NCBI RefSeq assembly: GCF_011008905.1 | Contig: NZ_JAAIVI010000020.1 | Span: 186,001-250,000, forward strand | Source: Wenzhouxiangella sp. XN201 | Lineage (GTDB): Bacteria; Pseudomonadota; Gammaproteobacteria; Xanthomonadales; Wenzhouxiangellaceae | Reading direction: 5' to 3' | Length of the DNA: 64,000 nucleotides | In this document: positions 1 through 64,000 of the stretch, piece by piece | Position numbering within the stretch: the stretch's first letter is position 1 | Layout of the letters: each line of letters begins with the position of its first letter | The notes under the pieces: generated by a model | Databases searched by the model: none | What the model was told of the DNA's origin: nothing | What the model saw: the letters and a program-made list of their open reading frames with translations, nothing else | Translations under genes and position numbers: made by a program

Positions 1-365
1 TAGCGCGAGTCCCAGGTCGGATTCGACAGGATCCAGCGCATCACGTTGCCGCCATTGGAATGGGTAATGACCACCAGATCGTCGATGCCGCGACTATTGA
101 TGAAGTTGTAGAGCTGACCGGCCAGGCAGCCGGCGGCGCGCGAATCCCACATGTACTGCTCGAAGTCGCAGTTGACGACGGTGTAGTTGGCGGAATTCGG
201 CAGGCCCTGGCGGACCGAATTGACCATGCTGCTGGTCCAGTAATCGTTGAGTGCGTCGGTTTGATGCCCGGTGCCGTGGACAAAGGCGACGCCGGTGGCG
301 CCCCATACGGTACCGAATGTCAGTAGCCCAAAAAAGGCCAAGGTGACTCGTAATGATCGAGACAT
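1..365 (-). CDS. Secreted alpha/beta hydrolase (lipase/esterase-like), C-terminus off the left edge
   Basis: The reading frame starts at the ATG at 365 (GAGGAG ribosome site about 8 bases upstream) and stays open to base 1, giving about 121 residues. The N-terminus MSRSLRVTLAFFGLLTFG is a typical signal peptide, so the product is exported. The segment VAFVHGTGHQTDA resembles the oxyanion-hole HG strand, and VVITHSNGGNVMRW carries a nucleophile elbow of the G/T-H-S-x-G-G type, whose serine would be catalytic. The acid and histidine of the triad lie beyond the edge. It has its own promoter (411-440), so it is not simply a continuation of the rnhB operon. In many gammaproteobacteria dnaE follows rnhB; here this hydrolase does. 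Substrate cannot be inferred. An extracellular lipase is likely but unproven. Confidence 0.7.
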   Translation of the reverse strand, partial: MSRSLRVTLAFFGLLTFGTVWGATGVAFVHGTGHQTDALNDYWTSSMVNSVRQGLPNSANYTVVNCDFEQYMWDSRAAGCLAGQLYNFINSRGIDDLVVITHSNGGNVMRWILSNPTWDSR

Positions 366-410
366 TCTGGGGTTCTCCTCTCTTTGTGGTCGGTTACAGT
401 CCCTCTTTTC

Positions 411-440
411 ACTATAGCCCGGGAGCGTGACTCGATTCAA
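411..440 (-). promoter_or_regulatory. Sigma-70-type promoter of the secreted hydrolase
   Basis: On the minus strand there is a -35 TTGAAT (435-440) and a -10 TATAGT (411-416) separated by 18 bases, about 45 bases ahead of the hydrolase ATG at 365. The matches are four of six and five of six to consensus. No other gene starts here. Confidence 0.6.
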
Positions 441-467
441 ACGGGCGCCGTCACAACGAGATGGGAG

Positions 468-1058
468 TCAGAAAAGCGAGGCCTGCTCGACCGGCCGAAA
501 GCTCCGACGGTGGACGGGGCAGGGGCCGTGCTCGGCCAGGGCAGAGAGGTGTGCCGGGGTGGGATAGCCCTTGTGGCGATCGAATCCATAGAGCGGCCAC
601 TGCCGGTGCAGGTCGAGCATCAATGCGTCGCGGTGGACCTTGGCCAGGATGCTGGCCGCCGAAATCGCCCGGTCGCTACGGTCGCCGCCGATCACGGTCT
701 GGACCGGCCAGGGCAGGCCGGTGGGGGCCCGGTTCCCGTCGATGCGCACCAGCGCCGGCTCGATCGCCAGTGCTTCCAACGCCCTGCGCATGGCCAGAAA
801 GGTGGCCTGGAGGATATTGATCCGGTCGATGTCTTCCACTTCGGCCACACCGATGCCCAGGGCACAGGCGCGCGAGCGGATCGACTCGGCCAGCTGTTCG
901 CGGCGACGGGCCGAAAGCTGTTTGGAGTCGGCCAGCCCGGCTACGGGCCGGCGCGGATCGAGAATGACGGCAGCGGCCACCACGGGCCCTGCCAGCGGTC
1001 CGCGCCCTGCTTCGTCCACGCCGGCCACCGGCAGGTTCGGGGTCTCAGGCCCGGCCAC
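468..1058 (-). CDS. rnhB: Ribonuclease HII
   Basis: RNase HII cleaves the RNA strand of RNA-DNA hybrids and starts removal of single ribonucleotides from DNA, in the cytoplasm. The product has 196 residues, normal for the family. The metal-binding motif [15 protein letters not shown] is at residues 13-27 (Asp15, Glu16), followed by LADSKQLS, the RIDGNR segment with another active-site Asp, [11 protein letters not shown] and the [11 protein letters not shown] block. The start chosen is the GTG at 1058, which overlaps the end of lpxB by 14 bases; no in-frame ATG lies closer to the conserved region. It is the last gene of the long minus-strand envelope cluster, as in E. coli, where lpxB-rnhB is also coupled. 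Confidence 0.95.
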
Positions 1059-2196
1059 GATCAGCCAGTTCCAGCACGGCCCGGGCCGCGTTTTCGCTGG
1101 CGCCGGCGGCCAGCTCGCGCCGACAGCGTTGGGCCGCCTGCCGGTAGGCCGAGCGACGCCGGGCATCGTCAATCCAGGCCAGTGCCTCGCGCCCGAGACT
1201 GTCGGCCTGCGCACGGTCCTGCACGAACTCGGGTACCAGTGCCCGGCCCTGCAGAATATTGGGCAGGGCAATGAACTGCGACCGCACCAGGCGCAGTCCG
1301 CGCAGCAACCAGTAGGTGGTCGGCGCCAGCCGGTAGTAAACCACTAGCGGACACTCGAGCAGAAAGGCCTCGAGCGTGGCCGTACCCGAAGCACTGACGG
1401 CTGCATCGGCGCGTAGCAGCCCGTCGCGGGTCTGCGCGCAGACGATATCGACACCGCTTTCGGCCAGGCTTGCACCAGCCAGTTGCTCGACCAGTTCACG
1501 CTGCGCCCGGCGGGCCAGCAGCATGGTCAGGCGAAGTTCAGGGCGGTTGCGCCGCAGCCAGTTCGCGGTTTCGGCGAGCAATCCGACATGGCGCTCGATT
1601 TCGCTGCGGCGGCTGCCGGGCAGCAAGGCCACTTCCGCCTGGCGTTCGCCAGCCTGCGCTCGCGGCAGGCGAGCGTCGCCAGCAATCTCGTCGGCCAGCG
1701 GGTGACCGACAAAGCGACTGGCCAGTCCGTGTGCGCGAAACAGGGCCGGCTCAAAGGGGAACAAAGTGAGGACCAGGTCGACCGAGCGCGCCACGACCGC
1801 GGCGCGGCCGGCCCGCCAGGCCCAGACCGTGGGTGCGACATACTGCACGGTGCGCAATTCGCGCTTGCGCAATTGGCGCGCCAGGCCGAGATTGAAGTCC
1901 GGCGCATCGATGCCGACGAAGGCGTCGGGCGCCCAGTCCAGGATGCGTTGCCTGAGCCGGCGCCGCAGGGCAAACAGACGCGGCAGGTGGCGCAGGACTT
2001 CGGTCAGGCCCATGACATTGAGCGAGTCGAGGTCAAACCAGGGCTCGACGCCGGCGGCCTGCATGGCCTCGCCGGCGATACCGGCCAATTCGATGTCGGG
2101 ATCGAGGATCCTGAGTTGACGAGCCAGGCTTGCGCCCAGCGCGTCGCCCGAGGCTTCGCCGGCGACCAGGACGATGCGGCGGGCTCGTCGGGTCAT
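1045..2196 (-). CDS. lpxB: Lipid-A-disaccharide synthase
   Basis: LpxB, a GT-B glycosyltransferase of family GT19, joins UDP-2,3-diacylglucosamine and 2,3-diacylglucosamine-1-phosphate to form the tetra-acylated disaccharide of lipid A at the inner face of the inner membrane. The product is 383 residues, the usual length. It starts with [18 protein letters not shown], which matches the family motif GE-x-SGD, and contains [12 protein letters not shown] and the nucleotide-sugar site [11 protein letters not shown]. It follows lpxA by 10 bases and overlaps rnhB, so it is translated as part of the lpxD-fabZ-lpxA-lpxB-rnhB block. Confidence 0.97.
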
Positions 2197-2206
2197 GGCC
2201 GGTTGC

Positions 2207-2977
2207 TCAGCGCAGCAGGCCGCGCTGGCTGCGCTCGATCGACTCGATCATGGGCATGAGTTCGGGTTGGGCTTCGGCCCGGTTCCGAAGCTCGGCAACG
2301 GCCTCGTCGCGCTTGAGGCCCTTGCGATAGATCAGTCGATAGCCCTCCCGGATATTGCGGATCTGCTCGCTCGAAAAGCCCCGGCGCTTGAGGCCTTCGC
2401 TGTTGACGCCGCGCGGCTGCGGCGGCTGGCCGGAGACCATGACGTAGGCCGGCACGTCCTGGTTGACGCCGCCGTACATGCCGAGGAAGGCGTGCGAACC
2501 GATGTGGCAGAACTGGTGCGCACCGGAAAAGCCGGCGAAGATCACCCAGTCGCCCACCGTGACGTGTCCGGCCAGAGTGGCACCATTGGCGAACACGGTA
2601 TGTGACCCGACCTGGCAGTCGTGTGCGACGTGGCAGTAGGCCATCAGCCAGTTGTCGTCGCCCAGGCGGGTCACGCCGATATCGTCGCTGGTGCCGCGGT
2701 TGATGGTCACGTACTCACGGATGGTGTTGTTGGCACCGATTTCCACGGCGGTGTCCTCGCCGGCGTACTTCTTGTCCTGCGGCGCCTCGCCGATCGACGC
2801 GAACTGGTAGATTCGGCAGCCCGGCCCGATCCGGGTGCGGCCTGTGATGACCACGTGCGGACCGATCCAGCAGTCGTCGGCAATCTCGACCTGTGGTCCG
2901 ATCAGGCTGTAGGCGCCGACTTCGACGTTGTCGCCCAGTTGGGCGCCTTCCTCGATGATGGCGGTGGGGTGAATCAT
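2207..2977 (-). CDS. lpxA: UDP-N-acetylglucosamine acyltransferase
   Basis: LpxA transfers a hydroxyacyl chain from acyl-ACP to the 3-OH of UDP-GlcNAc, the first step of lipid A synthesis. The protein of 256 residues is a left-handed beta-helix of hexapeptide repeats; the catalytic His is expected at residue 119 in CHVAHDC, and the C-terminal helical domain follows. I chose the ATG at 2977, which starts MIHPTAII as in other LpxA proteins and overlaps the fabZ stop as ATGA; a frame open 9 codons upstream lacks family similarity. The hydrocarbon-ruler residue cannot be assigned reliably by eye, so acyl length is unknown. Confidence 0.97.
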   Translation of the reverse strand: MIHPTAIIEEGAQLGDNVEVGAYSLIGPQVEIADDCWIGPHVVITGRTRIGPGCRIYQFASIGEAPQDKKYAGEDTAVEIGANNTIREYVTINRGTSDDIGVTRLGDDNWLMAYCHVAHDCQVGSHTVFANGATLAGHVTVGDWVIFAGFSGAHQFCHIGSHAFLGMYGGVNQDVPAYVMVSGQPPQPRGVNSEGLKRRGFSSEQIRNIREGYRLIYRKGLKRDEAVAELRNRAEAQPELMPMIESIERSQRGLLR

Positions 2978-3441
2978 GGCGTCGGATCGGGCCGTGCCGC
3001 GCACAGCAGATCGGCGCTGGCCACGGTCTTGCCGTCGACACTGGTGGTGGCCTGGTAGAGCCCCATGTTGCGCATCAGCCGCTTCTGGGTCACTTCGAAG
3101 ACGAGCTGGTCGCCGGGTATCACGACCCGGTTGAAGCGCGCCTTGTCGATCTTGACCAGGTAATAAAGGCGATTGTCAGCGCCACTGGCCTCGCGTGCCA
3201 GGTGCGCCAGGCAGCCGGCCGCCTGAGCCATGGCCTCGAGCAACAGCACGCCGGGCATCACCGGGTGGCCGGGGAAATGGCCCTGGAAGAAGGGCTCGTT
3301 AATGGTGACGTTCTTGAGCGCCCGGATGCGTGGCGGATCGTCGAGCGAATAGTCGAGCACGCGGTCGACCAGCAGGAACGGGTAACGATGAGGCAGCAGT
3401 TCGAGAATCTTCTCGATGTCGATCGGAGCGGTATCGGTCAT
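2974..3441 (-). CDS. fabZ: 3-hydroxyacyl-ACP dehydratase FabZ
   Basis: FabZ dehydrates 3-hydroxyacyl-ACP in fatty-acid elongation and competes with LpxA/LpxD for the same hydroxyacyl-ACP pool. The 155-residue hot-dog-fold protein contains [14 protein letters not shown], then [20 protein letters not shown] with the expected catalytic His55 and Glu69. The N-terminus is slightly longer than the minimal family. It is 3 bases downstream of lpxD and overlaps lpxA by 4 bases, so the three are translationally linked. Confidence 0.97.
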
Positions 3442-3444
3442 GAA

Positions 3445-4479
3445 TCAGTCTTGGTTGCCAGATTGTGTTGTTCGTTTTTCCAGCCGCTGAAGGCGCCGGA
3501 CCCAGTCGTCGAGCTGACCCAGGCGGACCAGGATCCGTTTCCAGCGCGCATGCGGGCGGGCCGGAATGCCCGAGCCGTATTCGCCGGGCTCGTCGATCGA
3601 GTCCAGCACCGTGCTCATGGCGGTGATGATGACCTGGTCGCAGATTTTCAGGTGGCCGCCAATGCCGCAGGCCCCCGCAATCATGCAGTAGCGCCCGATC
3701 TGCGTCGAGCCGGCGATGCCGACGCAGCCGGCTATGGCCGTGTGGGCGCCGATGCGTACATTGTGGGCGATCTGGACCTGGTTATCCAGGCGCACGTCCT
3801 CGGCCAGTTCGGTATCTTCGATCGCGCCGCGGTCGATGGTGGTGTTGGCGCCGATCTCGCAGTCATCGCCGAGAACCACCGCACCAAGCTGCGGCACCTT
3901 GATCCACTGTCCTGCGTCCATGGCCAAGCCGAAGCCGTCAGCACCGATGACCGCGCCGGGATGAACGATTACGCGCTTGCCCAGCCGGCTGCCGTCGCCG
4001 ATGAACACGCGCGCGATCAGGCGGGCGTCAGCCTCGATAACCACGTCCTCGCCGATCACGCAGCCGGGTCCGATGATTACGCCCGGCCCGATGCGGCTGC
4101 CGCGGCCGATGCTGACGTGCGGCCCGATGCTGCTGTCGGCAGCAACTTCGGCGCCTTCGGCAATCACCGCACTGGCATGGACGCCCGATGTACTGCTGCG
4201 CCGCGGGCTCAGCAGGTCGGCCGCGCGGGCCCAACTGGCGTAGGGGTTAGAGCTGATCAGGGCATTGCCCGACCAGCGTTCGGCCAGTGATTCGCCGATG
4301 ATGATCGCGCCTGCACGGCATTCGCCCAGGTCGCGGGCATAGGCCGGATTGGCCAGAAAGCTCAGGTCGGCGGCGTCGGCGCCGGCCAGCGTGGCCAGTG
4401 ATTGCACGCGGTGCTGCGGGTCGCCGCGTAACTTCAGGCCGACGCGATCGGCCAGTTCCTTGAGGGTGATGGACTGCAT
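3445..4479 (-). CDS. lpxD: UDP-3-O-acylglucosamine N-acyltransferase
   Basis: LpxD adds the second, N-linked hydroxyacyl chain to UDP-3-O-acylglucosamine. The product has 344 residues. The N-terminal uridine-binding domain (about 1-100, LKELADRVGLKLRGD, LSFLANPAYARDL) is followed by a long hexapeptide-repeat beta-helix with VHPGAVIGADGFGLA, and by QIAHNVRIG with the probable catalytic His. The C-terminal helix ends in LGQLDDWVRRLQRLEKR. The ATG at 4479 (MQSITLKELAD) was chosen over an upstream in-frame start because the extra 40 residues lie in the skp end and look non-homologous. Spacing to skp is 10 bases. Confidence 0.97.
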   Translation of the reverse strand: MQSITLKELADRVGLKLRGDPQHRVQSLATLAGADAADLSFLANPAYARDLGECRAGAIIIGESLAERWSGNALISSNPYASWARAADLLSPRRSSTSGVHASAVIAEGAEVAADSSIGPHVSIGRGSRIGPGVIIGPGCVIGEDVVIEADARLIARVFIGDGSRLGKRVIVHPGAVIGADGFGLAMDAGQWIKVPQLGAVVLGDDCEIGANTTIDRGAIEDTELAEDVRLDNQVQIAHNVRIGAHTAIAGCVGIAGSTQIGRYCMIAGACGIGGHLKICDQVIITAMSTVLDSIDEPGEYGSGIPARPHARWKRILVRLGQLDDWVRRLQRLEKRTTQSGNQD

Positions 4480-4489
4480 GGACCCGAGT

Positions 4490-5080
4490 TTACTGGGAAG
4501 GCGGCTCTTGGGTGTCGGTTTCGTTCTCGGTTTCGTTTTCGAAGTCGGCTTCGAGCCAGTCCAGGATACGGTCGGTGATATCGATGCGGTCGGCGGCATA
4601 GGCCACCGGACTGGTCAGGATCAGGTCGAAGTTTCCATCGCGGGCGACCTCGCGCACGGCGATGTCGATGGTTTCCTCGAGCGAGTTCTTGCGGGCGTTG
4701 AGGCGAAAGCGCAGTTCCTCGCGCAAGTCTTCGCGACGCCGTTCGATGGAGCGCTGCAGATTGCGGACTTCGCGTTCCATTTCGAATTGCTGCTCGGCAT
4801 CTGCACCGGTTGCCGCAGCCAGTTCTTCCTGCATGTCCTCGAGCCGGGCTTCATCGGCAATCAGTGCCTCATTGCGAGGTCGAAACTCCCGGTCGAGCGC
4901 CTCGCGTGCGTTGACCACCTGGGGTGCGGTCTCGAACAGTCGCTTCATGTCGACGTAGCCGATGCGCACATCGTCCTGGGCGCTGGCCGCAAAGCTCATG
5001 AACAGGAGGGCAAGAAAGCATAGCGCAGCCAGCGGTGTAGGCCGTTTCCGGTCGATTGTGCCCGTGTGTATCGCCGTCAT
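4490..5080 (-). CDS. skp: Periplasmic chaperone Skp/OmpH
   Basis: Skp is a trimeric periplasmic holdase that keeps unfolded outer-membrane proteins soluble before BamA inserts them. The 196-residue product has a signal peptide (hydrophobic stretch LAALCFLALLFMSFAASA, cleavage near residue 34), then the conserved start DDVRIGYVDMKRLFETAP and a long charged helical hairpin rich in Glu and Arg (about residues 55-140), as in OmpH. The C-terminal 15 residues are an acidic, repetitive tail (ENETENETD), longer than in E. coli Skp and of unknown role. It sits between bamA and lpxD, the classic arrangement. Confidence 0.93.
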   Translation of the reverse strand: MTAIHTGTIDRKRPTPLAALCFLALLFMSFAASAQDDVRIGYVDMKRLFETAPQVVNAREALDREFRPRNEALIADEARLEDMQEELAAATGADAEQQFEMEREVRNLQRSIERRREDLREELRFRLNARKNSLEETIDIAVREVARDGNFDLILTSPVAYAADRIDITDRILDWLEADFENETENETDTQEPPSQ

Positions 5081-5168
5081 TGCGTTTCAACTCCACCTGG
5101 CTCGAAGGCCGGCAAGTCTGCAAACCACGCCGCGCTGTCGCCGCGGCGCGGCTCGGTCCAGTCTCGCC

Positions 5169-7601
5169 CTAGAACGTCTGTCCGAACGAGAACTGGATGG
5201 CCTGCGTATCGTCACCGTCGCGTTTTTTCAGCGGCGTGGCCAGGTTGATGATAACCGGACCGATCGGTGCTTGCCACGTCAGGGACAGGCCGGTCGACGC
5301 GCGCAGGTCGTCAACCTCGAAGGTGTCGGCATTGCGGTAGACGTTGCCGACGTCGACGAACCAGGCCAGCCGGGTGCCGCTGGCTTCGATGTTCGGCAGC
5401 GGGAAGGCCAGCTCGAATCCGCCGAAGACCTTGAAGTCACCACCGACGGAACGACAGAAACGGTCTTTCGGTCCCAGCGAGTTGTCGTCGAAGCCGCGGA
5501 TATCGGACACGCCCCCGCCATAGAAATGCTCGTAGAACGGCAGGCCATCGTCCATGGTGACGATATCGTCTTCCTGGCAGTTTCCGGCGATCCGTTCCGG
5601 CTCGACCGGTTCCAGCGCCAGCCGGTCATCGTAATCGTCGTAGGCGTCGCCGTAGGCTGCGTCGCCACGCACGCTGAAGGCCATGCCGCTGGTGCCGATG
5701 GGCCAGTACTTGCGGAAGCGGTAGGTGAAGCGGTAGAAATCGCGCGTGCTGCCCGGCAGCGAAACCTCCAAACCCAGGCGGTGCAGTGAACCGCGCGTTG
5801 GGTTGAGGTAGTGATTGCGGCTGTCGCGCGACCAGGTGCCGTCGATCCGGTAGGTGGTCACGCCGCGCTCTTCGCTGGACAGGAAACCGTCCTTGTTTTC
5901 GTCGAGGGTGATGCCCAGCGGGCGACTGGCCGGTACGCGGACGATCAACTCACTGTCGGGATCGTCCGGGTCGATCGGCACCAGGCTTGCCGGCAGGTTG
6001 ATGTCCACGCTCTGCGCCGCCGCACCCAGGCGGATGAAGTCCCGTTCAGTGATTGGAAAGCCGTAATTGACGCCCGCGGCGGCCTGGCTCGTGGAGAACG
6101 AGGAAATATTGGCATCGCCCTGGTCAAATTCGGTGTAGCGGGCGTAGAAGCCGCGTGAAACACCATTGTCCGTGTAGTAGGGGTTGGTGTAGTTGATCTG
6201 TGCCTGCGACACGATCCGGCTGTGGCTCACGCCGAAGCCGACGCGCCGGCCAGAGCCCAGGAAGTTGTCCTGCTGGACCTGAATGGAAGCGATGATTCCC
6301 TGGATCTGTGAGTAGCCGAGGCCGATCTGGAAACTGCCCGAGGGTTGTTCCTCGACGCTGACGATGATGTCGACCTGATCGTCGGTACCTTCCACTGCCG
6401 GCGTTTCCACGTTGACATTGTCAAAATAGCCGAGCCGCTGAATCCGGTCCTTTGAACGGTCGATGGCCGCCTGCGAGAACCAGGCACCTTCGAATTGGCG
6501 CATTTCGCGCCGCAACACTTCATCCTTGGATTGAACGTTACCCTGAAACTCGACGCGGCGAACATAAACGCGTTGACCCGGTTCGACGAAAAAGTTGATT
6601 TCGGTCTCGAGCGTGTCGCGGTCGATGCGCGGGATCGGATTGACGTTGGCGAAGGCGTAGCCGATGTTGGCCAGTACGGACGTGATGTTGTCGACGCTTT
6701 GTTCGAGATCCTTGCGCGAGAAGATGTCGCCGGCTTCGACCATGATCAGGCGTCTGAGCGTTTCCTCCCCGAGAATCATTTCGCCGGTGAGCACCACATC
6801 GCTGACGGTGTAGATTTCACCTTCCCGGATGTTGGCTGTGACGAAAATGTCCTGCTTGTCCGGACTGATCGCAACCTGGGTGGACTCGATCGAGAAGTCC
6901 AGGTAGCCGCGATCGAGGTAATAGGAGCGCAGGGCTTCAAGGTCGCCCGACAGCTTTTCACGCGTGTATTTGTTGGCGCCGCGCCAGAAGAACAGGCCGA
7001 GTTTGCTGTCGGACTCGAAATCGTCGCGCAACTCCTTTTCGGTAAAGCTTTCATTGCCGACGATATTAATGTGGCGGATACGCGCCTGGTCACCTTCCTC
7101 GACCTCGATCGCCAACTCCACGCGATTTCGAGCCAGTTGGGTGGCCCGGGTCTCGACATCCACGGCGTAGTAGCCGCGGCTGTAGTACTGGCGAATCAGT
7201 TCCTGGCGAACGCGGTCAAGCTCGAGCTGATTGAATATTTCGCCTTCGGCGATGCCGATGCCCGCCAGGGCCGGCATCAGGTCTTCGTTCTTGATCTGAC
7301 GGTTTCCGGTGATGTCGACCGAGGAGATCGCCGGGCGTTCCTCGACCTCGATGAGCAGGACGCTACCGTCCCGATAGAGGCTGACATCGTTGAAAAATCC
7401 GGTTTCCCACAGGTCGCGTATGGTGCTGCGTGCCAGGCCGGGGGTCATCTCGTCGCCGACCTCGATGGGTACGTAGCTGAAGATGTTGCCCTCGGACAGG
7501 CGCTGCAGCCCGTCGACGCGGATGTCGCTGATGCGGAAGGTCTCGGCTGATGCCAGGCCAGTGGCGGCGAGCATCAGCAGCAGCAGACAAAATCGTTTCA
7601 T
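5169..7601 (-). CDS. bamA: Outer-membrane protein assembly factor BamA
   Basis: BamA is the essential Omp85 core of the BAM complex, folding beta-barrels into the outer membrane. The product is 810 residues, as expected. A signal peptide (MKRFCLLLLMLAATGLASA) is followed by five POTRA domains (starting FRISDIRVDGLQRLSEG; later repeats such as VDITGNRQIKNEDL and FQGNVQSKDEVLRREM) to about residue 425, then a 16-strand barrel. The VRGD of the conserved loop-6 V/IRGF-like region appears as ISDIRGFDDNSLGP. The protein ends in SFGQTF, a C-terminal phenylalanine that fits the beta-signal. It lies 58 bases downstream of rseP and 88 bases upstream of skp. A consensus -35 TTGACA lies at 7640-7645 but no good -10 follows. 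Confidence 0.98.
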   Translation of the reverse strand: MKRFCLLLLMLAATGLASAETFRISDIRVDGLQRLSEGNIFSYVPIEVGDEMTPGLARSTIRDLWETGFFNDVSLYRDGSVLLIEVEERPAISSVDITGNRQIKNEDLMPALAGIGIAEGEIFNQLELDRVRQELIRQYYSRGYYAVDVETRATQLARNRVELAIEVEEGDQARIRHINIVGNESFTEKELRDDFESDSKLGLFFWRGANKYTREKLSGDLEALRSYYLDRGYLDFSIESTQVAISPDKQDIFVTANIREGEIYTVSDVVLTGEMILGEETLRRLIMVEAGDIFSRKDLEQSVDNITSVLANIGYAFANVNPIPRIDRDTLETEINFFVEPGQRVYVRRVEFQGNVQSKDEVLRREMRQFEGAWFSQAAIDRSKDRIQRLGYFDNVNVETPAVEGTDDQVDIIVSVEEQPSGSFQIGLGYSQIQGIIASIQVQQDNFLGSGRRVGFGVSHSRIVSQAQINYTNPYYTDNGVSRGFYARYTEFDQGDANISSFSTSQAAAGVNYGFPITERDFIRLGAAAQSVDINLPASLVPIDPDDPDSELIVRVPASRPLGITLDENKDGFLSSEERGVTTYRIDGTWSRDSRNHYLNPTRGSLHRLGLEVSLPGSTRDFYRFTYRFRKYWPIGTSGMAFSVRGDAAYGDAYDDYDDRLALEPVEPERIAGNCQEDDIVTMDDGLPFYEHFYGGGVSDIRGFDDNSLGPKDRFCRSVGGDFKVFGGFELAFPLPNIEASGTRLAWFVDVGNVYRNADTFEVDDLRASTGLSLTWQAPIGPVIINLATPLKKRDGDDTQAIQFSFGQTF

Positions 7602-7659
7602 TTGAAATACGTTCCGGGTTCGTGTCGCAGTATGACCCCTGTCAAGGGCGTGCTGCAGT

Positions 7660-9033
7660 TTAGGAAAAAAGGCGTAAGAGATCGTTAAATATGGCCAGGC
7701 CCATCAGGCCCACGACCATCAGCAGACCCACGTACTGACCCGCGATCCGGGTCTGATCGGACACCGGCGACCCCTTGACGAACTCCACAAGGTAATACAT
7801 CAGGTGGCCGCCATCCAGTATTGGAATGGGCAGCAGATTGATGATCGCCAGCGACAGGCTGATCAGGCCGAGAAAGAACAGGAAACGTGAAAAGCCCAGC
7901 AGCGCTGACGAGTGTGCCATTTGGGCAATCGTGATCGGCCCCGACAGGTTCTCCAGGCTGGCTCGCCCGGTGACCATGCGGCCGAGCATGCCGAAGGTCG
8001 CGGCCGTCAGCCGGCCGGTTTCGGCAAAGGACTCGCCGACGGCGGCCAGCGGGCCGTGTCGCAGCACCGTGAAGGCGCGCTCCATGTCAGCCGTGGCGGC
8101 CTCGTCCGGCGGCGGTGACTGGATGCCGACAATCGGTCGTCCGTCCTCGATCCGCGGCGTCATCTCCAGTTGCAGCTCGCGGCCGTCGCGTTCCACGCGC
8201 ATCGCAAGGGCCCTGGGCTGGCCGTCGGCGCCGACACCCAATTCCGGGATCAGGCGAGCGACATCGCGCCAACCCTCGACGGGCTCGCCTTCGATGGCGC
8301 GAATGCGATCGGCGGCCTGCAGTCCGGCGCCTGCAGCTGGGCTGTCCGCGCTGACCTGCCCGATGACCGGCGGCAGATCGGGCCGCCAGGGCGTTATGCC
8401 AATGGCTTCCAGGGTGCGGGATTCGTTGAAGTCCGGCCCGAGCCGGTCGAGCGGCAGCTGCACCTGACGCCGCTGTCCGCCGGTCGATTCCACCGTCAAT
8501 TGCACCGATTCACGGTCGAGGGCGGCCGGCATGATGGCCAGCAGCACGTGTGTCCAGGTCTGGGTGGGTTCGCCGTCGACCTGCACCACCAGGTCCTCGC
8601 GTTCGAGCCCGGCCTCGGCAGCAAGGCCGACGGTCTCGCCGATCACGGGGCGGGTTTCGGGAATGCCGACAACGAACATCAGCCAGAAGGCCGCGATGGC
8701 GAAAATGAAGTTGAAAGCCGGTCCGGCGGCGACGATGGCCGTGCGCTGCCCCAGCGTCTTGCGGTTGAAGGCCTGCGCGCGCTCTTCCGGCGCAACCGGG
8801 CCCTCCTGTTCGTCGAGCATCTTGACGTAGCCACCCAGGGGAATGGCAGCCACCCGGTATTCAGTGCCGTGGCGGTCGCGGCGCGAGAACAGGGCCGGAC
8901 CGAAGCCGACAGAGAAGCTCAGCACACGCACACCGGCGCGCCGTGCCACCCAGAAGTGGCCGAACTCGTGAAAGGTGATCAGCAGCCCGAGAGCCACGAT
9001 CAGCCATAGAATCGGTCCGAAGAATTCGAACAT
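7660..9033 (-). CDS. rseP: Site-2 zinc protease RseP
   Basis: RseP performs the intramembrane cut of the anti-sigma-E factor RseA after DegS cleavage and also clears signal peptides. The product has 457 residues. The zinc motif HEFGH is at residues 22-26 in the first membrane helix, the third zinc-site region is NLLPIPILDGGH near residue 400, and two PDZ domains lie in between (about residues 115-205 and 205-300; the second has VSADSPAAGAGLQAADRI). The C-terminus has two more membrane helices. It precedes bamA directly, as in E. coli, tying envelope-stress sensing to outer-membrane assembly. Confidence 0.97.
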   Translation of the reverse strand: MFEFFGPILWLIVALGLLITFHEFGHFWVARRAGVRVLSFSVGFGPALFSRRDRHGTEYRVAAIPLGGYVKMLDEQEGPVAPEERAQAFNRKTLGQRTAIVAAGPAFNFIFAIAAFWLMFVVGIPETRPVIGETVGLAAEAGLEREDLVVQVDGEPTQTWTHVLLAIMPAALDRESVQLTVESTGGQRRQVQLPLDRLGPDFNESRTLEAIGITPWRPDLPPVIGQVSADSPAAGAGLQAADRIRAIEGEPVEGWRDVARLIPELGVGADGQPRALAMRVERDGRELQLEMTPRIEDGRPIVGIQSPPPDEAATADMERAFTVLRHGPLAAVGESFAETGRLTAATFGMLGRMVTGRASLENLSGPITIAQMAHSSALLGFSRFLFFLGLISLSLAIINLLPIPILDGGHLMYYLVEFVKGSPVSDQTRIAGQYVGLLMVVGLMGLAIFNDLLRLFS

Positions 9034-9140
9034 GTGCGGTCAGGATTCCCAGGGCCGGTTCGTTGCCGGCCGTTTGACGCATTCAGAAGACAGAGCATTG
9101 TACCGGCAAGTGCTGGTCCGTGCCTTTAAATGCGGGTGCA
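9034..9140 (-). promoter_or_regulatory. cdsA-rseP intergenic region with a possible promoter
   Basis: These 107 bases hold no gene. On the minus strand a TACAAT (near 9095-9100) fits a -10 box, with no convincing -35. The position matters because rseP and bamA are often served by sigma-E promoters, but I do not see a GAACTT/TCTGA pair at correct spacing. In Pseudomonas-type clusters dxr occupies this place; nothing here looks like a dxr remnant. Confidence 0.25.
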
Positions 9141-9959
9141 TCAACTGATCAGCAAGCCCGCTTCGTAAAGCACAGCCAGGGTGAAGAAGGGCAGCACGGC
9201 GCTCATGCTGTCAAACCGGTCGAGGATGCCGCCATGGCCTGGCAGCAAGGAGGACGTGTCCTTGAGCCCGCGCTGGCGCTTGAGCAGGCTGATGAACAGG
9301 TCGCCGCCGATCGAGATCAGGGCAAGCAGGAAGGCCAGCAGCATGGCCACCAGTGCGCTGAACGGAATGTCGGGAAGGATCTGTGCAGCCAGTGGTGTGA
9401 GAATGATGGCGGCCGCCAGGCCGCCGAGAGCGCCGGCGCGCGTCTTGCCGGGGCTTATGGTCGGTGCCAGCCGGGCACCGCCGAAGTGCCGGCCGCTGAA
9501 GTAGGCGCCGGTGTCGGCTGCGGCAATGATCACAAACAGCAGGAGCACCAGCCACGGGGAAAGCGCCTGCAACTGCACCAGCGCCAGCCAGGCCACCAGC
9601 AGGACGAGCGCCAGCACGGCCAGCTTGAAGGCAATGATCGGGGCTTTCGGGCTGCGACCCCGGGCCGGCACGCTCAGCCACGCCAGGTTGATGAGCCACA
9701 GGCCGCAACCGGCGGCGAGCAGCCAGTCGGGTGCCGGCGCGGCCCAATAGATCAGAAAGGCGGTCAGGGCCAAAGCGATTCCAAAGATCCAGCGACCGGC
9801 CGGGTGATCGATGCCGGCCAGACGAGCGGCCTCCCAGCCACCCAGCAGCGGCAACACCGCTCCGGCGAGGATGGCAAAGCCCGTGGTCGGCAGGGCGAAC
9901 AGCCCGATCAGGCCGATAGCGAAGATTACCAGGGCGGTGACTACACGCGTTCTAAGCAC
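9141..9959 (-). CDS. cdsA: Phosphatidate cytidylyltransferase
   Basis: CdsA makes CDP-diacylglycerol from phosphatidate and CTP, the precursor of all bacterial phospholipids, in the inner membrane. The 272-residue product is a multi-helix membrane protein and carries the CdsA signature near its end: S-x-x-K-R-x4-K-D, then PGHGG-x-x-D-R. I chose the GTG at 9959, which overlaps the uppS stop by 8 bases (VLRTRVVTALVIFAIGL); the longer open frame is just the uppS region read in another frame. CDP-diacylglycerol made here feeds PssA, encoded at 17422. Confidence 0.95.
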   Translation of the reverse strand: MLRTRVVTALVIFAIGLIGLFALPTTGFAILAGAVLPLLGGWEAARLAGIDHPAGRWIFGIALALTAFLIYWAAPAPDWLLAAGCGLWLINLAWLSVPARGRSPKAPIIAFKLAVLALVLLVAWLALVQLQALSPWLVLLLFVIIAAADTGAYFSGRHFGGARLAPTISPGKTRAGALGGLAAAIILTPLAAQILPDIPFSALVAMLLAFLLALISIGGDLFISLLKRQRGLKDTSSLLPGHGGILDRFDSMSAVLPFFTLAVLYEAGLLIS

Positions 9960-10692
9960 TCCGGATTTGTCCCAGTCCGCCGAAACGGCGTTCGCGGCGT
10001 GCAAAGTCGGCCAGTGCGGCATCGAAATGCTCTTCGGCGAAATCCGGCCAGAGGATGTCGGTGAAATAGAGTTCGGTGTAGGCCAGCTGCCACAGCAGGA
10101 AATTGGACAGGCGCCGTTCGCCGCCGGTGCGGATGAACAGGTCCGGCGGCGGGACGCTGGACAGCGACAACAGCGATTCGAACCGTTCTTGATCGATCTG
10201 TTCGGGGTCGAGCTGGCCATCGCGGGCCTGTTCGGCCAGGATTCTTGCGGCCGCCAGGATATCGGTCTGACCGCCGTAGTTGACCGCCACGTTCAGGGTC
10301 AGATTTGTATTGCCTTCGGTCTTGCGCTCGGCACGCTGCATGCCTTCCCGCAGGGTGCGATTGAAGGCGCTGCGGTCACCGATGAAAACCAGCTTCACGC
10401 CGTGCTTGTCGAGTTCGCTCACTTCGCGGTTGAGTGCGCGCAGGAACAAATCGAGCAGCTGGCGGACTTCGCTGCGCGGTCGGCGCCAGTTCTCGCTCGA
10501 AAAGGCGTAAACCGTCAGTGTGGCAATGCCGCGCTCGTGGGCGGCCTGGATGGTGCGCTTGAGCGCTTCCGAGCCGGCTTCGTGGCCGGCCGAGCGCGGT
10601 TTGCCCTGGCGCAGCGCCCAGCGACCGTTGCCATCCATGATGATGGCGACATGTTGTGGCAGGATTTGAGGCTGTCTCGGTAAGTCGGACAA
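9952..10692 (-). CDS. uppS: Undecaprenyl diphosphate synthase
   Basis: UppS is a cis-prenyltransferase that extends farnesyl diphosphate to the C55 lipid carrier used for peptidoglycan and O-antigen. The product has 246 residues. The motif HVAIIMDGNGRWA at residues 14-26 contains the essential Asp20, followed by GKPRSAGHEAG, YAFSSENWRRP, and FIRTGGERRLSNFLLWQLAYTE near the C-terminus. The start is a TTG two bases after the frr stop; the only in-frame ATG nearby lies inside the catalytic motif. dxr, which separates frr and uppS in E. coli, is missing here. Confidence 0.95.
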   Translation of the reverse strand: MSDLPRQPQILPQHVAIIMDGNGRWALRQGKPRSAGHEAGSEALKRTIQAAHERGIATLTVYAFSSENWRRPRSEVRQLLDLFLRALNREVSELDKHGVKLVFIGDRSAFNRTLREGMQRAERKTEGNTNLTLNVAVNYGGQTDILAAARILAEQARDGQLDPEQIDQERFESLLSLSSVPPPDLFIRTGGERRLSNFLLWQLAYTELYFTDILWPDFAEEHFDAALADFARRERRFGGLGQIRSA

Positions 10693-10694
10693 GA

Positions 10695-11252
10695 TCAGAT
10701 TTCCATCAGCTCCTGTTCCTTGGCCGACACCAGTTCGTCGACCTGGCCGACATACTTGTCGGTAAGCTCCTGGACCTGCGTTTCGCCGCGACGGACGTCA
10801 TCCTCGCTCAGCTCCTTTTCCTTGAGGTAGTCCTTGAGCTGGCTGTTGGCGTCACGGCGGATGTTGCGGATCGCGATTTTGGCGTGCTCGCCCTCGGCGT
10901 GGACGACCTTGGCCAGTTCGGCCCGCCGCTCCTCGTTGAGGGCCGGCAGCGGTACCCGGATATTGGCGCCGGAGGTGGCCGGGTTCAGGCCCAGGTCGGA
11001 TGTCATGATGGCTTTCTCGACCTTCTGCACCATGGACTTGTCGAAGGGCACGACGCTCAAGGTGCGGGCATCTTCGATGTTGACGTTTGCGGCCTGATTG
11101 AGCGGTACTTCAGTGCCGTAATAGTCGACCGTGATGTGTTCGAGCAGGCTGGGATGCGCCCGCCCGGTGCGAATCTTGGCCAGTTCGGCCTTCAGTGCGC
11201 TGATGCTCTTGGCCATGCGGCTGTCGGCATCTTTCCTGATTTCATTGAGCAT
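10695..11252 (-). CDS. frr: Ribosome recycling factor
   Basis: RRF splits the post-termination ribosome together with EF-G. The 185-residue product has the family's usual length and shows the conserved blocks [40 protein letters not shown] and [14 protein letters not shown]-like ([19 protein letters not shown]). It follows pyrH by 97 bases, in which a TACAAT hexamer on the minus strand might be a -10 box without a matching -35. Confidence 0.97.
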
Positions 11253-11349
11253 GTCTTACCTCGTCGTTCACCGCCGTTGCGGGCCGAATGGAATTGAAGC
11301 CGGTTGCTGATTGTAGTCGCCCTCGAACGCTGGCGCAGCTCCCGAAAGG

Positions 11350-12066
11350 TCAGCTTACCAGCGTACCGACATCGTCCCCGCGAATGACCCGACCGAGTTC
11401 GCCGCCGCGGCCGAGGTTGACGATGCGGATCGGCATCGACTGGTCGCGGCACAGGACAATGGCATTGGTGTCCATCACCTGCAGCTTGCGCTCGATGACT
11501 TCATCATAGCTGATCCGGTTATAGCGGGTTGCCTTGCTGTCGGTGACCGGATCGGCCGAGTAGATGCCGTCGACCTTGGTTGCCTTGATCATCACGTCGG
11601 CCCCGACCTCGATCGCGCGCAGGCTCGCTGCCGTGTCTGTGGTGAAGAAGGGATTGCCGGTGCCGGCGGCGAAGATCACGGCGCGGCCCTTTTCGAGGTG
11701 ACGCACGGCGCGCCGGCGGATGTAATCCTCGCAGACGTCGCGTACGGAAACCGCCGACATCACGCGCGTGGTGACCCCGGCCTTCTCGAGCGCGTCCTGC
11801 AGGGCCAGGGCGTTCATGACCGTGGCCAGCATGCCCATGTGGTCGCCGGTGATGCGGTCGATGCCGGAGGCGGCCAGGCCCTTGCCGCGGAAGATGTTGC
11901 CGCCGCCGATGACGATACCGATCTGCACGCCGGTGTCGACCACCTCGGCCACCTCGCGCGCGATGCGCGAGGAGACCTTGGGATCGATGCCGTAGTCGAG
12001 CTCACCGAGCAGGGCTTCGCCGCTGATCTTGAGCAATACCCGTTGGTAGTGGGTGTTCTCTTCCAT
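11350..12066 (-). CDS. pyrH: Uridylate kinase
   Basis: PyrH phosphorylates UMP to UDP; it is a hexameric amino-acid-kinase-fold enzyme regulated by GTP and UTP. The product has 238 residues. It shows [13 protein letters not shown] at the N-terminus, [13 protein letters not shown] (phosphate binding), [17 protein letters not shown], and [18 protein letters not shown], all characteristic of the bacterial family. It lies 30 bases downstream of tsf, the normal order. Confidence 0.97.
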
Positions 12067-12096
12067 CTTCAGCTTTCTCCCTGCTCGGTGTGCTTG

Positions 12097-12963
12097 TCAG
12101 TTACCGCGTGCCTGCTCCATTACCTCTGCGGCAAAGTCGGCCTCTTTCTTTTCTACGCCTTCGCCCACCTCGAGCCGGACGAAGCCTTCCACGTTCGCAC
12201 CCTTGCTCTTGAGCAGCTTGCCGACGGTAACATCGCCGTCCTTGACGAAGGGCTGGCCGGTCAGCGTCAGTTCGGCCAGGCGCTTGTTGAGGCGGCCGCT
12301 GACCATTTTCTCGACGATTTCCGGTGGCTTACCGCTTTCCTCGGCCTGGGCGACGAGAATCTGCTTTTCGCTGTCGATGACCTCGGCCGGCACATCCTCG
12401 GCATCGCGGTAGTCGGGATTGAGCGCGGCAACATGCATGGCCAGGTCGCGCGCCAGTTCTTCGTCGCCGCCTTCGATCGCCACCAGCACGCCGATGCGGC
12501 CACCGTGAATGTAACCGCCGAGCGTGCCGCTGGTTTCCAGTGCGGCCATGCGCCGCACGTGAATGTTTTCGCCCAGCTTGGCGACGAGCTGTTTGGCCGC
12601 TTCGGCCACGCTCTGGCCGTCCTTGGTGTTGGCGGCGTTGAGCGCGTCGACGTCATCGACCTGGACTGCCAGGCTCGCCACCTCGTCGGCAAAGCGACGG
12701 AAGTTGTCGTCCTTGGCAACGAAGTCGGTCTCGCAGTTGATTTCCACCAGGACGGCGCGATTGGCGGATTCGGCCATCACGATCACGCCCTCGGCGGCCA
12801 CGCGGTCGGACTTCTTGTCGGCCTTGGCCAGACCGCTCTTGCGCAATTGCTCAATGGCGGCATCCATGTCGCCGCCGGTCTCGACCAGCGCCTTCTTGCA
12901 TTCCATCATGCCGGCGCCGGTGCGTTCGCGCAGTTCCTTCACTTGTGCTGCAGAAATACTCAT
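12097..12963 (-). CDS. tsf: Elongation factor Ts
   Basis: EF-Ts is the nucleotide exchange factor of EF-Tu. The 288-residue product starts with the UBA-like domain [28 protein letters not shown] and contains [19 protein letters not shown], the TDFV motif that contacts EF-Tu. Two core subdomains and a C-terminal module follow. It is 36 bases downstream of rpsB and cotranscribed with it, as in most bacteria. Confidence 0.97.
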
Positions 12964-12999
12964 GGCTTTACTAAAGCTCCTTCACGAATTCGGTCTGAC

Positions 13000-14145
13000 T
13001 CAGGAATCGCCGTCATCGGCCTTGGCTGCGGTTTTCTTCGCTGCGGCCTTCTTGGCGGCTTTTTTCTTTGCGGCCTTTTTCTTGCTCGCCTTCTTCTTGG
13101 TGGTCTTCTTGCTCGCCTTTTTCTTGGCAGCCTTCTTTTTCGGCGCCGCTTCGGTCGCTTCCTTGTCAGTTTCTTCGGTCTTTTCTTCGGCCTTGGCTTC
13201 AGCCTTCGCTTCGACCTTCTCTTCAGCCTTGGCTTCGACCTTCTCTTCAGGCTTCACTTCAGGCTTTTCCTCGGCCGGGGTCTCGGTCCTGGCGGCCGGC
13301 GCTTCGGCTGGCTTCTCCGCCGCGGCCGGTTTGGCTGCTGCTTTCTTCTTGGCTGCCTTCTTGGTCACGGCCTTCTTCGGCGCCGGCTTTTCGGATTTGA
13401 TCGGATTGCCCTGCGCGTCGAGCTCGACGAACTCGTCGTCGGCGCCTTCGCCCGCCTGCGGTACCGAGGCGCGGCCTTCCAGGATGGCGTCGGCGGCCAG
13501 CTGGGCGTACAAGCGTACGGCGCGGATGGCGTCGTCGTTGCCCGGAATGACGTAGTCGATGTTGTCCGGGTTATGGTTGGTGTCGACGACCGCGACGACC
13601 GGAATGCCGAGCTTGCGTGCTTCGGCGACCGCGATGTCCTCGTGGCCAACGTCGATCACGAACATGGCGTCGGGCAGGGCATTCATGTTCTTGATCCCGC
13701 CCAGGCTGCGTTCGAGTCGCTCGCGCTCGCGCGTGCGCTCCAGCACTTCCTTTTTGACCAGCTTCTGGAAGGAACCGTCGGTTTCCATCGCCTCGAGTTC
13801 CTTGAGGCGGTTGATGGAGCCGCGCACGGTGCGGAAATTGGTCAGCATGCCGCCGAGCCAGCGATGTGAGACATACGGCATGCCGCAGCGCTCGGCCTCT
13901 TCGGCAATGGCCTGGCTGGCGGCGCGCTTGGTGCCGACGAACATCACCGTGCCGCGACGGCTGGCCAGCCGGCTCAGGTAGTCGAGCGACTCCTTGAGCA
14001 GCGGCATGGTCTCTTCGAGGTTGATGATGTGAATCTTGCCGCGGGCGCCGAAGATGTAGGGTTCCATCTTCGGGTTCCAGTAGCGGGTCTGGTGTCCGAA
14101 ATGCACGCCTGCTTCGAGCATCTGGCGCATGGTGACGTTGGGCAT
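13000..14145 (-). CDS. rpsB: 30S ribosomal protein S2 with a long lysine-rich C-terminal tail
   Basis: Residues 1 to about 245 are a canonical S2: [22 protein letters not shown], the GTKRAASQ segment and the C-terminal [21 protein letters not shown]. The protein has 381 residues, against roughly 240 in most bacteria. The extra part (about 250-381) has three zones: a basic Lys/Ala/Pro stretch (252-280), an alternating Glu/Lys zone of [10 protein letters not shown]-like repeats (about 293-330), and a strongly basic zone (336-376) made of KKAAKK and KKASKKK units that resembles a histone H1 tail. The ATG at 14145 has a GGAG site and starts MPNVTMRQM; an open frame of 78 codons upstream is the untranslated leader. 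Extended S2 tails occur in some gammaproteobacteria, so the tail is likely real. Confidence 0.96.
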
Positions 14146-14344
14146 GACAATTCTCCGTTGTCGGTGGACGCGACGAACACCCCGTTCGGTTCGGGTATGT
14201 TTCGGTGGTGCACGTCTTGTCCGGGGTTTTGGCCTCCGCTTGATCCCATGCAGCGATCCAGGATTGAAGTCCGGGACAACCCCGCCGCATGTGTCGATCA
14301 GCGTGTGTATTTTCGATCGCCGTGGCCAGTTGGCCGGGCAAATC
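14146..14344 (-). promoter_or_regulatory. rpsB 5' leader
   Basis: From the predicted start near 14344 to the rpsB ATG there are about 200 bases of untranslated leader. The leader contains complementary blocks (GGGGTT near its middle and AACCCC further on) that could pair. In E. coli S2 represses its own operon by binding the leader; a similar role here is inference. The whole gene-free stretch 14146-14454 holds only this leader, the rpsB promoter and about 90 bases upstream of the mscS-like gene. Confidence 0.45.
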
Positions 14345-14350
14345 CCGTCA

Positions 14351-14379
14351 ATTATACCTGCCCGCGTCGCTCGACACAA
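14351..14379 (-). promoter_or_regulatory. Strong sigma-70 promoter of the rpsB-tsf operon
   Basis: On the minus strand a perfect -10 TATAAT (14351-14356) lies 17 bases from a -35 TTGTGT (14374-14379). The spacing is ideal and the -10 is consensus, which fits a highly expressed ribosomal-protein operon. Confidence 0.8.
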
Positions 14380-14454
14380 TTCCCGATTGCTATGAAAGGC
14401 CTGTCCACGCGGCCGGTATAGAATGACTGTCGATCAGAGCGAGGGAGACGCTGA

Positions 14455-15576
14455 ATGAACGAGTCCGAGCAGGTTCTGACCGCCGAGGCACCGGCCTGGC
14501 TGCCGGATCAGGCGCGCATCGCCTGGGATTTTCTGGCCGCCTATCCACCCGTTCTGGCCCTGGTGATCGTGCTGGTCGGGGTCGGCCTGGCTCTGGTCGG
14601 TCGTGCCGTGATCCTGTTCTGGGGCGGCAAGGTGACCGCTCGCACCCCCACCGACCTGGACGAGCGCCTGCTGCGCATCGGCGCCAATGTGGCCGCACTG
14701 CTGGTGTCCTATGTTGCGGTGGTGCTGGCCGTACAGGTGCTCGGTCTCAACGAGCGGGTCGAGCAGATCGTCATCCGTATCCTGCTTAGCGTGCTGACCC
14801 TGCGACTGATGATTTCGGCCCTGCGTGCCGGCCATCTCGGACTCGAGTTGCTCGGGAAGATTCGCCAGCGTTTTCCGATCGTCGAGGAGCGCACCATCCC
14901 GATGTTCGACCTGGCCCTGACCGTGATCGTGGTCGGTGCTGCCGCCTACGCACTGCTGCTGGTGTGGAATATCAACCCGACCGCCTGGCTGGCTTCGGCG
15001 GGTGTGATCGGCATTGCCGTAGGCTTTGCCGCCCGCGACACCCTGGCCAATTTGTTCGCCGGCTTCTTCATCATTGCCGACGCGCCCTACAAATTGGGCG
15101 ACTACGTGGTGCTCGACACCGGCGAGCGCGGCGAGATCACCAAGGTCGGCATCCGCTCCACGCGCATCCTGACCCGCGACGATGTCGAGATCACCGTGCC
15201 CAACTCGATGATGGCCAACTCGCAGATCTACAACGAGTCGGGCGGCAAGTGGGTCAAGTTCCGCATCCGCATCAAGGTCGGCGTGGCTTACGGCAGCGAC
15301 GTCGACGAGGTGGTCGAATTGCTCGAGCAAGTCGCCAGCGAACACGACACCGTCTGCAAGGACCCGAACCCGCGCGTTCGCATGCGCGGCTTCGGCGATT
15401 CCAGTCTGGATTTCGAACTGCTGTGCTGGGTCAACCACCCGTCCGAACGCGGAATGGTCAGCCATCAGCTGTACATGACCATCTACAAGGCGCTCAACGA
15501 GGCGGGTATCGAGATCCCCTTCCCGCAGCGCGATGTGTGGATGCGGCGTGCTGGCGAGGAGCAACCGATCAGCTAA
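14455..15576 (+). CDS. MscS-family mechanosensitive channel
   Basis: Small-conductance mechanosensitive channels release solutes during hypo-osmotic shock. The 373-residue product has about four membrane helices (residues 30-60, 78-100, 105-125, 150-175), the pore-lining TM3 ([20 protein letters not shown], continuing into [21 protein letters not shown]), and the cytosolic beta and alpha/beta domains ([33 protein letters not shown], and the C-terminal MYKAL-like [20 protein letters not shown]). The start has a GAGGGAG ribosome site. It is divergent from rpsB and its end overlaps that of proS by 8 bases. The TM arrangement fits the YbdG/MscS-like group but the exact subfamily is uncertain. Confidence 0.9.
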
Positions 15577-17266
15577 ACAGCGACAGGACCTCGCCGAGCG
15601 GCACGTCACGCGCTTCACCACCACGGCGACGGTACTCGACAATGCCCTTGTCGAGTCCCCGGTCACCGATAACCAGCTGATGCGGGATGCCGATCAGCTC
15701 GGCGTCGGCGAACATCACGCCGGGGCGTAGCGGCCGGTCATCCATCAGCACCTCGATGCCGGCGGCGGTGAGTTCCTCGTAGAATTTCTCGGCCTGTTCG
15801 CGGGCCCGGTGGGACTTGTGGCCGTTGACCGGCAGGATGGCGACCTGGAAAGGGGCCATCGGCTCGGGCCAGATGATGCCGGCCTCGTCGTGGTTCTGTT
15901 CAATGGCGGCGGCGACGATGCGCGACACGCCGATGCCGTAGCAGCCCATGGTCGGATGCACGGCGCGGCCATCCTCGTCCATCACCACGGCGTTCATCGA
16001 CTCGGAATACTTGCGGCCGAGCTGAAAGATGTGGCCGACCTCGATGCCGCGGATGATCTCGAGCTTGCCGTCACCTTCCGGGCTGGGATCCCCGGCGACG
16101 ACGTTGCGCAGGTCGGTGACCTCGGGCAGGGCGACGTCGCGTTCCCAGTTGATGCCGAAGTAGTGCTTGTCATCGATATTGGCGCCAGCGCCGAAATCGC
16201 TCATCACGGCGACCTGGCGGTCGATGATGCAAGGGAGGGGTAACTTGATGGGGCCGAGGCTGCCGGGACCGGCGCCGATCGCTTCGCGGATCTCGGCTTC
16301 GGTCGCCATGCGCAGTGGCGCGGCAACCATCGGATGTTTCTCGGCCTTGACCGCGTTGAGTTCGTGATCGCCGCGCACCAAAAGCGCCACGAAATCGGCC
16401 TCGCAGTCCTCGCTGGCTTCGACCACCAGGGTCTTGACAGTCTTTTCGATCGGCAGCTCGAACTGCTCGACGAGCGCGGCAATGGTCTTGGTTTCGGGTG
16501 TGTCGACCAGGCGCATTTCCTCGCTTGGTTCAGCACGTTCGCCGATGGCCACCGCCTCGGCCAGCTCGACGTTGGCGGCATAGCTGCCACCAGGGACATG
16601 GGCGATGGCGTCCTCGCCCGAGTCGGCCAGGACGTGGAATTCATGGCTGACCGCGCCGCCGATGGCGCCCGAGTCGGCCTTGACCGGTTTGAACTTCAGG
16701 CCCAGGCGCTCGAAGATGCGCCAGTAGGTATCGAACATCACCTGGTAGTACTCAGCCAGGCTCTCGTCGCTCATGTGGAAGGAGTAGCCGTCCTTCATCA
16801 GGAACTCTCTGGCTCGCATCACCCCGAAGCGCGGCCGGATCTCGTCGCGGAACTTCGACTGGATCTGGTAGAAACAGATCGGCAGTTGCTTGTACGAGCG
16901 TAGCTCGGCACGGGCGAACTCGGTAATCACTTCCTCGTGGGTCGGGCCGAAGGCGAACTCGCGCCCGGCGCGGTCGGTGATCTTCAGAAGCAGCGGACCG
17001 AAATCTTCCCAGCGGCCGGTCTCTTCCCACAGCTCAGCCGGCTGAATGGCGGGCATCAGCATTTCGAGCGCGCCGGCGGCGTCCATTTCCTCACGCACGA
17101 CCTGTTCGACCTTGCGGAGGACCTTGAGGCCCAGCGGCGTCCAGGAGTAGATCCCGGAGGTGAGTTTTCGGATCATGCCGGTACGCAGCATCAGCTGGTG
17201 GCTGACGATCTCGGCATCGGCCGGAACTTCGCGGAGCGTGGCGAGATGGAAGCTGGAAGTCTTCAT
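15569..17266 (-). CDS. proS: Prolyl-tRNA synthetase
   Basis: ProRS charges tRNA-Pro and edits misactivated alanine. The 565-residue product is the bacterial type: class II motif 1 region [19 protein letters not shown], motif 2 [33 protein letters not shown], an inserted editing domain (about 225-400), motif 3 [16 protein letters not shown], and the anticodon-binding domain ([29 protein letters not shown]). The start at 17266 gives [19 protein letters not shown]. Convergent with the MscS gene, sharing 8 bases at the stops, so no terminator separates them. Confidence 0.98.
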
Positions 17267-17421
17267 TGAATCGGGCCTGTTGTGGCGGCTTCTGGCAAAG
17301 CAGGGAATTCTATCAGGCAGGAAGGTTTCACGCCCGTCGGTCCGCCGGGCGGTGAGCGGATCGAGGCGGCGGAATGCTATTCTTGGCGCCCTGATCGTTA
17401 AGCGGAAACGGCCGAGTCACC

Positions 17422-18195
17422 ATGGCGCGAGACGAACAACCCGAACCGACGCCCCCTCGCGGCGCCTTCCTGCTGCCCAACGCGCTGACCACCGGCGCGC
17501 TGATGGCCGGCTTTTTCGCCATGGTTTCGGCCATCGGAGACGAGCCGGTGGCCGCCTGCATCGCGATCGTGATCGCCGGGCTGCTCGATGGTCTGGACGG
17601 GCGGGTGGCGCGTCTGACCGGCACGCAGTCGGAGTTTGGCGTGCAGTACGACTCGCTCTCCGACATGGTTTCCTTCGGTCTGGCGCCTGCCATCCTGGTG
17701 TTCACCTGGACACTGGATACGCTCGGTCAGCCCGACACCGTGGCGGCCAAGGCCGGCTGGCTCGGCGCTTTCTTCTTTGCCGCCTGCGCCGCCCTGCGCC
17801 TGGCGCGCTTCAATACCCAGGCCGGCGTGGCCGACAAGCGCTATTTCCAGGGGCTGGCCAGCCCGGCGGCTGCCGGCATGCTGGTGGCCATCGTCTGGTT
17901 CTCGGTCGACCGCGAGATCGATCCGCAGCTGGTCGCCTGGCCCTTGCTGGTCGTGACCATCCTGCTTGGCACGCTGATGGTCTCGCGGGTGCGCTACTAC
18001 AGTTTCAAGGCCGGTCCGAGCCGCGATCGCGTACCGTTTGCCTGGATCTTCGTGCTTTTGGTGCTGCTGGTGTTGCTGGCCATCGACCTGCCGGCCGTGC
18101 TGCTGACCGTCGGCCTGCTATACGTGCTGTCGGGGCCGGTGGTGACCATCCGTGGCCGGGCCCGCCAGCGTTCGCGCCGGCGCCGGGAGGGCTGA
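17422..18195 (+). CDS. pssA: CDP-diacylglycerol-serine O-phosphatidyltransferase
   Basis: PssA makes phosphatidylserine from CDP-diacylglycerol and L-serine, the route to phosphatidylethanolamine. The 257-residue integral membrane protein has the CDP-alcohol phosphatidyltransferase signature DG-x2-GR-x-AR-x8-G-x3-D-x3-D in LDGLDGRVARLTG followed by EFGVQYDSLSD at about residues 53-80, with five or more membrane helices. It belongs to the integral-membrane type II group common outside the enterics. The gene is followed 3 bases later by the holD candidate, and is divergent from proS. Confidence 0.94.
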   Translation: MARDEQPEPTPPRGAFLLPNALTTGALMAGFFAMVSAIGDEPVAACIAIVIAGLLDGLDGRVARLTGTQSEFGVQYDSLSDMVSFGLAPAILVFTWTLDTLGQPDTVAAKAGWLGAFFFAACAALRLARFNTQAGVADKRYFQGLASPAAAGMLVAIVWFSVDREIDPQLVAWPLLVVTILLGTLMVSRVRYYSFKAGPSRDRVPFAWIFVLLVLLVLLAIDLPAVLLTVGLLYVLSGPVVTIRGRARQRSRRRREG

Positions 18196-18198
18196 GCC

Positions 18199-18678
18199 AT
18201 GCCGCTGCCCGACGCCGCCTCGCGTGCACGTCTGACCGAGCTGGGAATCGATCTGTGGGTGCTGCGTAGCCGGGCCCGGCCCGCTTCGCAGGCTGAGCCC
18301 GAGGTTGCTCAGCCCCGCCATGCGGAGTCGGTCAGTGGTTTATCACCGCGCTTGCGACTCGCATCCGGCGACGGCGATTGGCTGCTGGTGCAGGATTCAC
18401 CCTGGGACGGCCGTCACGGCCGTTTGCTTGACGATATCCAGGCCGCCATTGGCACCGGGCGCTGCCGTTTCGGACAGTGGGCGCATTCAGATTCAGCCGG
18501 CGTCGGGGTCGATCAGCTTGAAACGCGTGGTATTCGCCGGGTACTCGCTTTCGGTGACGTGCCTGGCCGCAATCTGCCGGATACCGTGCTGGTCGCGCCC
18601 GGCCTCGACCAACTGGCGACCGCCGCAGATGCACGCAAGCACCTGTGGCAGCTGCTTTCAGCGGAACTGGAGAGCTGA
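18199..18678 (+). CDS. holD: Probable DNA polymerase III psi subunit (HolD-like)
   Basis: The psi subunit joins the clamp loader to chi, and through it to SSB. This 159-residue protein is weakly conserved, but it opens with ARLTELGIDLWVLRSRARP, matching the LGI-x-x-W-x-LR start of E. coli HolD, and ends with ARKHLWQLLSAEL, matching the ARAALWQQI end. It overlaps the rimI start by one base, exactly the holD-rimI arrangement of enterics. The middle part is divergent. Its partner chi (holC) is at 29492. The identification rests on ends plus neighbourhood; a different function is possible. Confidence 0.62.
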   Translation: MPLPDAASRARLTELGIDLWVLRSRARPASQAEPEVAQPRHAESVSGLSPRLRLASGDGDWLLVQDSPWDGRHGRLLDDIQAAIGTGRCRFGQWAHSDSAGVGVDQLETRGIRRVLAFGDVPGRNLPDTVLVAPGLDQLATAADARKHLWQLLSAELES

Positions 18679-19145
18679 TGGCCGCCATTCTCAAACCGGC
18701 CGTCGAAATCCGCGCCATGACGCGCGGAGATCTCGATGCGGTCAACGAGATCGAACAGCGTTCTTATCCCTACCCCTGGACACGCGGTATCTTCCAGGAC
18801 TGTCTCCGGGTCAAGTATGGCTGCCATGTGCTCGAAGTCGATACGGCAATCGCTGGCTATGGCATCGTTTCGCAGCCGATTGACGAGGCCCATCTGCTCA
18901 ATCTGTGCGTTCATCCGGATTACCGTCGCGGCGGTCTGGCTGCCCTGCTGCTGGATTTCCTGATGCGCGAGGCGAGCCTGGGTGGGGCGGACCGGATGTT
19001 CCTGGAGGTCCGCCCGAGTAACAAGGCCGCCGTCGCCCTGTACCGAGGCAGCGGCTTTCGCATCATCGGCCGTCGGCCGGGCTACTATCCCGCCAAAGAA
19101 GGCCGCGAGGATGCAGTGGTAATGGTGATGCATATAAATAGTTAG
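18678..19145 (+). CDS. rimI: Ribosomal-protein-alanine N-acetyltransferase RimI
   Basis: RimI acetylates the N-terminal alanine of ribosomal protein S18. The 155-residue GNAT-fold protein contains YPYPWTRGIFQDCL, LLNLCVHPDYRRGGLAALLLDFL (the acetyl-CoA pyrophosphate loop is RRGGLA) and FLEVRPSNKAAVALYRGSGF, then GRRPGYYPAKEGREDAVVM, all typical of RimI rather than of a generic acetyltransferase. The ATG at 18678 overlaps the holD stop (TGATG); an in-frame ATG 11 codons upstream lies within holD. Confidence 0.94.
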   Translation: MAAILKPAVEIRAMTRGDLDAVNEIEQRSYPYPWTRGIFQDCLRVKYGCHVLEVDTAIAGYGIVSQPIDEAHLLNLCVHPDYRRGGLAALLLDFLMREASLGGADRMFLEVRPSNKAAVALYRGSGFRIIGRRPGYYPAKEGREDAVVMVMHINS

Positions 19146-19206
19146 CAGGAATTCGGCTCCTCGGGTCGACCGACCATGACCTTTGGCCCATGGAAGTGCA
19201 CCATCC

Positions 19207-19224
19207 TGGTGTTATAGTTCACCA
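19207..19224 (+). promoter_or_regulatory. Possible operator upstream of the RND efflux operon
   Basis: An inverted repeat TGGTG-N8-CACCA covers a TATAGT hexamer (19213-19218) that could be the -10 of the efflux operon, about 40 bases ahead of the adaptor ATG. A second, overlapping repeat GTGTT-N10-AACAC (19209-19228) shares the centre region. Repeats over a -10 are typical of repressor sites, but no regulator gene is adjacent and no good -35 was found. Confidence 0.3.
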
Positions 19225-19256
19225 ACACACTAGGTTGCCACTTCGGGGCGAGTCGA

Positions 19257-20369
19257 ATGAACAACAAGACGCTGCTATTCCTGCTGGTCGCGAGCCTGGG
19301 CCTGGCGACGGCCTGCGGATCAAATGGTCCTTCCGACGAGGACGAAGAAAGCGAGGAAACGTCCACAGTTCCGGTCGAGGCGGTCGCTGCCCGCCAGGAC
19401 GCCATCGAGGCGTTCTATTCGTCCACGGCCACGCTCGAGGCTGACGGCGAGGCGGCGGTGGTGCCGCGCGTTGGTGGGCGTATTACCGCCCTGGCGGTGG
19501 AGGAGGGCGACATGGTCGCCGCCGGCGATGTGCTCGCACGCATCGATGACGAGCGGCTGAAGCTGGAGCTGGCCCGCGCCGAGGCGGATCTTCGGCGGCT
19601 GCGCCAGGACCTTGAGCGCCAGCGCGAAATGCACGAGCGCGACATGATCAGCACCGAGGCCTTCGAGCGACTGCAGTATCAGTTCGAGGCGCAGCAGGCG
19701 GCGCATGAGCTGGCCCGCCTGGAGTTGTCCTACACCGCCATCACCTCGCCCATCGACGGGGTGGTTTCCGAGCGGATGATCAAGGTCGGCAACATGGTTT
19801 CGACCAGCGAGCCGGCATTTCGCGTCACCGCGCTCGATCCCCTGCTGGCGACTCTGCACGTGCCCGAACGCGAGCTGGCGCGCCTGGCACCGGGCCAGGT
19901 CGCCGCACTCAGCGCCGACGCCCTCCCGGGCGAGCGCTTCGTGGGCGTAATCGATCGCATCAGCCCGGTGATCGATGCCGACTCGGGGACCTTCAGGGTC
20001 ACGGTGGAATTGCGCGACCCGTCCGGTCGATTGCGCCCGGGCATGTTTGGCCGCTTCGATATCGTCTACGACCGCCGCGAGCAGGCCGTGCTGGTGCCGG
20101 TGGAATCCGTGCTGATCGAGGATGGCGAGGCTTCTGTCTTTGTCGTTGCCGACGGCGAGGCCCAGCGGCGCAACGTGGAAGTCGGCTATCGCAACAACGG
20201 CGATTACGAGATCGTCGCGGGTATCGAACCGGGCGAATCGGTGGTCGTGACCGGGCAGGCCAGCCTTCGAAGCGGTGCACGCGTCCAGGTGCTCGATGAC
20301 GAGCCGCCGCAGGCCCTGAGCGAACAGGCGGTCGCCGAGCACACCGAAGCGGTGGACACTTCGTCATGA
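19257..20369 (+). CDS. RND efflux periplasmic adaptor lipoprotein (membrane fusion protein)
   Basis: The adaptor links an inner-membrane RND pump to an outer-membrane channel. The 370-residue product has a lipoprotein signal peptide with lipobox LATAC (Cys20). Next come the biotinyl-lipoyl half-motif VVPRVGGRITALAVEEGDMVAAGDVLARID (residues about 65-95), a short helical hairpin (LELARAEADLRRLRQDLERQREMHERDMIS), the second lipoyl half (AITSPIDGVVSERMIKVGNMV) and the beta-barrel and membrane-proximal domains. The hairpin is short, as in HlyD/MFP adaptors of multidrug pumps. Its stop overlaps the first permease start (ATGA), so the three genes form one operon. Confidence 0.92.
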   Translation: MNNKTLLFLLVASLGLATACGSNGPSDEDEESEETSTVPVEAVAARQDAIEAFYSSTATLEADGEAAVVPRVGGRITALAVEEGDMVAAGDVLARIDDERLKLELARAEADLRRLRQDLERQREMHERDMISTEAFERLQYQFEAQQAAHELARLELSYTAITSPIDGVVSERMIKVGNMVSTSEPAFRVTALDPLLATLHVPERELARLAPGQVAALSADALPGERFVGVIDRISPVIDADSGTFRVTVELRDPSGRLRPGMFGRFDIVYDRREQAVLVPVESVLIEDGEASVFVVADGEAQRRNVEVGYRNNGDYEIVAGIEPGESVVVTGQASLRSGARVQVLDDEPPQALSEQAVAEHTEAVDTSS

Positions 20370-23300
20370 ATCTCATTCGACTGGCCACGCGCCGGCGGGT
20401 GACGGTTGCCATGTTCACCCTGGCGGTGCTGCTGTTCGGACTGGTCTCGCTCTCCCGGCTCGATGTCAGCCTGTTGCCCGACCTGGCCTATCCGACCCTG
20501 ACCGTGCGCACCGAGTTCGCCGGGGCGGCACCGGGCGAGATCGAGAATCTCGTCACCCGCCCCATCGAGGAAGTGGTCGGCGTGGTCCAGGGCGTGCGGC
20601 GCGTGCGCTCGATCTCGCGCACCGGCCAGTCGGACGTGACCCTCGAATTCGCCTGGGGCAGCAACATGGATCGCGCCGCTATCGATGTGCGCGAACGCAT
20701 CGAGCGCCTGACCCTGCCGCTGCAGGCCGAGCGACCGCTGTTGTTGCGCTTCGATCCCTCGACCGAACCGGTCATGCGCTTCGCCCTGTCACGCGATACT
20801 TCCGAGGCCGCGCGCGAGGCCGATGCCTCCAGCCGCATCCTGCCGGCCGACGAAACGGACGAGTTCGCCACCCTGCGCATCCTGCGCCGGCACGCTGATG
20901 AGCGGCTCAAGAAGGACATGGAGTCGATCGAAGGCGTGGCCGCCATCACGGTTTCCGGTGGCCTGGAGGACGAGATCCAGGTGCTGCTCGACCAGTACCG
21001 CCTGGCCCAACTGAATCTCGCACCGGCCGAAGTGGCCAATCGTCTGCGGGCCGAAAACATCAATCTCTCCGGCGGGCGGCTCGAAGAGGGCACGCGCCAG
21101 TTTTTGGTGCGCACGATCAACGAGTTCGAAACGGTCGAGGAAATTGCCGGCCTGATTGTCGCCAGCCGCGACGGTGAACCGATCTACCTGCGCGATATCG
21201 CCGAGGTCCGCGAGGGCTGGCGCGAGCGCGACGCCATTACGCGGGTCGACGGTCAGGAGATGGTGGAACTGGCGCTGTACCGGGAAGGTGATGCCAACGT
21301 GGTGTCCGTGGCCCGGGCCGTCGAACGACGTATGGAATCGATTCGCGCCGGTCTGCCCGCCGACCTGGCGCTGACGCGCGTCTACGACCAGTCGGTGTTC
21401 ATTCGCAGCGCCATCAACGAAGTGGTTCAGGCCGCGCTGTTCGGTGGACTGCTGGCCATCGGCGTGCTCTACCTGTTCCTCAAGAGCGCGCGCGCAACGG
21501 TCGTGGTCGGCCTGGCGATTCCCATATCGGTGATCGCCACCTTCGCGGCCATGTACGGCGCCGGTCTCACGCTCAACATCATGTCCCTGGGCGGCATTGC
21601 CCTGGCCATCGGTCTGCTGGTCGACAACGCCATCGTGGTGCTGGAGAACATCGCCGCCAAGCGCGAGCAGGGACTGGGCCTGATCGCCGCCGCCCGCGAG
21701 GGCGCCGGCGAGGTATCCGGGGCCGTGGTGGCCGCCACGCTCACGACCATTGCCGTGTTTCTGCCGCTGGCCTTCGTCGACGGCATTGCCGGGCAGCTGT
21801 TCCGCGATCAGGCGCTGACCGTCACGTTCGCGCTGCTGGTCTCGCTGGCGGTCGCGCTGACCCTGATCCCGATGCTGGCTTCTCTGGGGGAGCAGCCGCG
21901 CAATCGCGCCGGCGGTGACTTGCCGCAAGGCAACGATACCCAGCGTGTGCCTCCCGACGGCCGGCTGGCCCGCCTGCGCTCGCGTGCGCAATCGGCGTTC
22001 ACATGGCTGGCCGTGCTGATCACGCGCGGTGTCGGCGGGTCGTTCCGAGGGCTTTCCAAGCTGCTCGGTCTGGCGTTGAGGCCGTTGGTGGCCGTGTTCA
22101 ACCGCGGCTATGACCTGCTTTCGCGCAGGTATCCACCGGTCCTTGAAGCTTCCCTGAGACAACGGGGTCGGACGCTGTTGCTGGCGCTGGGCCTGTTTGC
22201 CCTCGCGCTCTTCCTGCTGCCGCGGCTGGGCATGGAACTGGTGCCGGCCCTGGATCAGGGTGAGTTTCGTGTTGAACTCGCGCTCTCCGCCGGTACGCCG
22301 CTGGAGCAGACCGGGCAGATGGTTGCCGGCCTGGCTGCCGTGGCGCGCCAATGGCCCGAGGTCGAGCGCACCGATGCCCTGGTCGGTACCGGCGACCGCA
22401 TGGACGCCAACCCCGAGGAAGCCGGCGAACACCGTGCGACGCTCAATGTCGTGCTCAAGCCAGGCTCGGACGGCGAGGCGGTACAGGCCGCCCTGCGCCG
22501 CTACCTGGACGAGCGTCCCGCCGTGGACTACAGCATCGGCCAGCCCGAACTGTTTACCCTGGCCACGCCGCTGGAGGTGGAAGTGGCCGGCTATGAACTA
22601 GAAGAATTACGCGCGGTGGCGACCCGGATCGCCTCGCGCATGGCCGAGTCACCACGCTTTGCCGACGTGCGTTCATCGGCCGAGCAGGGCTATCCCGAAA
22701 TCCGCATCCGCTTCGACCACGAGCGCGCCGCCCGGCTGGGGCTCAGAGCCGATCAGATCGCCGACACCGTGGTTCGACAGGTGCGCGGCGATGTGGCCAC
22801 GCGCTACAGCTGGCGCGAGCGTGAAATCGACGTGCGCGTGCGGGTGCTCGACGAGCAACGTGCCTCGCCCGAGCGTATCGGGCAGCTGGTGGTCAATCCC
22901 GGCGCCGAGCGGCCCGTGACACTCGACTCGGTGGCCGATATCGATATTGCCGTCGGCCCGGGCGAAATCCGCCGCGTCGGCCAGCAGCGGGTCGCCGTGA
23001 TCTCGGCCGAAGCCAGCTTCGGCGATCTGGGTTCGGCCGCTGAAGCCGCGCGCGAGATCATTGCCGGCGTGCCCATGCCGCGCGGCATCAGCGTTCGCGT
23101 GGCCGGTCAGAGTGACGAGATGCAACGCGCCTTCCGCTCGCTGCTGCTGGCCCTGGCCCTGGCGGTGTTCCTGGTCTACCTGGTGATGGCCTCGCAGTTC
23201 GAGTCCTTGCTGCATCCCTTCGTGATTCTTCTGAGTATTCCACTGGCGCTCACCGGCGCGGTGTTCGCGCTGTGGCTGACCGGCACGACCTTGTCGGTAG

Positions 23301-23668
23301 TGGTGTTCATCGGCGTGATCATGCTCGCTGGCATCGTCGTCAACAACGCCATCGTGCTGGTCACGCGCATCAATCAGCTGCGGGCCGAGGGCATGGTGCG
23401 CGAGAAAGCCATTGTCGAGGCCGGGCGGGCGCGCCTGAGACCGATCGTGATGACCACGCTGACCACTGCCCTGGGTCTGCTGCCGCTGGCAATCGGGCTG
23501 GGCGAGGGTGCGGAAATGCGCGCGCCCATGGCGATTGCGGTCATCGGCGGCCTGCTGCTGTCGACGGCCCTGACCCTGGTCGTGATTCCGGTGGTCTACA
23601 GCCTGCTCGACCGGCGCCGTACGGATGCCGACGTCCAGGCGACTCCAGCCGCCGCGCCAGCACGATGA
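20366..23668 (+). CDS. RND-family efflux permease 1
   Basis: A proton-driven inner-membrane exporter of 1100 residues with the two-fold RND layout: TM1 at the N-terminus (TVAMFTLAVLLFGLVSLSRLD), periplasmic porter loop, TM2-6 (about 350-520), cytosolic linker, TM7, second porter loop and TM8-12. The TM4 motif reads AIGLLVDNAIVVLENI, with Asp-Asn in place of the AcrB Asp407-Asp408, and TM10 reads GIVVNNAIVLV with Asn where AcrB has Lys940, as seen in SwrC-like pumps. The linker (about 515-590) is unusually long and Arg-rich. A short extra segment near residue 150 (ILPADETDEFAT) is not in AcrB. Substrates unknown. Confidence 0.92.
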   Translation: MNLIRLATRRRVTVAMFTLAVLLFGLVSLSRLDVSLLPDLAYPTLTVRTEFAGAAPGEIENLVTRPIEEVVGVVQGVRRVRSISRTGQSDVTLEFAWGSNMDRAAIDVRERIERLTLPLQAERPLLLRFDPSTEPVMRFALSRDTSEAAREADASSRILPADETDEFATLRILRRHADERLKKDMESIEGVAAITVSGGLEDEIQVLLDQYRLAQLNLAPAEVANRLRAENINLSGGRLEEGTRQFLVRTINEFETVEEIAGLIVASRDGEPIYLRDIAEVREGWRERDAITRVDGQEMVELALYREGDANVVSVARAVERRMESIRAGLPADLALTRVYDQSVFIRSAINEVVQAALFGGLLAIGVLYLFLKSARATVVVGLAIPISVIATFAAMYGAGLTLNIMSLGGIALAIGLLVDNAIVVLENIAAKREQGLGLIAAAREGAGEVSGAVVAATLTTIAVFLPLAFVDGIAGQLFRDQALTVTFALLVSLAVALTLIPMLASLGEQPRNRAGGDLPQGNDTQRVPPDGRLARLRSRAQSAFTWLAVLITRGVGGSFRGLSKLLGLALRPLVAVFNRGYDLLSRRYPPVLEASLRQRGRTLLLALGLFALALFLLPRLGMELVPALDQGEFRVELALSAGTPLEQTGQMVAGLAAVARQWPEVERTDALVGTGDRMDANPEEAGEHRATLNVVLKPGSDGEAVQAALRRYLDERPAVDYSIGQPELFTLATPLEVEVAGYELEELRAVATRIASRMAESPRFADVRSSAEQGYPEIRIRFDHERAARLGLRADQIADTVVRQVRGDVATRYSWREREIDVRVRVLDEQRASPERIGQLVVNPGAERPVTLDSVADIDIAVGPGEIRRVGQQRVAVISAEASFGDLGSAAEAAREIIAGVPMPRGISVRVAGQSDEMQRAFRSLLLALALAVFLVYLVMASQFESLLHPFVILLSIPLALTGAVFALWLTGTTLSVVVFIGVIMLAGIVVNNAIVLVTRINQLRAEGMVREKAIVEAGRARLRPIVMTTLTTALGLLPLAIGLGEGAEMRAPMAIAVIGGLLLSTALTLVVIPVVYSLLDRRRTDADVQATPAAAPAR

Positions 23669-26600
23669 ACCGGCTTCCGCGCCTGGCCATTCGCCGCCCG
23701 GTCACCACTTGCATGGTGTTCGTGAGCCTGGCGGTGTTCGGCCTGATCGCATCGCGTCTGCTGCCGCTGGAGTTCTTTCCGGACGTCGACTTTCCCGGCA
23801 TGATGATCGAGGTGCCCTATCCGGGCAGCTCGCCGGAAGAGGTCGAGCAGCTCATCGCCCGGCCGGTCGAGGAGGCGCTGGCGACCATGGCGGGTATCCA
23901 GCGCATGATCACCAATGTCGGGCAGGACAACGTGACCCTGTTCGTGTTCTTCGACTGGGATGCCGACATGGACGCGCGCGGGGTCGAGGCGATGGACAAG
24001 ATCGACGGCATCCGCCACCGCCTGCCCGACGATGTCGACCGGGTCTTCGTGCGGCGCTTCACCAGTTCCAACGACCCCATCCTGGGCCTGCGTATCGGCT
24101 CCCAGCGTGACCTGAGCGATGCCTGGGAGCTGCTCGATCGCAATGTTCGCCGGCGGCTGGAGCGGATCGAGGGTGTGGCCAGCGTCGAAATCGACGGCGT
24201 CGAACCGCGCGAGGTTCGTATCCTGCTGCACGCTGACCGCGTGGCCGCGCACGGCATCGATCTCAACGCACTGCGGGAGCGCCTGCGTGGCGCCAATTTC
24301 TCCGTTTCGGCCGGGTATGTCGACGACGAGAATGCCGGCCGGCGCATTCGCGTCACACCGCTGGGTACCTTTGCCGACATCGACGAGATACGTCGCTTAC
24401 CCGTCAACGACCGAGGTCTGCGCCTGGGCGATATCGCCGAGGTCAGCGTCGAGTCACCGCCGCGCCGCTACGAGCGCCTGCTCGACGGCCAATTCGCCGT
24501 GGGCGTCAATATCTTCTCTGAGAGCGGGGCCAACCTGGTTGAAGTCTCGGACGCCGTGCTCGAAGAGATCGACGCGATCAACGAACTGCCCGAGATGGAA
24601 GGCATCAATCTGTTCGTCCTGTTCAGTCAGGCCGAAGGTGTGGTGCAGTCGCTCAAGGACCTCGCCCTGGCTGGCCTGCTCGGGGCGCTGATGTCGATGG
24701 TGGTGCTCTATGTCTTCCTGCGTCAGTGGGCGACCACGCTGATCGTGATGCTGTCGGTACCCACGGCCATCCTGATCACCTTCGGCGCCATGTACTTCCT
24801 GGGCCTCTCGCTCAACATCCTGACCATGATGGGTCTGATGCTGGCCATCGGCATGCTGGTCGACAATGCGGTGGTGGTGACCGAAAGTATCTATCGTTGC
24901 CGCCAGCGTTTCCCCGACCAGCCGGGGCGGGCCACCCTGATCGGCGTACGCGAGGTGGCCATGGCGGTCACGGCCGGCACGCTGACGACCATCATCGTCT
25001 TCCTGCCCAATATCTTCGGTGCCCAGAACGAGATCACGGCCTTCCTGTCCTTCGTGGCTTACGCCATCACGGTGGCGTTGATCGCCTCGCTGCTGATCGC
25101 CCAGACCATCATTCCGCTGCTCACCCTGAAAGTGCCGGCCCCGCCGGCGCCGAAGGCGGGTGGCTGGCTCAACCGCCTGACCGATGCTTACGCCGGCGTA
25201 CTGGCCTTCAGCCTGCGGCGCCGCTGGACGACGGCACTGGGCGTGTTCGTGCTGCTGGCCAGTGCCGCAGTGCCGCTGAGCCAGATCAAGACCAACATGT
25301 TCCAGCAGGCCGAGGGCGACCGGCTGATGTTGCACTTCAACGTTGAAGGTACCTATTCTCTCGAGCGCGTTCGACGCGACGTTGACCGCATCGAAAACTA
25401 CCTGCGCGACAACCAGGCGCGATTCGGCTTCGAATCGCTCTACAGCTACTACGCTGAAAACCGGGCCGAGACCACCCTGATCCTCGATCCCGAGCGCGAG
25501 ATCTCCAACGAGGGAATCCGCGAGCGGGTGCGCGAGAACCTGCCGGCCATCGCCATCGGTCGCCCGAGCTTTGAGCCCCAGCGCGGTGGCGGGGGCGGCA
25601 ACGAGTCGCTGAGCCTGAGCTTGTACGGCGAATCGAGTGACCACCTGTTCGAACTGTCCGAGGAGGTCGCACGGGTGCTTGCGACCGTCGAGGGTCTGGT
25701 CGACGTGCGTTCGGACGCCTCTTCAGGAGCCGAAGAGGTCCAGGTCCGGGTCGATCGTCAGCGTGCCATTCGACATGGCTTGTCGAGCGAGCAGGTCGCC
25801 CGGGCCATTGCCGTGGCCATGCGCGGCGAGCGACTCAACGAGTTTCGCGGACCCGAGGGTGAACTGACCATGCGCCTGGCCTTTCACGGCGGCGACCGCC
25901 AGAGTGCTGCCCAGCTGGCCAGCCTGCCCCTGATCAACGACCGCGGTGAGCGGGTTGCCCTGTCCACGGTGGCCGAGTTCGAGACGGTGAGCGGGCCGAC
26001 CAACGTCTTCCGGCTTGACCGGCGCACCAGCGTGAACGTGAACATGAATCTTGCGGACCTGTCGATGGGCGAGGCGCGCGAGGCCATCAGCGAAATGATG
26101 GCGCAGGTCGCACTGCCGCCGGGCTACGGCTGGAGTTTTGGCCAGGCATTCCAGCGCGAGAACGATGCCATGACGCAAATGGCCTTCAACATGCTACTGG
26201 CCATCGCGCTGATCTTCATCGTCATGGCGGCGTTGTTCGAGTCGACCCTGTTCCCGGCCTCGATCGTCACCTCGATCGTGTTTTCGTTCATCGGCGTGTT
26301 CTGGTTCTTCTTCATCACCGGCACGGAGATGTCGCTGATGGCGATGATCGGCATGCTGGTGCTGATGGGTATCGTGGTCAACAACGGCATCGTGCTGATC
26401 GACCACGTCAATAACCTGCGCCGCCGCGGTATGGCGCGCGACGAGGCCGTCATACAGGCTGGCCGCGACCGCTTGCGGCCGATCCTGATGACGGCCGCCA
26501 CGACCATCCTGGCGATGATTCCGCTGGCTCTGGGTCAGACCCGTATTGGTGGCGACGGTCCGCCTTACTTCCCGATGGCGCGGGCCGTGATCGGTGGACT

Positions 26601-26724
26601 GGCCTTCTCGACCGTGATCAGCCTGGTCGTCGTGCCATTCGTTTATGTGCTGCTGGATCGACTCAGGGGGTGGACCGCTGTTGTCCGACGAAAGGCTGCC
26701 CCGGCGGCTCGACGCAACTACTGA
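23665..26724 (+). CDS. RND-family efflux permease 2
   Basis: A second RND permease of 1019 residues, beginning [22 protein letters not shown] at an ATG that overlaps the preceding stop by 4 bases; the longer open frame upstream is the first permease read in another frame. TM4 reads [17 protein letters not shown] and TM10 [17 protein letters not shown], so it has the same Asp-Asn/Asn set as its neighbour, but the two are clearly divergent paralogues. Two different permeases behind one adaptor recall the heteromeric MdtB/MdtC pump; heteromer formation is inference. No outer-membrane factor gene is present, so a TolC-like protein from elsewhere would be needed. The gene runs into valS, with stops overlapping by 7 bases. 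Confidence 0.92.
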
Positions 26725-29486
26725 AGTTTCTCGAGTTTGCTGATCTGGGCAGTCAATTCGCTGACTGTCGACTCGTGGTCCGACAGGCGCTGACGTTCCT
26801 TTTCGACGACTTCGGCCGGCGCGTTGTCGACGAAGCGTTCGTTGGCGAGTTTCTTTTCGGCCTGGGTCAGCCCTTTCTGCTCGCGTTCGAGCTGCTTGTT
26901 CAACCGCGCCAGTTCCTCACCGATGTCGACCAGGCCAGCCAGCGGAATCAACATGCGCAGATTGCCGGCCAGCGCCACCGCACAGTCACCGCTGTCGCGG
27001 TCGTCGGAGACCCGCTCGATCGTTTCGATGCGCGCCAGGCGCTTGATCAGAGAGTCAAAGCGATTCAGTCGCTCGTGATCGTCGTTGTCTCCGAGTTGCA
27101 CCATCAGTGGCATGGGCTTGCCCGGTGCAAGGCCGAGTTCGGTACGTGCGGAGCGGATGGCGGAAATCACTGACTTGAGCCACTCGGCGTCGGCTTCGGC
27201 AGCCTCATCAACATTGCCGGCTTCAGGCCAGCGCGTGGCCATGATGGTTTCTGCCTCGACGCCGGCAGGGATGCGAACCCGCTGCCATATCTCTTCGGTG
27301 ATGAAGGGCACGAATGGATGCAGCAGTCGGAGCGTGGTCTCCAGCACGGTAGCCAGGGTGTGGCGGGTGGCCCGGGCAGCGGTTTCGTCGGCATCGTCGG
27401 CCAGTGCCGGCTTGGCCAGTTCCAGGTACCAGTCGCAGAACTCGTGCCAGACAAATTCGTACAAGGCCCTGGCGGCCAGGTCGAAGCGATAGTCGGCCAG
27501 CGACTGGTCAACCTCCTTGATCGTGCGGCTGAGGCTGGAGCGGATCCAGCGCGAGAGGACATCATAGTCCGCTGCGGCCGGTGCTGGCAGCTTCTCTTCG
27601 CCGGTGTTCATCAGGGTAAAGCGCGCGGCGTTCCAGAGCTTGTTCAGGAAGTTCCTGTAGCCCTCGCAGCGGCCCAGGTCGAACTTGATGTCGCGGCCGT
27701 GACCGGCCAGGGCGGTGAAGGTGAAACGCAGGGCATCAGCGCCGAAGGCGGGGATGCCATCGGGGAACTCGTCGCGGGTGGCCTTCTCGATCGCTTTCGC
27801 TTTCTGCGGCTGCATCATCGAGGCGGTGCGCTTCTCCACCAGCGCGTCGAGCTCGATGCCGTCGATCAGGTCGATCGGATCGAGCACGTTACCCTTGGAC
27901 TTAGACATCTTCTGGCCGTCGCGATCGCGGATCAGGCCGGTGATGTAGACCTGCTCGAAGGGCACCTGGCCGGTGAAGTGCTTCGTCATCATGATCATCC
28001 GTGCAACCCAGAAGAAAATGATGTCGAAGCCGGTAATCAGCACCGAGGTGGGCAGGTAGCGGTCGAAGCCTTCCGATTGCATTCTTTTCTCGTCGGGCCA
28101 ACCCAGTGTCGAATGCGCCCACAGCGCCGACGAGAACCAGGTTTCGAGAACGTCTTCGTCCCGGCTGAGTTTGACGTCATCGGCCAGGTCGTTTTTCTGG
28201 CGCACTTCGTCTTCGCTGCGTCCGACAAGGATCTTGCCGTCGGCGTCGTACCAGGCCGGAATGCGATGGCCCCACCACAGCTGGCGCGAGATGCACCAGT
28301 CCTGCAGGTTTTCCATCCAGTGCCGGTAGGTGTTGATCCAGTTCGGCGGCACGAACTCGACCTGGCCGGATTCGACGGCGTCCAGTCCGATCTTGCCGAG
28401 TTCATCCATCCGGACGAACCACTGGTCGGTCAGGAAGGGTTCGATGATCTGGCCCGAGCGGTCACCGCGGGGCACCATCAGCGTGTGGGGCTTTTCCTCG
28501 ACCAGCAGGTCGGCCGCTTTCAGGTCCTCGATAACGCGGGCCCTGGCCTCGAAGCGGTCCAGTCCACGATAAGCCTCGGGCGCGTTATCGTTGATCTCGG
28601 CGGTGGGCGTGAAGATGTTGATCGGCTCGAAATCGTGCCGGTTGCCCACTTCCCAGTCATTGAAATCGTGCGCCGGCGTGATCTTGACGCAGCCGGTGCC
28701 GAATTCCATGTCGACGTACTCGTCGGCCACCACGGGAATCTCGCGCCCGGTCAGCGGCAGTTCGACGGTCTTGCCGACCAGGTCGGCGTAGCGCTCGTCG
28801 TCGGGATGCACGGCGACACACACATCGCCCAGCATCGTTTCGGGGCGTGTGGTGGCGACGATGACATCACCCTGGCCGTCGGTGCGCGGATAGCGGATCG
28901 ACCAGAGCTTGCCCTGTTCCTCGCTGTTGACCACTTCCAGGTCGGAGATGGCCGTCTTGAGGACAGGGTCCCAGTTGACCAGGCGCGGGCCGCGGTAGAT
29001 CTTGTCTTCCTCGTACAGGCGAACGAAGGTCTCGACCACGGCCTCGGACAGGTCCGGGTTCATGGTGAAGCGCTCGCGCGACCAGTCGGCCGAGGCACCC
29101 AGGCGGCGCATCTGCGAGGTGATGGTCGAGCCGGAATGCTCCTTCCAGTCCCAGACCTTGTCGATGAATTCATCACGTGTGAAGTCGTCGCGCTTCTTCC
29201 CTTCGGCCTCGATCTGGCGGGTCACGACCATCTCGGTGGCGATGCCGGCGTGATCGACGCCCACCTGCCACAACGTGTCCCGACCCTTGAGCCGCTGGTA
29301 GCGGATCAGTGCGTCCATCAACGTGTGCTGAAAGGCGTGCCCCATGTGCAGCGTGCCGGTGACATTGGGTGGCGGCAGCAGGATGGTGAACGGCTCGCCC
29401 TCGCCGGAGGGCTTGAAGCAGCCCTTGTCTTCCCAGAAGGGATACCAGCGTTGTTCGATCTGCTCGGGGTTGTAGGTCTTGTCCAT
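26718..29486 (-). CDS. valS: Valyl-tRNA synthetase
   Basis: ValRS charges tRNA-Val and hydrolyses Thr-tRNA-Val in its CP1 editing domain. The 922-residue product has HMGH at residues 47-50 (HIGH motif) after [11 protein letters not shown], the CP1 insert (about 190-350), [16 protein letters not shown], the [12 protein letters not shown] loop, the anticodon-binding helices and a C-terminal coiled coil ([22 protein letters not shown]). The ATG at 29486 ([19 protein letters not shown]) was chosen; 87 further open codons upstream have no similarity and run into holC. It follows holC by 5 bases, the pepA-holC-valS order of E. coli. Confidence 0.98.
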
Positions 29487-29491
29487 CGTTC

Positions 29492-29893
29492 TCACTTCAA
29501 CACGTGATGCTGCAACTCGGCGCCCCGTTGCTTCCAGGCCATCCAGCGCTCGCGTAGCTTCTGCTTGAGCGACTCGTCCGGCGGCACGATCTCGAGGATG
29601 CGCTCGAAGCGACCGTCGGGCAGGGGAGCAGCCGGGTCCAGGTTGATCAGGATGCCGGCCTTCTCGGGTGCGACTTCCAGCAGTCGAATCGGCGCCTTCG
29701 TCTCGCCGCGTTCGTGCGGCAGGAAGCGACCCTGGGGTTGCGTCCACAACTGTTCGTCGAGCCTGGCCAGGTCGGCAGCATTGCCGACGACGGCAATCTC
29801 GCGCGTCGCCGGCCAGGCCTTGGAGACCAGTACGCCGGCGACGTAAAGCGGATCACTGAACCGCCCGCCCATTTCGTAGAAATCTACACGCAT
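29492..29893 (-). CDS. holC: DNA polymerase III chi subunit
   Basis: Chi binds the SSB C-terminus and psi, linking the clamp loader to SSB-coated DNA. The 133-residue product starts [22 protein letters not shown] and contains [37 protein letters not shown], with the characteristic L-D-x-x-LW pattern and FLPH, then PIRLLEVAP and [10 protein letters not shown]. Start at the ATG at 29893; the frame is open for another 69 codons upstream only because the repeat element at 29906-30066 happens to be stop-free. Partner psi is proposed at 18199. Confidence 0.93.
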
Positions 29894-29905
29894 GGCAAAA
29901 ATCAG

Positions 29906-30066
29906 TTCACGCCAAGGCGCAAAGGCGCCAAGTTCGCCAAGGAAAAGAAAGCATGAAAATCTTTGATTCCGCTGCCACGGCGATGCCTTTTCTTTACCAC
30001 CATCATGCATGTTTTCATTTTCAATCTTCTTGGCGCCCTTTGCGCCTTCGCGCCTTGGCGTGAGAC
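29906..30066. repeat. MITE-like inverted-repeat element between pepA and holC
   Basis: Two imperfect inverted arms flank an AT-richer centre. The left arm (29906-29942) reads TTCACGCCAAGGCGCAAAGG then CGCCAAG; the right arm (30028-30066) is the reverse complement with one extra GCGAAG unit. Inner blocks AAAGAAAGCAT (29945-29955 area) and ATGCCTTTTCTTT also pair, so the element could fold into one long hairpin. The GCCAAGGCGCAAAG core is known to me as a dispersed repeat in many environmental bacterial genomes. There is no transposase. Confidence 0.6.
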
Positions 30067-30118
30067 AAACCAGCAACAAGCGATCACGAATCCGCAACAC
30101 TCAGGGACACGCTGATCC

Positions 30119-31612
30119 TCAGCCAACGGCATTCCAGCCGCCGGCACGATTGACCAGCCAGTCGACCAGCATGCCGACCGGTCGGCCGGTGCCGGATTCG
30201 GGCTTGCCCCACTGCCAGGCCGCGCCCGCGATATCGACGTGGGCCCAGCGCTGTCCTTCGGCGAAGCGCGACAGGAAACAGCCGGCGGTAATGCTGCCAG
30301 CCGGCATGCCGCCGACGTTCTTCATGTCGGCGAATGGCGACTCGATCTGTTCCTGGTAGTCGTCCCACAGCGGCAGGCGCCAGGTGCGGTCGGCCGAGCG
30401 TTGGCCGGCGGCCAGTAGTTCCTCGGCCAGTTCGTCGTTCTGCGTCATGACGGCGCTGGCGTGATGGCCCAGCGCGACCACGCAGGCACCGGTCAGGGTG
30501 GCCAGGTCCACCGTGGTATCTGGCTTGAGTCGTCCCGTCCAGGTCAGGGCATCGGCCAGGATCATGCGGCCCTCGGCGTCGGTGTTATGCACTTCGATGG
30601 TCTTGCCGTTCATGGCGGTGATCACATCACCCGGGCGATAGGCTTTGCCGTCGGGCATGTTCTCGACTGCGGCGACCACGCCTTCGACGTTCATCGGCAG
30701 CTTGAGCCGCGCTACGGCTTCCATCGCACCGATGGTGGCGGCTGCCCCGCCCATGTCGAACTTCATCTGTTCCATCAGGTCGCGCGGCTTGATCGAGATG
30801 CCGCCGGTGTCGAAGGTTACGCCCTTGCCGACCATCGCCAGCGGCGCATCGCCGTCCTTACCGCCGCTCCAGCTCAGGCGGATCAGTCGTGGACGGTTGG
30901 CGCTGCCCACGGCGACCGCCAGCAGGGCGTTCATGCCGAGCTTTTCCATCTCCTCGTCTTCGAGAATCTCGACCTCCAGGCCGTCGTGCTCGGCGGCCAT
31001 GGTCTCGGCGATCTCGGCCAGGTAGGCCGGCGTGCAGATGTTGGGCGGCAGGTCGGCCAAATCGCGGGCGCGCTGCACCCCAGCGGCAATCGCCGAGGCC
31101 AGCGAGAGCTGCTGCTCGGCGCCCTTGCCGGCCGGGAAACTGACCGTGTCAGTCGCCGGCGGTGCGTCATCCTTGGGCTTTTTGGTGGCGCTGTAGACAT
31201 AGTCGGCATAGGCCAGCGCAATGCCGGCCTGGCGAACTTTCCAGTCGCTGTCGCGGTCGGTCACCTTGGCGTCGGCCAACAGGCAATGGGCACTGGTGGC
31301 ATGTGACTGCCTGAGCGCCTTGCCGGCGGCCTTGACCGCCTTGTCAAAGGCCACCGCGTCCAATTTCTCGGCCTTGCCAAGGCCGACAACGAGAATGCGC
31401 CGGGCGCCAATACCGGTCAGCGCGTGCAGCATCAGGGTCTTGCCGGCCTTGCGCGGCAGCTCGCTGCCTTTATCGAGTTGCGTGAGCACGCCGCCAATCG
31501 CCGAGTCGATTTCGGCGGCGGCGCCATCGAGGCCATTTCCTTCGGGAAGCCCGATGATCAGGCAATCGGTTTCGACGGCACTTGTCGCCGCGTCGGTGGT
31601 TGTAAACTGCAT
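30119..31612 (-). CDS. pepA: Leucyl aminopeptidase (cytosol aminopeptidase, M17)
   Basis: PepA is a hexameric two-zinc (or Mn/Zn) aminopeptidase; in E. coli it also binds DNA at cer sites with XerCD and ArgR. The 497-residue product has the N-terminal macro-like domain and the C-terminal catalytic domain, with metal-site Lys/Asp in GVTFDTGGISIKP, the bicarbonate Arg and active-site Asp/Glu in NTDAEGRMILADALT, and GACVVALG. The ATG at 31612 (MQFTTTDAATS) is used; 16 more codons upstream have no ribosome site. Divergent from lptF with 81 bases between; a TACAAT on the minus strand near 31670-31675 may be its -10. Confidence 0.97.
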   Translation of the reverse strand: MQFTTTDAATSAVETDCLIIGLPEGNGLDGAAAEIDSAIGGVLTQLDKGSELPRKAGKTLMLHALTGIGARRILVVGLGKAEKLDAVAFDKAVKAAGKALRQSHATSAHCLLADAKVTDRDSDWKVRQAGIALAYADYVYSATKKPKDDAPPATDTVSFPAGKGAEQQLSLASAIAAGVQRARDLADLPPNICTPAYLAEIAETMAAEHDGLEVEILEDEEMEKLGMNALLAVAVGSANRPRLIRLSWSGGKDGDAPLAMVGKGVTFDTGGISIKPRDLMEQMKFDMGGAAATIGAMEAVARLKLPMNVEGVVAAVENMPDGKAYRPGDVITAMNGKTIEVHNTDAEGRMILADALTWTGRLKPDTTVDLATLTGACVVALGHHASAVMTQNDELAEELLAAGQRSADRTWRLPLWDDYQEQIESPFADMKNVGGMPAGSITAGCFLSRFAEGQRWAHVDIAGAAWQWGKPESGTGRPVGMLVDWLVNRAGGWNAVG

Positions 31613-31693
31613 GGTGATATTCCGCCTTGAATGAATTCGGATGAGATTGGCAAGAACCAAGCATCATTGTACCCGGCGCCGCTGGACGGCTGA

Positions 31694-32761
31694 ATGCTGA
31701 TTCTGCAGCGCTACGTACTGCGACAGGGGCTGGTGGCCAGCCTGTCGAGCCTGATCGTATTTCTGGGTGTGGTCAGTGCCCTGTTCCTGGCCGAGTTGCT
31801 CGGCGAAGCCGCGCAGGGCGATCTGCCTGGCGGCAGTGTGTTGTTGATGCTCGTTCTGCGCCTGCCCGAAGCGGTCATGCTGGTTGGGCCGCTCGCGCTG
31901 CTGACCGGAATGCTCATGACTCTGGGCCGACTGCAGGAAGAGAGCGAGCTGGTCGTGATGCGCAGCGCCGGCCTGCGCTTTCGTCGCTTGCTGCGACCGG
32001 TGCTGGTTCTGGCTTTGTTCTGGTCGGGCGGCCTGCTGATCGTCTCCGGCTGGCTCTCGCCGATGGCGGTGGAACGCTCGGCCACGCTGCTGGCCGACGC
32101 CGCACGCAGTGCGATGATGGCGGGCATCCGGCCGGGCCAGTTCGATCGCCTCAATCAGGGACGCACCACGATCTACGTCGGTCGGATCGATCGCAGCAGC
32201 GACACCCTCGGCGATATCTTCATTCAACACATGGAGCGTGGAAGCACCGAGATGCTCGCCGCGCGCGAGGGGCGACTCTGGTTGCCGGATGAGGATGCAG
32301 GACGCTACCTGCTCTTGACCGACGGTTTCCAGATTCAGCATGCCAACAAGCTCGAAGGGGGCGCCGTGCACGAAATGCGTTTTGCCCGCAATGAACTTCG
32401 CCTGCCTGCGCCCGACGAAAACACCGACCTGGGCGAGGCACGTTTTCGCCTGCCCGAATTGTTCCAGCCGGAAACGCCGGCCGAGCGTCGTGAGTGGCAC
32501 TGGCGGCTGGCCGCACCCGTGGCCGGGTTGTTGCTGGGTGTGCTGGCGCTGCCGCTGTCGAGTCGCAAACCGCGTCAGGGGCGTTACGGCAGCATCGTGA
32601 TCGCGCTGGTGTTGTATCTGATCTATAGCAACACGGTTCACGGTGGTCTGATCCTGATGGAGCAGCACGAGGCGATGAGCGGGCCGGGACTGTGGCCGGT
32701 GCATGGCGGGCTGGCCTTGCTCACTGCGTTGTTGTCGTGGCGCTACTGGAGATTGTGGTGA
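31694..32761 (+). CDS. lptF: LPS export ABC transporter permease LptF
   Basis: LptF and LptG form the transmembrane part of the LptB2FG exporter that extracts lipopolysaccharide from the inner membrane. The 355-residue product starts MLILQRYVLRQGLVASLSSL, has three N-terminal helices, a periplasmic beta-jellyroll (about 135-260) and three C-terminal helices (WHWRLAAPVAGLLLGVLALPLSSR). It overlaps lptG and is divergent from pepA, as in E. coli. Confidence 0.95.
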   Translation: MLILQRYVLRQGLVASLSSLIVFLGVVSALFLAELLGEAAQGDLPGGSVLLMLVLRLPEAVMLVGPLALLTGMLMTLGRLQEESELVVMRSAGLRFRRLLRPVLVLALFWSGGLLIVSGWLSPMAVERSATLLADAARSAMMAGIRPGQFDRLNQGRTTIYVGRIDRSSDTLGDIFIQHMERGSTEMLAAREGRLWLPDEDAGRYLLLTDGFQIQHANKLEGGAVHEMRFARNELRLPAPDENTDLGEARFRLPELFQPETPAERREWHWRLAAPVAGLLLGVLALPLSSRKPRQGRYGSIVIALVLYLIYSNTVHGGLILMEQHEAMSGPGLWPVHGGLALLTALLSWRYWRLW

Positions 32762-33831
32762 TTTTTGGTATCGCCGGTCGTTACGTCGGTCGTTCGGTGC
32801 TGATCTGGGTGGTGCTGGTGGCGTTGTTATTGCTCGGCCTCTATACCCTGATCGAGGGCATTCGCGAGGCGCGTGATATGACCGGTGACTACGGCCCCTT
32901 GGCCATGCTGGCCTATATGGCCCAGACCACGCCCAGCCGGCTCTACGACATCTTCCCGTTTGCTGCACTGATCGGCGTCATGCTGGGTCTTGGCGGGCTG
33001 GCCGCCACGAATGAATTGGTCGCGCTGCGTGCGGCCGGATTCGATCGCGGCCAGATCCTGGCCAGTGTTTTGGGCGTGATCATGCTATGCCTGCTGGTGC
33101 TGTTCCTTCTGGGTGAATCGATGATTCCGGGGCTGGAGGCGCGCGCCAGCGCCCAGCGCGACCAGTTGCGCAGTGGCCAGGTGCATCTGGGCAAGTTTGG
33201 TGCGCTTTGGCTGCGGGACGGCGACAAGATACTGCGTATCGGCTACTCGGCCTGGGCCGACGACGATCAGCCGGAATTCGGTGACGTACTGGTCTATCGC
33301 CTGGCATCCAACATGCAGCCCGAACTGCTGATGCATGCGGATGGTGCCACGCACGACGGCAGCGCATGGCGATTGCGTGGCGTCACCCGTCGCGGTGTGT
33401 TCGAAACGCCCGACTGGGAGAGGCGAGGCCGGGTCGAGCTCGATTCCACACTCAGCTATGACCTGTTCGCCTCGGCGGTGAGCAAACCGCGGATGCTTGC
33501 GATCGTCGATCTGCTCGGCATGATCCGTCTGCTCGATGCCAACGACCTCGACACCGGCCCGTATCGACAGGCGTTGTGGAACCGGGTTTTCTATCCTCTC
33601 AACGTCATTGCGATGATTCTGATCGCCCTGCCATTCGCATTCCGCGGTGGACGCCAGGGTGGGCGCGGTTTGAGCATTTTTGCCGGTTTGTCACTGGGGC
33701 TGATGTTCTTCGTCATCAGTCGCCTGATCCGGGGTTCGGCGATGCTTTGGCCGGGACCTTTGTGGTTGTTGATGATTCTGCCGGCGCTGTTCTTCGGAAC
33801 GATCGGATTGCTGTTGTTGCGGCGACTCTGA
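32758..33831 (+). CDS. lptG: LPS export ABC transporter permease LptG
   Basis: Second permease of the LPS exporter, 357 residues, six membrane helices with a central periplasmic jellyroll. The N-terminus FGIAGRYVGRSVLIWVVLVAL matches LptG. The start is a GTG at 32758 that overlaps the lptF stop by 4 bases with a GGAG six bases upstream; the GTG directly before it is possible. Its stop abuts that of the RDD gene: the two opposing TGA codons together make TGATCA at 33829-33834. Confidence 0.95.
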   Translation: MIFGIAGRYVGRSVLIWVVLVALLLLGLYTLIEGIREARDMTGDYGPLAMLAYMAQTTPSRLYDIFPFAALIGVMLGLGGLAATNELVALRAAGFDRGQILASVLGVIMLCLLVLFLLGESMIPGLEARASAQRDQLRSGQVHLGKFGALWLRDGDKILRIGYSAWADDDQPEFGDVLVYRLASNMQPELLMHADGATHDGSAWRLRGVTRRGVFETPDWERRGRVELDSTLSYDLFASAVSKPRMLAIVDLLGMIRLLDANDLDTGPYRQALWNRVFYPLNVIAMILIALPFAFRGGRQGGRGLSIFAGLSLGLMFFVISRLIRGSAMLWPGPLWLLMILPALFFGTIGLLLLRRL

Positions 33832-34278
33832 TCACCAGGCGTTCGTGCCGCGCTTGCGTGGCAGCAGCACCAGTCGCGTTCCCGAAATCATGTCGTGCCA
33901 GCTTCGACTCTCGCGATCGAACAGCGTCCAGATGAACCCCAGGCCCAGGCAGCCCAGTGACACACCGGCAAACAGAAAGCGCACCGTGATCTGGCCCCAG
34001 CCGGGGCGTTGCGTGTCCACCGTAACCAGCCGAATACGCCAGGCTTTCATGCCCAGGGTCTGACCGCCAACTCGCCAGCAAATTGCGAAATAGAGATACC
34101 AGACGACGAGTAAATAGAATTGAAACGCCGGGTTGCCGGGCTGGATTTCCGTGCCGGCAGGGATGACCACGATTGCGGCTGCAACCATCCACAAGGCTGC
34201 GACCAGCAATGCATCGTAGATCATCGATGCGGCTCGACGGGGCAGCCCGGTCGGGGGCAGGTTCTCAGGCTTGTTCAA
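33832..34278 (-). CDS. RDD-domain membrane protein
   Basis: A 148-residue membrane protein of the RDD family, named for Arg-Asp-Asp residues. Here the first motif reads GLPRRAASMIYDALLVAAL, and a second one is QTLGMKAWRIRLV, typical of the family. It has three to four membrane helices. RDD proteins are often found beside lptG; function is unclear, with sodium/proton transport reported for some members. It converges on lptG with no bases between the stops. Confidence 0.88.
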   Translation of the reverse strand: MNKPENLPPTGLPRRAASMIYDALLVAALWMVAAAIVVIPAGTEIQPGNPAFQFYLLVVWYLYFAICWRVGGQTLGMKAWRIRLVTVDTQRPGWGQITVRFLFAGVSLGCLGLGFIWTLFDRESRSWHDMISGTRLVLLPRKRGTNAW

Positions 34279-34517
34279 TGAAACGGGTGGGAACTTGGAT
34301 TTGTCCAGAGGTCATTGTACAGGTCGCGGTCAGTTTTGATGCCGCTCGCCGTGTCATTCTGTGTACCTGTAATGTCTTTAACAACAGCGCAAAATGTGGC
34401 AGAGTAGAACATGCTGCGAGGGAGTGGATGATTCCTATCCTGAAAGAACGCTCCCGTCAGGCGAGTTCGCCGAGCAAAAGTTGGTTATCTTGCTAAGGAC
34501 CCAGGGAGGTCACAATC

Positions 34518-35290
<773 letters not shown>

Positions 35291-35294
<4 letters not shown>

Positions 35295-36223
35295 CCCGAA
35301 GCGATCATACTGCGGGGGCGGCACCGTCCGCCCCCGCCGCTTCGCCGGAAAAACCGGACCAACGCCTGATTGATCGCTTCCTTGACGCATTCTGGGCCGA
35401 GCGCGGTGCAGCAGCGGCAACGCTGGAAGCCTACCGACACGACCTGCAACAGTTCCTGGCCGCCGTCCCGGTTCGGGCCGGTTCAATCGACAAGTCGCAT
35501 GTGCTCGCCTTCCTGGCCGGGCGGATGCGCTCGGGTGTCAGCACCACCAGTATCGTGCGCCAGCTGTCCTGCCTGCGGCAGTTCTTCGCCTGGGCGTTGC
35601 GCGAGTCGATCGTGTCGCGCAATCCGATGCTTGATATCGACGGACCGCGTCGGCCGCAATCGCTGCCCGGCACGCTGACGGCTGGTCAGGTTGAAGCGCT
35701 GCTGGCGGTACCCGACACCGAAACGCCACTGGGATTGCGTGATCGCGCCATGCTGGAGACGCTCTATGCCACCGGCATGCGAGTCAGCGAGCTGGCGGAT
35801 CTCAACCTGGGCCGACTGAATATCGGCCAGGGTGTGATTCGGGTGCTGGGCAAGGGCGGTCGCGAGCGGCTGGTGCCGCTGGGCGAGGCCGCTTTGGATG
35901 CGCTGCAGCAGTGGCTGCGAGTTCGGCCCGAATTGCATCCACAAGATGAGCGGGTATTCGTTTCGCGCAGTGGTCGACCGTTGTCACGCCAGGCTGTCTG
36001 GCAGCGAATTCGCGACCTGGCACGCCGGGCCGGGATCGCCGAGCCAGTCTATCCGCACCGGCTGCGCCACTCCTTCGCAACTCATTTGCTCGACAACGGG
36101 GCCGACCTCCGCGTGGTCCAGATGTTGCTTGGTCATGCCGATCTCGCCACCACTCAGATATACACCCATGTCTCTCGCGCCCGCCTGAAGGCCCTGCACC
36201 GGCAACACCACCCGCGCGGCTGA
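35291..36223 (+). CDS. xerD: Tyrosine recombinase XerD
   Basis: XerD with XerC resolves chromosome dimers at dif. The 310-residue product has the N-terminal SAM-like domain (RLIDRFLDAFWAERGAAAAT onward) and the catalytic domain with Arg in GMRVSELADL, Lys in GKGGRERLVPL, HxxR in HRLRHSFATHLL, His in LLGHADLATTQ and Tyr in IYTHVSRARL. XerD rather than XerC is preferred because dsbC follows, as in the xerD-dsbC pair of E. coli. The start is a TTG at 35291 overlapping the previous stop (TTGA); no in-frame ATG lies before the conserved region, and the first 22 residues are not homologous. Confidence 0.9.
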
Positions 36224-36347
36224 CCTGATGAAACTTGTCGCCCCGGCTGCGATCCAATCGAACAGCGACCGTGCGTGAGCTATCATGCGCGGCGGAAAAT
36301 GACCTGATTTGAAACGCGGACAAATCTTTACCTTGAGGAGTATCCGG

Positions 36348-37085
36348 ATGAAAATTTCTATTGGCATTGGCTCGCTCGTCGGGCTGATTCTTGCCCTGCC
36401 GGCGATGGCGGCGGACGAGCAGGCTATCGAGGAGCGGATTCGGGCGCTGGTGCCCGAAGTGGAAACGCTCGCGATTGCCGAAACGCCCGTGCCCGGTTTG
36501 ATGGAGGTTCAGCTCAACAACGACATCATCTACATGTCCAAAGATGGCCGCTACCTGATGCAGGGCCGGCTGATCGACCTTGAAACCCAGAACGACCTGA
36601 CCGATACGGCCAAGTCCGGCCTGAGGCGCGAACGGATCGCAGATCTCGATTCCGCTGACATGGTTTCGTTCGGCCCGGAAGATGCCGAATTCGAATTGAT
36701 GGTCTTCACCGATACCGACTGTGGTTACTGCCGTCGTCTGCACGAGCAGATCGATGCGTACGTCGATGAAGGCATTCGCATCAATTACCTTGCCTTTCCA
36801 CGTGCCGGCATTGAGTCCGCAACCTACGAAACCATGGTTTCGGTCTGGTGCGCCAGCGATCGCCAGTCGGCGATGACCACGGCCAAGTCCGGCCAGAAGC
36901 CACCGAAGGCCGAGTGCGACAACCCGGTCGAGGAACAGTACCTGCTGGGTCAGGCGCTGGGCGTGACCGGTACCCCGGCACTTCTGACACCCAACGGCGA
37001 CCTGATTCCCGGCTACGTGCCGCCCGGCGAACTCAAGAAGCGCCTTCAGGGTCTGGCCGACGCGAGCGCCTCGAGCGCTGACTGA
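36348..37085 (+). CDS. dsbC: Thiol:disulfide interchange protein DsbC
   Basis: DsbC is a periplasmic dimeric disulfide isomerase. The 245-residue product has a signal peptide (MKISIGIGSLVGLILALPAMA), the N-terminal dimerisation domain (about 23-85), and a thioredoxin-fold domain with CGYC at residues 125-128 and the cis-Pro in GVTGTPALLTPNG. A second cysteine pair (VWCAS and AECDN) matches the structural disulfide of DsbC. The ATG at 36348 has GAGGAG upstream. Oxidised, isomerised products would include cysteine-rich exported proteins such as the one at 54983. Confidence 0.95.
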   Translation: MKISIGIGSLVGLILALPAMAADEQAIEERIRALVPEVETLAIAETPVPGLMEVQLNNDIIYMSKDGRYLMQGRLIDLETQNDLTDTAKSGLRRERIADLDSADMVSFGPEDAEFELMVFTDTDCGYCRRLHEQIDAYVDEGIRINYLAFPRAGIESATYETMVSVWCASDRQSAMTTAKSGQKPPKAECDNPVEEQYLLGQALGVTGTPALLTPNGDLIPGYVPPGELKKRLQGLADASASSAD

Positions 37086-37133
37086 TTTGTCCGGGCCGTC
37101 GCAGACGGCTCGGTTCGCCCCGGAGTCGTGCCC

Positions 37134-37139
37134 TATAAT
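37134..37139 (+). promoter_or_regulatory. -10 box of purL
   Basis: A perfect TATAAT lies 36 bases ahead of the purL ATG. No -35 match was found at 16 to 18 bases upstream (the region reads CGGTTC), so this may be an activator-dependent or weak promoter. Confidence 0.4.
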
Positions 37140-37175
37140 GGCGCGCTCACTGGTAGCCGATACTCGGGGATTCGC

Positions 37176-40100
37176 ATGATTGTCTTGCTCGGCAGGGACG
37201 CGCTGCCGCCGTTCCGCCTGGCCCAGCTCGCACGCGCCGTATCCGACCTGCAAGGACGACCGGTCGAGCTCGAAGCCAGCGAGCTTTTCCTGATCGACGC
37301 ACCCGAACTGCCGCCCGAACCCGAGCGCGGTCGCCTGCTATCCCTGCTTTCGGCACAGCCGCACGCCAGCGATCGACTGGCCGATCACGAATTGCTGATC
37401 GCTCCCCGCCCGGGTACGGTCACGCCCTGGGCAAGCAAGGCCGCCGACATCCTCGAGCGTTGCGGCCTGGGCGCTTTCTCCCGGATCGAACATGCCACCT
37501 TGTTCGCAGTCGATGGCCTGCCGACCGCCGAACTTTCGAACGCTTCCCGGCGATTGCTGCACGACCGCATGACCCAGTCGATCGTCGAGCATCTGGCCGA
37601 CCTTGAGGGCTGGTTCGAGCAAGCCGAGCCGGCGCCGCTGGGCGTGATCGAACTCGGTAGCGATCCGGCTGCCAGCCTGGCTCGGCGCAACACCGAACTC
37701 GGCCTGGCGCTGAGTGCCGACGAGATCGATTACCTGGTCAAAGCCTACGGGCGGCTGGCGCGCGACCCCAGCGACGCCGAGTTGATGATGTTCGCCCAGG
37801 CCAACTCGGAGCATTGCCGGCACAAGATCTTCAACGCCACCTGGGAGGTCGACGGGCGGCCGGTCGAGGGCAGCCTGTTCGGTCTGATCCGTTCTACCCA
37901 TGCAGCCACTCCGGAAGGCACCCTGGTTGCCTACGACGACAACGCCGCCGTGATCGAGGGCTTCGATGTCGAGATGTTCCTGACCGATCCGGACCAAGGC
38001 GCCTATCGCTGCCGCGCCGACCGGGCGCATATCCAGATCAAGGTCGAGACCCATAACCACCCGACCGCCATCTCGCCCGATCCGGGAGCGGCCACCGGAT
38101 CCGGCGGAGAAATTCGCGATGAGAGCGCCACTGGCCGAGGCGCCCGGCCGGTCGCCGCCCTGTGCGGTTTTTCAGTATCGGACCTGCGCATCCCCGACTG
38201 GGTCCAGCCCTGGGAAACCGCACCGGTCGCGCCCGGCCGGATGGCTTCGGCTCTGGAGATCATGCGCGACGGCCCGATCGGTGCGGCGCGCTTCAATAAC
38301 GAGTTCGGCCGGCCGGCGCTGCTGGGCTATTTCCGCAGCTTCAGCGCGCCGATTGGCGAGCGGCTGTGGGGTTACCACAAGCCGATCATGCTCGCCGGCG
38401 GCAGCGGCATGATCGCCGATGGCCAGACGCATAAGCTTGCGCTGTCGCCCGGCGATCGCATCATCGTGCTCGGCGGTCCGGCCATGCTGATCGGCCTCGG
38501 CGGCGGTGCGGCTTCCTCGATGAGTTCGGGGCAATCCGACGCCGATCTCGATTTTGCCTCGGTCCAGCGCGGCAACCCCGAGATGCAGCGCCGTGCCCAG
38601 GAGGTGATCGACCGCTGTTGGCAGCAGGGCGAGGCCAACCCGATCAAGTCGGTGCACGATGTCGGTGCCGGTGGGCTTTCCAACGCCTTGCCGGAGTTGC
38701 TGCACGACGGCGGCGTGGGCGGGCAGCTGGAACTGCGCGAGATTCCCACCAATGATCCTGCGCTCTCGCCGATGGAGCTGTGGTGCAACGAGGCGCAGGA
38801 GCGCTACGTGCTGGCGGTTGCCCCCGAAAATCTCGAGCAATTCGCCGCCCTGTGTGCGCGCGAGCGCTGCCCCTGGGCTGATGTTGGCGAGGCCAGCGAC
38901 GACGGTCGCTTGCTGGTCGCCGACCGCCTGGGTGATCGAGCGGCCATCGACATGCCGCTCGAAGTCTTGCTGGGCAAGGCACCGCGCATGCATCGCCGGG
39001 CCGAAACGCGTACAACCGCAGTGGAATCTTCGCCACTCGACGACATCACCATCGACCAGGCCATCGATCAGGTGCTGGCACTGCCCGCTGTCGGCAGCAA
39101 GGAATTTCTGGTCACCATTGGTGATCGCACGGTCGGAGGCCTGAGCGTACGCGATCAGATGGTCGGCCCGCATCAGGTGCCGGTGGCCGATTGCGCTATC
39201 ACCCTGCTCGACTACGACGGCCAGGCCGGCAGTGCCATGGCGATCGGCGAGCGCACACCGCTTGCTGTGCACGATTCGGCCGCCGCGGCGCGCATGGCCG
39301 TCGGCGAGGCCTTGACCAACCTGGCCGGCACCCGGGTGCGCGACCGGCGCCACGTCAAGCTCTCGGCAAACTGGATGGCTGCGGCCGGTGCGCCGGGGCA
39401 GGATGCGGCCCTGCGTGCCGCGGTCGAGGCGGTGGCCGAACTTTGCCCGCAATTGTCATTGTCGATTCCGGTCGGCAAGGATTCGCTGTCGATGCAGACG
39501 GTGTGGAACGACCAACAAGGCGAGCAGCGCATGATTGCGCCGGTCTCATTGATTGTTACCGCTTTTGCGCCGGTGCCGGATGTGGGCGTGCATCGCACGC
39601 CGCAGTTGAGGCGCGATGTTGACTCACGCCTGTTGCTGATCGATCTGGGCCGCAATCGACTGGGGCAATCGGCCCTGGCCCAGGTGCTGACGCGCCCGCT
39701 CGGTCCGGTGCCCGACCTCGATAATGCCGGCCGGCTTGCCGCCCTGTTCGACACCGTCCAGCGCCTGCTCGACGACAACGTGATTCTGGCTTGCCACGAC
39801 CGTTCCGACGGCGGGTTGTTCACCACCGTGCTGGAAATGGCGCTGGCCGGCCACTGCGGTGTCCGGCTCGATCTGGGTGATGATGCCGCCGAGCCGCTGG
39901 CCGACTTGTTCAATGAGGAACTGGGGCTGGTTATCCAGGTGGCCGACGAGGATCTTGCTGACATTCGTGGCCTCTTCGCCGAGGCCGGACTCGACGAGTG
40001 CCTGCGAGAGATCGGCGAACTGCAGGAGCAGCCGGAATTGGACATCCATGCCGGTGGCGAGCGCCTGACCCGCCGCGAACTGCCCGAACTGGCCCGGCGC

Positions 40101-41012
40101 TGGGGCGAGACCAGTTATCGCATGCAGCGCCTGCGCGACCATCCTGATTGTGCCGACGAAGCCTACGCCGCCCTGGGCGACTGGTCGCGTCCGGGCCTGG
40201 TGCCGAAGAAGGAATTCGAAGTGCCATCATCGGTGTCGGTCCATTCCGGCGCCAGGCCGCGGGTCGCCATTCTGCGCGAGCAGGGCGTCAACGGTCAGCG
40301 CGAAATGGCCCGCGCCTTCATGACTGCCGGTTTCGAGGCAGTCGATGTGCATATGAGCGATCTGGAAGCTGGCCGCCAGCGCCTGACCGACTTCCACGGC
40401 CTGGCCGCCTGCGGCGGATTTTCCTTCGGTGATGTGCTCGGGGCCGGTCAGGGCTGGGCGCGTTCGATCCTGTTCAATGACGCCTTGAGCGAGCAGTTTC
40501 GGGCCTTTTTCGACGATCCGCGCCGATTCGCACTGGGCGTGTGCAATGGCTGTCAGATGCTTTCGGCACTGCGCGAGATCATTCCCGGAACGGATGCCTG
40601 GCCGGATTTCATCGTCAATCGTTCGCGCCAGTTCGAGGCGCGCCTGAGCCTGGTCGGCATCGAGGACAGCCCGTCGCTGTTCTTTGCCGACATGGCGGGC
40701 TCGCGCCTGCCGGTTGTCACCGCCCACGGCGAGGGCCGCGCGGTCTTCGCCGACGGCTTGCCGGCCGCGGCGCCGGTGGCACTTCGCTATATCGATGCCG
40801 GGGGGCAGGGCACCGAACGCTACCCTGACAACCCCAATGGTTCGCCGGAAGGTATTACCGGCCTGACCAGCGACACGGGCCGCGTGACCATCCTGATGCC
40901 GCATCCCGAGCGCCTGCTGCGCCGCGTCAACTACTCCTGGGCGCCGGCCGAATGGGGCGAGCTTTCGCCCTGGATGAAGATGTTTCACAATGCCCGCGCC
41001 TGGCTGGAGTGA
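37176..41012 (+). CDS. purL: Phosphoribosylformylglycinamidine synthase
   Basis: PurL converts formylglycinamide ribonucleotide to the amidine with ATP and glutamine, the fourth step of purine synthesis. The 1278-residue product is the large, single-chain type of gammaproteobacteria: N-terminal PurS-like domain, linker, two ATP-binding FGAM synthetase halves (ANSEHCRHKIFNA; SVHDVGAGGLSNALPELLHD), and a C-terminal glutaminase domain with the nucleophile Cys in LGVCNGCQML and His-Glu in MPHPERLLRR. Start MIVLLGRDALPPFRL at 37176; the 16 extra open codons upstream are promoter DNA. Confidence 0.98.
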   Translation: MIVLLGRDALPPFRLAQLARAVSDLQGRPVELEASELFLIDAPELPPEPERGRLLSLLSAQPHASDRLADHELLIAPRPGTVTPWASKAADILERCGLGAFSRIEHATLFAVDGLPTAELSNASRRLLHDRMTQSIVEHLADLEGWFEQAEPAPLGVIELGSDPAASLARRNTELGLALSADEIDYLVKAYGRLARDPSDAELMMFAQANSEHCRHKIFNATWEVDGRPVEGSLFGLIRSTHAATPEGTLVAYDDNAAVIEGFDVEMFLTDPDQGAYRCRADRAHIQIKVETHNHPTAISPDPGAATGSGGEIRDESATGRGARPVAALCGFSVSDLRIPDWVQPWETAPVAPGRMASALEIMRDGPIGAARFNNEFGRPALLGYFRSFSAPIGERLWGYHKPIMLAGGSGMIADGQTHKLALSPGDRIIVLGGPAMLIGLGGGAASSMSSGQSDADLDFASVQRGNPEMQRRAQEVIDRCWQQGEANPIKSVHDVGAGGLSNALPELLHDGGVGGQLELREIPTNDPALSPMELWCNEAQERYVLAVAPENLEQFAALCARERCPWADVGEASDDGRLLVADRLGDRAAIDMPLEVLLGKAPRMHRRAETRTTAVESSPLDDITIDQAIDQVLALPAVGSKEFLVTIGDRTVGGLSVRDQMVGPHQVPVADCAITLLDYDGQAGSAMAIGERTPLAVHDSAAAARMAVGEALTNLAGTRVRDRRHVKLSANWMAAAGAPGQDAALRAAVEAVAELCPQLSLSIPVGKDSLSMQTVWNDQQGEQRMIAPVSLIVTAFAPVPDVGVHRTPQLRRDVDSRLLLIDLGRNRLGQSALAQVLTRPLGPVPDLDNAGRLAALFDTVQRLLDDNVILACHDRSDGGLFTTVLEMALAGHCGVRLDLGDDAAEPLADLFNEELGLVIQVADEDLADIRGLFAEAGLDECLREIGELQEQPELDIHAGGERLTRRELPELARRWGETSYRMQRLRDHPDCADEAYAALGDWSRPGLVPKKEFEVPSSVSVHSGARPRVAILREQGVNGQREMARAFMTAGFEAVDVHMSDLEAGRQRLTDFHGLAACGGFSFGDVLGAGQGWARSILFNDALSEQFRAFFDDPRRFALGVCNGCQMLSALREIIPGTDAWPDFIVNRSRQFEARLSLVGIEDSPSLFFADMAGSRLPVVTAHGEGRAVFADGLPAAAPVALRYIDAGGQGTERYPDNPNGSPEGITGLTSDTGRVTILMPHPERLLRRVNYSWAPAEWGELSPWMKMFHNARAWLE

Positions 41013-41022
41013 AGGGCGGAGA

Positions 41023-41661
41023 ATGAGCGATCAAGACCAACGACAAGACGAACTGGAACTAACGCCGGAGAAGTCGGGCAACCCGGTCAAGGAGATGTTC
41101 CTGCTGGCCGCACTTTACCTGCCATTGGGCTTTTTCCTGTGGTTCTTCATGGCCAGCGGCCTGATGTTTCCGGCCTCGAATCTGGCCGAGTGGCTGTTGA
41201 CCAGCCTGTTCCCGGAACTCTTTTCCGGTATTTTCCAGGCTGGCTTCATCTTCGAGATGCAGAGTCCGCTGACCGTGACCAACCCGGAAGACGGGCAGTT
41301 GATGCCGCTGACCTGGGATATCAACCCGATGATCTACGCCTGGGGCATGGCGCTGTTGTTCGGGCTGATCATGGCCACACCGATGTCGGCGCTTCGCCGC
41401 TTCTTGCAGATACTTGTCGCGCTGGTGGTGGTGACTCTCGTGACGGTCTGGGGCGTGTTCTGGGAAGCCTTGCGCGATCTCGCATTCCTGTTCGGACCCG
41501 AGATCGGCGAGGCGGTCCGCCAGTCGTCGTTGTCGCCCACCGCCATTGCTCTGTGCTACCAGCTCGGCTATCTGATGTTTCCCGGTGTCATCCCGATCGC
41601 CGCCTGGATCCTGATGAACCGGCCGTTCATCGAAAAGCTCGTCGAACATCGCCGAATCTGA
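41023..41661 (+). CDS. Inner-membrane protein, possibly exosortase-associated
   Basis: A 212-residue protein with four or more membrane helices (LLAALYLPLGFFLWFFMASG; MIYAWGMALLFGLIMATPM; FLQILVALVVVTLVTVWGVF; ALCYQLGYLMFPGVIPIAAWI) and an acidic, soluble N-terminus. The pattern of an early LY-LPLGFFLWFF helix, a short soluble loop, then NPMIYAWGMALLF, resembles what I recall of membrane proteins partnered with exosortase H; no exosortase or PEP-CTERM protein is visible here, so this is tentative. Start at ATG 41023 with GGCGGAG ahead. It lies 10 bases after purL and 88 before gspE. Confidence 0.6.
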   Translation: MSDQDQRQDELELTPEKSGNPVKEMFLLAALYLPLGFFLWFFMASGLMFPASNLAEWLLTSLFPELFSGIFQAGFIFEMQSPLTVTNPEDGQLMPLTWDINPMIYAWGMALLFGLIMATPMSALRRFLQILVALVVVTLVTVWGVFWEALRDLAFLFGPEIGEAVRQSSLSPTAIALCYQLGYLMFPGVIPIAAWILMNRPFIEKLVEHRRI

Positions 41662-41733
41662 ACCGTACGGCCCCGGGGCTGTCTGTTTGTGACATGGTCC
41701 GGGACTCGGGAGCGATTCGGACCAACCCGCCGC

Positions 41734-41739
41734 TATAAT
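41734..41739 (+). promoter_or_regulatory. -10 box of the type II secretion operon
   Basis: A perfect TATAAT is 10 bases ahead of the gspE ATG at 41750. A start site at the usual 6 to 7 bases downstream would leave a leader of only 3 or 4 bases, and no Shine-Dalgarno sequence is visible. No clear -35 is seen. A GC-rich palindrome at about 41666-41678 ahead of it may end transcription of the gene before. Confidence 0.45.
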
Positions 41740-41749
41740 CGGGCTCGAT

Positions 41750-43504
41750 ATGGAAACTGAAACACTGACTGCTACCGACGACACCGAGTTGTTGCCGAGC
41801 ATCGGCGATCACCTCGAGGATCGTGCCGCCGAACTGTGCCGCCTGCTGATCGAGCAGGAGCGCCTGCGCGAGGAAGACCTGCAGCGCGCCAAGGCCTATC
41901 GTGAGCAGCACGGCGGCAACCTGCTGACCTTGCTGGTACGCTTGGGGCTGGTGTCCGAGCGCGACCTGGCACGGGCTCAGTCCGAACTGCTCGAGATCCC
42001 GATGGTCACCGACAAGGACTATCCGGAGAAAGGTCCGCAGATCGACGGTATCTCGGTGCGCTACATGAAGCAGCAGCACCTGGTGCCGATCGAGGTCAGC
42101 GACGAGGAGCTGGTCGTGGTCATGGCCGACCCGACCGACGATTTCGCGCTGCGCGCCCTGGCCATGGCAACCGACCACAGGGTCTCGCCGCGGGTCGGCA
42201 TCGCGTCGGAAATCGACAACACCATCGAGCGTTATTTTGGCGGCGGCAAGTCGGCCATGGGCCAGATCGCCGAGCATCTCGGCGGTGAGGGTGCCGGCGA
42301 GGACGAAGAAGACGTCGAACACCTGCGTGACCTGGCCTCCGAGGCCCCGGTCATCCGCCTGGTCAACCTGATCCTGCAGCGCGCGGTCGAATCGCGCGCC
42401 TCCGATATCCACATCGAGCCGTTCGAGAACCGCCTGAAAGTCCGCTATCGCATCGACGGAGTGCTGCAGGAAGTCGAGGCGCCGCCGGCGCGTTCGACCG
42501 CGGCGGTGATCTCGCGTGTGAAGATCATGGCGCGGCTCAACATCGCCGAGCGTCGTTTGCCGCAGGACGGGCGCATCATGCACCGCGTCGGCGGCAAGGA
42601 GCTCGACCTGCGTGTCTCGACCGTGCCGACCGCCCACGGCGAGTCGGTCGTCATGCGTATTCTCGACCGCGAGGCGGTCGTGCTCGATTTCGCCAGTCTC
42701 GGTTTCGCCGACGACATCCAGCAGAAGTTCGAGCGCGAGCTCGATGTGCCGCACGGGATCATTCTGGTCACCGGCCCAACGGGTTCGGGCAAGACCACTA
42801 CGCTCTATACCGGTCTGTCGAAACTCAATACACCCGAGCGCAAGATCATCACCGTCGAGGATCCGGTCGAGTACCAGCTTGAAGGCGTCAACCAGATCCA
42901 GGCCAAGTCCTCGATCGGGCTGGACTTCGCCCGCGCCTTGCGTTCGATCGTGCGACAGGACCCGGACGTGATCATGATCGGCGAAATGCGCGACCTGGAA
43001 ACGGCCAAGATTGCCATCCAGTCCGCATTGACCGGTCACCTGGTACTGTCGACCCTGCATACCAACGACGCTGCCGGGGGTGTGACCCGCATGCTCGACA
43101 TGGGCGTGGAAGACTACCTGCTGACTTCCACGGTCAACGCCATCATGGCCCAGCGACTGGTGCGCCGGCTCGACCCGGAAACCAGGGAAGCCTACGAAGT
43201 GCTGCCCGAGATGATCGAGGAACTCGGTCTGGACCGGTTCACCGACGAGCGGCCGATCAAGCTGTATCGCCCCGGCACTTCCGAAGCCAGCCCCACCGGT
43301 TACCGCGGCCGGACCGGCATTCACGAGTTGCTGGTGCTGAGCGAGGAACTGCGTCGCATGATCATGAAGCACGCCACTTCGACCGAGATCGAGAAACAGG
43401 CCCGCGCCGAGGGCATGCGCACGATGTACGAAGACGGCCTGATCAAGGCCCTGCAGGGGGTTACCTCGGCTGAAGAAGTGCTTCGTGTGACGCAGGAAGC
43501 CTGA
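41750..43504 (+). CDS. gspE: Type II secretion ATPase GspE, lacking the zinc-binding cysteines
   Basis: GspE is the cytosolic hexameric ATPase that drives pseudopilus assembly. The 584-residue product has N1 and N2 domains (about 20-180; LVRLGLVSERDLARAQSELL), Walker A GPTGSGKTTTLY, Asp box and Walker B (DPDVIMIGEMRDLETA), His box (TGHLVLSTLHTNDAAGG), and the C-terminal domain. In typical GspE a CxxC pair, about 30 residues and a second CxxC bind zinc; here the aligned sites are LDPETRE and GTSEASPTGYRGRTG, so all four cysteines are replaced while the flanking sequence is kept. First gene of the operon. Confidence 0.96.
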   Translation: METETLTATDDTELLPSIGDHLEDRAAELCRLLIEQERLREEDLQRAKAYREQHGGNLLTLLVRLGLVSERDLARAQSELLEIPMVTDKDYPEKGPQIDGISVRYMKQQHLVPIEVSDEELVVVMADPTDDFALRALAMATDHRVSPRVGIASEIDNTIERYFGGGKSAMGQIAEHLGGEGAGEDEEDVEHLRDLASEAPVIRLVNLILQRAVESRASDIHIEPFENRLKVRYRIDGVLQEVEAPPARSTAAVISRVKIMARLNIAERRLPQDGRIMHRVGGKELDLRVSTVPTAHGESVVMRILDREAVVLDFASLGFADDIQQKFERELDVPHGIILVTGPTGSGKTTTLYTGLSKLNTPERKIITVEDPVEYQLEGVNQIQAKSSIGLDFARALRSIVRQDPDVIMIGEMRDLETAKIAIQSALTGHLVLSTLHTNDAAGGVTRMLDMGVEDYLLTSTVNAIMAQRLVRRLDPETREAYEVLPEMIEELGLDRFTDERPIKLYRPGTSEASPTGYRGRTGIHELLVLSEELRRMIMKHATSTEIEKQARAEGMRTMYEDGLIKALQGVTSAEEVLRVTQEA

Positions 43505-43506
43505 CC

Positions 43507-44718
43507 GTGCCTTTGTTCGAATACAAGGCCGTCACCCCCGCTGGCGAGACCCTGAGCGGCGAGATGGATGCGCCCAGCAAGGAGCTGGTCATCGCGCACC
43601 TGCAGGAGTCGGGCAACATCCCGGTCTCGGCCAAGGAAGTCGGTTCGGGCTTCCGGCTCTCGGCCCTGTTGCGTGGCCGGCAAGGGCTCAAGCAGTCCGA
43701 GATCGGCGATCTGACTCAGCAACTGGCCACGCTTCTGAGTGCCGGCCTGCCGCTGGACCGATCGCTGGGCATCCTGGGCGAGCTGGCCGACAACGAGCGG
43801 GTCGAGAACACCATCGAGAAGATCCGCAACCGCGTGCGCGAAGGCGGTTCACTGTCGGAGGCGCTCGAAGAGCGTCACGGCGTGTTCTCGCGCTTCTACA
43901 TCAACATGGTGCGTGCCGGCGAGATCGGCGGTTCGCTCGACCACACCCTGTCGCGCATGGCCGAGTACCTGGAGCGCTCCAAGGAGCTCAAGGATTCGGT
44001 CATTTCGGCAATGATCTACCCGGCCTTGCTGGTGGTGCTGGCCGTCGCCTCGCTGATTCTGCTGATGGGCTACGTGATTCCCCAGTTCACCCCCATGTTC
44101 GAGGAATTCGGTGGCGAGCTGCCGTTGCTCACCAAGATCGTGATGGCAGTGGGCACCGGCTTGCAGAAATACTGGTGGGCCCTGATCGGGATCGTCGTGA
44201 TTGCCGTACTGTGGTTCCGGAGCCAGATGCGGCACCCGGCTTCGCGCCGCCGCTGGGATCGACGTTTCCTGCATACCCGGGGTATCGGCGAGGTCATTGC
44301 CAAGATGGAAACCGCCCGCCTGGCGCGCACGGCCGGCACCCTGCTGGTCAACGGCGTGCCGCTTTTGTCGGCACTTTCCATCGCCAAGAATGTCATGACC
44401 AATACAGTACTCGGCGACGACGTCGCCGAGGCGGCCAAGCAGGTCAAGACCGGCACGCCCATGGCGCGCGCACTGGCCGCCAACGACAACTTCCCGCGCC
44501 TCGCGTTGCAGATGGTCAACGTCGGCGAGGAAACGGGCAAGCTCGACGAAATGCTGCTCAAGGTGGCCGATACCTACGATCGCGATGTGCGCACGACCAT
44601 CGACCGCCTGATGGCCCTGATGGTGCCGGTGCTGACCCTGGGCCTGGCACTGGTCATCGGCGTGATCGTGATGTCGGTGCTGATGGCCATACTCGGTATC
44701 AACGAAATGGTCGCCTGA
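43507..44718 (+). CDS. gspF: Type II secretion inner-membrane platform protein GspF
   Basis: GspF is the polytopic core of the inner-membrane platform. The 403-residue product has the two repeated T2SSF domains (LTQQLATLLSAGLPLDRSLGIL around residues 75-95; MARLARTAGTLLVNGVPLLSALSIA in the second), each followed by membrane helices, three in all. The start is a GTG two bases after the gspE stop. Confidence 0.97.
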   Translation: MPLFEYKAVTPAGETLSGEMDAPSKELVIAHLQESGNIPVSAKEVGSGFRLSALLRGRQGLKQSEIGDLTQQLATLLSAGLPLDRSLGILGELADNERVENTIEKIRNRVREGGSLSEALEERHGVFSRFYINMVRAGEIGGSLDHTLSRMAEYLERSKELKDSVISAMIYPALLVVLAVASLILLMGYVIPQFTPMFEEFGGELPLLTKIVMAVGTGLQKYWWALIGIVVIAVLWFRSQMRHPASRRRWDRRFLHTRGIGEVIAKMETARLARTAGTLLVNGVPLLSALSIAKNVMTNTVLGDDVAEAAKQVKTGTPMARALAANDNFPRLALQMVNVGEETGKLDEMLLKVADTYDRDVRTTIDRLMALMVPVLTLGLALVIGVIVMSVLMAILGINEMVA

Positions 44719-44747
44719 GGCGGCCGCGGAATTTTCAATCAAAGAAT

Positions 44748-44761
44748 GCCCCCTGCGGGGC
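44748..44761 (+). other. Small hairpin just upstream of gspG
   Basis: GCCCC-CTGC-GGGGC lies in the gspF-gspG gap, directly before the GGAGGAAG ribosome site of gspG. A stem at this place could mark an RNA processing site or set pseudopilin levels; no T-tract follows, so it is not a terminator. Confidence 0.4.
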
Positions 44762-44774
44762 TGGAGGAAGCAAC

Positions 44775-45185
44775 ATGAACAAGGCGTCCGGAAATGCCGG
44801 TTTCTCGCTGATCGAATTGCTGGTCGTGCTGGTGATTCTCGGCCTGATCGCCGGCCTGGTGGTGCCCAACGTGCTCGAGCGCGGCGAAGACGCCAAGGTC
44901 CGTGCGGCCGAGGCCGAAGTGCAGCGTTTGTCGATGGCCGTCGATGAGTACTACCTTGACAACGGTCGCCCCCCGCGCGAGCTGCGCCAGCTGCTCGAGC
45001 GTCCCAGCGACGCGCGTAACTGGAACGGTCCCTATATCAAGGAATCCAACCTGAAGGACCCATGGGACCAGGCCTACGAGTACCGCTATCCGGGCGAGAA
45101 CCGCTCCTACGATATCTGGTCCTATGGTGCCGACAGCTCCCCGGGCGGAGAAGGCGGCAATGCAGACATCAATAACTGGGACTGA
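44775..45185 (+). CDS. gspG: Major pseudopilin GspG
   Basis: The major subunit of the pseudopilus. The 136-residue preprotein has a 9-residue leader MNKASGNAG cut before Phe (FSLIELLVVLVILGLIAGLV), the methylated N-terminal helix with Glu5, and the calcium-site loop with DPWDQAYEYRYPGE and a C-terminal SYGADSSPGGEGGNADINNWD, as in GspG of other species. A good GGAGGAAG site precedes the ATG. Confidence 0.97.
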   Translation: MNKASGNAGFSLIELLVVLVILGLIAGLVVPNVLERGEDAKVRAAEAEVQRLSMAVDEYYLDNGRPPRELRQLLERPSDARNWNGPYIKESNLKDPWDQAYEYRYPGENRSYDIWSYGADSSPGGEGGNADINNWD

Positions 45186-45735
45186 ACCGGAGTACGTGCT
45201 GCGCGATTGGGTTTTCGGAGTTTCGCCGCCCCGGCCTTGCCAGGCTGATGGGGGTCCCGGATCTTCGCTTCGCTCGTCCGGGATGCCTTCGCGCATGCGC
45301 GAAGGCGGCTTCAGCCTGATCGAGCTGATGGTCGTGATGCTGCTCGTCTCGCTGCTGTTCGCGGTGGTCGGTGTTTCGATCTCGCGCTCGGTCGAAGGCG
45401 CCGAGATTCGCAACGCCGCGCGCGAGATCACCGCCGGCATTCGCCACACCCGCGGCCAGGCCATTATCCAACGTCAGCAACAGGTCTTTCAGGTTGATGC
45501 CGACAAGCGCACCTGGCAAGCGGCCGGTCGCGAGTCGGTCGAGCTGCCCGCAGGGCTAGAAATCATACTCGATACCGCGCGCAGTGAAATGACTGGCGAA
45601 GAGGCCGGCGGTATCCGCTTCTACCCCGACGGGGCCTCCACCGGCGGCAGCGTCACGCTGCTGGCGCAGGAGCGCCAGTGGGTCATCAACGTATCCTGGC
45701 TGACCGGCGAGATCAGCATCGACCAGGAGTATTGA
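45160..45735 (+). CDS. gspH: Minor pseudopilin GspH, start uncertain
   Basis: The mature part begins FSLIELMVVMLLVSLLFAVVG with Glu5 and is followed by a GspH-like beta domain (AAREITAGIRHTRGQAI, IRFYPDGASTGG). Two starts are credible. The ATG at 45160 lies in the gspG end with an AGAAGG ribosome site and gives 191 residues with a 50-residue leader. The ATG at 45283 gives a canonical 9-residue leader MPSRMREGG and no ribosome site. The leader is encoded by a REP-like double hairpin (45254-45306). I list the coupled start because gspJ, the same structure without an internal ATG, must use the upstream type. Confidence 0.88.
   Translation: MQTSITGTEPEYVLRDWVFGVSPPRPCQADGGPGSSLRSSGMPSRMREGGFSLIELMVVMLLVSLLFAVVGVSISRSVEGAEIRNAAREITAGIRHTRGQAIIQRQQQVFQVDADKRTWQAAGRESVELPAGLEIILDTARSEMTGEEAGGIRFYPDGASTGGSVTLLAQERQWVINVSWLTGEISIDQEY
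45254..45306 (+). repeat. REP-like double hairpin inside the gspH leader
   Basis: First stem GTCCCGG(A) at 45254-45261 with TCCGGGA at 45277-45283. Second: a perfect 22-base palindrome at 45285-45306 with half-site GCCTTCGCGCA. The hairpins encode the residues before the prepilin cleavage site and end exactly where the mature coding sequence GGCTTCA begins. Confidence 0.8.
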
Positions 45736-46253
45736 TGAGTACCCGCAGGTCACATTGCTTCGGAACTCGCAGCCGGCTTCCGGGGCGTCCCGGATCGGGG
45801 TCCGGGATGCCTTCGCCCTTGCGCGAAGGCGGCTTCACGCTGATCGAGGTGATGGCGGCCTTCATGGTCTTTTCCCTGTTGTTCGGCGTGGTGTTGCAGA
45901 TTCTTTCGACTTCGGTGGGCAACACCCGAATATCCAGCGAATACACCCAGGCCGCGCTATGGGCGCAGTCCAAGCTTGATGTGCTCGGCCTGGAATCCAT
46001 GATCGAGCCCGGCGTGACTCACGGCGAGTTCGATGATCGTTTCTCCTGGACCATGGAAATCTCGGAAACCGAAGTGGTCGACGATCGTGCGCTGGACCTG
46101 CAGGACGAACTGCCGATCGCGCTCTATCACGTTCACCTGTTGGTTGAATGGGGCGAGGACGGGCGTCGCCAGGCTGAATTCGAAACACTGCGCTCGGTCG
46201 ATATTTATTGGGAGGAGCGGCAGCAGCAAATGGGTGGTGGGCCGCAGCCATGA
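45735..46253 (+). CDS. gspI: Minor pseudopilin GspI, start uncertain
   Basis: The 172-residue product starts at an ATG at 45735 that overlaps the gspH stop (TGATG), giving a 33-residue leader that ends MPSPLREGG before FTLIEVMAAFMVFSLLFGVVL. The mature part has Glu5, then QAALWAQSKLDVLGLE, typical for GspI, and a beta domain. The ATG at 45807 would give the usual 9-residue leader but has no ribosome site. The leader DNA contains the second REP-like element. GspI forms the pseudopilus tip with GspJ and GspK. Confidence 0.9.
   Translation: MSTRRSHCFGTRSRLPGRPGSGSGMPSPLREGGFTLIEVMAAFMVFSLLFGVVLQILSTSVGNTRISSEYTQAALWAQSKLDVLGLESMIEPGVTHGEFDDRFSWTMEISETEVVDDRALDLQDELPIALYHVHLLVEWGEDGRRQAEFETLRSVDIYWEERQQQMGGGPQP
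45787..45830 (+). repeat. REP-like double hairpin inside the gspI leader
   Basis: First stem GTCCCGGA (45787-45794) pairs with TCCGGGA (45801-45807), loop of six. Second: GCCTTCGC (45809-45816) pairs with GCGAAGGC at 45823-45830, with a short loop. Same order, sequence core and position relative to the cleavage site as in gspH. Confidence 0.8.
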
Positions 46254-47038
46254 CAGGGTTCGCTTCGACTCAGCCTTGGCGGCAGACTGCTGGAGGTCCC
46301 GGCTCGGCTTCGCCGTCCGGGACGCCCTGGCGCCGCGCGCGGCGCCAGGGCGGCTTCACGCTGATCGAGGTGATGCTGGCCATCGCACTGGTGGCGATCA
46401 TCATGGCGATGGCCTACGGCGGGTTCCGCGCCAGCGTTCGCGCCTCGAACTCGGGCGAGGCGTTGATCGAAGAAACCAATCGCTTGCGTGTCGTCCAGCA
46501 GTTCATGCGCCGCCAGCTGATGCAGGGCCGCTCGCTCATCATCGAGGAGTTGCAAGATGGTGAACCCGTGCGATTTCATGGCGAGGCCGAACAGGTGCGT
46601 TTCGTCGCCCCCATGCCGGGTTACCTGAGTTATGGCGGGGCCTATGTGCAGCAGTTCAGGCTCGAACCCGGCGATGAGGGCCTGGAACTGGTTTACTACT
46701 ACGCCATGCTCAATGGCTACGAGTCCGGCGATATCGACCATGTCACTGACGGCATCGTGCTGATGGAAGGCCTCGAGCAAGGCGAGTTCATCTATCTCGG
46801 TGTCGAAGAGGATGGCAGCGAGACTTTCTGGACCGATTTCTGGGAAAAAACCGACCGCTTGCCGCTGGCGGTGGGCGTGTTGCTCGACATGGACAGCCCG
46901 CGTGGCCTGGTCTGGCCTGACCTGATTGCGCCGGTGATGGTCGAGGCCGGTGATACGCAGCGCAGGCGCGAGATCCGGCGGGCCAGCGACATGCTGGTAC
47001 CGCGTGGCGCAAGGCGCGACGGGGGGCAACGGCAATGA
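46250..47038 (+). CDS. gspJ: Minor pseudopilin GspJ
   Basis: The 262-residue product starts at an ATG at 46250 overlapping the gspI stop (ATGA). A 35-residue leader (ending RRARRQGG) precedes FTLIEVMLAIALVAIIMAMAYGG with Glu5. GspJ hallmarks follow: a beta domain with LRVVQQFMRRQLMQGRSL, and LELVYYYAML and LPLAVGVLLDMDS. No other start between the operon overlap and the cleavage site exists, so here translation must run through the REP-like element at 46296-46351. Confidence 0.92.
   Translation: MTGFASTQPWRQTAGGPGSASPSGTPWRRARRQGGFTLIEVMLAIALVAIIMAMAYGGFRASVRASNSGEALIEETNRLRVVQQFMRRQLMQGRSLIIEELQDGEPVRFHGEAEQVRFVAPMPGYLSYGGAYVQQFRLEPGDEGLELVYYYAMLNGYESGDIDHVTDGIVLMEGLEQGEFIYLGVEEDGSETFWTDFWEKTDRLPLAVGVLLDMDSPRGLVWPDLIAPVMVEAGDTQRRREIRRASDMLVPRGARRDGGQRQ
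46296..46351 (+). repeat. REP-like double hairpin inside the gspJ leader
   Basis: First stem GTCCCGG (46296-46302) with CCGGGAC (46317-46323), strengthened by an inner CGGC/GCCG pair. Second: a perfect 28-base palindrome at 46324-46351, half-site GCCCTGGCGCCGCG. The third copy in this operon, ending at the same place relative to the mature GspJ N-terminus. Confidence 0.82.
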
Positions 47039-47928
47039 TTCGGGCAGGGGCACAGCGCGGCATCGCCCTGATTGTCGTACTCTGGATTCTGGTGTTGCTG
47101 ACCATCGTGGTCGGCATCTATTCGGTGCTGGCGCGTACCGAAAGCTTGCAGGCGCGCTTCCTGTTCGACACCACGATTGCCCGCTATGCGGCCGAGGCCG
47201 GCATCCACCGCGCCGCCTACGAGATGCGCAATGCCGACATCGAAACGCGCTGGGTACCCGACGGCCGTCCCTATACCATCAACTTCGGGGATGCCGAAGT
47301 CGAGATCCGGATCATCGACGAGTCGGGCAAGATCGACATCAATCGTGCCGACGCCGACCTGCTTTCGGAACTGTTCATCTCACGCGGCATGGAGGAAACC
47401 GAGGCCTGGCACATGGCCGATGCGATTATCGATTGGCGCGACCCGGACGACGTGCCTGGCCTCTACGGCGCTGAACTGCCCGAGTACGACGCGGCGGGTT
47501 ATCCTTACGGACCCGCCGACGAACCGTTCGGTTCGGTCGACGAGCTGCAGCAGGTGATCGGCATGAGCTGGGACCTGTTTCGTGAACTTGAGACACTGCT
47601 GACGGTCAATTCCAACTCCAGCCGGGTCAATCCGGCTTTCGCACCGGCCGAAGTGCTGGCCGCGCTCCCCGACATGACCCAGGAAGACGCCGAGCTTTTC
47701 GTCGAGGAGCGCCAGCAGTTCCACCCGGCCGATCAGCAGGCCCTGTTCCTGCCTGACGGCACGGTGGTCAGCTTGCAAGGGCGGGGGCGGACCTTTAGCA
47801 TTCGCTCGCGGGCGACGCTGGACGGCGGTACCTGGAGTGAAGTGCAAGCCACGCTCGAACTGGGCGGCAATCATCGCGGTCGCCCGTTTCGGGTACTGCG
47901 CTGGCGTGACAATGTCGAGGATCGATGA
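47035..47928 (+). CDS. gspK: Pseudopilus tip protein GspK
   Basis: GspK caps the pseudopilus. The 297-residue product has a short leader and hydrophobic helix (RGIALIVVLWILVLLTIVVGIYSV) without Glu5, as usual in GspK, then the core: RYAAEAGIHRAAYEM, IIDESGKIDINRADADLLSEL, ADAIIDWRDPDD, and FGSVDELQQVIGM with an inserted alpha domain. Start ATG overlaps the gspJ stop. Confidence 0.96.
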   Translation: MIRAGAQRGIALIVVLWILVLLTIVVGIYSVLARTESLQARFLFDTTIARYAAEAGIHRAAYEMRNADIETRWVPDGRPYTINFGDAEVEIRIIDESGKIDINRADADLLSELFISRGMEETEAWHMADAIIDWRDPDDVPGLYGAELPEYDAAGYPYGPADEPFGSVDELQQVIGMSWDLFRELETLLTVNSNSSRVNPAFAPAEVLAALPDMTQEDAELFVEERQQFHPADQQALFLPDGTVVSLQGRGRTFSIRSRATLDGGTWSEVQATLELGGNHRGRPFRVLRWRDNVEDR

Positions 47929-49088
47929 GTCAGAGTGCCATCAACGAATACTGGGGTAGCCTTGCTGCCCGCTACCGCGCCGGGCCCCTGCCGGGATTCC
48001 TGAAATGGTGGCGGAGCGAGCTGTCGAGCCTGTTGCCGGCCGACTTCCGGCGCCGCATGATTCCGCCAAGACCCGAGTTGTGGGTACTGCCCGAGGCCGA
48101 CGGAAACGGCCTGGTGATCTGGGCTGGCGGCGAGTCGCCCGAGCGCCGCGATGGCTTCGGGCCCAGCGAAGACGCCGCCCTGTTGCGCGATCGCTGGCAC
48201 GGTCTGGTCCACGATTTCGACGAGGGACCACCCGAAGTTCGCCTCGCCCTGCCGGCCGATGATGTGTTGCGCTGCCCGGTCGAGCTGCCGCTGGCGGTGG
48301 AATCGAATCTGTCGGAGTCGCTGGCCTATCAGCTCGACCAGGTCACACCATTCAGCGCCGACCAGGTCTACTTCGATTACCGGGTGGTCGAGCGGGATGC
48401 CGAGCATAACCGGCTCAAGCTCGACCTGAGGCTGGTCCTGCGTACGCATGTCGACGAACTACTCGAGCGCCTGCGCGCCATCGGCATTCGCCCACACGCC
48501 ATCGATTGCCTGGCCTCCGGCGGTGACGAGCCGGCCTGCGAGGGCTTCAACCTGCTGCCGGAGCGCGAACGTCCGCGCCATGTTTTCCGGCGCGCGCGCA
48601 TCAACTGGCTGCTTGCCGGAGCACTGGCACTTCTGGTTGCCGTGGTCATGGCCGAGTCGCTGTTCCTGCGCCAGCAAACGGTCGACCGTCTCGAGCGAGA
48701 GGTCGATGCCCTCCGCAGCCAGGCCGATCAGGTCATGGGGCTTCAACGCGAACTCGAGGATGCCCTGGCCGCGGCCAATTTCCTGGCCGAGCGGCGACGC
48801 AACCAGCCGGTCAGCGTCCGGGTGCTCGATGAGGTGACGCGTGCGCTGCCCGATGACATCTGGCTGATGCAGCTGCGGATCCAGGGCGACGAACTGCTCT
48901 TGCAGGGCCTGGCCGACAACTCGCAACGCCTGATCAGGCTGGTCAACGACACCGAAATGCTGGAGGATGCGGAGTTCAGGGGGTCGGTCAGCACCGATCC
49001 GAACAGCGGTCGCGAGCGTTTCAATGCGCGGGCCCGGATCGTGACGACGGGAGGCGGACGTGCAACTGCTGCCGGATCTGGAGAATAA
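47925..49088 (+). CDS. gspL: Type II secretion protein GspL
   Basis: GspL bridges GspE to the platform. The 387-residue product has an N-terminal cytosolic actin-like region (about 1-225), one membrane helix (INWLLAGALALLVAVVMAE, about 225-245), a coiled region (LEREVDALRSQADQVM) and a PilN-like periplasmic domain. It overlaps gspK by 4 bases and gspM by 29. Confidence 0.88.
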   Translation: MSQSAINEYWGSLAARYRAGPLPGFLKWWRSELSSLLPADFRRRMIPPRPELWVLPEADGNGLVIWAGGESPERRDGFGPSEDAALLRDRWHGLVHDFDEGPPEVRLALPADDVLRCPVELPLAVESNLSESLAYQLDQVTPFSADQVYFDYRVVERDAEHNRLKLDLRLVLRTHVDELLERLRAIGIRPHAIDCLASGGDEPACEGFNLLPERERPRHVFRRARINWLLAGALALLVAVVMAESLFLRQQTVDRLEREVDALRSQADQVMGLQRELEDALAAANFLAERRRNQPVSVRVLDEVTRALPDDIWLMQLRIQGDELLLQGLADNSQRLIRLVNDTEMLEDAEFRGSVSTDPNSGRERFNARARIVTTGGGRATAAGSGE

Positions 49089-49677
49089 TCGCCCGCTGGC
49101 GATCGGCCTGCTGCTGATCGCGGCGGTGCTCGTCTATCTGGTGGGTTTCCACTGGTTCGTCATGCGCCATGTTGGCCTGTCCGAGGAAATCGCCTCGCTT
49201 GAAGAGCGCGCCGCCCGCTTCAAGGCAGCGGTCGCCCGGCAACCGCAGCTGGAGGAACAGCTGCGCGAACTGCAGGAAGACCGGCTCGACAGCGCGCTGT
49301 TTCTGTCCGAGGGCAGTTTCAGCGTGGCCGCAGCCGGCTTGACGCGCCGACTGCGCGACCTGATCGACAGCGAGGCTGACGATCCCGATCTGTGCAATAT
49401 CGTGTCGACCACCAACCGCGCCGATCAGGAGCCCGAACAATTCGAACAGGTGACGGTCAATGCGCGCATGAGCTGCCCACTGCCGGACCTGACGCGTATT
49501 CTCTACGAGCTGGAGCGCGGCGTGCCGCTGATCTTCGTCGACAACCTGATCATCAACCAGCGCATCCCGGCAGACCGGGCCGGCACCCGTGGCAGCCGCG
49601 GTTACGGTCGGCTCGACGTACGCTTCGACATGTACGGTTTCCGCTCCGAGCCGATCGAACCCGAGGATGAGGACTGA
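49060..49677 (+). CDS. gspM: Type II secretion protein GspM
   Basis: A 205-residue bitopic protein: membrane helix at about residues 14-35 (LAIGLLLIAAVLVYLVGFHW), a coiled coil (LEERAARFKAAVARQPQLEEQLRELQ) and a ferredoxin-like periplasmic domain. This matches GspM, which partners GspL. The start is a GTG at 49060, well inside the gspL end. Sequence conservation is low in this family, so the call rests on layout and position. Confidence 0.85.
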   Translation: MQLLPDLENNRPLAIGLLLIAAVLVYLVGFHWFVMRHVGLSEEIASLEERAARFKAAVARQPQLEEQLRELQEDRLDSALFLSEGSFSVAAAGLTRRLRDLIDSEADDPDLCNIVSTTNRADQEPEQFEQVTVNARMSCPLPDLTRILYELERGVPLIFVDNLIINQRIPADRAGTRGSRGYGRLDVRFDMYGFRSEPIEPEDED

Positions 49678-49680
49678 GCC

Positions 49681-50445
49681 GTGTTCGATCTGCATCGCAA
49701 CCTCCTGACCACGCTGCTGGCGGCCGGCATCGGCCTGGCCGTACTGACCGGGCTCGTTGTGGCCGTGTTCATGGGGCGGCCCGACGTGGACGCGATCGCG
49801 CCGCTGGGCAGTACCCAGCCGGCGCCGGTCGAGGTCGATGTGCCCGATACCGGGTTGCAGGAATTCGAGAACTATTCGGCCATTCTCGAGCGGCCGGTGT
49901 TCTTTTCCGACCGCCAATTGCCGGTGGTCGAGGTGGCCGACGTGGATGCAACCGAAGAGTCGCCGGAGGTAGACGAGCCCGCGGAGGAGATCACCGACCT
50001 CGAGGCGGTCGTGGCCGGCATCATCATCACGCCCGAAATGAAGCTGGCCATGGTGTCCGACGAACAGGCCGGCAAGACCCTGGTCATGCGCGAAGGCATG
50101 AGCCTGGAAGGGGAGCAGGCTGCCTGGAAGATCGACACGATTGAACCCCGCCAGGTTGGGTTTGTCTCTGTAGACGGCCGCCAGACACTGCTGGAACTCA
50201 AGGTGAACACCGCCGGCCTGACCGGGTCGAACGTCTCACGCCGGCGCGAAACGACTCAGACCGAAGGCGCCGCCGGGGAAGAGGCGCAGGCCGAACCCGA
50301 GCAACCGAGCGATCAGATCAGCGAAGAAGCGCGCGCGCGGGCCGAGGAAATCCGTCGTCGCGTCGCCGAACGGCGGGCCCAGCTAAGGGCCGAAGCCGAG
50401 CGTCGCGCACAGCAAAACGAACAACAACGGGATAATGATGGCTGA
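49681..50445 (+). CDS. gspN: GspC/GspN-like type II secretion protein (XpsN type)
   Basis: A 254-residue protein with one N-terminal membrane helix, then EFENYSAILERPVFFSDRQLP, the ERPxF box that GspC and XpsN share, an HR-like domain around 85-165 (AGIIITPEMKLAMVSDEQAGKTLVMREG) and a low-complexity, Arg/Glu-rich C-terminus (ARAEEIRRRVAERRAQLRAEAERRAQQ) likely helical. No separate gspC is present, as in Xanthomonas; this protein would link the platform to the secretin. GTG start at 49681, three bases after gspM. Confidence 0.8.
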   Translation: MFDLHRNLLTTLLAAGIGLAVLTGLVVAVFMGRPDVDAIAPLGSTQPAPVEVDVPDTGLQEFENYSAILERPVFFSDRQLPVVEVADVDATEESPEVDEPAEEITDLEAVVAGIIITPEMKLAMVSDEQAGKTLVMREGMSLEGEQAAWKIDTIEPRQVGFVSVDGRQTLLELKVNTAGLTGSNVSRRRETTQTEGAAGEEAQAEPEQPSDQISEEARARAEEIRRRVAERRAQLRAEAERRAQQNEQQRDNDG

Positions 50446-52636
50446 GCAAACCGTAACTGGATCTTTCCGCCCGCGAGCACACCTGGCGCTTTCGCTGGTG
50501 GCGGCCCTGCTGATGGCAGCCTGCGCATCGGATGGCGGGCAGCGCGACAGTCAGTCCGATACCGAAATCGAGGCCGGACGCTCGGCCGTTTCCCGCGATG
50601 CCGCCCGCCCGGGCAACGGCGAAATCGACCTGAACCGCGATGACGAGGCATCCGACAAGGAGGGCACCTTCGACGAGACCGAGTTCTTCCCGGGCACCGG
50701 TGTGTTCGTCGACGAAGGCGCCGTCGAGCCCCGGGCGGAGCCACCGGCCGAAGACGGCGAGATCACTCTCAACTTCGAAGGGCAGGGCATTCAGGAAGTG
50801 GTTCACGCCATTCTCGGTCACATGTTCGAGGAGAACTACGTCATCGCACCCGGGGTCAGCGGCGAGGTCACATTTTCCACTGCCAAGCCGATCAAGCGCG
50901 ACCAGATCATGTCGGTGCTCGAGATGCTGTTGGGCTGGAACGGCGCCACCCTGATCTGGCGCGAAGGCCGCTACCACGTCGTGCCGGTGTCAGACGCCGT
51001 GCGCGGCAATCTGGTGCCGCGCTTCGATTCGGCCGGCAACGCCCGCGGCTACGAGGTGCTGGCGGTGCCGCTGGAATACGTCTCGGCCGGCAAAATGGCC
51101 GAGCTGCTCGAGCCCTGGGTGCACGAGGGCGCGATCTTCAACGCTGATAACGCCCGCAACCTGCTGTTTCTGGCCGGTACCTCCTATGAGCTGAGCAACT
51201 ACCTGCAGATTGTCGAAACCTTCGATGTCGACTGGCTGGCCGGCGTTTCGGTGGGCATCTTCAACCTCAGCCGCATCGAGGTCGACGAACTGCTGCCCGA
51301 GCTCGAAGCTGTATTCGGCCAGGAAGGCGAGACACCGCTGGCCGGCATGTTCCGTTTCATGCCCCTGCAGCGCCTGAACGCCATCATGGTCATCACCCAG
51401 AGCGATCATTACCTGGAAGAGGCCGAAACCTGGATTCGCCGGCTCGACCGCTCCAGTCCGGAAGCCGGCTCCCGGCTCTACGTCTACCGGGTCAAGAACC
51501 TGGAGGCCGATGTGCTGGCCGGCTACCTGGGCGATCTGTTCGGCACCGGCGGCGGGCGCAGCAGCCGTCCGCGCGAGTCGCGCGGCAGCCTGGCACCCGG
51601 GTTGGAGCGTGCCTCGGCCTCGAGTGTGAGTGACTTCCAGCAGTCCCGGCAGGAACAACGCAGCGACAATCGCGAATCCGACAGCCCCCGAAGCACCGAG
51701 GGTGGCATGCAGCTCGGCCAGGACGGTGACGTGCGCATCACCGCCGTGCTGGAGACCAACTCCCTGCTCATCCAGGCCTCGCCGAGTCAGTACGACGGCA
51801 TCCTGGCGGCCATCGAACGCCTCGACGAGGAACCGCTGCAGGTCATGATCGAGGCGCAGATCATCGAGGTGACTCTCAACGACAGCCTGCGCTACGGGGT
51901 CAACTGGTTCCTGTCCAATGCCCAGCCGGGTTCCGAGGATTTCCCCGGCTTTCCGGAGGGAAGTGGTTTCTCGTCTTCCCGGGCCGAGGATGCCCTGCGC
52001 ATAGGCAGCAGCGGCGCGCTGGGCACCATCACGCGCCGCGCCGTCGATCGCACTTTTGTCACCGCTACCTTGAACTTGCTTGAGGACGTGTCCGATGTGC
52101 GCACCCTGTCGACTCCGTCGCTGCTGGTGCGTAACAATTCCGAAGCCAATATCAATGTCGGCCGCCAGGTGCCGATCCAGTCGACCTCGATCAGTGGCAA
52201 CTCCGACCGGGTTTTCGGCACCACGCAGTACCTGACCACTGGCGTGATCCTCACCGTCACCCCGCGCGTCAATCCCGGTGGCCTGGTCTATCTCGAAGTC
52301 GACCAGGAGGTCTCCAGCCCCAGCGATCTCGGCGAAAACCGTAACCCGGCCGTCGACACCCGCAAGGTCTCCACCGACGTGGCCGTGCAGTCCGGCCAGA
52401 CCGTGATCCTCGGTGGTTTGATTCAGGAAACCCAGGGCAGCGGCCGTAACGGTATTCCATACCTGAGCCGCATTCCCGGCCTCGGCCGCCTGTTCGGCTC
52501 GCGTCAAAGCGAGAGTAGCCGCTCGGAAACGCTGGTGCTGATCACCCCGACCGTGCTCGAGACCACGGACCGGCTGGAAGAAGTCTCGCGGGAGATCCAG
52601 AAGCAGTTCCGCGGCATGAAGCCGCTGGATGAATAA
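50435..52636 (+). CDS. gspD: Type II secretion secretin GspD
   Basis: GspD forms the outer-membrane channel. The 733-residue product has a lipoprotein-type signal (LLMAACASDGG) and so is likely an acylated secretin that may not need a separate pilotin. Domains N0 (INLNFEGQGIQEVVHAILG-like), N1-N3 (including NLLFLAGTSYELSNYLQIVE, VMVITQSDHYLEEAETWI), and the secretin core with QVMIEAQIIEVTLNDSL, TLNLLEDVSDVRTLSTPSLLVRNN, VGRQVPIQ, QSGQTVILGGLIQE and IPYLSRIPGLGRLFG. Between N2 and N3 is a long disordered insert (GGGRSSRPRESRGSLAPG...). Last gene of the operon. Confidence 0.97.
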   Translation: MMAEQTVTGSFRPRAHLALSLVAALLMAACASDGGQRDSQSDTEIEAGRSAVSRDAARPGNGEIDLNRDDEASDKEGTFDETEFFPGTGVFVDEGAVEPRAEPPAEDGEITLNFEGQGIQEVVHAILGHMFEENYVIAPGVSGEVTFSTAKPIKRDQIMSVLEMLLGWNGATLIWREGRYHVVPVSDAVRGNLVPRFDSAGNARGYEVLAVPLEYVSAGKMAELLEPWVHEGAIFNADNARNLLFLAGTSYELSNYLQIVETFDVDWLAGVSVGIFNLSRIEVDELLPELEAVFGQEGETPLAGMFRFMPLQRLNAIMVITQSDHYLEEAETWIRRLDRSSPEAGSRLYVYRVKNLEADVLAGYLGDLFGTGGGRSSRPRESRGSLAPGLERASASSVSDFQQSRQEQRSDNRESDSPRSTEGGMQLGQDGDVRITAVLETNSLLIQASPSQYDGILAAIERLDEEPLQVMIEAQIIEVTLNDSLRYGVNWFLSNAQPGSEDFPGFPEGSGFSSSRAEDALRIGSSGALGTITRRAVDRTFVTATLNLLEDVSDVRTLSTPSLLVRNNSEANINVGRQVPIQSTSISGNSDRVFGTTQYLTTGVILTVTPRVNPGGLVYLEVDQEVSSPSDLGENRNPAVDTRKVSTDVAVQSGQTVILGGLIQETQGSGRNGIPYLSRIPGLGRLFGSRQSESSRSETLVLITPTVLETTDRLEEVSREIQKQFRGMKPLDE

Positions 52637-52671
52637 TGTTACAAATCAACGTATTGGAGAATATCCGGATC

Positions 52672-53085
52672 ATGCAAAACAAGACATGGCCTCTGCTGTT
52701 CATCGTCGCCGCTCTCGTGATTTCACTGTTAGCCGGCTGCCAGCCTGCCGAAGAGCCTCAATCGGTTGAGGAACGCGCCCAGGCACGCTGGGATCTGATG
52801 GTCGAGCGGGACTTCGAATCGGCCTGGGAGTACTACTCTCCAGGTTTCCGCGAGACCGGGGAACAAGATGACTTCGCCGAGGATATGCAAAATCGGCCGG
52901 TGCGCTGGCGTGACGCGCGGGTGCTCGTCGCATCCTGTGAAGAAGAGGACATTTGTATCGTCGAAGCCGAGGTGACCTACCAGCCGGTGGGGGGGCCGTC
53001 GGAAGTGTCCGGAATGAAAATGACCCGCATTCTCAAAGAGCGCTGGATTCGACTCGATGGGCAGTGGTGGTACACGACCGACTGA
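52672..53085 (+). CDS. Small lipoprotein of unknown function
   Basis: A 137-residue lipoprotein: signal MQNKTWPLLFIVAALVISLLAGC with lipobox LLAGC (Cys23). The mature part (PAEEPQSVEERAQARWDLMVERDFESAWEYYSPGFRE) looks like a SnoaL/NTF2-like cone fold, with a short acidic pair-cysteine segment (SCEEEDICIVEAEVTYQP) and ends in RWIRLDGQWWYTTD, a common end for such folds. I chose the ATG at 52672 that gives a clean signal peptide; an ATG at 52636 overlaps gspD. Not recognised. Position just after gspD suggests a helper of the secretion system, unproven. Confidence 0.75.
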   Translation: MQNKTWPLLFIVAALVISLLAGCQPAEEPQSVEERAQARWDLMVERDFESAWEYYSPGFRETGEQDDFAEDMQNRPVRWRDARVLVASCEEEDICIVEAEVTYQPVGGPSEVSGMKMTRILKERWIRLDGQWWYTTD

Positions 53086-53089
53086 TTGC

Positions 53090-53119
53090 TTTACAAGTGC
53101 GGATGCGATAGCATAGAAT
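53090..53119 (+). promoter_or_regulatory. Sigma-70-type promoter of the secreted protein at 53206
   Basis: -35 TTTACA (53090-53095), -10 TAGAAT (53114-53119), 18 bases apart, leaving a leader of about 80 bases before the ATG at 53206. The promoter overlaps the end of the lipoprotein gene. Confidence 0.6.
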
Positions 53120-53205
53120 TGCACTCGCTGGGATGCCGGGTCTCTCCCGAACGTCCCGCTTGTGTTTACACAGAGCCCTGTGTCCAACAACTTAGGAGTG
53201 TTGTA

Positions 53206-54759
53206 ATGAAAAGAAATACCTTGACGACCGCGGTTCTGGCGGGTCTGACAGGCGTAGCGGGGATGGCGAGCGTGGCCAATGCGGTCAACGTCAACCCCGA
53301 TGGCCTGGGTCAGGTCTTGCTGTACCCGTACTACACCGCTCGCGGCGGCAACGATACGCTGATTTCGATCGTCAACACGACCGATCGAGGCAAGGCGGTC
53401 AAAATCCGCTTCATCGAAGCCCTCAACTCGCGTGAAGTTCTTGACTTCAATATCTACATGTCGCCCTTCGATGTGTGGACCGCCGGTGTGACTGAAACCG
53501 AAGCCGGTGGTGGCAAGATGGTCACCACGGATACCACCTGCACGGTGCCCTATTTCGTCGGCAATAGCGACGATGGCGTCGGCGAGCAGGAATTCCTGGA
53601 CTTCGAGTTCACCGGCAGCAACTTCGACGCCGGCCCGACCGCCATCGAGCGTTCCGCTTCCGGTTACATCGAAGTGATCGAGATGGGTACGCTGGAAGAC
53701 ACCACCACCACCCCGGACACGGTTCCGTGGGCTGCCAAGCACGTTAGCGGTGTGCCGAACGACTGCGGCATGCTCGTCGACATGTGGCGTGACGGCACTG
53801 GTGCCTGGGATACCACCGATCCGACGATCGGTTTCGACACCGAGCGCGGCGCCAGCGGCGGCATCTACGGTTCCGGCAGCATCATCAATGTTGGTGAAGG
53901 CACCATGGTGAACTACAACGCCACCGCCATTGATGCATTCTGGGCTTCCGGTACCCTGTTCCACACCGATCCCGGCAGCCTCGAACCTGACCTGGCGTCC
54001 GGCGACAACAGCGAGAGCAACGTCTTCGTTAACGGTATGGTCGAGAGTGATACCTGGCTCGGCGGTGAAGCTGGCGTGGAAGCGCTGAATGCCAACCTGA
54101 CCTACGACATGCTGATGAACGAGTACTCCATCGACTCGACCCTGAACGGTCGTTCGGAGTGGGTGCTGACGTTCCCGACCAAGCGTTTCCATACTGACGC
54201 AGCCGGTGGTTACCGTGCGGTGGACGATCCGCTCGAGCCGTTCACGGCGACCTGGTCGATTAATGGCGACGGCAGCCTGAATCATTCCTGTGAAGCCCTG
54301 AGCTTCCGGGTGTGGGACCGCGAAGAAACCGAGCCAACCGATCCGGTCGGCGATGTTATCGTTTCGCCGCCGCCGCCGCCGGAAAGCCCGGACGTCTTCC
54401 GTCTGTGCCGCGAGGCCAACGTGGTTCGCTTCACGGTTGAAGGTGGCACGCCGGATGAAACCGAGATCCTGAAGGAGCCGCTGCGCAGCGACGCCCTGCT
54501 GGGTTACACGAACTTCAACCTGCCCGGCTACGAAGCTGGTTGGGTACGGTTTGATCTCAGCAGCATCCCGGCCGCCGCTGGTGGTGGAGAGCGCGAAAGC
54601 CAGGCTTCCGACGATGGCGATGCCTATCTCGGCCTGCCGGTCGTTGGCTTCTGGGCGAACACCTACACCAATGGTGATGTGGGTGGCAGCCTGGCCAACT
54701 ACGGTGGTTCGTTCAACCATCGCGGTACTCGCACCGTCACTTCCGCCACTGCCGATTAA
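53206..54759 (+). CDS. Secreted protein of unknown function
   Basis: A 517-residue exported protein. Signal peptide MKRNTLTTAVLAGLTGVAGMASVANA, then NVNPDGLGQVLLYPYYTARGGNDTLISIVNTTDRGKAVKIRFIEALNSREVLDFNIYMSPFDVWTAG (an N-terminal domain I recall from many environmental gammaproteobacteria). The rest is acidic and Gly/Ser/Thr-rich with few cysteines and a Pro run (PPPPPES) near residue 392, ending NHRGTRTVTSATAD with no sorting tag. It starts its own transcription unit (promoter 53090-53119, terminator 54804-54833). Position beside the type II operon makes it a candidate substrate; that is inference. Start at ATG 53206 with GGAG upstream; 40 further open codons upstream are leader. Confidence 0.85.
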   Translation: MKRNTLTTAVLAGLTGVAGMASVANAVNVNPDGLGQVLLYPYYTARGGNDTLISIVNTTDRGKAVKIRFIEALNSREVLDFNIYMSPFDVWTAGVTETEAGGGKMVTTDTTCTVPYFVGNSDDGVGEQEFLDFEFTGSNFDAGPTAIERSASGYIEVIEMGTLEDTTTTPDTVPWAAKHVSGVPNDCGMLVDMWRDGTGAWDTTDPTIGFDTERGASGGIYGSGSIINVGEGTMVNYNATAIDAFWASGTLFHTDPGSLEPDLASGDNSESNVFVNGMVESDTWLGGEAGVEALNANLTYDMLMNEYSIDSTLNGRSEWVLTFPTKRFHTDAAGGYRAVDDPLEPFTATWSINGDGSLNHSCEALSFRVWDREETEPTDPVGDVIVSPPPPPESPDVFRLCREANVVRFTVEGGTPDETEILKEPLRSDALLGYTNFNLPGYEAGWVRFDLSSIPAAAGGGERESQASDDGDAYLGLPVVGFWANTYTNGDVGGSLANYGGSFNHRGTRTVTSATAD

Positions 54760-54803
54760 TAGGCGAGTGTGACAGCGACCAGCAATACGCTGGGAGATAT
54801 TAG

Positions 54804-54833
54804 GGGCCACCCACCGGGTGGCCCTTTCTCTTT
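54804..54833 (+). terminator. Rho-independent terminator after the secreted protein gene
   Basis: A perfect 9-base-pair stem GGGCCACCC (54804-54812) and GGGTGGCCC (54816-54824) with a 3-base loop, followed by the T-rich run TTTCTCTTT. The strongest terminator seen in the window. Confidence 0.9.
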
Positions 54834-54925
54834 GTGGAGGATGTGATCGACTCCACAGATTGGGTCAAAAGATTGAAAGGTAAAACTTTTGCAGCCCGTT
54901 GAACTTTGAAAAAGCTTGACTTGTC

Positions 54926-54931
54926 TACAAT
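54926..54931 (+). promoter_or_regulatory. -10 box ahead of the gene at 54983
   Basis: A TACAAT hexamer about 50 bases before the ATG. The best -35 at 17 bases (ACTTTG) is poor. The surrounding DNA is visibly AT-richer than the window average. Confidence 0.4.
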
Positions 54932-54982
54932 GCCGTGCACCATAGGGCCTACAGACCAGCGCGTCGGAGCATATTGATTACC

Positions 54983-56077
54983 ATGAAAAATCCACTAGCA
55001 GTTCGTTGTACATTTGCTGCCGTTATTCTGGCAACAATGGCCGGAGCATTCGCTCAGTCCGGATCCGACCTAATTCTCAAGACCGAGCCCGAGGATACGA
55101 TTATTCCACTGGCTGGCAATGTTGCCATTGACAGCAGCGGCAACATCATCACGACGCCGGTTGATACCAGCTTGGTGTGTTCTGCTGGTGCGCTCTGCGA
55201 TGACGTGGCCGTGTCCGCGCAGACCTTCACGGTCGACGGTTCACAGGAAACGACGGTCAGCCAGGGGCAAACTGTGCTACTCGAATGGACATCACGCGGC
55301 GCCTGGGAATGCGAAGGATTCGACTTTCCCGGATGGACGGGGATCGGCAAGCCACCGATTTCGGGTGGTGTGAGAATCGATACTGACGGTGTGCCGATTG
55401 GCACCTACGAGCCCGCACTGCTCTGCCACAACGGAAGTGTGCAAAGTGACACCCTTACCGCGACAATCAATGTCGAAGGCGCGAGCGAGGAGACCTCCCA
55501 TTGTACGAATCGTGAGCAGCTTCCCAGTACCTGGAAGCAAAGAACCTATGGGAGCCGCTCCTGTATCTTCAGCGACTACCACAGTTTGGATACCACAAAG
55601 GACTGTCGATTCTTCGATGGTATTTGGCCGGCTGACTGGCCTGGAACGTCCAATCAGCGTGTGTTGAACCTGGGTCCCGGTAACGGTGCTCGGGAGTACG
55701 TCGCCATCGCATTCAATTCCGGAAGTATAACCACGGACGTACAAGATCAGATCAGCTTCAATTCGCCACAAACGGGCGGCCTTGACATGAATGATTTGAT
55801 CTATACGATCTCCACCTGTCCGGCTGATTTCGACAAGCCAGCCGTGGACGAAGAAATGGGGCCGGGCTGCTATGTGCAGAGAACCGGTCGCTTTAACCTT
55901 CTCTGGGGCGGGACAGATTGGGTTGACCATCAATCTGTGTGCGGTCTACAACCGAATACTGACTATTATCTGAATGTCATTTATTCGTCGTCGCCTGTGG
56001 GCACTCCGCCGTCTGCGCTCGAACCTATTGTTAAATGCACTGAGGGCAACGGTTGCGGTCACAGAATGACCCCGTAA
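54983..56077 (+). CDS. Secreted cysteine-containing protein with an Ig-like domain
   Basis: A 364-residue protein with signal peptide MKNPLAVRCTFAAVILATMAGAFAQ. Residues about 95-165 (VLLEWTSRGAWECEGF, GTYEPALLCHNGSVQSDTLTATINV) have the W...C...C pattern of bacterial Ig-like sheets. The C-terminal half has further cysteines (CTNREQLPSTW, SCIFSDY, TCPADFDKP, VCGLQPNTDYYLNV), likely paired in the periplasm with DsbA/DsbC. Not recognised beyond that. Codons are less GC-biased than in neighbours. The gene ends 24 bases before the parvulin gene and may be expressed with it. Start at ATG 54983; 16 open codons upstream lack a ribosome site. Confidence 0.8.
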   Translation: MKNPLAVRCTFAAVILATMAGAFAQSGSDLILKTEPEDTIIPLAGNVAIDSSGNIITTPVDTSLVCSAGALCDDVAVSAQTFTVDGSQETTVSQGQTVLLEWTSRGAWECEGFDFPGWTGIGKPPISGGVRIDTDGVPIGTYEPALLCHNGSVQSDTLTATINVEGASEETSHCTNREQLPSTWKQRTYGSRSCIFSDYHSLDTTKDCRFFDGIWPADWPGTSNQRVLNLGPGNGAREYVAIAFNSGSITTDVQDQISFNSPQTGGLDMNDLIYTISTCPADFDKPAVDEEMGPGCYVQRTGRFNLLWGGTDWVDHQSVCGLQPNTDYYLNVIYSSSPVGTPPSALEPIVKCTEGNGCGHRMTP

Positions 56078-56101
56078 CCCTGATTAATTGGAGAAGACTG
56101 T

Positions 56102-57106
56102 ATGATTCGAGCCACCATGCTGCGTTCGATCTGCGAACGCAGCATCGTAGTCATGTGCGTGATGCTGTTGACGGCAACTGCTGTTGCGCAAAATGCCGAG
56201 CGTATAACCCGTGAGTTAAATGCGAGTCACGAGTCGGAGTTATTTGCGCGCCAAGGTGGCGCGGAAGTTACCCAAGCCGATTTCGACGCGTACCTCAGCC
56301 GCATACCGGAAGAAGATCATCACGGGCTGCTCATCAGCCCGGATCGCGTCGGGAAGATTCTGACTAACCTGATGCTCGCGCGGATGCTCGCCGAAGAGGC
56401 TCGCCAGGACACCGAATTTTTCGAGGATACTGACCGCCAGGCCCGCTTGTACCAATCTGTGGTGGTATTCCTTGCCGAAGAGTTTCGTGCGCACTATCTG
56501 TCCGAGCGAATGCTGGACGATTACACGCAGCAGGCCCGAGAGCTCTTCCTGACTGAGCCAAATAGGTTTCGCACGCCCGAAACGGTGGATTTCACCCATA
56601 TTCTGGTTGAATCGGGTCGCGAACGTGGCGAGACGAGAGCCATGCAACGAATCCTAGAGGTTTATGATCGCTTGAAGGACGGCGCGACTCTCGACTCCTT
56701 GGTCGAGGAGTACTCGGATGATCCCGAGGCCGAAAGCAATGGCGGACAGTACGAAAACGTCGATCCCGCCGCCCTTGACGACAACGTGGCCGAAACCCTG
56801 GCTATTCTTCAGCCGGGACAAATCTCCGAACCCGTGCGTTCTGAATTCGGCTGGCACATCGTGCGTCTGGACGGCAAGAAAGAGCCGCAGAAACTAGAAT
56901 GGGAAAAAGCCAAAGCCCAGGCACGCCAAATCGCGCGTTCCGACCACCGAGCTCGACTTATCGATTCGCTTTATCGTCGTCTGCTCGACAGGCCGTTGGA
57001 AGTCGCACCTGGCGCGCTGGAACGACTGATGGACCGTTATGACGTTGATCGGGACGACTATCCGTCCATTCAGGAGATCAGTGAGCGAATTTCGGAGGAA
57101 TCCTAG
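56102..57106 (+). CDS. Periplasmic parvulin-type peptidyl-prolyl isomerase (SurA/PpiC-like)
   Basis: A 334-residue exported protein: signal peptide (SIVVMCVMLLTATAVAQ), a SurA-like helical N-domain (about 30-165) and one parvulin domain (about 170-275) with VDFTHILVESGR, LDSLVEEYSDDPEAESNGGQYENV and ISEPVRSEFGWHIVRLDGKKE, typical of rotamase motifs; a helical C-domain follows. The codon use is like that of the preceding gene. It probably helps fold or protect the exported protein encoded just upstream; a general role in outer-membrane protein folding is equally possible. Confidence 0.88.
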   Translation: MIRATMLRSICERSIVVMCVMLLTATAVAQNAERITRELNASHESELFARQGGAEVTQADFDAYLSRIPEEDHHGLLISPDRVGKILTNLMLARMLAEEARQDTEFFEDTDRQARLYQSVVVFLAEEFRAHYLSERMLDDYTQQARELFLTEPNRFRTPETVDFTHILVESGRERGETRAMQRILEVYDRLKDGATLDSLVEEYSDDPEAESNGGQYENVDPAALDDNVAETLAILQPGQISEPVRSEFGWHIVRLDGKKEPQKLEWEKAKAQARQIARSDHRARLIDSLYRRLLDRPLEVAPGALERLMDRYDVDRDDYPSIQEISERISEES

Positions 57107-57121
57107 GCAGGCGAAGGCACC

Positions 57122-57898
57122 GTGTCCTTCACCCAAGGTACGCTGTTTCGGCAACTAGCCGTACGAGAGATCCGCTCCCGCTTCATTGGCAGCGCCAGCG
57201 GGTGGATCTGGCTGATCCTCAATCCGATTCTCCTGCTGGCCGTCTACGGCTTTGTCTTCAGCGTGATTTTCCAGGCCCGGGTCCCGCCGAGCCTGGACAT
57301 TCCCTTCATCGCCTGGCTCGGCCTGGGGCTGTGGCCCTGGCTGATGCTCTCCGAAGGCGTCCTCAGGGGTTCTCAGGCCATTCGCGAGCATGCCGCCCTG
57401 ATATCCAAGGTGGCCGTCCCTCGCCACTTGCTGGTGCTGGCCTCGATCAGCGCGGTGTTCGTGCTGCATCTGGTCGGCTTTGCCGCCGTGTTACTGCTGT
57501 TTGCACTGTTCGGCATCGAAATTCACTGGCTCGGCCTGCCGCGCTTGCTGGCCGCGCTGGTTTCGCTCTACGTCCTGGCCCTCGGCCTGGGGCTGGCCCT
57601 GTCGGCCGTGCAGGTCTACGTGCGTGATCTCGAGCACGCCCTGCCCACGCTGTTCATGCTCTGGTTCTTCCTCACACCCATCCTGTACGCACCAGAACTG
57701 CTCCCGGAGCAACTGGCCGGCTGGCTCGACTACAACCCGATGACCTGGTGGATGAGCGAGATCCGCGCCGGTACGCTGCATGCCGACTTCCTGCCGGGAG
57801 GGACCAGCCTCTTGCTATTGGCGGGGGCGCTCATCGTCCTGTGGCTGGGTTATCGCCTGTTCGGGCGGTTGAGCCCGTATTTCGAGGATTTCCTGTGA
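57122..57898 (+). CDS. wzm: O-polysaccharide ABC transporter permease (Wzm-like)
   Basis: ABC-2 type permease of 258 residues with six membrane helices: REIRSRFIGSASGWIWLILNPILLLAVYGFVF is the family's N-terminal hallmark (Wzm, TagG/KpsM-like). It would export undecaprenyl-linked O-polysaccharide to the periplasm. GTG start at 57122 and GTGA overlap with the ATPase gene indicate one operon. Confidence 0.92.
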   Translation: MSFTQGTLFRQLAVREIRSRFIGSASGWIWLILNPILLLAVYGFVFSVIFQARVPPSLDIPFIAWLGLGLWPWLMLSEGVLRGSQAIREHAALISKVAVPRHLLVLASISAVFVLHLVGFAAVLLLFALFGIEIHWLGLPRLLAALVSLYVLALGLGLALSAVQVYVRDLEHALPTLFMLWFFLTPILYAPELLPEQLAGWLDYNPMTWWMSEIRAGTLHADFLPGGTSLLLLAGALIVLWLGYRLFGRLSPYFEDFL

Positions 57899-59070
57899 CC
57901 ACGCCGCTGCTCCAGCTCGAGGGCGTGTCGAAGCGCTTCCCGCCCACGGTCAACTCGGGCGAGCGTTTGCGCGCCTTCTGGCAGCTGCTGTGGCGGGGTG
58001 AGTTCACCGGCGGCAGCAGCGTGCTCGAGGAGATTAGTTTCGTCGTCCGGCCGGGTGAGTCGCTGGCGGTGATCGGTTCCAACGGCGCCGGCAAGTCGAC
58101 GCTGCTGAAAATCATCACCGGGGTGCTTGCCCCCAGTTCGGGTCGTATCGAACAACGCGGCAGTGTTGCCGCCCTGCTCGAGCTGGGCGCCGGCTTCGAC
58201 CCCGAATACACCGGCCTGGAGAACCTGCGCATGAACGCGGCCTTCCTGGGCCTGTCACGCAGCCAGGTCGACGAGCGTCTGGACGACATCCTGGCTTTTG
58301 CCGATATCGGCGAGTCGATCCACGAACCGATCAAGCACTATTCCTCCGGGATGGTCGTTCGATTGGGCTTTGCGGTCGTTGCCTCGGTCAAGCCAGACCT
58401 GCTGATCACCGACGAGGTGCTGGCGGTCGGCGATGAATCATTTCAGAAAAAGTGTATTCGCTGGATCGAGCGCTACCTGGCACAGGGCGGCACGCTGTTG
58501 ATGGTGTCGCACAGCATGTACCAGGTGCAGAAGCTGTGCCGGCACGCCCTGTGGCTCGATTCAGGCCAGGTCAAGCAGTACGGCGATGTGTTCGATGTCA
58601 CGCAGTCCTACCTGGCCTGGCACGAGCGCAAGGACGCGCTCGAAGCGCATCAAGGTCGCAGCAGCAGTGCCGTCTACCAGGTGCGAGAGATTCGTCTGGG
58701 CGATGGTGATTCAAGCAATCCGGCCATTACCCACGGTGATGGCCTGGATGTGCACATGTGCCTGTCGACGCCCGATGGCCGTGCCCCGGTGGCGCTGGTC
58801 GGCCTCGTGCGCGCCGACGGCACACCGGTTTACGGCGTGGCGACCGATCATGACGGCTTCGTGCCCGAGGCAGGCGGCCGGAGCGAATTCGAACTGACGC
58901 TGCGATTTCCGGCGCTCCCGCTGCTGCCGGGCGGCTACGCCGTGCGCGTCCACGCCCTCGACCCGGAAGGTCTGCGCGTGCACGACACTGTGGAAATCGA
59001 GTTCACCGTTACCGGCCGTACGCGCGAAATGGGTCTGGTGCGCATCGAGCACGAGTGGCATCAGCCATGA
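57895..59070 (+). CDS. wzt: O-polysaccharide ABC transporter ATPase with carbohydrate-binding tail (Wzt-like)
   Basis: Product of 391 residues. Walker A GSNGAGKSTLL, Q-loop LELGAGFDPEYTGLENLRMNA, signature IKHYSSGMVVRLGFA, Walker B LLITDEVLAVGDESFQKK and the H-loop in MVSHSMYQVQ. A C-terminal domain (about 255-391) with YQVREIRLGD, VHMCLSTPDG and FTVTGRTREMGLVRIEHEW is the Wzt_C jellyroll that reads the modified polysaccharide end, so chain ends are likely capped (methyl or phosphate). Start at GTG 57895; the longer frame upstream is the permease end. Followed by glycosyltransferase and methyltransferase genes. Confidence 0.93.
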   Translation: MTTPLLQLEGVSKRFPPTVNSGERLRAFWQLLWRGEFTGGSSVLEEISFVVRPGESLAVIGSNGAGKSTLLKIITGVLAPSSGRIEQRGSVAALLELGAGFDPEYTGLENLRMNAAFLGLSRSQVDERLDDILAFADIGESIHEPIKHYSSGMVVRLGFAVVASVKPDLLITDEVLAVGDESFQKKCIRWIERYLAQGGTLLMVSHSMYQVQKLCRHALWLDSGQVKQYGDVFDVTQSYLAWHERKDALEAHQGRSSSAVYQVREIRLGDGDSSNPAITHGDGLDVHMCLSTPDGRAPVALVGLVRADGTPVYGVATDHDGFVPEAGGRSEFELTLRFPALPLLPGGYAVRVHALDPEGLRVHDTVEIEFTVTGRTREMGLVRIEHEWHQP

Positions 59071-59873
59071 CCGTCATCATCGTGCCGGTGTTCAATGCGC
59101 CGCTCGAGACCCGTCGTTGCCTCGATGCCCTGGCCGCCAACATCGACCGCAAGCAGCCGGTGATCGTCATCGACGATGCCTCCGACGACCCGGCCGTGCC
59201 CGAACTGATGGAAACGCTGCCGCAATCCTGGACGCGAGTACGCAATCGCAATAATCTCGGCTTCGTCGCCAGCGCCAACCTGGGGATCACCATGGCGGCC
59301 GAGCACGACGTGATTCTGCTCAATGCCGATACCCGGGTTACGCCGGGCTGGCTCGAGGCGATCGAGCACTGTCGCGACCGGGATGCAAGCATCGCTTCGA
59401 TTACGCCGCTGACCAACAACGGCGAGATTGCCTCCATACCTGAGTTCTGCCAGCCCAATCCCTGGCCCGAGCACCCCGACGACTGGGCACGTGCCTGCCG
59501 CGAGTCCGGCGCGCCGGAATACCCCGAAGTGCCCACCGCCGTGGGGTTTTGCATGTTCCTGCGCCGCGCCTGCATCGATGCCGTCGGTTTGTTCGACGAG
59601 CAGGCCTTCGGCCGCGGTTATGGCGAGGAGAACGACTGGTGCATGCGCGCCACTGAGGCCGGTTGGCGTCATGTCCTCTGCGACGATGCCTTCGTTGCCC
59701 ACCAGGGCGGTGCCAGTTTCGGTCCGCTGGGTTTGAAACCCGGCGGCGAGGCGATGGCGACCCTGCTGTCGCGCTACCCGGACTACATGGACCGGGTGCG
59801 CGCCTTCATCGAAGCCGATCCGATGGCCGAGCGGCGAGAGCAGATCATCCGGGCCTATCGCTCGGGAGGCTAG
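59067..59873 (+). CDS. Family 2 glycosyltransferase
   Basis: 268 residues, GT-A fold: TVIIVPVFNAPLETRRCLDAL, VIVIDDASDD, NLGFVASANLGITMAAEHDVILLNADTRVTPGW (NAD as the metal motif), and GYGEENDWCMRATEAGW with the catalytic Asp region. Resembles rhamnosyl-/O-antigen transferases. Start ATG 59067 overlaps the ATPase stop. Followed by the REPIN element. Confidence 0.88.
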   Translation: MTVIIVPVFNAPLETRRCLDALAANIDRKQPVIVIDDASDDPAVPELMETLPQSWTRVRNRNNLGFVASANLGITMAAEHDVILLNADTRVTPGWLEAIEHCRDRDASIASITPLTNNGEIASIPEFCQPNPWPEHPDDWARACRESGAPEYPEVPTAVGFCMFLRRACIDAVGLFDEQAFGRGYGEENDWCMRATEAGWRHVLCDDAFVAHQGGASFGPLGLKPGGEAMATLLSRYPDYMDRVRAFIEADPMAERREQIIRAYRSGG

Positions 59874-59882
59874 CGACCTAGT

Positions 59883-59995
59883 GTCGTCCCGGAAACGCCA
59901 CAGGCGTTATCCGGGACCTCGCAAACAGCTGCTGGCAATCAGACAGGCCGTGCCTACCTGTACGTGCGAGGTCCCGGCCTTGGGGCCGGGACGAC
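59883..59995. repeat. REPIN-like element (two inverted REP hairpins)
   Basis: Left hairpin: TCCCGG (59887-59892) with CCGGGA (59911-59916) around AACGCC/GGCGTT. Right hairpin: TCCCGGCC (59972-59979) with GGCCGGGA. The outer ends GTCGTCCCGG and CCGGGACGAC are inverted copies, as are CCGGGACCTCGC and GCGAGGTCCCGG. The GTCCCGG/CCGGGAC core is that of the elements inside gspH-J. It sits between a glycosyltransferase and the methyltransferase gene with no other content. Confidence 0.75.
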
Positions 59996-60064
59996 AGGTA
60001 TTACGGCGGATGTAGAGTCTGCGAGCGGTTAAACTGACCCCTGCACACGAATAACACGTCCACG

Positions 60065-60940
60065 ATGCCCGAAAAGCCCACCCTCGAATTCACCGGCGAG
60101 CGTTTCACCCCCGATTGCGTGCGGGAGATGGCCTACGAACACTGGCACCGTTACGCCTGGGCAGCCGAGCTGGTCGAAGGCCGCGACGTGCTCGATGCGG
60201 CCTGCGGCGAGGGCTATGGAAGCCACCTGCTGGCCGCCCGCGCCCGGTCGGTCGCCGGCCTGGATATCGGTGAGGAAGCGGTCGCACACGCTCGTGAGCG
60301 CTACCGGCGCGAGAACCTGCGCTTCGACCAGGGGGATGCCACCCGATTGCCCTACGAGGACGATAGCTTCGATGTGGTGGCGTCGTTCGAAACGCTCGAA
60401 CACCTCGAGGCCCAGGAGACTCTGCTGGCTGAATTCCGGCGCGTACTGCGCCCCGAAGGCTTCCTGCTGATCTCTTCGCCCGACCGCAAGACCTACAGCG
60501 ATGACACCGGCTACGACAATCCCTTCCACGTGCGCGAACTCTATCGCGAGGAACTCGAGTCGTTGATCGCGGCCAGCTTTCCGGCTTTTCGCCTTTACGG
60601 CCAGAAACTGATGTTCGTCTCCGCGCTGTGGGATCTGGCCGGGCACGACGGGCTGCAGTTGCTGATCGACGAGGGCGGTTCGATCAAGCGCTCGAGCTCG
60701 CCGGATTACCCGCCGCTTTACTACATCGTGACGGCGGCCGCCGAGGAGCGGTTTCTGCCGGATCTGCCCGGACTGTCCCTGTACGGCGACCGGGAAGAGT
60801 CGGTTTACCGCCACTACAACGAAGAAGTCGCGAAGCATATCCGCGCCGGCCACCTGCTGGCCGAACGCGACGAGGAAATCCGGCAGCTTCGCGCCGCGCT
60901 CGGGCGGCCCTGGTGGCGCCGGCTGTTGTCACGCTCATGA
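60065..60940 (+). CDS. SAM-dependent methyltransferase, class I
   Basis: 291 residues. SAM-binding motif I VLDAACGEGYGSHLLAARA, motif II LDIGEEAVAHARERY, motif III DATRLPYEDDSFDVVASFETLEHLEAQETLLAEFRRVLRPEGFLLISSPD is of the Methyltransf_11 type. The C-terminus is a short coiled coil (HIRAGHLLAERDEEIRQLRAALGR) ending in a basic tail. Placement in a polysaccharide locus suggests methylation of a sugar, possibly the chain end. ATG at 60065; overlaps the next gene. Confidence 0.88.
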   Translation: MPEKPTLEFTGERFTPDCVREMAYEHWHRYAWAAELVEGRDVLDAACGEGYGSHLLAARARSVAGLDIGEEAVAHARERYRRENLRFDQGDATRLPYEDDSFDVVASFETLEHLEAQETLLAEFRRVLRPEGFLLISSPDRKTYSDDTGYDNPFHVRELYREELESLIAASFPAFRLYGQKLMFVSALWDLAGHDGLQLLIDEGGSIKRSSSPDYPPLYYIVTAAAEERFLPDLPGLSLYGDREESVYRHYNEEVAKHIRAGHLLAERDEEIRQLRAALGRPWWRRLLSRS

Positions 60941-61800
60941 CGCCTTCCGAGCAACTGCTTGCCCGCGTGACAGCGGTAATCGTCAACTATAATTCCGGCC
61001 GCTGGCTGGCACGCTGCATCGAGAATCTGCGCGGCCGTTCCTCGCCGCTGCCCGCGGTGATCGTCATCGACAACGCTTCCGACGACGGCAGCATCGATAT
61101 CGTTCCGAAACTGCCCGGCATTACCCTGCGGCGGGCCCATCGCAATCTCGGGTTTGGTCGTGGCGTCAATCAGGCCCTGCGCAGCGTGGGCACCGAGTAC
61201 CTATTGGTGATCAACCCCGATTGCCTGATGGTGCCGGACGCGCTCGAAGCGCTGGTCACCGAACTCGACCGACACCCCGATATCGGCATGGTCTCGGGTC
61301 GCGTGTTCGACATGCGTGGCGTCGAGCAGCGCGGCAGTCGCCGCCGCCTGCCCACACGCCGGCAGGTGATGGCCGAAGTGTTGCCGTTCTCGGGTGCAAA
61401 CGGCATCGATCTGACGCATGAGCCGATCGGCGACGAAGCGGTCGATGTCGAGGCGGTATCGGGCGCTTGCATGTTGATCCGCAAGAGCGCACTGGAGGAG
61501 ATCGGCGGCTTCGATCCCGGCTTCCACATGCATTTCGAGGATCTCGACGTCATGGCGCGTCTGCGCGAGGCTGGCTGGCGCATTCGCCTGTTGCCGTCGG
61601 TGTTCATCGCACATGCCGGCGGGATCTCCTCGCGCCAGCGTCCGGTTCGGGTCATGTGGGCCAAGCACCGCAGTCTGTGGCGCTACCTCAACAAGCATTG
61701 CAGCCAGGCCTGGACCGGTTTCGGGCGCGCGTCATGGTGGCTGTTCATTCACTTGCACGCCGTGGTGATGACGCCGGTCTGCCTGGTTCGGGGACGATGA
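60937..61800 (+). CDS. Family 2 glycosyltransferase (rhamnosyltransferase-like)
   Basis: 287 residues: VTAVIVNYNSGRWLARCIENL, VIVIDNASDDGS, NLGFGRGVNQALRSVGTEYLLVINPDCLMVPDALEAL, and SGACMLIRKSALEEIGGFDPGFHMHFEDLDVMARLREAGW. The last block is typical for O-antigen/rhamnan GT2 enzymes. ATG at 60937 overlaps the methyltransferase stop; a longer open frame is that gene read out of phase. Confidence 0.9.
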   Translation: MTPSEQLLARVTAVIVNYNSGRWLARCIENLRGRSSPLPAVIVIDNASDDGSIDIVPKLPGITLRRAHRNLGFGRGVNQALRSVGTEYLLVINPDCLMVPDALEALVTELDRHPDIGMVSGRVFDMRGVEQRGSRRRLPTRRQVMAEVLPFSGANGIDLTHEPIGDEAVDVEAVSGACMLIRKSALEEIGGFDPGFHMHFEDLDVMARLREAGWRIRLLPSVFIAHAGGISSRQRPVRVMWAKHRSLWRYLNKHCSQAWTGFGRASWWLFIHLHAVVMTPVCLVRGR

Positions 61801-62633
61801 ACGAAGCCGCGGTGGTGCTGGTCCTCGGTGCGAGCGGGCCGGTCGGCCGCTGTTTTCTCGAGCGCACCCGGGATCAGCGAATTCGGGCCATCGCGGTGTC
61901 CCGGCGTGTGCCGGAGCAGTCCTGGCCGCACGTGACCTGGCTGCAGCATGACCTCGAGCGTGAGCCGGCCGACGTGCGTACCGGCTCGCTGGTCAGCTTC
62001 GGGCCGCTGGCGCATGCGCTCACACAGGTCGAGCAGGGCAGGGGGCTGGGGCGGGTCATCGCCCTGAGCTCGGCCAGTACGCAGTTCAAGCGCCGTTCTC
62101 CCGATCGGGCCGAGCGCCGCCAGATGGCGGCCATGCTCGAATGCGAGAAAGCGCTGAAGAATGCCTGCCGTGAGCGCGATATCGTGCTCACCCTGCTCAA
62201 GCCCACGATGATCTACGGTGACGGATCGGATGGCAATGTCAGCCGCATTGGCGGCCTGGTCAGGCGCCTGCCCTTCGTTCCGGTGGCCGGCCGTGGCCTG
62301 CGCGCTCCGGTCCACGCCGATGACCTGGCCCGCTTGACCGTCGAGTGCCTGATCGCGGGTGCAGACAGCGCCGGGACCTGGTTGCTGGCCGGCGGTGAAG
62401 TCCTCACTTACCCGGAAATGGTCCGACGCATTGCCGCGGCCGAAGGACGCAGCGTCCGCCTGCTCAGACTGCCGAGCTGGCTGACGAAGCCCGCCGTCCG
62501 CGCCGCCCGCCTGACCGGCCGCCTGAAAGACGTCAGCCCGGCGATGATCGATCGCCAGGCGATGGACCTTGTCGTTGACGATACGCCAGCGCGCGAGCAA
62601 CTGGGGTGGGATCCGAGGCCGTTCAGACCTTGA
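61797..62633 (+). CDS. NAD(P)-dependent epimerase/dehydratase-like protein
   Basis: 278 residues. Rossmann GxxGxxG-type VLVLGASGPVGRCFLERT at the N-terminus, then RVIALSSASTQFKRRSPDRAERRQMAAMLECEKAL (the usual YxxxK is not evident, a Met/Glu stretch stands there) and LLKPTMIYGDGSDGNVSRIG, APVHADDLARLTVECL, GEVLTYPEMVRRIAAAEGR, typical of the atypical SDR NDUFA9/GalE-like group. Its job is unknown; sugar-nucleotide modification is suggested by the neighbours. ATGA overlap with the previous gene. Confidence 0.82.
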   Translation: MNEAAVVLVLGASGPVGRCFLERTRDQRIRAIAVSRRVPEQSWPHVTWLQHDLEREPADVRTGSLVSFGPLAHALTQVEQGRGLGRVIALSSASTQFKRRSPDRAERRQMAAMLECEKALKNACRERDIVLTLLKPTMIYGDGSDGNVSRIGGLVRRLPFVPVAGRGLRAPVHADDLARLTVECLIAGADSAGTWLLAGGEVLTYPEMVRRIAAAEGRSVRLLRLPSWLTKPAVRAARLTGRLKDVSPAMIDRQAMDLVVDDTPAREQLGWDPRPFRP

Positions 62634-62638
62634 GTGTT

Positions 62639-62788
62639 GGCTGGTTTGCTTGTTCGCTGGTTAGCTGGTTCGGCGCCTGACAGAACTGCGGGGCGGCTTC
62701 GCCGCGATCGCGTTGTGGGCAGCTGCAATTATTGGCGACCAGCCAACCAGCCAACCAGCCAACTTTGGTGCCGTGCCAACCAGCCAAC
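62639..62788. repeat. Inverted arrays of an 8-base unit between convergent genes
   Basis: Four tandem units of NGCTGGTT (62639-62670) face three units of AACCAGCC (62737-62760) and one further copy (62778-62785) in the opposite orientation, so the whole stretch can fold into a long hairpin. It fills the gap between the convergent epimerase-like gene and ettA, apart from a small GGGCTTCAGCCC hairpin across the ettA stop (62791-62802 region). No coding sequence is seen. Confidence 0.6.
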
Positions 62789-62795
62789 AAGGGCT

Positions 62796-64000
<1,205 letters not shown>

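Follow-up and report, generated by a model that had tools for sequence, protein, structure and literature searches.

Why should three consecutive genes of a single secretion operon carry the same pair of hairpins, in each case directly before the codons at which the encoded precursor is cleaved? The question is raised by a 64,000-nt stretch of DNA, the whole of which is here called the window, from the 3.13 Mb genome of Wenzhouxiangella sp. XN201 (G000; assembly 97.88% complete). The region of the window holding gspG-gspK is a type II secretion system (T2SS) operon: the identities of gspG, H, I, J and K, which follow one another in the order G-H-I-J-K, are backed by family matches, and the GspG of this genome shares 79% identity with the Wenzhouxiangella sediminis protein. 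Other genes of the operon, which we take by sequence and order to be gspE, gspF and later members, complete the picture. GspH, GspI and GspJ belong to the class III signal peptide minor pseudopilins, as indicated by the G|F[ST]LIE motif, the hydrophobic helix and a family match; N_methyl scores above Pfam's cut-off in all three, and the matches to XpsH (H), XpsI (I) and PRK08808 (J) fall below NCBI's curated cut-offs. A prepilin leader remains cytoplasmic, and prepilin peptidase severs it from the protein. The same genome encodes a second GspG-like pseudopilin cluster (L069, C17:432000-437000), whose leaders lack REPs.

As the initial annotation had reported, gspH, gspI and gspJ each contain a hairpin of the form GTCCCGG..CCGGGA (hp1) and a GC-rich palindrome (hp2) directly 5' of the cleavage codons (Table 1), and all three composites run into the same sequence, GGCGGCTTCA. 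The palindromes of gspH and gspI had been described correctly, and that of gspJ, given as 28 nt, proved to be 30 nt long; no longer palindrome turned up in the window when arms of at least 10 with loops of up to 7 were scanned for. The gspI palindrome is that of gspH with two central positions changed, and is 91% complementary to the gspH copy.

Table 1. Positions in the window of the pseudopilin genes, of the hairpins in their leaders and of a further REP
Feature	Position	Strand	Remarks
gspG, major pseudopilin	44775..45185	+	9-residue leader including Gly-1, element absent
gspH, minor pseudopilin, XpsH-like	45196..45735	+	Phe+1 codon 45310
gspH leader hp1, REP unit GTCCCGG...TCCGGGAT	45254..45284	+	span 29
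gspH leader hp2	45285..45306	+	perfect 22-nt palindrome, adjoins Gly-1 codon 45307-45309
gspI, XpsI-like	45735..46253	+	Phe+1 codon 45834
gspI leader hp1, REP unit	45787..45808	+	span 20
gspI leader hp2	45809..45830	+	near-perfect 22-nt palindrome, family of gspH copy
gspJ, PRK08808-like	46250..47038	+	Phe+1 codon 46355
gspJ leader hp1, REP unit	46296..46323	+	span 26
gspJ leader hp2	46323..46352	+	perfect 30-nt palindrome; last base is first of Gly-1 codon
Further REP, AT-armed type (TCCCGGAAACGCC...GGCGTTATCCGGGA)	59887..59916	.	outside T2SS leaders

The hp1 pattern (TCCCGG..TCCGGGA) yields seven rows at four places in the window, three of them read on both strands, versus 0.14 expected, a count reached by none of 100 shuffles; the matches in the leaders cover 45255-45283, 45788-45807 and 46297-46322. 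Across the genome it yields 58 rows, 27 of them forward and 31 reverse, which fall at 34 places including the three leaders, versus 3 + 3 rows for a reversed-control pattern; several of these places look like chance matches within genes. These counts, far above shuffles and reversed control, reject a chance origin of the window repeats, and the presence of GTCCCGG-type copies around the genome bears out the initial proposal on this point. The hp1 core of gspI is identical to that of a REP outside the operon (L003, C17:496640), and hp1 is a bona fide dispersed REP. No Rfam model matches at E up to 1 within 44500-47500, and identity with a known Rfam RNA is rejected. Elsewhere in the window (56117-56145) lies a 29-nt hairpin, ATGCTGCGTTCG..CGAACGCAGCAT, with arms of 12 bp.

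In the stretches of G000 that were read, REPs outside the operon often form inverted pairs, GTGCGAG-RTCCCGG..CCGGGA-YGACA, an arrangement that fits the CGTC class with a TGTC variant as laid out in the accessible parts of PMC3733652. They mostly end in CGACA/TGACA, which reads as TGTC, one of the known CGTC variants, on the opposite strand, and several copies in a related genome, G017, end in CTAC (GTAG on the other strand). In the leader units CG, TG, CA or TA follows GGGA, so this terminal tag is only partly kept; head-to-head dimers, common for the CGTC type, were not seen among these units, which are single or in direct tandem only. The TGTCRTCCCGG..CCGGGA copies of G000 thus resemble the CGTC elements of that paper, for which its accessible text gives TGTC/CCTC variants and leads one to expect no linked RAYT transposase (PMC3733652). 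A gene for Y1_Tnp (RAYT-type transposase) was not found in the 97.88%-complete assembly of G000; such genes are present in 9 of 30 genomes of the genus. At six of 19 Y1_Tnp places a narrow pattern detected no hp1-type REP within 1.5 kb on each side (less at contig ends), and an adjoining RAYT is rejected for those six. In G017 a high-copy REP ending in CTAC (e.g. L093, L100, L104) coexists with an 85%-complete assembly in which no Y1_Tnp was found.

The second hairpin has a different standing. When the gspH composite was used as query against G017 it gave 39 matches, only one of them in the T2SS, and the remainder, among the matches listed, cover the hp1 part only. Matches spanning most of hp2 were obtained with this query in T2SS leaders of G000, G011, G017 and G009, with two weak hp2 matches outside the T2SS (G003:C44 and, partly, G005:C201); the gspJ element as query gave several weak hp2 matches outside leaders, with E from 3e-4 to 0.006. 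Ten weak outside matches were read (two from the gspH and eight from the gspJ query; four others, touching the element's middle or hp1, were not among them), and all are ordinary GC-rich stretches with neither a prepilin motif nor a full REP adjoining. A dispersed hp2 repeat is thereby rejected: the dispersed REP does not include hp2, and good matches to it were seen only in T2SS leaders.

We derived a covariance model from ten units of the composite and scored 150 candidates per genome with it in 30 genomes of the genus. Thirteen hits exceeded 50 bits, and every one fell in the T2SS operon, a result that is partly by construction because the model was built from such units; the window gspI copy itself scored only 35.6 bits. 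In the next hits (44.1 and 43.2 bits, under the same limit of 150 candidates per genome) a REP stands next to a different stem-loop, at the end of a presumable dnaK gene, judged by its C-terminal letters. Such a REP adjoining a stem-loop at the apparent dnaK 3' end recurs in three genomes (L058/L097, G000:C17:1757729; L091, G009:C211; L086, G027:C1:1496005).

Are these elements actually translated? In gspJ there is no ATG, GTG or TTG 3' of the element, and the nearest in-frame start, ATG 46250, lies 5' of it and overlaps the gspI stop, giving a leader of 35 residues including Gly-1, just as the initial annotation had held. A start 3' of the element is likewise lacking in G017 gspH, G011 gspI and G003 gspJ, the nearest being 46, 63 and 39 codons away. 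The gspH start is uncertain, with GTG 45196 giving a leader of 38 residues including Gly-1 and ATG 45283 one of nine. For gspI, ATG 45735 overlaps the gspH stop, is served by a good Shine-Dalgarno sequence (AGGAG at 45725-45729) and gives a leader of 33 residues including Gly-1, with ATG 45807 as alternative. Because the in-frame ATGs 45283 and 45807 stand at the 3' edge of hp1 (gspH has one more inside hp2), reading through the element is strictly needed in the window only for gspJ.

Nevertheless, translation of the leaders from their upstream starts is made probable by the reading frame. All 13 leader units have hp1 spans that are 2 mod 3 (span 29 in seven, 20 in five and 26 in one), versus 16 of 46 comparable REP rows elsewhere (span 30 in 22, 20 in 15, 19 in four, 31 in two, 22 in two and 41 in one; Fisher 2e-5, a value that is uncorrected for relatedness and overstates the case because the units are related to each other). 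These 46 rows come only from stretches read for other parts of the analysis and partly chosen for matching REP patterns; at least one place, L200, enters twice, once per strand, and the span-41 row resembles a chance intragenic match. Span 29 occurs in seven of 13 leader units and none of the 46 others; as span 20 is also found outside leaders (15/46), only the span-29 and span-26 types are leader-specific. Further, 13 full units keep one phase relative to the cleavage codon and a single orientation, though the lengths of hp1 and hp2 vary. The two sets of 13 overlap in 11 units: the span set adds two upstream tandem units of G011, the phase set adds G018 gspH and G029 gspI, and the decayed units (G008, G009 and G029 gspH; G019 gspI) are in neither.

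We read the leaders at 30 loci from a first search, in W. sediminis (L048), whose gspI and gspJ carry the element, and in 20 further genomes (one of the genus, six of the family and 13 of the order). The covariance model matches nine of 50 operon loci at E up to 0.1, and the 41 without the element reject the view of a conserved ancestral coding feature; the reading of the relatives' leaders thus speaks against ordinary conserved coding, the outcome that would have counted against a captured repeat. Since hp1 is dispersed, 41 of 50 loci lack the element and a single reading phase is kept, the proposed capture of a REP as leader coding sequence is supported as far as hp1 is concerned; the inclusion of hp2 in that REP has to be dropped. 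In the genus, where 25 operons were read (some loci being cut, and G001, G010, G015, G022 and G023, which showed no close GspG, left out), the composite is present whole or decayed in nine and absent from 16. It occurs as a whole set or pair in G000 (H, I, J), G011 (I, J) and G003 (I, J). G017 has a gspH composite and hp2 only in gspI; G008 a gspI composite and half of hp1 in gspH; G019 a gspH composite and a decayed gspI copy; G009 and G029 gspI composites and decayed gspH copies; and G018 a gspH composite. The element was absent from gspG in all operons read and from the 25 genomes outside the genus.

In a GspF+GspG tree of 30 rows, eight of the nine carriers fall in one starred clade of nine rows, with G018 standing apart; the carrier pattern needs at least three changes, and none of 500 shuffles was as low. 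In G027, the sole non-carrier of this clade, the gspJ leader runs to 35 residues and includes a 6-bp stem; the covariance model finds no match there, and this may be a decayed copy. In what was searched the element is confined to gspH, gspI and gspJ: in seven genomes hp1 was found in none of 76 other (non-T2SS) prepilin leaders, and a stem score of at least 7 in one of them, versus 11 and 13, respectively, of 28 T2SS leaders, seven of which are gspG (these 104 prepilins were found by motif; a profile search listed 124 in the same genomes). A trait of all prepilins is thus rejected, and the earlier suggestion that the leader simply tolerates insertions is not the whole story.

The relationships among units cut across both genes and species. 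The closest relatives include the gspH unit of the window and the gspJ unit of G011 (54/57 identical), and the units of G019 gspH and G009 gspI (56/60). Longer stretches of leader also match, with G009 gspI and G019 gspH at 79% over 126 nt, and G011 gspI and gspJ, both of which contain tandem units, at 83% over 99 nt. Given that span 29 is found in seven of 13 leader units and in none of 46 rows elsewhere, at least the span-29 leader units look like a lineage of their own. The leader-specific span together with the matching of whole leaders across paralogs makes three separate insertions unlikely; from these comparisons, a single capture, or a small number of them, with later copying would fit better. 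In the window, gspI and gspJ share 27 nt of right flank without a difference, which would offer a ready place for recombination; between gspH and gspI the unbroken match is just 10 nt long, a point against this reading.

The explanation that we favor, with a probability of about 0.72, is that the cleaved leader took up a REP in frame, on one or a few occasions, and that this REP was then copied among the minor pseudopilin paralogs and is mostly a tolerated passenger. A dispersed REP unit would have entered a minor pseudopilin leader in frame, no later than in the ancestor of one Wenzhouxiangella clade, adjoining a local stem-loop that supplies, with its 3' arm, the final codons of the leader. 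It would then be translated within the class III signal peptide and presumably lost, along with the rest of the leader, on cleavage by the prepilin peptidase, so that the mature pseudopilin would be unchanged. Subsequently, the REP/stem-loop cassette would have spread by copying among gspH, gspI and gspJ and undergone tandem duplication. Recombination over the near-identical GGCTTCACGCTGATCGAG right flank is the probable route, perhaps aided, on general grounds, by breakage at the hairpins. Where no closer start is available, this would give leaders 35 to 63 residues long, and the element itself is most likely neutral.

The claim of neutrality meets its main challenge in the structure of the composite. 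Paired stem-loops might tune translation or mRNA stability of the minor relative to the major pseudopilins, as could be argued from the consistent absence of the element from gspG in the operons read and from the strong predicted folds of gspH (z-score -2.2; 6/200 shuffles fold as well) and gspJ (-4.0; 0/200). The gspI fold (-1.6; 16/200) is ordinary, and not special, because hp2 does not form in it. Among ten aligned units, hp2 shows changes on both sides in seven of 11 pairs, with pairing in 92.7% of hp2 cells and 94.7% of all cells; the covariation score was reached by none of 500 shuffles, and sliding the partner by 1-3 columns lowers pairing to 33-48%. A comparison of G009 gspI with G019 gspH reveals one clean double change, U-A for C-G. 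Such two-sided changes could mean selection on structure instead of passenger status, but arm-to-arm repair of palindromes can also yield double changes, and the data are compatible with both. Moreover, sister species carry differing H/I/J subsets, 16 of 25 genus operons lack the element altogether, and hp1 begins 46-58 nt 3' of the upstream starts, beyond the initiation zone, which makes blocking of initiation unlikely, though stability or elongation might be affected. On balance we regard regulatory hairpins as an unlikely explanation.

Repeated independent insertion of one REP type at a preferred target, be it the conserved GGCTTCACSCTGATCGAG motif of prepilins or a stem-loop already in place, could also give similar units across genes, at the same position in three paralogs, and could draw on the REPs beside stem-loops at the apparent dnaK end in G000, G009 and G027 as well as on the G018 unit outside the main clade. 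We consider it quite improbable: the shared hp2 speaks against it, as do the 76 other prepilin leaders without hp1, the absence of spans 29 and 26 among the 46 REPs outside leaders, the single orientation and phase, and the lack of a Y1_Tnp transposase in G000. It could further be objected that the real starts lie downstream, with the REPs in short intergenic or 5' untranslated stretches. The ATGs after hp1 in gspH and gspI of the window could indeed give a 9-residue leader and make hp1 untranslated leader RNA, an in-frame ATG is present inside hp2 of G011 gspJ, and the same was suspected for many 5'-end REPs in the accessible text of Di Nocera et al. (PMC3733652). With no start 3' of the element in four of the leaders (window gspJ, G017 gspH, G011 gspI and G003 gspJ) and with the 3-nt periodicity of the leader units, this objection appears very improbable to us.

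Beyond in-frame capture with subsequent copying, a more tentative and, taken as a whole, rather doubtful extension is that the cleaved leader serves as a landing and exchange zone, in which a coding REP/hairpin cassette moves between gspH, gspI and gspJ through hairpin-triggered recombination over the conserved cleavage-site codons, with hp2 kept by selection or by arm-to-arm repair. If true, the leader would evolve much like an exon, as a module open to replacement.

Palindromic repeats inserted in coding genes have a precedent in the Rickettsia palindromic elements (RPE), which to our knowledge sit in unrelated genes and show no confinement to a processed leader. RPE-4 and RPE-6 are equated with CGTC repeats in the accessible parts of PMC3733652, and the leader REPs and RPEs, likened here by description, possibly share the CGTC superfamily. 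GTAG/CGTC REPs are portrayed there as short palindromic elements, mostly intergenic and in some cases intragenic (Di Nocera et al. 2013, PMC3733652), and in-frame REPs are hence already known from that work and from the RPEs. Unlike those REPs, which in the text available to us lie at scattered sites of varied genes, many of them for DNA repair, the present ones occupy three paralogous leaders of one operon, as a leader-specific unit joined to a palindrome in the part that is cut off. The enterobacterial RU-1/2/3 repeats, as far as PMC2759123 was accessible, are likewise small mobile repeats turned coding; they are longer (103-168 bp) than those described here, and paralog shuffling is not mentioned for them in that portion. 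In keeping with class III signal peptides of XpsH/XpsI-type GspH/I/J, the proteins have Gly-1, Phe+1, Glu+5 and the hydrophobic helix; unlike usual class III leaders, theirs are repeat-encoded and reach 35 to 63 residues, with many other leaders of the genus starting 6-20 codons away. Variation of prepilin leader length, with very long leaders in Streptococcus sanguinis, is noted in the accessible part of PMC10191384.

The confinement to the leaders of three paralogs, the leader-only unit type and the copying across paralogs appear new within what was searched; no description of REPs in prepilin leaders was found in titles and abstract openings of the open-access literature, which does not imply absence from print. 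The locus offers a clear natural case of intergenic repeats turned protein-coding and kept in frame in a later-removed part of a protein, and apparently shuffled between neighboring paralogs. It suggests that a class III leader can become several times longer while its gene is retained, and the leader length accepted by the prepilin peptidase becomes testable. Apart from REPs, gspH leaders lacking them carry other repeats, such as runs of GGGACTC or of GGTTTCC/GGTTTCAG (L022 in G005, L023 in G025 and L025 in G014; L020 in G011 and L021 in G003), and the gspG-gspH junction therefore collects repeats of several kinds.
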